Positions 1 through 20,329 of a stretch of DNA of 20,329 bases are shown here, piece after piece. A program made the translations under genes and the position numbers. The stretch spans positions 1-20,329 of the IMG/VR virus record IMGVR_UViG_3300023096_000020, one strand, 5' to 3'. Numbering within the stretch: the stretch's first letter is position 1; each line of letters begins with the position of its first letter. Source of the stretch: a virus. The notes below the pieces were generated by a model. That model was not told where the DNA came from. It saw nothing but the letters and a program-made list of their open reading frames with translations, and did not search any database.

Positions 1-177
1 GCAAGATTTAACACCTTCAAAACAATCTTTCAAATCATTAACTTTTACCAAGTCTTTCAATACACAAGGTTTTCCGTCTAAAAATATATCGATGTGCCGT
101 TGTGCAGTTTCTTTATCAATATCCATAATAAACATTAACTCTGAGTAATTCAATTCTAGTTCCAATAATTTTTTCAT
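1..177 (-). CDS. Hypothetical protein, C-terminus beyond the window
   Basis: The open frame starts at ATG 177-175 and runs off the left edge; 59 residues are visible. The start follows the gene at 189-353 by 11 bases and sits behind the A/T-rich leader type seen at most genes here. The visible part is mainly helical and charged, beginning MKKLLELELNYSELMFIMDI, and it holds no motif that I recognise. The phrase TAQRHIDIFLDGKP could belong to a small helical DNA-binding protein, but this is a guess. It is probably the last visible gene of the replication operon. Its length and function cannot be judged from the part present. Confidence 0.6.
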   Translation of the reverse strand, partial: MKKLLELELNYSELMFIMDIDKETAQRHIDIFLDGKPCVLKDLVKVNDLKDCFEGVKSC

Positions 178-188
178 AATTTTATAAT

Positions 189-353
189 TTAGGTTAAATA
201 CTTTTCTATTAGGTTATAGCTTACGTTTTTAAATTCGCCTGTTTTTATGTATCGGACAACAGCAGACCATATCCCGTTATCGTTTTTTACTCCTGAAACA
301 TAAAAAGCGTTTCCGTTTTTATCTATGCAGGTTTTTGCGTTGTTTGGGTTCAT
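189..353 (-). CDS. Small hypothetical protein, 54 aa
   Basis: A 54-codon frame fills the gap between the ATPase gene, which ends at 356, and the partial gene that starts at 177. It begins MNPNNAKTCIDKNGNAFYVS and ends EKYLT. Predicted content is beta-rich, with alternating hydrophobics in NAFYVSGVKN and GIWSAVVRYI. I see no catalytic motif, membrane segment or signal peptide. The tight spacing of 2 bases after the ATPase stop argues for co-translation in the same operon. The frame is short, but its position and protein-like composition support it. Function unknown. Confidence 0.6.
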   Translation of the reverse strand: MNPNNAKTCIDKNGNAFYVSGVKNDNGIWSAVVRYIKTGEFKNVSYNLIEKYLT

Positions 354-355
354 AA

Positions 356-1186
356 TTAAAAGTTTTCGGTTAGGTATGGTAAGGCATCTTTATTAATTGC
401 AAAACTAAAATCATCAAATTTATAACCTCTGGAATACGGATTAGTAACTTTTATGTAATCATTTTCAATTGTCAGATCGATTACAGTTTCAGCCTTTTTT
501 AAAATATACGTTCCCAAATGCCCTAAAGGCTTATTTGTTACACCCGACTTATGAATGATTGTCGTGATGTGTAAATTATATTCGTGCGTCCATTTTAGAA
601 TATAATCAGAAGCCTGTTTGCTCATTACAATATCATTTGTATTTTCTACCAAATCAGCAATTCCATCGATAGAAACAAGCTTTACTTTTTCCTTATAAAG
701 CGTATCCTGATTTTTTAAACAATAATCAATCAATCCTAATCTTTCAGGCGAACTTAAGTGCCGTGTTGCATATCCTTTGTAATTATCATAACGGACATTT
801 GCAACCTCATTAACACGCCTGAAAGTCCTTTGCGTGTAATATTTTCCCTGTTCGGTATCAAAGTCTAAGATAGTGTAATCTTTATCTCTGTGCGTTTTTA
901 TATTCGGGAAAAGTACGTTTGCATTATTCCCGATATATGAACCTAATAACGCTGTTTTCAGAAAAGTCTTCTTTGATTTGCTTACTGCTATAATTGCTGA
1001 AAACTCCCCAGCGGTCATAATTGGCGTATCGTAATAATTACCTTTGTATTCGTGCTGACCTATTGAAAGTAATACTTCAGGATGCAACATCACTTCCGAC
1101 AAATCCACAAAACAACTATCGTGTATTGATTTGTAGTTTACTTCATTTTCTTCCGATTTTAAATCATCAAAGTTTAAGTCAGCCAT
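356..1186 (-). CDS. RepA/DnaB-like RecA-fold ATPase, probable replicative helicase
   Basis: This 276-residue protein has the layout of the AAA_25/RepA-like hexameric helicase group. Such proteins use ATP hydrolysis to move along single-stranded DNA at the replication fork. A beta-strand plus P-loop lies at residues 60-75 (GEFSAIIAVSKSKKTFL). It is followed by LDFDTEQ at 107-113, a Walker-B-like strand VSIDGI at 171-176, and a polar strand-end motif IIHKSG at 210-215. The P-loop is degenerate: both glycines of GxxxxGKT are replaced (Ala67 and Lys72), while Lys73 and Thr74 remain. The gene overlaps the preceding stop by one base (TAATG at 1184-1188) and lies downstream of the replisome-organiser-like gene. 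The context fits a helicase that is loaded by that protein. The ATPase fold is fairly secure; the helicase role is inferred from context. Confidence 0.78.
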   Translation of the reverse strand: MADLNFDDLKSEENEVNYKSIHDSCFVDLSEVMLHPEVLLSIGQHEYKGNYYDTPIMTAGEFSAIIAVSKSKKTFLKTALLGSYIGNNANVLFPNIKTHRDKDYTILDFDTEQGKYYTQRTFRRVNEVANVRYDNYKGYATRHLSSPERLGLIDYCLKNQDTLYKEKVKLVSIDGIADLVENTNDIVMSKQASDYILKWTHEYNLHITTIIHKSGVTNKPLGHLGTYILKKAETVIDLTIENDYIKVTNPYSRGYKFDDFSFAINKDALPYLTENF

Positions 1187-1623
1187 TAGAAATATTTTGT
1201 TTTGTCGGTTAAAAATGAATTTGCGGTTTTTATAAAAGAGGAATTAACTTGTTCAATAGTCCATTTATTATTGTTCATTAAATCAATTGCGGTTAATGTT
1301 CCTGCTTCTGATTTTTTAATCATTTCAGCCTGATTTAAAGCATAAAGTAATTCAGATAATTGTTCGTTTAGTGTTTTGTCTAATTCGTCTGATACGTGCT
1401 TTATTGAAATGCTTATGTCGTGGTAATACATTACGTTTTGCTTTAAAACCAAACAAAGTAATTTAGAAAATAATAAGTTATCCAACGTTACCGACTTTGC
1501 GCCTGATTCTACCGATTCGTTAAGGTGTTTTAAGGCTTCGATATCCTCTTTGAATATTCCAGACTTCAAACGCTTAAAAGTCCTGTAAATCCTATTTATT
1601 GCGTTTTCTTGTTTCCAGCTCAA
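1186..1623 (-). CDS. Hypothetical replication-operon protein, 145 aa, TTG start
   Basis: The protein is all-helical by inspection, beginning MSWKQENAINRIYRTFKRLK with a basic amphipathic start. It has a hydrophobic core around LLFSKLLCLVLKQNVMYYHD and no enzyme motif. The start must be TTG at 1623-1621, because the first in-frame ATG is residue 65. The TTG overlaps the preceding TGA in a TTTTGA junction, which implies translational coupling. It sits between the 94-aa protein and the ATPase. A helicase accessory or loader role is therefore plausible, but this rests on position only. It resembles conserved unnamed proteins that I recall from flavobacterial phages; I cannot name the family. Confidence 0.72.
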   Translation of the reverse strand: MSWKQENAINRIYRTFKRLKSGIFKEDIEALKHLNESVESGAKSVTLDNLLFSKLLCLVLKQNVMYYHDISISIKHVSDELDKTLNEQLSELLYALNQAEMIKKSEAGTLTAIDLMNNNKWTIEQVNSSFIKTANSFLTDKTKYF

Positions 1624-1904
1624 AATAATATTTTTTTAGATTCTCTATAAGAAATTATCCAATAGCAAACGACTTGAATAGTAAGTTTGTAAGTAACTCC
1701 ATAATGACCTAAAGAACCACGTCTTAAAGATTCTTTAAGCTCATCCTGTTTAATTCCCTTGAACTCCTGCAAAACATCGGTAATAAGGTTTTCAATGTCA
1801 AATAATTCAGATCCCGTACGTTCAAAAGCAAGTAACATTGATTCTCTAAATACGTCCGTTACTGTTTTCTCTGATTCCTTTTGTAATTGCGCTAATTCTT
1901 TCAT
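1620..1904 (-). CDS. Hypothetical replication-operon protein, 94 aa
   Basis: A short helical protein begins MKELAQLQKESEKTVTDVFR and ends in an aromatic, hydrophobic stretch (VVCYWIISYRESKKILF). The segment KQDELKESLRRGSLGHYG (residues about 52-69) looks like a helix-loop motif that could contact nucleic acid; no known domain is recognised. Its first 59 bases overlap the 3' end of the replisome-organiser-like gene in another frame, and its stop overlaps the next gene by four bases. The frame is preferred because its ATG start and coupled stop fit the gene chain on both sides. Function unknown. Confidence 0.65.
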   Translation of the reverse strand: MKELAQLQKESEKTVTDVFRESMLLAFERTGSELFDIENLITDVLQEFKGIKQDELKESLRRGSLGHYGVTYKLTIQVVCYWIISYRESKKILF

Positions 1905-2586
1905 CTTTAATACTTGTTATGGTTATACTTTGGTTATTTTTAATTTCATCATTCCAACGCTTTTGATTCAAATACGTTAACGGGTTCGGGTGCGTGTAAT
2001 CTTTGAAAGGTTTAAATGCTTTAAAATCGGCTAAAGTTTCTTTTATGTTTTGCCTATCAGTTTCAGAAAGTTTTTCGTATTTTTTAATACACGGTTCTTT
2101 TCCTGATTTTTTAGGATAAAGCGACCAAAACTCGTCGAAACTAAAAACCGACTTATTTAATATTTTAATTTCTTTTTTTTCTTGTTCTATTTCTTCTTCT
2201 TGTTCTTCTTTGCTTTTTTTCGCTTTTTGTTCGGTTAACGGATTTAAAGCGGTCGGTTTATTTTCGGTTTTTTTAGGCCTACCTCCTTTGCTTCCATTTT
2301 CTGAATTAATTTTAGAAATATGGTTTGCTTCTATCAATTGTTCATCAAGAAATTTAACGGAAACAACTCCGTTATTGACCAATAAAAAACCATTTAACAA
2401 CTCGGTAAGTAAGTCGGGTTTTTTGTATCTTTTATTTATGTCATCAACCGTTAAAACACCATCCCTTTGCCAATACAAAGCGCAAATGTTTATAAATAAT
2501 CCCTGGACTTCAAAAGATTCAAAAACGATATCTCCCGTCATCCATTCGGAAACTGTAAATTTAAAATAGGGAAAGTTTTTTGCCAT
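1846..2586 (-). CDS. Replisome-organiser-like phage replication initiator
   Basis: The 246-residue protein has two parts joined by a low-complexity linker. Residues 1-85 (MAKNFPYFKFTVSEWMTGDI onward) match the style of the Lin1244/Lin1753-type or DUF4373 winged-helix domain found at the start of phage replication proteins. Residues 90-145 are lysine- and glutamate-rich, including GRPKK and a run of acidic and lysine residues. Residues 148-215 (FSFDEFWSLYPKKSGK, then HPNPLTYLNQKRWND) form the C-terminal domain usual in replisome organisers, which recruits the helicase. The gene is followed by the 94-aa, 145-aa and ATPase genes and preceded by a structured leader. Expected role: binding the phage origin and loading the helicase. 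The origin itself is not identified. Confidence 0.75.
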   Translation of the reverse strand: MAKNFPYFKFTVSEWMTGDIVFESFEVQGLFINICALYWQRDGVLTVDDINKRYKKPDLLTELLNGFLLVNNGVVSVKFLDEQLIEANHISKINSENGSKGGRPKKTENKPTALNPLTEQKAKKSKEEQEEEIEQEKKEIKILNKSVFSFDEFWSLYPKKSGKEPCIKKYEKLSETDRQNIKETLADFKAFKPFKDYTHPNPLTYLNQKRWNDEIKNNQSITITSIKDERISAITKGIRENSNGRI

Positions 2587-2680
2587 AGTGAGTAAAAAGT
2601 TAAAGTCCCATAAATCCCCCGCTCACTACTTCGGGTTCATTATAGGACTTTTATAATGTTTTATTTTAAGTAGTGAGTTC
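2586..2680 (-). promoter_or_regulatory. Structured leader with pseudoknot topology before the replication initiator gene
   Basis: Two inverted repeats interleave. Pair 1 is 2668-2677 with 2622-2631 (10 bp, perfect). Pair 2 is 2640-2651 with 2602-2613 (12 bp including one G-U in the minus-strand RNA). Read 5' to 3' in the transcript the arms alternate 1, 2, 1', 2', which is an H-type pseudoknot order. The arm 2622-2631 (AAGTAGTGAG in RNA sense) is also the exact 10-base loop of a small hairpin CCCG/CGGG (2618-2621 with 2632-2635). That arm could alternatively pair with CTCACTA at 2592-2586, which touches the ATG. The leader could thus switch access to the start codon. No experiment or family match backs this. 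Confidence 0.55.
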
Positions 2681-2713
2681 TGCAATAATACGAAATAATA
2701 ATCAAATAATAAA

Positions 2714-3184
2714 TTATTGTTCGGAAAGTTTTTCAAATTCTTTCAAATTTTTAAAAGTCCATTTATTAACCTCGATGTTCCAAAGATTACTTTCGTTATT
2801 TTTTCTAAGAACTTCCATTAATTTTTCGTTGGTTGGAAGTTTGTGTTTAGGAACTGTCTGAGCAAAAAAGGCTTTAATTGTCGATTCCTGTTTTATTTCT
2901 CGTCTGCAAACTTTAATAACTAAACTCGCATCTGATTTTTCAATAGCATCAAAAACGCTTTTAAAATAGTCATTATCGTTATAGTTTTTAAACCTTTTAA
3001 ATGAGTTAATAACAGTTGCGTGATTTACATTAAACTCTTTTGCTAAATCGTAACATCCTAAATGCTTAAACTCGTTAAATATCTTTGATCTGATTGCAAC
3101 TAATAGGTTAATTCTGTTTGGCTGCCTTAAATCGACTTTAAATAGTTTTTCTAATTCTGATATTCTATGTTTTAATTTTGGCAT
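2714..3184 (-). CDS. DnaA domain IV-like DNA-binding protein, copy A
   Basis: Residues 7-70 resemble the C-terminal DNA-binding domain of DnaA (Bac_DnaA_C). There is a lead helix ISELEKLFKVDLRQPNR, a helix with IRSKIFNEF, then a helix-turn-helix whose recognition helix reads FNVNHATVINSFKRF. His55-Ala-Thr-Val58 corresponds to the DHxTV signature that contacts DnaA boxes. The protein is 156 aa and lacks the ATPase domain of real DnaA. The C-terminal half is helical and unrecognised. It is a paralogue of the next upstream gene (3185-3601) and abuts it directly. A role in origin recognition or control of early transcription is plausible. The fold call is moderate; the function is inferred. Confidence 0.65.
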   Translation of the reverse strand: MPKLKHRISELEKLFKVDLRQPNRINLLVAIRSKIFNEFKHLGCYDLAKEFNVNHATVINSFKRFKNYNDNDYFKSVFDAIEKSDASLVIKVCRREIKQESTIKAFFAQTVPKHKLPTNEKLMEVLRKNNESNLWNIEVNKWTFKNLKEFEKLSEQ

Positions 3185-3601
3185 TTAAATTAATTTTAAG
3201 CGTTCGAAGATTTCCCAATCTCTCTTGTTCCACAATGAAACTTTTTTATCGTTCAAATAGCTTTCATCGTGCTTTAAAAGAACCTCCATTACTATTTCGA
3301 CTGGATGTGTTTTTGATACTGGATATTTAAGTTTTGTAATTAATGAAGCGTCTTTTTTATTAAGGCATTCTTTTATTGATTCTAGCCTAATTTTTAGATT
3401 CTCGCAAATTACTTTTTTACGGTATTCAGAAACATTATTGTCATTCATTTCAAATAGCTTTCCAATTCTGTAACAAGAAACTTCAGGATGATTTTTAGTG
3501 ACGTAAAGCCTTAGCGATGTTATTAATCGGCTACGTGTTTTTTGTTTTAAGTCAACACCGAAAACGGATTCTATTTTTGATATAGTTTCGTGTATTTCCA
3601 T
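3185..3601 (-). CDS. DnaA domain IV-like protein, divergent copy B
   Basis: This 138-residue protein aligns along most of its length with the neighbour at 2714-3184. Shared blocks are ISKIESVFGVDLKQKTRSRL near the start, a cysteine-tyrosine element (VSCYRIGKLF) before the turn, KKDASLITKL in the middle, and MEVLLKHDESYL near the end. At the recognition helix the HATV of copy A is replaced by DNNV (residues 54-57), so the DnaA-box-reading signature is lost or altered. The two genes look like a tandem duplication that has diverged strongly. Copy B may bind a different site or pair with copy A. Known: DnaA domain IV binds DNA through this helix. The rest is inference. Confidence 0.6.
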   Translation of the reverse strand: MEIHETISKIESVFGVDLKQKTRSRLITSLRLYVTKNHPEVSCYRIGKLFEMNDNNVSEYRKKVICENLKIRLESIKECLNKKDASLITKLKYPVSKTHPVEIVMEVLLKHDESYLNDKKVSLWNKRDWEIFERLKLI

Positions 3602-3603
3602 AA

Positions 3604-3837
3604 CTAATTAGATTCAATAACTTCGCATTCATTTGCTTTTTTAAAGTTTTCAACTCCAGGTTTCGGCTGGATTAATTTAGTTACCTTTCCGATTAGCTTT
3701 AGATTCTCGTGTAAAAGTTCATCACGTTCTTTCTTTAGCTTCTTGTTTTCACGTTGCAAATAGCAAATAAAAATTACTGATACGAATGCGTAAGCGCATC
3801 CTAAATATATTACGATTATTATGTAAATGTATTCCAT
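3604..3837 (-). CDS. Small membrane-anchored coiled-coil protein
   Basis: The N-terminal 28 residues (MEYIYIIIVIYLGCAYAFVS onward) form one strongly hydrophobic transmembrane segment. It is followed by a basic heptad-like helix, LQRENKKLKKERDELLHENL (residues 27-46), and a short polar tail. This is a single-pass membrane protein with a cytoplasmic coiled coil, a layout shared by some spanin-like and structural anchor proteins. However, it lies in the recombination/replication operon, not in the lysis region, so a spanin role is not supported. Its ATG overlaps the stop of the preceding 43-aa gene (TAATG). Function unknown. Confidence 0.65.
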   Translation of the reverse strand: MEYIYIIIVIYLGCAYAFVSVIFICYLQRENKKLKKERDELLHENLKLIGKVTKLIQPKPGVENFKKANECEVIESN

Positions 3838-3968
3838 TACGCTTTATTTAAATTAGAGTGGATAAAATCAATCCAAAGGTTAAACTTTTGTGTTTCTTTT
3901 TGCTGATCGCTTAGTTTTCGGCTTTGCGTAATCTTGCTTTTTTTGGTGTAGTAAACTTGTGTTTTCAT
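3837..3968 (-). CDS. Small basic protein, 43 aa
   Basis: A 43-codon frame begins MKTQVYYTKKSKITQSRKLS and ends in a tryptophan-containing hydrophobic patch (KFNLWIDFIHSNLNKA). It starts 17 bases after the nuclease gene stop, behind an A/T-rich leader, and its TAA overlaps the next ATG by one base. The N-terminal half is strongly basic. The C-terminal helix may mediate an interaction. No family is recognised. Its position between the nuclease and the coiled-coil gene, with the exact stop/start overlap, is the main support. Confidence 0.6.
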   Translation of the reverse strand: MKTQVYYTKKSKITQSRKLSDQQKETQKFNLWIDFIHSNLNKA

Positions 3969-3985
3969 AATTTATTGTTTAGTTG

Positions 3986-4906
3986 TTAAAACTTGATCCA
4001 GTTTTCATTTACCCATTCACGGCAAACTAAAACTCTATCTATTATTTTTTGTTCGATTTCTAAATCACGCACATAATCAAATTTAACCAATCGTTTTTCT
4101 TTTGGTATTTCGATAAAATCTCCTTTAAAAGTTCCGTAAATAAAAGACAATTCACGCATAAAGTCAGTAGTAAAGGCGTGGTTTTTGCAAATCTCATAAG
4201 ATATTTCTTCTGGAATATCCTCAATGTCTTTTATGTTATTTGCACGTGCGTATTTCCAGCATTCATCCTCAATAAGTTTCAAAGGAGTATTATTTAAAGT
4301 ATAACAAACTGAACCTTTTTCTTTTTTCGCCAATCGCATATATATGCGTATCTGTGGCTCATTTGCTTTGTCTGGCGGTTCGGTTTCTCCAATTGGAAAA
4401 GTAAATATATTCCACGAACTTTTATTGTCCAAAACCCAAGTAGGCAAGTCTAAGTCTAAATTACCTGTGAAATATTCATCTTCGTAAAAGGATTTAGATT
4501 TACTCATAAATACCTTACCATCAAAAACAACGTCCTGTATCAGTTTAAACCCGTCCTGTTCGGTTGTATTTCCTTTTACCGTATGTTTTGTGGTAAATTC
4601 TTTTCTACGCCCGTATTTTCGCTCTATTATCCACTCACGCAAATATTGGATTGTTGTTTCCGATAATTTTACTTTTGACTTTAGTTTTTCGAGTTCAGGA
4701 ATTAACTTTTCTAGTTTTGGTATTTGCTCAGTTCTAATCGATACGGCAGTTTTGCATTCCTGATTTTTAAATCCCAACAATTGGGTTTTCTTTTTTTCAA
4801 GTGTTTCGACTGCATCGTTATATATTTCAAGATTACTTTTACCTTTTGCGTCGGTCATAATTTTACCTCCACAACTCGCACGACATTTAAAAATAGGGAT
4901 TTCCAT
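3986..4906 (-). CDS. YqaJ-like PD-(D/E)XK recombination exonuclease
   Basis: The 306-residue protein shows the layout of viral YqaJ/lambda-exonuclease-type nucleases, which resect double-stranded ends to give 3' single strands. The start IPIFKCRASCGGKIMT (residues 3-18) resembles the conserved opening RAS..GxIMT of this group in Bacteroidota phages, which supports the first ATG. Residues 81-100 hold LSETTIQYLREWIIERKYGR. The catalytic core lies near Glu116, Asp151 in GNLDLD (148-153) and DNK at 160-162, matching the spaced acidic and lysine residues of PD-(D/E)XK enzymes. A basic, coiled stretch fills 60-80. It overlaps the Rad52-like gene by one base (TAATG). Together they form an exonuclease-annealase pair for recombination and repair. 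Confidence 0.75.
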   Translation of the reverse strand: MEIPIFKCRASCGGKIMTDAKGKSNLEIYNDAVETLEKKKTQLLGFKNQECKTAVSIRTEQIPKLEKLIPELEKLKSKVKLSETTIQYLREWIIERKYGRRKEFTTKHTVKGNTTEQDGFKLIQDVVFDGKVFMSKSKSFYEDEYFTGNLDLDLPTWVLDNKSSWNIFTFPIGETEPPDKANEPQIRIYMRLAKKEKGSVCYTLNNTPLKLIEDECWKYARANNIKDIEDIPEEISYEICKNHAFTTDFMRELSFIYGTFKGDFIEIPKEKRLVKFDYVRDLEIEQKIIDRVLVCREWVNENWIKF

Positions 4907-5568
4907 TATTTAGCGTTTTTTAGTTGTGCTTTTTTATCTTGCAATGCAATAAGGTTTTCTTCTGACATATCCACACCGTGTAAAGTATCAAGTGCGTCTA
5001 AATTATTAGCCGATTCTATAAAGTCTAAAATACGGTTCTGCTCTCGGTCATAATCGGTTACTTTTTCAATCGTAACCTTTACCTCCTTAAAATCTTCCTT
5101 GTTATAAATATCAGCAGCAATTCCGATTTCAGCAGCGCATTTCTTTAAGCAATCTGTTGTGGCGGCTTTTAAATCATTGCCGATTGATAATGGCGTAGGC
5201 TCTACTTTATTTAACTTTTGTTCGTCGGTTAATTTTTTATACATAATATCCTTATTCCCGTATTGCATTTTTACAATCTGACCGTTCGGAGTTCTGCAAG
5301 TAAGCTTACCTTTTACAATCGCTTCGCCGTGCATTATTTTTTCGTCTATAATCTCAAAATCCCAATCCCAACCGAACATTAGATTAAGACATTTCTTAAC
5401 ATAACCGCCAGTTACATAATCCCAAGTACCGCCTCCTTTGGCTGGTCTTTTCTTTACGTATATTGCAGGCGTTTTTTTAAGAATTAATGCCAATTGTTGT
5501 TGGTTTAATTGGTTATCATCTACTAATGATAAATCTTTTGCGCTTACCAATGCTAATTCCTTACTCAT
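4906..5568 (-). CDS. Rad52-like single-strand annealing protein
   Basis: The 220-residue protein resembles the Rad52/Rad22 family of phage annealases, which pair complementary single strands. Key regions are the beta-rich core with GGTWDYVTGGYVKKCLNLMF (46-65) and WDWDFEIID (67-75), a strand pair with KGKLTCRTPNG, and a helix with IGNDLKAATTDCLKKCAAEI (129-148). That last helix corresponds to the conserved amphipathic helix after the core. The C-terminal 60 residues are polar and probably flexible. It is co-transcribed with the nuclease downstream and overlaps it by one base. A structured, terminator-like leader precedes it, so its expression may be attenuated. The family assignment rests on fold pattern and partner gene. 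Confidence 0.75.
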   Translation of the reverse strand: MSKELALVSAKDLSLVDDNQLNQQQLALILKKTPAIYVKKRPAKGGGTWDYVTGGYVKKCLNLMFGWDWDFEIIDEKIMHGEAIVKGKLTCRTPNGQIVKMQYGNKDIMYKKLTDEQKLNKVEPTPLSIGNDLKAATTDCLKKCAAEIGIAADIYNKEDFKEVKVTIEKVTDYDREQNRILDFIESANNLDALDTLHGVDMSEENLIALQDKKAQLKNAK

Positions 5569-5589
5569 AATTTAAAATTTAATTTGGTT

Positions 5590-5647
5590 AAAATAAAAAA
5601 CGGCTTTACTTAATGCTGAATAGGTCAGTATTCAGATAGTAAAACCG
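5590..5647 (-). terminator. Intrinsic terminator-like hairpin in the leader of the annealase gene
   Basis: In the minus-strand transcript a two-part hairpin forms. The outer stem is 5638-5647 with 5601-5610 (10 bp with one G-U). The inner stem is 5629-5635 with 5616-5622 (7 bp), capped by the 6-base loop 5623-5628. It is followed at once by a U-rich tract, TTTTTTATTTT (5600-5590). The annealase ATG is only 32 bases past the stem, which leaves no room for a separate promoter, so the structure would act as an attenuator within the operon. The stem is fairly A/T-rich, so termination is probably partial. Confidence 0.65.
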
Positions 5648-5679
5648 AATTAAATAAGTTGCAAACGTCTGACCACGTT
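5601..5679 (-). promoter_or_regulatory. Predicted kissing-loop pair in the annealase leader
   Basis: A first hairpin, AACGT-loop-ACGTT (5675-5679 with 5664-5668), has the loop 5669-5674, GGTCAG in RNA sense. The terminator-like hairpin downstream has the loop 5623-5628, CTGACC in RNA sense. The two loops are both exactly six bases and are perfect complements, the geometry of known loop-loop kissing complexes such as RNAI/RNAII of ColE1 plasmids. Pairing could stabilise or block the attenuator, or join two transcripts. This is read directly from the sequence; the regulatory role is inference. Confidence 0.5.
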
Positions 5680-5703
5680 CGTTTATGTTTCTAATATAGG
5701 TAT

Positions 5704-6126
5704 TTAATCGTTATTATAAGGCTGTAACTCTATTTTTATTTGTGAAGTCCATGACTTTTCAAATGTTCCGTTTAGACAATTAAGCAGTGCTTTTGCCGCC
5801 AATTCAGAGCCTTTTTTACTTTGTAATTGCTTTATAAGCGATTCTTTTATGACAGAAGCGTTGTTAGACATAACTTCTTTTATAGCTTCTTGTGATGCGA
5901 TTCGTATTTGCTCGGTTAATATAGCGTCTATATAGCTGTATTTGTTTTCGCTAGAATAGCTAGACACTTTACCGTTAATGTCAACTCTTTGATTTATAAT
6001 AGAATTTAATATTTTATCTATTATAACTTCAGCGCCTCCGAATGATTCCATCACTAACGCTTTTACTTTTGCCTCCACTATTGGAGTTACGATTTCTTTA
6101 CTGATTGTTAAAGATACTTCTGACAT
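5704..6126 (-). CDS. Hypothetical early protein, 140 aa
   Basis: The protein begins MSEVSLTISKEIVTPIVEAK and is mostly helical, with many short Ile/Leu/Val heptads through residues 15-110. It ends in a strand-like tail with QIKIELQPYNND. It has no catalytic motif, membrane segment or cysteine pair. The segment KVSSYSSENKYSYIDAILTE (54-73) is the only polar, glycine- and serine-containing loop. It lies between two tiny genes and the attenuated recombination genes, in the unit started by the promoter at 6473-6480. It resembles unnamed conserved proteins near phage recombinases in this phylum. Function unknown. Confidence 0.68.
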   Translation of the reverse strand: MSEVSLTISKEIVTPIVEAKVKALVMESFGGAEVIIDKILNSIINQRVDINGKVSSYSSENKYSYIDAILTEQIRIASQEAIKEVMSNNASVIKESLIKQLQSKKGSELAAKALLNCLNGTFEKSWTSQIKIELQPYNND

Positions 6127-6136
6127 AATATGTAAT

Positions 6137-6274
6137 TTATTTGGTTTTTAATTTAGGTTCGTCTCTAGCGTCTGAAATAGCACGCTTAAGGTTTTTTAAG
6201 CCTCCGTGAGCCTTTATATCTTCATCGGAGTATAAAACTACGTGTCGGTGTTTTTTGCGTTTGTGTTCGTCCAT
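6137..6274 (-). CDS. Small basic protein, 45 aa
   Basis: A 45-codon frame begins MDEHKRKKHRHVVLYSDEDI and continues KAHGGLKNLKRAISDARDEP. It is strongly charged: a histidine- and lysine-rich start, then a predicted helix. The composition suggests nucleic-acid or phosphate contact, but no family is recognised. Its ATG follows a 22-base leader that is repeated exactly in front of the gene at 12164, which supports the start choice. It ends 10 bases before the 140-aa gene. Function unknown. Confidence 0.62.
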   Translation of the reverse strand: MDEHKRKKHRHVVLYSDEDIKAHGGLKNLKRAISDARDEPKLKTK

Positions 6275-6276
6275 TG

Positions 6277-6298
6277 TTTAAGTTGTTAGTGTTGGGTT
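6277..6298 (-). repeat. 22-bp leader repeat, copy 1
   Basis: A 22-base stretch with core AAGTTGTTAGTGTTGGGTT on the plus strand is identical to 12167-12188. Both copies lie immediately upstream of a start codon (6274 and 12164), two bases from the ATG. This copy also contains the stop codon of the 51-aa gene (6286-6288). It is probably a translation-initiation leader shared by two early genes; a protein-binding site is an alternative. Confidence 0.7.
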
Positions 6299-6441
6299 TT
6301 TAACCAATTATTAGCTAATTCAAATCTTTGTTCTTTTGTTAAAGTGTTCGGAGCCGGAACATCAGAGGATTGTAAATATTTACTAAACTTCATGTTTTCT
6401 AATTCAGTCATTTTAACGCCGTAAACATCTATTTTTTCCAT
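6286..6441 (-). CDS. Small hypothetical protein, 51 aa, first gene of the recombination unit
   Basis: A 51-codon frame begins MEKIDVYGVKMTELENMKFS and ends FELANNWLKTQH. It starts about 32 bases downstream of a TAnnTTTG promoter element, so it is the first gene of the unit that carries the recombination and replication genes. The sequence is helical and mildly acidic without recognised motifs. Its stop lies inside the 22-bp leader repeat of the next gene, 12 bases from that ATG, so the two are probably translationally coupled. Function unknown. Confidence 0.62.
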   Translation of the reverse strand: MEKIDVYGVKMTELENMKFSKYLQSSDVPAPNTLTKEQRFELANNWLKTQH

Positions 6442-6446
6442 AATAA

Positions 6447-6482
6447 TAAGTATTAATTGTTGTTTGATGTAGCAAATGTAAT
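6447..6482 (-). repeat. 36-bp promoter-leader repeat, copy 1
   Basis: These 36 bases are identical to 12770-12805. The unit holds a -7 promoter element and the untranslated leader up to a few bases before the ATG. Beyond the perfect unit, weaker similarity continues upstream (the plus-strand phrase TTTAACACTTTTTATTTTC at 6516-6534 compared with the region near 12842-12857). Confidence 0.85.
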
Positions 6483-6507
6483 CAAAAATATTACAACTTG
6501 TTACAAC
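6473..6507 (-). promoter_or_regulatory. Bacteroidota-type promoter with direct-repeat operator candidate
   Basis: The minus strand reads TACATTTG at 6480-6473, a perfect TAnnTTTG -7 element. Upstream, GTTGTAA occurs twice in direct orientation (6507-6501 and 6497-6491), spaced 10 bases, about one helical turn. The TTG in the farther copy is 23 bases from the -7 element and could serve as the -33 element. The paired GTTGTAA sites could also bind a regulator. The promoter drives the 51-aa gene and the recombination/replication unit. Confidence 0.7.
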
Positions 6508-6517
6508 ATTTAAAACT

Positions 6518-6649
6518 TTAACACTTTTTATTTTCGCATAGCTTTGAAAATTTGGTTACGCATATCCTAACACCTGGAGTTACGTTTGTGTTTAACGGCT
6601 TGTTGTAGGCTTCGTTTGGATGCGAACCGATTACTTTAATTGTTATCAT
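6518..6649 (-). CDS. Small hypothetical protein, 43 aa
   Basis: A 43-codon frame begins MITIKVIGSHPNEAYNKPLN and ends RICVTKFSKLCENKKC. It overlaps the end of the preceding 47-aa gene by 14 bases. The start is beta-rich and three cysteines sit in the last 14 residues, which could bind metal. It is the last gene of the unit that starts at 12764 and ends just before the promoter region at 6473-6507. No family is recognised. Support comes from the overlapping gene chain and from regular amino-acid composition. Confidence 0.52.
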   Translation of the reverse strand: MITIKVIGSHPNEAYNKPLNTNVTPGVRICVTKFSKLCENKKC

Positions 6650-6779
6650 TACATGGTATATTAAATCCGTAAGTCATGCCTTCAAATTTATATTCGCCTG
6701 TGAAATAACCGTCTTTAATTATTCCTTTTGCTTTTATTTTTGTAACTCCGTCTATATGCTTTATAGTTTTTGTAATCAT
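6636..6779 (-). CDS. Small hypothetical protein, 47 aa
   Basis: A 47-codon frame begins MITKTIKHIDGVTKIKAKGI and ends in GMTYGFNIPCNDNN. It looks like a compact beta-sheet protein: alternating basic and hydrophobic residues, then the strand-turn-strand IKDGYFTGEYKFEG. Its ATG overlaps the stop of the 98-aa gene by one base (TAATG), so the start is well fixed. No motif or membrane segment is seen. Function unknown. Confidence 0.62.
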   Translation of the reverse strand: MITKTIKHIDGVTKIKAKGIIKDGYFTGEYKFEGMTYGFNIPCNDNN

Positions 6780-7075
6780 TATTTTTGGTGTTTGGTTAGT
6801 AGTTCGGTTAATTGATTTGTAAACTCTGTCAAAAGTTCCTTATCTTCGTGATATGACTGAGCCGTCCAATGATTGCTTATTTCAATTAAATCCCTCAACT
6901 CACTCAACACTCTTTGTACTCCCTGATTGGCGAAGTCGTGCATCATTTTAGCAGTGAAATCCCCATGATTCAATGCGGACAGTACGACATCTTTTACTTT
7001 ACACTTAGACCTTTCAGTTAGAAATTCTATTTCTTTTTCAAGATTTAATTCTGGTTTTATTTTTTTACTTTCCAT
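6779..7075 (-). CDS. Hypothetical early protein, 98 aa
   Basis: The protein begins MESKKIKPELNLEKEIEFLT and is nearly all helical, with long amphipathic helices from residue 13 to the end. The closing segment, TEFTNQLTELLTKHQK, looks like a coiled coil. No enzyme motif, cysteine pair or signal peptide appears. The ATG at 7075 lies in a run of small early genes; a 16-codon frame upstream overlaps its start but is not counted as a gene. Function unknown. Confidence 0.62.
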   Translation of the reverse strand: MESKKIKPELNLEKEIEFLTERSKCKVKDVVLSALNHGDFTAKMMHDFANQGVQRVLSELRDLIEISNHWTAQSYHEDKELLTEFTNQLTELLTKHQK

Positions 7076-7122
7076 TATGTATTTGTTTTAGTGAGGCTAA
7101 AAATTCATTTTTCATAGTATTT

Positions 7123-7209
7123 TTAATTAATTGCTAAGTTTAGCATGCAGGTGGCTAAAAACCCCATAGCAAAACCTATACAAACTGCGTGAAATCTTTT
7201 ATTATCCAT
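7123..7209 (-). CDS. Tiny single-pass membrane protein, 28 aa
   Basis: A 28-codon frame encodes MDNKRFHAVCIGFAMGFLAT followed by CMLNLAIN. After a short basic start the rest is one hydrophobic segment long enough to cross the membrane, with two cysteines and two glycines. It starts 2 bases after the stop of the 53-aa gene. Tiny membrane proteins of this kind are frequent in phage early regions, where they may act on host envelope proteins, but nothing here fixes a target. The frame is short enough that chance cannot be excluded. Confidence 0.45.
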   Translation of the reverse strand: MDNKRFHAVCIGFAMGFLATCMLNLAIN

Positions 7210-7211
7210 AA

Positions 7212-7373
7212 TTACTCTTCTAAAAAAGCTGAAACTGCCTCATCTACGGTTATTCCATTTTCAAAATCTGACATTGCTTGATCTTTATCAAGAGGTCTTG
7301 TATATCCTCTCTTGTACATTTTGTCTGTAAAATCTTCCCACCAATCGAAAAAAGTTCTGTTATCTGTTTCCAT
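7212..7373 (-). CDS. Small acidic protein, 53 aa
   Basis: A 53-codon frame begins METDNRTFFDWWEDFTDKMY and ends DEAVSAFLEE. It is acidic and aromatic-rich, with a tryptophan pair at residues 11-12 and two predicted helices separated by YTRPLDKDQAMSD. Its start follows the DUF3850 gene stop by one base, so the genes are clearly chained. Acidic, aromatic small phage proteins often bind host proteins or mimic DNA; here this is only a suggestion. No family recognised. Confidence 0.6.
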   Translation of the reverse strand: METDNRTFFDWWEDFTDKMYKRGYTRPLDKDQAMSDFENGITVDEAVSAFLEE

Positions 7374-7374
7374 T

Positions 7375-8115
7375 TTAATGCTTTTTAAGTGTTTCTAAAA
7401 GATTATACCCTGAATTGAAAAAGGTTTCAAACATTGATGAATCGTCGGGAGTGCAATTCAACATTGTAAATTCAATAAACTCTTCCGATTCTTTCAGTTT
7501 ACCAAGTAAGTCGGGTTCGGAAATACTTGAAACGGACATAACCACTGTATTTGGTTCGATTCCAAATTGACCTCCCGAAAGTACGTAATCAATTTTTTGT
7601 TCAACTTGACCGCCTACGTATCGCTTTAAATCATTATCCCAAAACTGCTGAATTAAAATATCGCCTACTCGGTAATCTCGATCATTTACCCGAACTTCAA
7701 ATTTCTTTTTGCCTGAAATAATATCGTCTTTGAATTGAATCCAACATTTTACAATATGAATTTTTGAATCCCGTTCCCCATCCCCTGCATTATCATCGTT
7801 AACGGGTTCGGTTTTGGTTGGATTAAAAGCGTTCGGTTCGTCAAACGGGCATCCTGTTTCGGGTTGGTTTTGCAGTACTTCTTTTTTATAAAAAATAAAA
7901 TCACTATTTCCGCAATGTTCGCAATAGGTTTTTAATAAATCGACTTTTGCGTAAAAATCGAACCCCAAAGAATACTCATTAGTTTTAAATCTTTCATCGG
8001 TTAAGGAATACTTTCTCATAATCGAAGAAGCACTTCCCAACCATTTACCGGATTCTATAAATGATTTAGTGATTTTAGTTGAACCGCATACGCAAGCAAT
8101 TTCTGATTTTTCCAT
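7375..8115 (-). CDS. Zinc-ribbon plus DUF3850 (ASCH-like) domain protein
   Basis: The 246-residue protein combines two parts. The N-terminus carries a probable zinc site: CVC at residues 8-10 and CEHC at 65-68, about 55 residues apart. After an acidic, proline-rich linker (85-117), residues 119-198 match the DUF3850 pattern: HIVKCWIQFKDDIISGKKKF (120-139), then EVRVNDRDYRVGDIL and FDYVLSGG-like strands ending in VVMSVSSI. DUF3850 is related to ASCH/PUA folds, which are thought to bind RNA or modified bases. A helical tail follows. It sits among small early genes. The DUF3850 call is fairly strong; the zinc role and any RNA target are inferred. Confidence 0.72.
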   Translation of the reverse strand: MEKSEIACVCGSTKITKSFIESGKWLGSASSIMRKYSLTDERFKTNEYSLGFDFYAKVDLLKTYCEHCGNSDFIFYKKEVLQNQPETGCPFDEPNAFNPTKTEPVNDDNAGDGERDSKIHIVKCWIQFKDDIISGKKKFEVRVNDRDYRVGDILIQQFWDNDLKRYVGGQVEQKIDYVLSGGQFGIEPNTVVMSVSSISEPDLLGKLKESEEFIEFTMLNCTPDDSSMFETFFNSGYNLLETLKKH

Positions 8116-8125
8116 TGTGTTTGTG

Positions 8126-8407
8126 TTATAGGTTTTCGATTTCTGTTTGAATGTTTTTAAGTTCTTTTAATTTCGGGTTGATAACGTCAGAATATAACTT
8201 TACAGGTGTTGTTAATGATTGGTGAATGTCTTTTGCGCCCAAATCAAACAACTCAATCAGCAAATCTATTTTGCCTTTATTAGATATCAAAGCGCATTGT
8301 TTAGCGCAACTGTATGGTTCTGGATGGTATGATTTTATATTTTCCCCTGTAACTGTTGCTTGAATAAATTTATTAATTAACTCTACTGCTTTTTCCTTTT
8401 CGCTCAT
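8126..8407 (-). CDS. Hypothetical early protein, 93 aa
   Basis: The protein begins MSEKEKAVELINKFIQATVT. It holds the phrase SCAKQCALISNKGKIDLLIE (residues 33-52), close to a pattern (AKQCAL then a helix) that I recall in many unnamed Bacteroidota phage and mobile-element proteins. The rest is amphipathic helix, ending with a coiled-coil-like LKELKNIQTEIENL. The two cysteines at 34 and 38 could bind a metal only with a partner. It follows the 81-aa gene by 10 bases. Function unknown. Confidence 0.65.
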   Translation of the reverse strand: MSEKEKAVELINKFIQATVTGENIKSYHPEPYSCAKQCALISNKGKIDLLIELFDLGAKDIHQSLTTPVKLYSDVINPKLKELKNIQTEIENL

Positions 8408-8417
8408 GGTTAGTGTT

Positions 8418-8663
8418 TTATTTGGTTGATACTGAATCTATTTTGACGCTTATTATTTCAGTTGTGCCGTCAATCGTAAAGCCTTTTTTATTCATATTAA
8501 TTAGAAATTCATATTCCAAAAATGCTTTTTTTCTGTCTGAATAATCGTTTTTTGTTCTTTGCTCTGAATACTCTAAGTGATTGACCATGCAGTCTTTTTT
8601 ATCTTGTGGGCACTTTACATTACTGTAAATTCCTAAAGTGATTATTATAAAATATTTATACAT
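8418..8663 (-). CDS. Hypothetical small protein with hydrophobic N-terminus, 81 aa
   Basis: The protein begins MYKYFIIITLGIYSNVKCPQ. The first 15 residues are hydrophobic with one lysine, so it could be a weak signal peptide or membrane anchor. The remainder is polar, with a helical centre (YSDRKKAFLEYEFLINMNKK) and a beta-like C-terminal part (GFTIDGTTEIISVKIDSVST). Two cysteines near the start (18 and 25) could form a disulfide if exported. It lies between the 190-aa and 93-aa early genes. No family recognised. Confidence 0.6.
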   Translation of the reverse strand: MYKYFIIITLGIYSNVKCPQDKKDCMVNHLEYSEQRTKNDYSDRKKAFLEYEFLINMNKKGFTIDGTTEIISVKIDSVSTK

Positions 8664-8667
8664 AACT

Positions 8668-9240
8668 CTATAATTTTCTAATGATTAATAATTTTTCTGT
8701 TTTATTAGCTTCGGCGGTTTGCCATAAATCTTGTAAATGCTGACTTTGTTCGTCTGGTCTTGGACGGAAACAACATTCTTCATTTCCGTATCTCCCCTCA
8801 ATTCCATTACCGCAACAAACAAGATTTAATTCAGGCTCATTTTCTCCAAACGGATTAACAAAGAAAATCTCTACTTCTAATGCTGAACGGAATGAATCAT
8901 CACAACTTTCAAATTCAAAACGTTTGTCCTGATAATTCCAGAATAATTGTTTAGGATGAACTTCGCCTCCATATTGATAATCTGGAAAATCATCGTATAA
9001 AACCATTTCAGAAGCATCGAAGCTTATTTCTTTGCTGTCGATTGTTCCTAATGGTTCAAACTCTCGCAATGCGCCCAAACCCACTTCAATAAACCTAAAT
9101 CCGTTCGTGTCGGTTGGTAAATTAGAAGTTACACTTTTGTAAGCTACTGCGTGATGTGTTAACTGAATTTCTGTTGCATCGTTATCAATTTTCACTCCGT
9201 ACAAATTAGGTAGGTTGGTGATAGGTATTAGGTTTTTCAA
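8668..9240 (-). CDS. Hypothetical early protein, 190 aa, TTG start
   Basis: The protein starts MKNLIPITNLPNLYGVKIDN and is beta-rich and acidic throughout. Two cysteine pairs occur (CCGNG near 142 and CCF near 156) in its C-terminal third, followed by a helical end. The start is TTG at 9240-9238, because the first in-frame ATG is residue 79. The TTG overlaps the preceding TGA in a TTTTGA junction, as at 1620-1623. It might bind metal, but the spacing matches no known site. Function unknown; the frame is secure from its length. Confidence 0.72.
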   Translation of the reverse strand: MKNLIPITNLPNLYGVKIDNDATEIQLTHHAVAYKSVTSNLPTDTNGFRFIEVGLGALREFEPLGTIDSKEISFDASEMVLYDDFPDYQYGGEVHPKQLFWNYQDKRFEFESCDDSFRSALEVEIFFVNPFGENEPELNLVCCGNGIEGRYGNEECCFRPRPDEQSQHLQDLWQTAEANKTEKLLIIRKL

Positions 9241-9674
9241 AATATTGGAAATTTAAGTTTTTCAATTGGTCTGTAATGACTGTAACATTTAGCGAAGTAT
9301 TCTAAATCCTCTTTTTTAGGATCAAAACCCATTCTGATAATTCTATCTTGGTATATCCAATCATATTCACCGAAAATAGGCAAGTCAACCCATGAATTAA
9401 TATTAACCCAACCGTTGTTGTTCTCTATTCCTGAAAGTGATTTAGGACGGATATAAGTATCCGCATCACGTCTATTTTTATCCGGTAATAGTTTTTGATC
9501 CCATAGATTTAGACTTTGGTAATTATGTCCTAAACCCCTAATCCAATCCCACATTATAAAACCGTTTTCTTTCAAATTGCTTTTAATTCTATCAAAATTA
9601 AACTGTCCTATTTCTGCAATCCAAGCCTTAGCAATCGCCTCTGCTTTCAATTCTTCGTTTGTTTTATCTTTCAT
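9237..9674 (-). CDS. Hypothetical early protein, 145 aa
   Basis: The protein begins MKDKTNEELKAEAIAKAWIA with an amphipathic helix. It continues with an aromatic-rich body: NGFIMWDWIRGLGHNYQSLN (37-56), several Trp/Tyr residues, and DWIYQDRIIRMGFDPKKEDL near 104-123. Tryptophan and tyrosine content is high for the region. There is no catalytic motif, signal peptide or repeat. It overlaps genes on both sides by four bases (ATGA at 9671-9674 and the TTGA junction at 9237-9240), so its frame is firm. Function unknown. Confidence 0.7.
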   Translation of the reverse strand: MKDKTNEELKAEAIAKAWIAEIGQFNFDRIKSNLKENGFIMWDWIRGLGHNYQSLNLWDQKLLPDKNRRDADTYIRPKSLSGIENNNGWVNINSWVDLPIFGEYDWIYQDRIIRMGFDPKKEDLEYFAKCYSHYRPIEKLKFPIF

Positions 9675-10027
9675 AAGATTATATTTTTCCTTTTTAAATA
9701 TTTTTTTGCGTCTTCTAGGCTGTCTTTTACAGAAACTATTTTCTTCCGTTCTGTAGGTATAAAAAGCTCATTCCAACTGATAAAAGGTTGTGATTCGTGG
9801 TGCTTTTCTTTTAAAACAAATTCTAAGTAACCGGAAACTGGTTTTATGTATTGGATAAGCCCTCTTTTTACTAACGCCCGTATTGTGCTTGTTTGGTAAG
9901 CTTTTCCGCTTTCGCCTTGCCACTCCATCAAATCGTCTTCTTTTCTTGCGCTATCTATTGGCCAACACGTAAGGGGTAAATCTGCTATAAGTTCTTGCAT
10001 CTTTGCAGAAAGCTTTTTATCTTTCAT
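9671..10027 (-). CDS. Winged-helix-like small protein, 118 aa
   Basis: The protein begins MKDKKLSAKMQELIADLPLT. After an acidic loop it has a helix-turn-helix-like region, KAYQTSTIRALVKRGLIQYI (residues 42-61), followed by a beta-hairpin-like wing, KPVSGYLEFVLKEKHH (62-77). This order fits a winged helix like those of small phage regulators, although I cannot name a family. The C-terminal third is basic and helical. It shares the MKDK start with the next gene. A role in transcription control is possible but unproven. Confidence 0.62.
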   Translation of the reverse strand: MKDKKLSAKMQELIADLPLTCWPIDSARKEDDLMEWQGESGKAYQTSTIRALVKRGLIQYIKPVSGYLEFVLKEKHHESQPFISWNELFIPTERKKIVSVKDSLEDAKKYLKRKNIIL

Positions 10028-10032
10028 TTTGG

Positions 10033-10224
10033 TTATTGTTTTTCTACGTAAATATTCAGAATGTTATTATCACAATCCCATTCATTAGCGACTACAGCAT
10101 ATTCTTTTTGTTTAAAAATTAAATACCCTTGCTGAACAGGAATTATTGAAGGAAGTTCAATTTCTCCTAAAATAGTTTGTTTGCTGCTGAAAAAACTTGA
10201 ATTTAAAATTATCTTAGCTTTCAT
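10033..10224 (-). CDS. Small beta-rich protein, 63 aa
   Basis: The sequence begins MKAKIILNSSFFSSKQTILG. Its alternating hydrophobic pattern through EIELPSIIPVQQGYLIFKQK and the end ILNIYVEKQ suggests a small beta barrel or sheet. There are no motifs, membrane segments or cysteine pairs. It lies 5 bases upstream of the winged-helix-like gene. Function unknown. Confidence 0.6.
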   Translation of the reverse strand: MKAKIILNSSFFSSKQTILGEIELPSIIPVQQGYLIFKQKEYAVVANEWDCDNNILNIYVEKQ

Positions 10225-10236
10225 TTGGTTGGGGGA

Positions 10237-10380
10237 TTAAATAATTTCTACTGTTAAAAAGTACTCAATATTAACACTTCTACCCGCTTTCTCTTTAGCT
10301 GATTCTTCGTCATACGCCCACTCATAAGAAGTATAAGTATGTCCTGATCTAACAATGTATGTAGGTTTGTATTGTTTCAT
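10237..10380 (-). CDS. Small hypothetical protein, 47 aa
   Basis: A 47-codon frame begins MKQYKPTYIVRSGHTYTSYE and ends SVNIEYFLTVEII. The pattern is strand, then the helix WAYDEESAKEKAGR, then strand, which suits a compact alpha-beta fold such as a small dsRBD-like or double-psi unit; the exact fold cannot be told. The preceding gene ends 35 bases away and the next begins 12 bases after its stop. Protein-like composition and placement support it. Confidence 0.6.
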   Translation of the reverse strand: MKQYKPTYIVRSGHTYTSYEWAYDEESAKEKAGRSVNIEYFLTVEII

Positions 10381-10415
10381 AATCTATTGTATTTAGAACC
10401 GTAGTTCGTTAGTGG

Positions 10416-10661
10416 TTAAATTATTTCCTTTAATTTTTCGAGTTCCTGAAAAGCCTCGTTTAAGGATTCTAAATCTTCATCGATATGAGGGTTATCCGTG
10501 TTAAACGCTCCGAAGTGATGATATAAAGCCTGACCGATATATTTACTCGCTTGCTGATATCTAATTAATACCGTTTCAATGTTCGGTCTTTTATTTCCGA
10601 AGAAAGTTGCGTATTCTGTAATTTTTGCTAATGCTTCTCTTTTTGCTTTTTTATTTTCCAT
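10416..10661 (-). CDS. Hypothetical helical early protein, 81 aa
   Basis: The protein begins MENKKAKREALAKITEYATF, with a basic N-terminal helix. It continues through a histidine-containing segment (GQALYHHFGAFNTDNPHIDE, 38-57) to an acidic coiled-coil-like helix ending KEII. No family is recognised. It starts 4 bases after the winged-helix gene at 10666-10911 and is followed by 35 bases before the 47-aa gene. Function unknown. Confidence 0.6.
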   Translation of the reverse strand: MENKKAKREALAKITEYATFFGNKRPNIETVLIRYQQASKYIGQALYHHFGAFNTDNPHIDEDLESLNEAFQELEKLKEII

Positions 10662-10665
10662 TTCT

Positions 10666-10911
10666 CTATTGGTTTAAAGTTTGTAAATATTTGTTGCCTA
10701 TTGCGGTTAAAATGTATTTTTTATTACCGCCGTTGTGTGTAATTAACCCCAATTCCAAAAGACAGCACCGCATAGTGTATCCTATGTGATAACCCTCATT
10801 GATTCGATCTAAATCTTTAGCGATTAATTCTCTGGGAGTTCTACTTCCAAAATGGGTGTTTTCAAAAACTATCTCAATAGCTTTGTCTGTAATTAAATCT
10901 TCTACTTTCAT
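10666..10911 (-). CDS. Small winged-helix-like protein, 81 aa
   Basis: The protein begins MKVEDLITDKAIEIVFENTH. The central helices SRTPRELIAKDLDRI and HIGYTMRCCLLELGLITHNG (residues 42-61) are followed by a strand pair with GNKKYILTAIGNKYL. This is the order of a winged helix with a short wing. The family is unknown to me, but such compact proteins occur in early phage operons as DNA-binding regulators. The two cysteines (49, 50) lie in the recognition-helix region. Moderate support for a DNA-binding fold; no target site is known. Confidence 0.6.
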   Translation of the reverse strand: MKVEDLITDKAIEIVFENTHFGSRTPRELIAKDLDRINEGYHIGYTMRCCLLELGLITHNGGNKKYILTAIGNKYLQTLNQ

Positions 10912-10968
10912 AACTTTAAATTTTAACGGTTGATTTATCTATCTGCTGTAATGTAATTGCTTCCATAA

Positions 10969-11217
10969 TCACAAATTATTAATTGCCGTCATTGTCTCGG
11001 CTGTTGTTTGCAATAGTGCTTCGTGTCTTTTTCTCAATCGCTCCTTTGTATGCTCTATTTCACGCATAACAATATATCCGATTTCTTTATTGGATAAGTC
11101 CTGCTCGAATAATGAGTTAACTCTATCGGTTATCAGGTTTTCAATTACTTCTTCCCTTGACGGCTTTTTAAATGCGTTTTGGAAGTAGTTGGTTAAGTAT
11201 TGTATTTGCTGTTTCAT
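10969..11217 (-). CDS. Hypothetical helical protein, 82 aa
   Basis: The protein begins MKQQIQYLTNYFQNAFKKPS and is entirely helical by inspection. A basic helix, REIEHTKERLRKRHEALLQT (52-71), stands before a polar end. There are no cysteines, membrane segments or known motifs. It follows the acidic coiled-coil gene by 3 bases and precedes a 57-base gap that holds only a 16-codon open frame. Function unknown. Confidence 0.6.
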   Translation of the reverse strand: MKQQIQYLTNYFQNAFKKPSREEVIENLITDRVNSLFEQDLSNKEIGYIVMREIEHTKERLRKRHEALLQTTAETMTAINNL

Positions 11218-11220
11218 AAT

Positions 11221-11490
11221 CTATTTTGAATAAGGTTCTACAATGGTTTTGATTTTTTGAAGTTCTACGTGAGTTATTATACCGGTTAATGAATGAACGT
11301 CTAATATCGCAGATATTTCTTGGAACTTTGACTTCATAAAACGAGTTCTTTCGTTAGATTCATTTAAACGCCTGTTTAAGCGTTCTATTTCGTTTTCTGT
11401 TACTTCTTCTTCCGTGTAGTCGTTTTCCCTTGTATCGGGTTCGTAGTCGTGTTCGAATGAGTTGTTTTCGTGGGTTCCTATACTTGACAT
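11221..11490 (-). CDS. Acidic coiled-coil protein, 89 aa
   Basis: The first 32 residues are highly acidic and apparently disordered (for example DYEPDTRENDYTEEEVTE, 15-32). Then comes a charged coiled-coil helix, NEIERLNRRLNESNERTRFM (33-52), followed by a hydrophobic helical end with SLTGIITHVELQKIKTIVEP. The strongly acidic start could mimic DNA or bind a basic partner; no family is recognised. It overlaps the cysteine-rich gene by 13 bases. Function unknown. Confidence 0.62.
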   Translation of the reverse strand: MSSIGTHENNSFEHDYEPDTRENDYTEEEVTENEIERLNRRLNESNERTRFMKSKFQEISAILDVHSLTGIITHVELQKIKTIVEPYSK

Positions 11491-11930
11491 AATACTTCGC
11501 TTAATTGTTTAACGGGTTTTTCGTTCTCAGTTTCAAACAACGAAGTAAAGTCCATTATGTTTGGAATGTTGTCTAACTTGCATAAGTATTCGATAACAGC
11601 GCAAAGTCCTTTGTAATTATCTTCTTTTATTCCTGTAGCTTTGCAAAACTCCCATTCCAATATAGCTAACTCATTTACTGAATATCCTGTTGAATCAATT
11701 GATTCCTTCGCTTCCCCAACATAATAGTTTAGGTCAATTTGTTTTTTTAAGTCTCCACATTCAAGGTTTACGCCACAAAAAACAGATCCCCAACTTCCGT
11801 TTCCTACAATAGATCCGACGGCACAATGTCTGCAATCTCCGTATTCTAAAGTTCCGCCGTGAAAAGCATTATACAATTTACTAACTGCGTCGGTAAATCT
11901 TTTCGGTAATTGTTGTTGTAGTGTGTTCAT
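11478..11930 (-). CDS. Cysteine-containing conserved Bacteroidota protein, 150 aa
   Basis: The protein begins MNTLQQQLPKRFTDAVSKLY, then LYNAFHGGTLEYGDCRHCAV (residues 19-38) with a CxxC pair. That opening pattern (an AFHxGTL phrase followed by CxxCAVG) recurs in a small family I recall from Bacteroidota genomes. Its members are sometimes labelled as an NADH-quinone reductase subunit without clear basis. Two more cysteines (52 and 58) could complete a metal site. The remaining helices hold the phrase GYSVNELAILEWEFC (about 82-96). No electron-transfer domain is visible. Family membership is moderate; function is unknown. Confidence 0.65.
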   Translation of the reverse strand: MNTLQQQLPKRFTDAVSKLYNAFHGGTLEYGDCRHCAVGSIVGNGSWGSVFCGVNLECGDLKKQIDLNYYVGEAKESIDSTGYSVNELAILEWEFCKATGIKEDNYKGLCAVIEYLCKLDNIPNIMDFTSLFETENEKPVKQLSEVLCQV

Positions 11931-11933
11931 AAC

Positions 11934-12164
11934 TTACTTTTTTGATTTTAAAGCCTCTTTTTCGCATCTATCAGATGCTTCGTTTTGTAGCTTGTTTATT
12001 AATTGGCTCATTTCGTTTGGTTGGTTTCTAGCCACGTACAAGGCTTCTATTAGCTTTTCTCTGCTTCCGTGCGCCTTGCAGTCGTTTGATGAAAATTTAA
12101 CCTCTGTACGGTCGTTTTTAACATCGTTTGGATTTCCTTTTGGTCTGCCTGCTTTTTTTTTCAT
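11934..12164 (-). CDS. AT-hook-like basic protein, 76 aa
   Basis: The start MKKKAGRPKGNPNDVKNDRT contains GRP between basic residues, the core of an AT-hook that inserts in the minor groove of A/T-rich DNA. The rest is a helical, charged body (KLIEALYVARNQPNEMSQLI, 37-56) and a basic end with EALKSKK. The gene start lies two bases from the second copy of the 22-bp leader repeat. It is separated by 3 bases from the next gene downstream. DNA binding is a reasonable inference from the motif; the specific role is unknown. Confidence 0.62.
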   Translation of the reverse strand: MKKKAGRPKGNPNDVKNDRTEVKFSSNDCKAHGSREKLIEALYVARNQPNEMSQLINKLQNEASDRCEKEALKSKK

Positions 12165-12166
12165 TT

Positions 12167-12188
12167 TTTAAGTTGTTAGTGTTGGGTT
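12167..12188 (-). repeat. 22-bp leader repeat, copy 2
   Basis: Identical to 6277-6298 and placed, like that copy, two bases upstream of a start codon, here that of the AT-hook-like gene (12164). The reading frames through the two copies differ, so the conservation is not explained by protein coding and points to a shared leader function. Confidence 0.7.
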
Positions 12189-12193
12189 AATTA

Positions 12194-12258
12194 AAAATCG
12201 GAACGCTTCATCTTTCAGTAGTGCTAAACGTTTTTTATCTCTCTACGAAACCGATTTT
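12194..12258 (-). promoter_or_regulatory. Inverted repeat in the gap after the 108-aa gene
   Basis: AAAATCGG at 12194-12201 is the exact reverse complement of CCGATTTT at 12251-12258, 49 bases apart. Inside the loop AACG and CGTT could add a short stem. In the transcript the distal arm ends in UUUU, so a weak terminator or processing hairpin is possible. An open frame of 24 codons without a start codon overlaps it. I assign no function. Confidence 0.35.
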
Positions 12259-12261
12259 ATT

Positions 12262-12588
12262 TTATCTTTGGCAAACTAATTTTTTAGCCTTGCTTGCTGA
12301 AATAGCATATACTACATTCATTTTTGCATTCCCGTATTTATCTTTTGACCCATCTACAGAATAGATAGTAAATTTAGCTTTAGGAAAATCCATACACCAA
12401 ACTCCGTCTTTTAACTCTTCGTGTAAAAGGTTTACGGCTCTTGAAAAATCAGTTTCAAATGTTGCGTAATTACAAACCCCGTCAACTAATGATCTTTTGT
12501 AAACAGAACATTCTATGTATCCGAAATAATCACATTCTGCAACGAAAATTGGGTGTTTTTTAGTCGGTATTATAAAATCATTTTCCAT
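12262..12588 (-). CDS. Hypothetical early protein, 108 aa
   Basis: The protein begins MENDFIIPTKKHPIFVAECD and is beta-rich in its first half, with several aromatic residues and cysteines (19, 27, 39, 65). The C-terminal part has the strand KAKFTIYSVDG followed by NAKMNVVYAISASKAKKLVC. No known motif is seen. Its leader shares about 18 bases with the promoter-leader repeat at 6447 (the minus-strand phrase AATACTTATTATTATG), which fixes the start. Function unknown. Confidence 0.65.
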   Translation of the reverse strand: MENDFIIPTKKHPIFVAECDYFGYIECSVYKRSLVDGVCNYATFETDFSRAVNLLHEELKDGVWCMDFPKAKFTIYSVDGSKDKYGNAKMNVVYAISASKAKKLVCQR

Positions 12589-12599
12589 AATAATAAGTA

Positions 12600-12764
12600 T
12601 TAGTTGTTTTTAAGATCAATAAAAGATTTTCCATTGTTGTTGATTTCGTAAACGAATTTAAATCCGCTTCCATCTTCAAATTGACAATGTGTAATCTCGC
12701 CTGAATTAACTCCGAATCTTTTTGAAATTTCAATAATTGCTTGAATAAGTGTAAATTTTTGCAT
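12600..12764 (-). CDS. Small hypothetical protein, 54 aa, first gene of the early unit
   Basis: I chose the ATG at 12764-12762, giving MQKFTLIQAIIEISKRFGVN and an end of KSFIDLKNN. A longer reading to 12824 would run through the promoter and leader repeat, so it is rejected. The fold looks helix then beta: GEITHCQFEDGSGFKFVYEI (22-41) is a strand-rich segment. The gene starts about 32 bases downstream of the -7 element, as does the 51-aa gene after the other promoter copy. No family recognised. Confidence 0.65.
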   Translation of the reverse strand: MQKFTLIQAIIEISKRFGVNSGEITHCQFEDGSGFKFVYEINNNGKSFIDLKNN

Positions 12765-12769
12765 AATGT

Positions 12770-12805
12770 TAAGTATTAATTGTTGTTTGATGTAGCAAAT
12801 GTAAT
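12770..12805 (-). repeat. 36-bp promoter-leader repeat, copy 2
   Basis: Perfect copy of 6447-6482. The two copies head the two early transcription units and lie at the same distance from their first ATG within a few bases. Identical untranslated sequence 6.3 kb apart, next to unrelated proteins, suggests selection for shared regulation or a recent copying event. Confidence 0.85.
12796..12803 (-). promoter_or_regulatory. Bacteroidota -7 promoter element, early unit
   Basis: The minus strand reads TACATTTG, a perfect TAnnTTTG element. No clear TTG -33 element is visible 17-23 bases upstream, unlike the copy at 6473. The promoter may therefore be weak or need an activator. It lies just past the terminator at 12870-12893, which makes it the start of the unit from 12764 to 6518. 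Confidence 0.68.
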
Positions 12806-12869
12806 GATAATTTATATACGGCACGTATTTATATTAAAATTTAACACTTTTATTTTCACACAAAACAAA

Positions 12870-12893
12870 AAACCCCTGTAAATACAAGGGTTT
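12870..12893 (-). terminator. Intrinsic terminator after the Acb2/Tad1-like gene
   Basis: The stem 12888-12893 with 12870-12875 (AAACCC/GGGTTT) continues, after one mismatch, as TGT/ACA (12877-12879 with 12884-12886) around a 4-base loop. In the minus-strand transcript the stem is followed by TTTTTTGTTTTG. The stop of the 73-aa gene is 20 bases before the stem. This ends the accessory unit. Confidence 0.8.
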
Positions 12894-12913
12894 AAGATTG
12901 AAAATAGTTTGTT

Positions 12914-13135
12914 TTACTTTTCGCTTTCGGCTAATTTTACCGCCCACATACACGCTTCTTCGTAAGCCGTAACAGCCAACGCGGCTAGTCTTGGATCTAA
13001 ATGTCGGTTTTCATCGATAAGATTCAAAATATTAGCCGTTGATTCTTTGAAGTAGTTTACGTTACCTACTCCATCTGGATTAAACTCAGTCCTTACTGTC
13101 TTTTCTCCAAAACTTAATTGTTTAACTTCACTCAT
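12914..13135 (-). CDS. Acb2/Tad1-like helical-hairpin protein, candidate anti-CBASS or anti-Thoeris sponge
   Basis: The 73-residue protein reads FGEKTVRTEFNPDGVGNVNY (9-28), then an amphipathic helix KESTANILNLIDEN, then HLDPRLAALAVTAYEEACMW and AVKLAESEK. The pattern GEK..V...FNP.G then DPR..A.A.T..EEA.MW..K resembles what I recall of the Acb2/Tad1 hairpin domain (also seen as DUF7681). Phages use these small oligomeric proteins to bind cyclic oligonucleotides or cADPR-type signals and so silence CBASS or Thoeris immunity. Arg49, Thr56, Trp64 and Lys67 line the C-terminal helix. The gene closes a separately promoted and terminated unit, as expected of accessory cargo. Family resemblance is moderate; ligand and activity are unknown. 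Confidence 0.6.
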   Translation of the reverse strand: MSEVKQLSFGEKTVRTEFNPDGVGNVNYFKESTANILNLIDENRHLDPRLAALAVTAYEEACMWAVKLAESEK

Positions 13136-13157
13136 ATTTATAAAATTTAATTGTTTA

Positions 13158-13343
13158 CTATTGTTTGTCGATGTTCTTTGTAGCGGTCGAAACTCCGATG
13201 CTTATAGCGACTTTTGAGAACCATTTTAGTACCTTTCCTGCGATGGTTTTCGGCTTCCATTCGCTTAGTAGTTCTTCAGATGCTTTATTTACTACTTCTA
13301 CTCCAGCGTGTTGGATTTCTTTTGAGGGTTTAGACTGTGGCAT
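13158..13343 (-). CDS. Small hypothetical protein of the accessory unit, 61 aa
   Basis: The protein begins MPQSKPSKEIQHAGVEVVNK. It has a helical middle (ASEELLSEWKPKTIAGKVLK) and an amphipathic or mildly hydrophobic stretch, VLKWFSKVAISIGVSTATKN (38-57), which could lie on a membrane surface. It starts 2 bases after the preceding stop and precedes the Acb2/Tad1-like gene by 22 bases. No family is recognised. Its place between two small accessory genes suggests a phage-host interaction role, but nothing in the sequence proves it. Confidence 0.58.
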   Translation of the reverse strand: MPQSKPSKEIQHAGVEVVNKASEELLSEWKPKTIAGKVLKWFSKVAISIGVSTATKNIDKQ

Positions 13344-13345
13344 AG

Positions 13346-13537
13346 TTATATTGTAATTTGATCGTAAGCCGTTTCTAACTCTAATTGTCTTTTATCAGTA
13401 ATAATACTAAATGTTCCGTATTGGGTTTTATGCTCCCAAATAATAGTTTCATCGTCTAACACAGTTCGTTGATAATATTTAGGCATATCATTTTGTAACT
13501 CATAGAAAAATAATTCTTGTAATAATACTTTTTTCAT
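13346..13537 (-). CDS. Small hypothetical protein, first gene of the accessory unit, 63 aa
   Basis: I chose the ATG at 13537-13535 (MKKVLLQELFFYELQNDMPK) over the upstream ATG at 13558, because the latter falls inside the promoter's -7 element region. The body is beta-rich: YYQRTVLDDETIIWEHKTQY (21-40), then GTFSIITDKRQLELETAYDQ. There is no signal peptide or motif. The leader shares the A/T-rich phrase TAAAATTATG with other genes. Function unknown. Confidence 0.6.
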   Translation of the reverse strand: MKKVLLQELFFYELQNDMPKYYQRTVLDDETIIWEHKTQYGTFSIITDKRQLELETAYDQITI

Positions 13538-13555
13538 AATTTTAAATTTAGTTAT

Positions 13556-13587
13556 CAAAACTACACAAAAACATCTTAATTATACAA
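13556..13587 (-). promoter_or_regulatory. Promoter of the accessory unit
   Basis: The minus strand carries TAGTTTTG at 13563-13556 (TAnnTTTG) and TTG at 13587-13585, separated by 21 bases, within the spacing usual for Flavobacterium promoters. The first ATG is 18 bases past the -7 element. A terminator lies upstream (13630-13658), so this unit is insulated from the lysis and tail transcript. Confidence 0.75.
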
Positions 13588-13629
13588 ATATGTAGTAAAT
13601 AAAAAGAAATAAATCTGCTTAAATAAAAA

Positions 13630-13658
13630 AACCGTTCTCTGTGTTATCAGGAACGGTT
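13630..13658. terminator. Strong bidirectional intrinsic terminator
   Basis: AACCGTTC (13630-13637) pairs perfectly with GAACGGTT (13651-13658) around a 13-base loop. An A-run precedes it (13625-13629) and a T-run follows (13659-13664, one C), so it can stop transcripts from either side. In minus-strand sense it ends the tail, lysis and endonuclease transcript. Confidence 0.85.
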
Positions 13659-13706
13659 CTTTTTCATCAACCAATCAAAACTATAAATTATGAAGTTCAA
13701 ATATAG

Positions 13707-14261
13707 TTATTTAATTGTAATAAATACTTTTTTAGGCTTATATTCTATTAATTCTTTTGTCGTTATCAATCCTTTTAAATATTTTTTGTAATAAACATTT
13801 CTTATACAAGAAAACTTTACTCCTAAATATTCAGCCCATTGCGAGAGAGTTTTCTCTTGCCCTTCATAATTTATAATTATATTATTTGTTCTGTTGTTAT
13901 TTTGCTCTTTAGGAGTTGCCCATCTGCAGTTATCTCTTGAATACCCTTTTGAGTTGTCAATCCTATCAACAGTTTTTCCATGTTCATAGCTTTCCAACAT
14001 ATCGTCACAAAATCCCTTAAAAGTTTCCCATTTAGAGCAATACGTTATTCCTTTATCAAAATATTTTCTTTTTGAACTTTGCCCTGATGTTCCTTTACAT
14101 CTTGCTTTTATGGAACGCCAAGAGTTATGGAATGGAGTATGATACATTCCGTGGTAATCGGATCTATCCTTCCAAGATTTTACAATTCCTAATCTTACCT
14201 TTTCTTTTTCTTCTGCAGTAAGAAGATAGCCTTTTACAAATTTACCTTTATCGTCTCTCAT
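13707..14261 (-). CDS. HNH-type homing endonuclease with NUMOD-like flanks
   Basis: The 184-residue protein begins with a NUMOD3-like basic element, DKGKFVKGYLLTAEEKEKVR (4-23). The central region is YFDKGITYCSKWETFKGFCD (67-86), then KTVDRIDNSKGYSRDNCRWA (96-115) and EQNNNRTNN (119-127). That is the pattern of phage HNH/AP2-like homing nucleases, with DRIDN and NCRW as the key blocks. The C-terminus, YEGQEKTLSQWAEYLGVKFS (132-151), resembles a NUMOD1-type DNA-recognition helix. Such genes move by cutting alleles that lack them. It sits between the lysis cassette and a terminator, a common free-standing location. It appears intact. Confidence 0.82.
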   Translation of the reverse strand: MRDDKGKFVKGYLLTAEEKEKVRLGIVKSWKDRSDYHGMYHTPFHNSWRSIKARCKGTSGQSSKRKYFDKGITYCSKWETFKGFCDDMLESYEHGKTVDRIDNSKGYSRDNCRWATPKEQNNNRTNNIIINYEGQEKTLSQWAEYLGVKFSCIRNVYYKKYLKGLITTKELIEYKPKKVFITIK

Positions 14262-14265
14262 AAAA

Positions 14266-14273
14266 CAAAGATA
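14266..14273 (-). promoter_or_regulatory. Possible promoter for the endonuclease gene
   Basis: The minus strand reads TATCTTTG, matching TAnnTTTG, only four bases before the endonuclease ATG. If used, the transcript would be leaderless or nearly so. No convincing TTG -33 element is present 17-23 bases upstream, so this could be chance. Confidence 0.35.
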
Positions 14274-14290
14274 CGAATTAAATCTTACTG

Positions 14291-14683
14291 TTAGGATATG
14301 GTAATAAAAATCTTTTCTTTTTTTGCTGCAGCTTCTAATTTAGTCATTAATCTGCTCATTGCCATTTTACTATTTCCAACAAAGTCTGTCGATTTAGTAA
14401 TTCCCAATAAAACACAGCCTTCGGTATGTTCTGCAGTATTACCACTATGAATCCTGATTCCCTCAAAACCTGGAACATTATTTATTAATGGCAGAACCTT
14501 TTTAAATCGGTTTGACATTGTTAAAGTAACTTCATATCTACCCTTAGGTATTGCAGTTTTTCCATATACTTTTTTATCTCTTTCAACATCTTCAAGAGTA
14601 AAGCACTCAAATTTACCGTTAATGGATAAATCTCCTATGGTACTTTTGTCGGTCTTTGTGTTTCTGTTCAATACTATTTCCAT
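14291..14683 (-). CDS. DUF5675 family protein, candidate cell-wall lysis enzyme
   Basis: The 130-residue protein matches the DUF5675 pattern. It begins MEIVLNRNTKTDKSTIGDLS, then KTAIPKGRYEVTLTMSNRFK (42-61), then GFEGIRIHSGNTAEHTEGCV (72-91). The His79...Gly89-Cys90 arrangement recalls the L,D-transpeptidase active-site motif, so a peptidoglycan role is often proposed for the family, though it is not proven. The length is typical. It lies directly downstream of a holin-like gene and no other lysin is visible in the window. It is therefore the best lysis enzyme candidate by position. No signal peptide, so it would need the holin. Confidence 0.75.
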   Translation of the reverse strand: MEIVLNRNTKTDKSTIGDLSINGKFECFTLEDVERDKKVYGKTAIPKGRYEVTLTMSNRFKKVLPLINNVPGFEGIRIHSGNTAEHTEGCVLLGITKSTDFVGNSKMAMSRLMTKLEAAAKKEKIFITIS

Positions 14684-14695
14684 AACTATGAATTA

Positions 14696-15052
14696 TTAAT
14701 TATTCTGATTTTTACCTGACAAAGCTAAAAATAAGTTGTTTATCAAAGCAGTTAAAAATGTATCGATGTTAAATTTATAGATTAAAAACTCGCCAATTTT
14801 ATCGGAAATTATCGCTACTAAGGCAATTGCTGGCGAAACGTAATGAGCCGAACAGCTTTCTTCAATAAATCCCGATAGTAGCCAAGCTCCGCCAATTCCT
14901 ATGAACATCGATAATATTACGTTTATCAATGATACTTTTGTTTTATCTTTTTTCATTTCGATTGCTATTTTAATTCCAACCCCGACAAAAGCAGGAATGA
15001 ATATTTTTATAAAGTTAGGCAACCATTCTGTATCTTGTATCTTTTCTAACAT
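14696..15052 (-). CDS. Holin-like membrane protein, 118 aa
   Basis: The protein has three hydrophobic segments near residues 17-32 (IFIPAFVGVGIKIAIE), 44-61 (NVILSMFIGIGGAWLLSG) and 73-90 (SPAIALVAIISDKIGEFL), plus a weaker one around 98-112. A charged loop (MKKDKTKVS) lies after the first. Length, number of segments and position one gene before the DUF5675 protein fit a phage holin. It overlaps the 3' end of the upstream membrane gene by 38 bases. Class III or LydA-like membership is possible but not shown. Confidence 0.68.
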   Translation of the reverse strand: MLEKIQDTEWLPNFIKIFIPAFVGVGIKIAIEMKKDKTKVSLINVILSMFIGIGGAWLLSGFIEESCSAHYVSPAIALVAIISDKIGEFLIYKFNIDTFLTALINNLFLALSGKNQNN

Positions 15053-15350
15053 TCCTTTGTGATTTTACAAACCATAATATGGGTATAATTATAAATAATA
15101 ACATTTCGCTTACGCATATCTTTTCCCATACATTAAAAGTTTCATCCACAAAGTTATTAAGCGATGCGCAAAACAAGAAAAAAGCTATAAACGATGATTT
15201 GTTCTGCGAAAGTATAAAAGTACATAAAACAAATATAAAAAAGGCGTTTACAGATTCAAAAATATGAAAGCCTAAATAGTTTTCTATTTCTTGCCAAAAC
15301 ATATAATTAAGCACCTCTGCAAACGCCACTATGTAAAGAACGGTTTTCAT
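15015..15350 (-). CDS. Multi-pass membrane protein of the lysis region, 111 aa
   Basis: Four hydrophobic segments are visible: around 3-18 (TVLYIVAFAEVLNYMF), 35-50 (AFFIFVLCTFILSQNK), 52-66 (SFIAFFLFCASLNNF) and 81-95 (VSEMLLFIIIPILWF). A strongly basic tail follows, KSQRNVRKDTRYRMVA. It could be a second holin or an antiholin that partners the overlapping 118-aa protein, but no family is recognised. The ATG overlaps the preceding TGA by four bases. Confidence 0.62.
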   Translation of the reverse strand: MKTVLYIVAFAEVLNYMFWQEIENYLGFHIFESVNAFFIFVLCTFILSQNKSSFIAFFLFCASLNNFVDETFNVWEKICVSEMLLFIIIPILWFVKSQRNVRKDTRYRMVA

Positions 15351-15469
15351 CGCCTTTTAGGTCGTGTTCCGATTAATTCAAGTCCTACAGCGGACAAAAT
15401 TTCTTCTGCTCTTTTAATCGCCTCGGATTCTTCTTCTGTAGCTTTTCTAGGTTCTAGTACTTTGCTCAT
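15347..15469 (-). CDS. Small charged protein of the lysis region, 40 aa
   Basis: A 40-codon frame begins MSKVLEPRKATEEESEAIKR and ends LELIGTRPKRR. It is one long charged helix with a basic tail, no membrane segment and no cysteine. The stop overlaps the ATG of the 111-aa membrane protein in ATGA, so it is translationally coupled. It is 40 bases from the preceding gene. Function unknown. Confidence 0.62.
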   Translation of the reverse strand: MSKVLEPRKATEEESEAIKRAEEILSAVGLELIGTRPKRR

Positions 15470-15508
15470 AATTTTAATTTTATATTATTAATTTTTTTTC
15501 TAGGTTGG

Positions 15509-15799
15509 CTATAAAAAACGCTCAACTGATTTTGCATTCTCTAATGTTTTTTCTCCTTTTCCAGTAACCGCAATTACTTTTGACGGAGAAAGGAAATTAA
15601 CGATTAAATATCCAATACCGCCTGATATTGCAAATCCTAGAATCTTTTTAGGTTCGAAATTAAATTCAGCACCCGTTTGTAAAGCGTTAGACCATTCCAT
15701 TAAAACAGGAACTACAGACGATGCGATTGCTGTTAATAGTCCTCTTAAAAAATCTCTTAAGCCTAATGTAAATTGTTTTGAAGTTGTTACTGTTGCCAT
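15509..15799 (-). CDS. Small phage membrane protein, possible holin, 96 aa
   Basis: The protein begins MATVTTSKQFTLGLRDFLRG. A hydrophobic segment at 20-34 (GLLTAIASSVVPVLM) and another at 54-70 (LGFAISGGIGYLIVNFL) flank a polar loop with NALQTGAEFNFEPKK. A cytoplasmic tail follows, with GKGEKTLENAKSVERFL. This two-segment layout, with the MATxTTSKQF-like start, recurs in Bacteroidota phages near tail and lysis genes, where it is usually unnamed or called holin-like. It is one of three membrane proteins in a row. Its role is inferred from position. Confidence 0.62.
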   Translation of the reverse strand: MATVTTSKQFTLGLRDFLRGLLTAIASSVVPVLMEWSNALQTGAEFNFEPKKILGFAISGGIGYLIVNFLSPSKVIAVTGKGEKTLENAKSVERFL

Positions 15800-15803
15800 T
15801 TTA

Positions 15804-16400
15804 TTATTTTTGATTAATTAAAACATCTACCAATGCACCATTTACATTTGAATAGTTCGGCAATAAACCTATAACATCCGTCCTATTTCTTACCAAAACA
15901 GTAAAACCCGTAGTGCTTATAGATGTAATTCTAATATTCTGCGTATCAGTTGCATTTATAATGTTAGCCTGAATATTTGGAGCAACAGAATAAGCTGTTC
16001 CAAATGTAACTGTATAAATACCTGATGCGTTAGTTGTTCCTGAAAAAGTTTCTTGTCTCTTTGCGGTGCTCGGTATTTTATAGAATAAAAGCCAACGCCC
16101 TGAACTTGGAGTTAGATTTGGCTTTATAACTGTAGTTCCGTTATCTACAGCTGTAGAAGTAGGATTCCAATACCATTGTTCAGGCGTTGTGTCAAACATG
16201 GTAGTATGACCAATGATCTGTATTTGTTGATTGTCTGGTTGCCCCTCAAACTCATACATTTCACTCCTTAAAGGCGCACTTAAAAATGTCATTGGGTCGT
16301 AAACACCTCTTGCAGATGTTTTTTGGACTTGGCTTTCTTTTTTATCGCAAGAGGTTGCGAATGTCAACAGAACTAATGCTAAAATAAATATTTTTTTCAT
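15804..16400 (-). CDS. Lipoprotein with phage receptor-binding-like C-terminus, 198 aa
   Basis: The start MKKIFILALVLLTFATSCDK has a basic n-region, hydrophobic core and lipobox ending in Cys18, so Sec export and lipidation are expected. The middle holds TPEQWYWNPTSTAVDNGTTV (72-91) and NLTPSSGRWLLFYK, phrases common in tail-associated proteins. The C-terminal 75 residues (SGIYTVTFGTAYSVAPNIQA onward) resemble H-type-lectin-like tips of flavobacterial phage fibres. A lipid-anchored protein with a fibre-tip domain, next to a secreted fibre-like protein, is unusual. It could be shown on the infected cell surface, for example to block receptors, or the signal could be a relic. Function is not established. 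Confidence 0.7.
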   Translation of the reverse strand: MKKIFILALVLLTFATSCDKKESQVQKTSARGVYDPMTFLSAPLRSEMYEFEGQPDNQQIQIIGHTTMFDTTPEQWYWNPTSTAVDNGTTVIKPNLTPSSGRWLLFYKIPSTAKRQETFSGTTNASGIYTVTFGTAYSVAPNIQANIINATDTQNIRITSISTTGFTVLVRNRTDVIGLLPNYSNVNGALVDVLINQK

Positions 16401-16452
16401 TTTTTAAATGATTTAATTTTTGCCTACTTTGATACGGTTTCAGCTATCCGTT

Positions 16453-18186
16453 TTATTTTGAAACTTCTACCCTTATATCTCCCGATGCAGGATCTTTTGC
16501 TGATCCAGTTGTATTAGCTGCATAAATAGTTACCGTGTTTGCTGCGGTTACAATAGCCGTATAAAAAACCCCATGAATATAAGGTATAGTTGTACCCATT
16601 ACTACAGGCTGACCTTGAACAGCTCCTGTAACAGTTATCGTAGTTGTTGCAGTAGAGTTGGCGGGTATAGAAGGAAAGTCAAAAGCAATAGACGATCCTT
16701 TGAATGGCTGTAATTTCCAAACTGCAGTTCTAAAAGAATCAGACGAAACTATAGATCCAGTACCCATAGTGTCATTACCTATGGATCTTTGCTGAACAAA
16801 TACAGATCCGTTTGCGCCTGCTCCTGTTTCTAGCAATATATTATTAGCACTCCCTCCTGAGATAGCAAAGTTAGATGTTCCAGGTAAAGTTAAAGTACCT
16901 GTAGGGGTTGGGTTATTTAAATCTAATTTAGCCGCTAATTCTGAATCTATTACTATTCTTCCACTCGCATTAGGAAATTGAAAATCCCTATCTCCGGTAA
17001 GATTATCTGTTAAAAGCTTTGCTTTATTTGTAGATGACAAACCCCCAGATATCGCTACGCCAAAAGAGCTACCTGAGGCATTTAAATAGACACCTGTATT
17101 TCCTGTTAATGAAATAGTTCCGCTAGTAGCTCCTGACGATCCATTTGCTAAAACTTGGGTTAAATTTATTTGGTCATATCTCGGAACATTCAAATTACCC
17201 GCTGATAAAGTAGCCGCTCCTGATGTTCCTGCCGTGGTTAAGGATTGAAAAGGAATCGGGATATAAACCTGACCTGATGAGTTTGGCGGAGTATCGTTTA
17301 CTTCTGTAACTACAGATAGCTCTATATTTCCGTTAACGTCTGCTGTAGTTGAATTAACAGACATTGCAAATGTTCCGCTGGTGTTTGGCAACTGCAAATT
17401 AACTTCCTGATCTAAATTTTCCCCTAATATTGCCGCTTTTTTATCTAAATCCCCTGCATTATATACGTATAATGCACCATATATACTTGTAATTCCTCCT
17501 TCGTCTAAATAAATCCTACCAGTATTATCTAAAATATTAAATATCTTAACATTATCGTTAAATTCAACTGGATTAGTTGTTGTCGCTCCATTATCTGTAA
17601 CAGCTTGTAAGTCTAAGCCGTTTGAAACTTCACTAATAGCCGAATTCAATTCTCCTAAGCTTATCAAACGCAAAGGATCTGTGTCAGTAGAATAATCGGC
17701 AAAATACCTAATTAAGCCTCTTGACTGCCAATAATCAGATGCCCTGTTTGTAAAAGATAATAATTCATCTGAGCTAACTAAGCCACCTGTATTAACGGTG
17801 TGATATTTTACACCGTAAAAATGCGATGCTGTAGCATCTCCATTCGGTAAATACATATTTCCGAAACCGCTACCGTTAATATTCAAATAACCAAATTCAG
17901 TACCTGCGTTGTTTAAAAATGATAGTTTCTTTCCTGTGCGTAATTGTATTTCTACATTTCCGATATTGTTATTTCGGATGTTTTCGCCTGTTAAATTCCA
18001 ATTATTTAAAAAAGAAGAAATATTAAGATAGTATAGTCTGTCTGTTCCTGATTTTTGCGCAATTAATTTTGTAGCTGTATTGTCTAATGTTGTTACTGGG
18101 GCAATCCCGTTTGGAAATGGCGTAGGGTTCGATGGTTGCGCAAATGCTATTGCGCTGAACAATAAAAATAAAATTTGTTTTTTCAT
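16453..18186 (-). CDS. Fibre-like protein with Sec signal peptide, 577 aa
   Basis: The N-terminus MKKQILFLLFSAIAFAQPSN is a signal peptide, with cleavage expected near residue 16. The body is a low-complexity beta-rich fibre: repeated strand and turn units, segments such as SGQVYIPIPFQSLTTAGTSG (around 305-324), GNLNVPRYDQ, and glycine-serine-threonine-rich stretches including SGATSGTISLTGNTGVYLNA. The end (QPVVMGTTIPYIHGVFYTAI then NTVTIYAANTTGSA) is the beta-sandwich tail tip usual in Bacteroidota phage fibres. Host adsorption is the expected role. Export by Sec is odd for a virion part assembled in the cytoplasm. It is followed by the lipoprotein gene. Confidence 0.72.
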   Translation of the reverse strand: MKKQILFLLFSAIAFAQPSNPTPFPNGIAPVTTLDNTATKLIAQKSGTDRLYYLNISSFLNNWNLTGENIRNNNIGNVEIQLRTGKKLSFLNNAGTEFGYLNINGSGFGNMYLPNGDATASHFYGVKYHTVNTGGLVSSDELLSFTNRASDYWQSRGLIRYFADYSTDTDPLRLISLGELNSAISEVSNGLDLQAVTDNGATTTNPVEFNDNVKIFNILDNTGRIYLDEGGITSIYGALYVYNAGDLDKKAAILGENLDQEVNLQLPNTSGTFAMSVNSTTADVNGNIELSVVTEVNDTPPNSSGQVYIPIPFQSLTTAGTSGAATLSAGNLNVPRYDQINLTQVLANGSSGATSGTISLTGNTGVYLNASGSSFGVAISGGLSSTNKAKLLTDNLTGDRDFQFPNASGRIVIDSELAAKLDLNNPTPTGTLTLPGTSNFAISGGSANNILLETGAGANGSVFVQQRSIGNDTMGTGSIVSSDSFRTAVWKLQPFKGSSIAFDFPSIPANSTATTTITVTGAVQGQPVVMGTTIPYIHGVFYTAIVTAANTVTIYAANTTGSAKDPASGDIRVEVSK

Positions 18187-18192
18187 TTTTTT

Positions 18193-18714
18193 TTAAATAT
18201 TAGGTTTTAATCCGTCTATGGTTATAAATTCATTTTCTTGCAAAGGTGTTAATATTTGTATAACATTCCCAGAAATATTATAATCGTATGTATAGTTTAA
18301 ATATCTGCCGTCTTGATGCACCGTTACGACTATTGTTGCGTCAGGAATTACATATATTGCTGTAGGATTAGATGCAGAATTCCAATTAAATTGACCGTGA
18401 TATGCTGATATATTGGTTATGATGCTAGAGCCTGAAGAACTGTCAAATCCAGTATATTTTAATTCTTTTAATCTTTGAAACAATTCAACATCAGATAAAA
18501 AATTAGTTTCAACAGCACCGCCCAAAGCCTGTACTGAAACATTAGCTATTTCGTATGATATTCTCTGACTTCCTCCGTATTCTATGATTTGGAATTTACC
18601 AAAATTATCATCTTGTTTAACGTAAAACTTTGAAATAATATAGCCTTTATCAGTACCATTATAGTAATGTTTCCAGATGTTTCCTTCGAATTGTTTTATT
18701 AAGATTGAATCCAT
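18193..18714 (-). CDS. Tail-tip or baseplate-like protein, 173 aa
   Basis: The protein begins MDSILIKQFEGNIWKHYYNG and is beta-rich. Its middle carries a helical junction, SDVELFQRLKELKYTGFDSS (74-93). The C-terminal beta domain NPTAIYVIPDATIVVTVHQD (117-136) continues to the end with NVIQILTPLQENEFITIDGL. It has no signal peptide. Its overlap with the preceding 344-aa gene (TAATG) and the following fibre gene place it in the tail-tip cluster. The family is unnamed; a structural role is inferred from context. Confidence 0.66.
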   Translation of the reverse strand: MDSILIKQFEGNIWKHYYNGTDKGYIISKFYVKQDDNFGKFQIIEYGGSQRISYEIANVSVQALGGAVETNFLSDVELFQRLKELKYTGFDSSSGSSIITNISAYHGQFNWNSASNPTAIYVIPDATIVVTVHQDGRYLNYTYDYNISGNVIQILTPLQENEFITIDGLKPNI

Positions 18715-19748
18715 TATGTTATTGATTTATGAACACGGCAAATTTCAAAAACTATATCATAAATAGATGTGTTGCCTTTTATAGATTTTATCTTAGGAAT
18801 TCCTCCGTTTGCTGTAAACGCAGAATCTGCATAAAACGGAATTGTTATAATAAAATCCTGCTCTGTATCTGCTCCTTTGTTAAAGGATAAAGTTTGATTA
18901 AGCACAATTCCTGCGCTTCCTCCTACATCTATGCCTAAATCGAACAACCCATTTAATTCTGAGTTTTCTGCCTTTAAATGCACCGTTATGATATAATAAT
19001 CTCCTTGGATTGAAGGAATAAATTTATTGTCAATCGCATTGTAAAGTCTTGTAATTCCTGTAGGAAGATTATTGTTTATCACTATTCCTCCATTATTTGT
19101 AAGGACGGAAGTCAATCCTTCGTTTATTATCAAAGGAGTTGACAAGGTATGAACTAGATCTTTATAATTTGCCCATCCTGATGCAGATTCTTTGGAAGGT
19201 AAGTAAAAAGACGCGGCATAAGAACCAATTCCTACAAATTGTATATTAAATCCATCCAGCCAAATTGAAACATCTTGATCGGCTCCAGGATAACCGACAA
19301 ATTGAAAATCAGGATAAAACGTTTGCCCTTCTGTCATATTAAACTGAAAAGCAAACCTGTTCCATCCGTTTGAATCATAGTCTAGCAATGTGATAGGAAT
19401 ACACGTGTATGTTTCTTGAATTAAATCATTTACTCTGGAATAAACATTTAAAGTCATCTCTTCATAAGAAAATTCTTGTTTTGTTTTGAGAAAAAACGAA
19501 AAAAAGTAATAGCCTGATTTAGGAGCTGTAAATATATAATCCCCTATTAACTGAAATGTTATAGGATTGTCTGGATCGTCAAAATTAGTAGAGGAAGCTT
19601 TTAAAGAATGTTTCCCGAAGTAAGAGTATGTATCATCTAAATACAATAAAGGCTCATTTTGAAAACTATCGTAATCCGTGAAATTCCACAAAGGATTTAA
19701 AAGGTTCTCTCTGGTAGGGGTTGAATCTGTGTATCTTGTTAATTCCAT
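18714..19748 (-). CDS. Carbohydrate-binding-like tail protein, 344 aa
   Basis: The protein begins MELTRYTDSTPTRENLLNPL. Residues about 25-175 look like a jelly-roll carbohydrate-binding module: strands such as YYFFSFFLKTKQEF and YPDFQFVGYPGADQDVSIWL with an aromatic-rich face. The second half (residues about 225-344) is another beta domain with QGDYYIITVHLKAENSELNG and GGSAGIVLNQTLSFNKG. No catalytic pattern is seen. It has no signal peptide, unlike the fibre protein two genes downstream. A role in binding capsule or cell-surface glycans at the tail tip is plausible. Confidence 0.65.
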   Translation of the reverse strand: MELTRYTDSTPTRENLLNPLWNFTDYDSFQNEPLLYLDDTYSYFGKHSLKASSTNFDDPDNPITFQLIGDYIFTAPKSGYYFFSFFLKTKQEFSYEEMTLNVYSRVNDLIQETYTCIPITLLDYDSNGWNRFAFQFNMTEGQTFYPDFQFVGYPGADQDVSIWLDGFNIQFVGIGSYAASFYLPSKESASGWANYKDLVHTLSTPLIINEGLTSVLTNNGGIVINNNLPTGITRLYNAIDNKFIPSIQGDYYIITVHLKAENSELNGLFDLGIDVGGSAGIVLNQTLSFNKGADTEQDFIITIPFYADSAFTANGGIPKIKSIKGNTSIYDIVFEICRVHKSIT

Positions 19749-19749
19749 T

Positions 19750-20196
19750 TTAGTCGTTTGTATAATAGTTAAAATTAACTCTAACTGTAGTTAATGGGGG
19801 GAAATTCGGGATAGCATACATCTTATTCCCAGAAACAAGAAATGTAATTAAATCTTGCTTATAATAAGTGCCAAACCCAGATCTAGCATTGTATTCTGTG
19901 TTTACAATACCAATTATTTCTGAACTAGAAGCTACTGCTGATACCGAAGTATTGGAGATGATTCCTATAACATTAACAATGTTTCCTGATTTTCTGAATG
20001 CTAATTTATATACTATATTTAAATTAACTTGGCTCGTGATAGATAAAACAGAGCTGGTATCTTCATTTACTATACTTGACCACAATTGTCCTGATATTGC
20101 ATCTCCTACATTTCTGTCGTTTACTGGAATTCTTTTTGGCAGCGTAGTGTCCCCCCAATTCTCGTTCTGTATAGCTATATAATCTGATTTCTTCAT
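19750..20196 (-). CDS. Tail or baseplate-associated protein, 148 aa
   Basis: The protein begins MKKSDYIAIQNENWGDTTLP. It continues with beta segments including LNIVYKLAFRKSGNIVNVIG (59-78) and ends NFPPLTTVRVNFNYYTND. The C-terminal half has the look of a small beta-sandwich tip domain; the N-terminal 40 residues are probably a linker or attachment region. No catalytic motif or signal peptide is seen. It lies 5 bases after the partial gene at the right edge. Structural role inferred from the neighbouring fibre genes. Confidence 0.62.
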   Translation of the reverse strand: MKKSDYIAIQNENWGDTTLPKRIPVNDRNVGDAISGQLWSSIVNEDTSSVLSITSQVNLNIVYKLAFRKSGNIVNVIGIISNTSVSAVASSSEIIGIVNTEYNARSGFGTYYKQDLITFLVSGNKMYAIPNFPPLTTVRVNFNYYTND

Positions 20197-20201
20197 AATA
20201 G

Positions 20202-20329
20202 TTATGTTAAATAATAATTTTCATTGTAATAATTTTCATTGTAATATCCTTCGCTGTAAATAAATTGCCATTCCGTGTTGCTGGTAATTGAAATAGTTTC
20301 GCCTATATCAGACAAAAACAATCCTGAAT
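20202..20329 (-). CDS. C-terminal end of a tail-region protein, N-terminus beyond the window
   Basis: The last 41 codons of a gene that enters from the right edge are visible. They begin SGLFLSDIGETISITSNTEW and end in a tyrosine- and asparagine-rich repeat, YYNENYYNENYYLT. The repeat is encoded by two tandem 15-base units. The visible beta-like segment fits a structural protein of the tail cluster. Full length and function cannot be judged. Confidence 0.6.
   Translation of the reverse strand, partial: SGLFLSDIGETISITSNTEWQFIYSEGYYNENYYNENYYLT
20212..20241 (-). repeat. Tandem 15-bp repeat, two copies
   Basis: The unit TAATAATTTTCATTG on the plus strand occurs twice in a row and encodes YYNEN repeats near the C-terminus of the partial gene. 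It probably arose by slippage and could vary in copy number between relatives. Confidence 0.75.

Follow-up and report, generated by a model that had tools for sequence, protein, structure and literature searches.

The locus analyzed here raises the question of whether a small protein encoded by an uncultivated virus belongs to the Acb2/Tad1 hairpin family and, if so, whether it would hold its ligand in the same manner as the canonical representatives. Known Acb2/Tad1 members soak up bacterial immune alarm molecules, and canonical Acb2 assembles into a homohexamer, with cyclic di- and trinucleotides as its ligands. An initial annotation had likened the protein to this family, proposed it as an immune-signal sponge and suggested a ligand pocket. 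We followed up these proposals in the window, i.e., the whole analyzed stretch of a 20.3-kb virus record (IMGVR_UViG_3300023096_000020, positions 1 to 20,329) with a GC content of 32.7%.

The hairpin gene and its surroundings

The proposed reading frame was confirmed in its position and strand, running from ATG to stop and encoding 73 aa:

12914..13135 (-), 73-aa Acb2/Tad1 hairpin protein of the GE-VR-FNPS subfamily (ORF from ATG to stop, PF24729, HMMs, AF2 model)

The residue pattern on which the family call had been based is present in the protein (G10-E11-K12, V14, F18-N19-P20, D47-P48-R49, A52, A54, T56, E59-E60-A61, M63-W64 and K67). It lies well above chance, since residues 19-67 score 40.6 bits (E 3e-10) against the Pfam profile PF24729 (Acb2/Tad1, hairpin domain), compared to a curated gathering cut-off of 27. 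When applied to whole phages, PF24729 gave a single hit in T4 (Vs.4), a single hit in PaMx35 (ORF24) and none in 14 control genomes. By this profile match, the protein belongs to the Acb2/Tad1 hairpin superfamily, as the initial annotation had held. Searches with the single sequence (phmmer) against PDB and PADLOC gave no match.

The hairpin gene closes a compact run of three co-directional ORFs, which are separated by gaps of 2 and 22 nt. Besides the gene itself, the following features lie in or next to this unit:

13556..13588 (-), match to the Bacteroidota-type promoter pattern TTTG-N21-TAnnTTTG, upstream of the three-gene unit (pattern search)
13346..13537 (-), first ORF of the three-gene unit, 63 aa from the ATG at 13537 (ORF list)
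13158..13343 (-), co-directional 61-aa ORF, 22 nt upstream of the hairpin gene, of no known family
12870..12893 (-), terminator-like hairpin 20 nt past the stop codon, with a 10-pair stem and a T-rich run behind it

The promoter pattern was found five times in the window, compared to 1.8 expected occurrences, a number reached in 3 of 100 shuffles, and sigma-70-like sites showed no excess in the window (9 found, 9.6 expected). The 54 nt after the stop codon are predicted to form a hairpin with a fold z-score of -2.56. Thus, the view that the gene sits in its own promoter-terminator unit is borne out for the terminator-like hairpin but not for the promoter, because the nearest promoter match heads all three genes.

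The three-gene unit is flanked by a lysis/tail module on one side and, on the other, by a block of small genes that leads to a Rad52-type annealing protein and an exonuclease. Several of the surrounding genes can be described further. At 3986-5568 (-), an exonuclease (PHROG 5715) adjoins the Rad52-type annealing protein (PF04098, 30.8 bits), forming a recombination pair; the annealing protein is related to Polaribacter phages. A DUF5675 protein (14291-14683 (-), E 8e-36), which is encoded beside a holin-like ORF and has phage homologues annotated as transpeptidase catalytic domain proteins, is likely part of the lysis module. The protein at 15804-16400 (-) features a lipoprotein-like signal (LLTFATSCDKK), which is missing from its homologue in contig L221 (4454-4933), and a weak match to H-type lectins that falls below the cut-off (E 0.0018). 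The 184-aa ORF at 13707-14261 (-), which had no Pfam match, may encode an HNH endonuclease, judging from how its sequence reads. Relatives of window genes are found in Polaribacter and Flavobacterium phages, which makes a Flavobacteria-type host likely; no phage in INPHARED was close to the whole window.

A subfamily distinct from canonical Acb2 and Tad1

The 73-aa protein scored 109 bits against an HMM of its closer relatives that had been built without the window sequence, whereas two canonical Acb2 HMMs and a Tad1 HMM gave only 6, 26 and 7.6 bits, respectively. These profile scores place it in a large, distinct subfamily that is neither canonical Acb2 nor Tad1. Among the matches listed, its closest relatives show 80%, 76%, 68% and 63% identity and each reside in different phages, on contigs of 37.6 kb, 10.9 kb and, in two cases, 141-147 kb with an adjoining GroEL gene. 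In the latter two, the gene for the GroEL-type chaperonin (PHROG 5725; L003:2022-3560 and L004:1876-3414) precedes the hairpin gene by a few genes. The residue pattern is mostly kept in homologues down to ~37% identity. Using a profile of ten relatives, we identified at least 533 encoding loci in IMG/VR. The subfamily is also matched by 155 records of cultured phages, mostly FCV-1-group phages of Flavobacterium columnare and phages of Flavobacterium sp. BAL314 from the Baltic Sea, as well as Enterobacter phage EcP1; these cultured homologues are annotated as hypothetical proteins, and the FCV-1 and EcP1 proteins are sequence relatives within the same subfamily. A profile scan of bacterial genome contigs yielded 33 loci, mostly on contigs of Alphaproteobacteria and Bacteroidota, and a scan of these contigs with the single sequence yielded nothing. 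In one Rhodobacteraceae MAG (CATOSB01), a prophage-like segment of ~7.4-10 kb recurs with 99.4-100% identity on seven contigs (L201-L207), each of which carries a gene of this family; this segment represents a multicopy, perhaps transposable, phage.

A comparison of 56 subfamily members revealed seven invariant positions (G10, V14, F18, A34, A61, M63 and K67) and a further ten that are kept in at least 90% of the proteins (R15, N19, P20, V26, K30, R49, T56, E59, E60 and W64). Most of these residues fall into two segments:

13076..13108 (-), residues 10-20, GE-x-x-VR-x-x-FNP segment replacing the GYR segment of canonical Acb2 (conservation in 56 relatives)
12935..12991 (-), residues 49-67, superfamily motif R-x6-T-x6-M-W-x2-K of helix 3 (conserved; spacing as in PaMx35 Acb2; Tad1 match)

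The dN/dS ratio of the subfamily gene was ~0.1-0.2 where computable, with most pairs saturated at synonymous sites. Purifying selection on the gene is therefore indicated mainly by the single unsaturated pair (L003/L004; dN 0.019, dS 0.191), together with the conservation across the 56 relatives.

The signatures of the subfamily and of canonical Acb2 show almost no overlap. In two reference sets, one comprising 39 IMG/VR members and the other ten proteins including T4 Vs.4 and PaMx35, a GYR/GYK segment was present in all sequences (39/39 and 10/10), whereas it is missing from the window protein and from all 56 subfamily members. Conversely, an F[NF][PA] motif occurs in 56/56 subfamily proteins but in only one of the 39 canonical ones. 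The Arg-x-x-Ala-x-Pro tail at the C-terminus, found in 39/39 canonical proteins, has no counterpart in the subfamily (0/56), with the window protein ending in KLAESEK. Lacking both the GYR segment and the Ala-x-Pro tail, the protein was rejected as a member of canonical Acb2. A relationship at the profile level is nevertheless evident, because hhalign aligned the subfamily with the canonical Acb2 sets at E-values of 4e-10 and 9.6e-7. Profile matches to the solved chains of T4 Vs.4, Tad1, Acb2 homolog 43 (9PTQ) and p26 were individually weak (E 0.005-1.5).

Predicted structure and candidate binding residues

The helical hairpin postulated for the protein is supported by a confident single-chain AF2 model (pLDDT 93.2, pTM 0.79), which shows helices at residues 9-13, 24-42 and 48-69 and no strand. 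A canonical Acb2 of 74 aa (L168), modeled as a control, is predicted to form helices at residues 4-7, 16-39 and 47-69, and the topology reported for Acb2 has the same arrangement, with one short and two long helices (PMC10419184). The model is thus confidently predicted to represent a hairpin of Acb2 topology. However, a Foldseek search of the window model against the PDB returned no Acb2 or Tad1 chain among the matches up to an E-value of 10, whereas the same search with the control retrieved 8H2X/8H2J at E ~1e-5 and T4 7UQ2 at E 0.006 (24% identity). Among viral predicted structures, the two best matches bore the name Acb2/Tad1 hairpin (probability 1.0, E ~0.02), and the best fold matches included a Providencia phage PS3 protein (A0A411AWH0) labeled as 'Acb2/Tad1 hairpin domain-containing'; none of the proteins of this label compared here was found to have an experimentally established function. 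The models hence indicate a fold whose topology fits Acb2 but whose geometry or N-terminus differs sufficiently to escape detection by Foldseek.

Like the Acb2 proteins of PaP2/PaMx33-type Pseudomonas phages (8H2J, 8IXZ) and T4 Vs.4 (7UQ2), the window protein is short and stands alone. It also shares with canonical Acb2 the short N-terminal helix followed by two long antiparallel helices, the R-x6-T-x6-M-x3-R/K pattern on helix 3 and a lysine at equivalent positions (K26 in canonical Acb2, K30 in the window protein), while differing in the GE-VR-FNPS segment, the missing tail and the absence of Foldseek matches to solved structures. In PaMx35 Acb2, residues R67, T74, M81 and R85 align with R49, T56, M63 and K67, with an identical spacing of 7-7-4.

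For T4 Acb2, it has been reported that cyclic dinucleotide binding is disrupted by the Y8A exchange and that F82 stacks on the bound dinucleotide (PMC12657218). The T68M exchange reportedly lowers binding (PMC12657230). We checked the published numbering of Y8, T68 and F82 against the T4 sequence before transferring these positions to the window protein. T68 aligns with T56 and is therefore kept. By contrast, Y8 (Y11 in the PaMx protein) falls into the segment that GE-VR-FNPS replaces, and the counterpart of F82 in the alignment is E70, where the window protein departs from its own subfamily, since at least 90% of its members have a threonine there. The pocket that had been proposed for the protein (R49, T56, W64 and K67) consequently fares differently depending on how it is read. 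All four residues are kept in at least 90% of the 56 relatives and, given this conservation and the PaMx35 alignment, they represent a reasonable choice as a conserved set, which may form either a pocket or an interface. The known dinucleotide pocket of Acb2, on the other hand, is not supported, as the Y8 segment is gone from the whole subfamily and F82 is exchanged for E70. The family call was thus right, while the canonical pocket that it implied was not.

Probable function of the GE-VR-FNPS branch

We consider it rather probable that the protein is an accessory protein of a divergent branch, most likely an oligomeric sponge for a cyclic-nucleotide-type immune signal with a remodeled pocket. 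The sponge activity is inferred from family membership, and the oligomer, the pocket, the ligand and the anti-defence effect are inferences as well. Under this scenario, the two long helices would mediate assembly into a small oligomer that sequesters, but does not degrade, a cyclic-nucleotide-type signal of CBASS or a similar system in a Flavobacteria-like host, such that the effectors would stay off during infection. Helix 3 displays a conserved face (R49, T56, E59/E60, M63 and K67). As the tyrosine segment required for dinucleotide binding is replaced by GE-VR-FNPS, the ligand would probably be held differently than in canonical Acb2. The distribution of the gene is patchy: it is present in unrelated phages, on contigs of up to 147 kb, yet a related phage contig of 55.7 kb, which has counterparts of four genes of the window, contains no PF24729 match, although this record may be incomplete. 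Such a pattern is expected of an accessory gene serving in counter-defence. More tentatively, the GE-VR-FNPS branch as a whole may constitute a widespread sponge class in its own right, with a distinct pocket chemistry, directed at one or more signals other than those of canonical Acb2 and occurring in both phages and prophages, among them those of Bacteroidota and Alphaproteobacteria.

The gene position among relatives bears on an alternative that we regard as unlikely, namely that the subfamily shares ancestry with Acb2 but has no immune sponge function and instead serves as a head or packaging accessory, acting as a small helical oligomer together with the terminase or portal. A gene for the terminase large subunit indeed lies at most two genes away in at least 15 of ~54 subfamily loci, with portal genes found near others, and in L005 the neighbors read as capsid-like and portal-like genes on either side. 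However, the loci counted are those of the nearest relatives, some of which belong to the same phage lineages, and the window and other Flavobacteria-type contigs place the gene among small ORFs, GroEL or recombination genes. Moreover, the related 55.7-kb phage contig lacks it. Head-tail adaptor, head and portal genes are found next to canonical Acb2 genes, too, so that position cannot separate a sponge from a packaging role. A search for a partner gene revealed mixed neighbors among the relatives, and the 61-aa ORF, the candidate partner in the window, had no relatives in viral contigs.

Helix 3 invites a second alternative, which we judge to be quite improbable, in which the protein would act as a sponge for non-CBASS signals, such as the cADPR-type molecules of Thoeris, in a manner resembling Tad1. 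This helix is related by hhalign to the Tad1 motif RENAMAITKLEEALMWL (E 1.6e-4, 50% identity over 18 columns) and shares with Tad1 (SBSphiJ7 Tad1; 7UAV, 8KBB) the pattern R-x3-x-A-x-T-x2-E-E-A-x-M-W, including EEA-x-MW; furthermore, phages of Cellulophaga and Bacteroides carry Tad1-like genes. Canonical Acb2 and Tad1 aligned with each other at E 0.013, such that, in these small alignments, the GE-VR-FNPS branch is closer to either of them than they are to one another. However, SBSphiJ7 Tad1 comprises 142 aa, with ~90 residues preceding the motif, and its N-terminal beta domain, which provides loops of the gcADPR pocket (PMC12043709), is missing from the window protein, as is the C-terminal RT-x2-R-x3-G-x2-GT tail. 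The overall predicted topology is, in addition, Acb2-like, and the lack of any strand in the AF2 model and of the beta domain led us to reject membership in Tad1. Two further proteins, of 90 and 113 aa, from Bacteroides phage BK735P4 (L183) and crAssphage ctcc615 (L185) feature a Tad1-like motif, RE(R/T)SL.ITKLQEAVMWLGM, behind an N-terminus unlike the Tad1 beta domain and, by these sequence features, probably form another branch of the hairpin superfamily.

Finally, binding of 3',3'-cGAMP-type dinucleotides in the same pocket as in canonical Acb2 is very unlikely, because the shared topology and the equivalence of K30 and T56 with K26 and T4 T68 are outweighed by the loss of the tyrosine segment in 56/56 proteins, the missing tail, the glutamate in place of F82 and the failure of Foldseek to match cGAMP-bound structures.

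According to an earlier description, Acb2 is relatively rare and limited to certain phage groups (PMC11722364), in contrast to the at least 533 relatives that its sister branch alone has in IMG/VR. As Pfam already groups these proteins together, the novelty lies in the signature, the lack of the tyrosine pocket and the large number of members. Should the proteins indeed act as sponges whose pocket differs, a previously unrecognised counter-defence would be carried by many phages of Bacteroidota and Alphaproteobacteria, and its ligand would point to the immune signals of those hosts.
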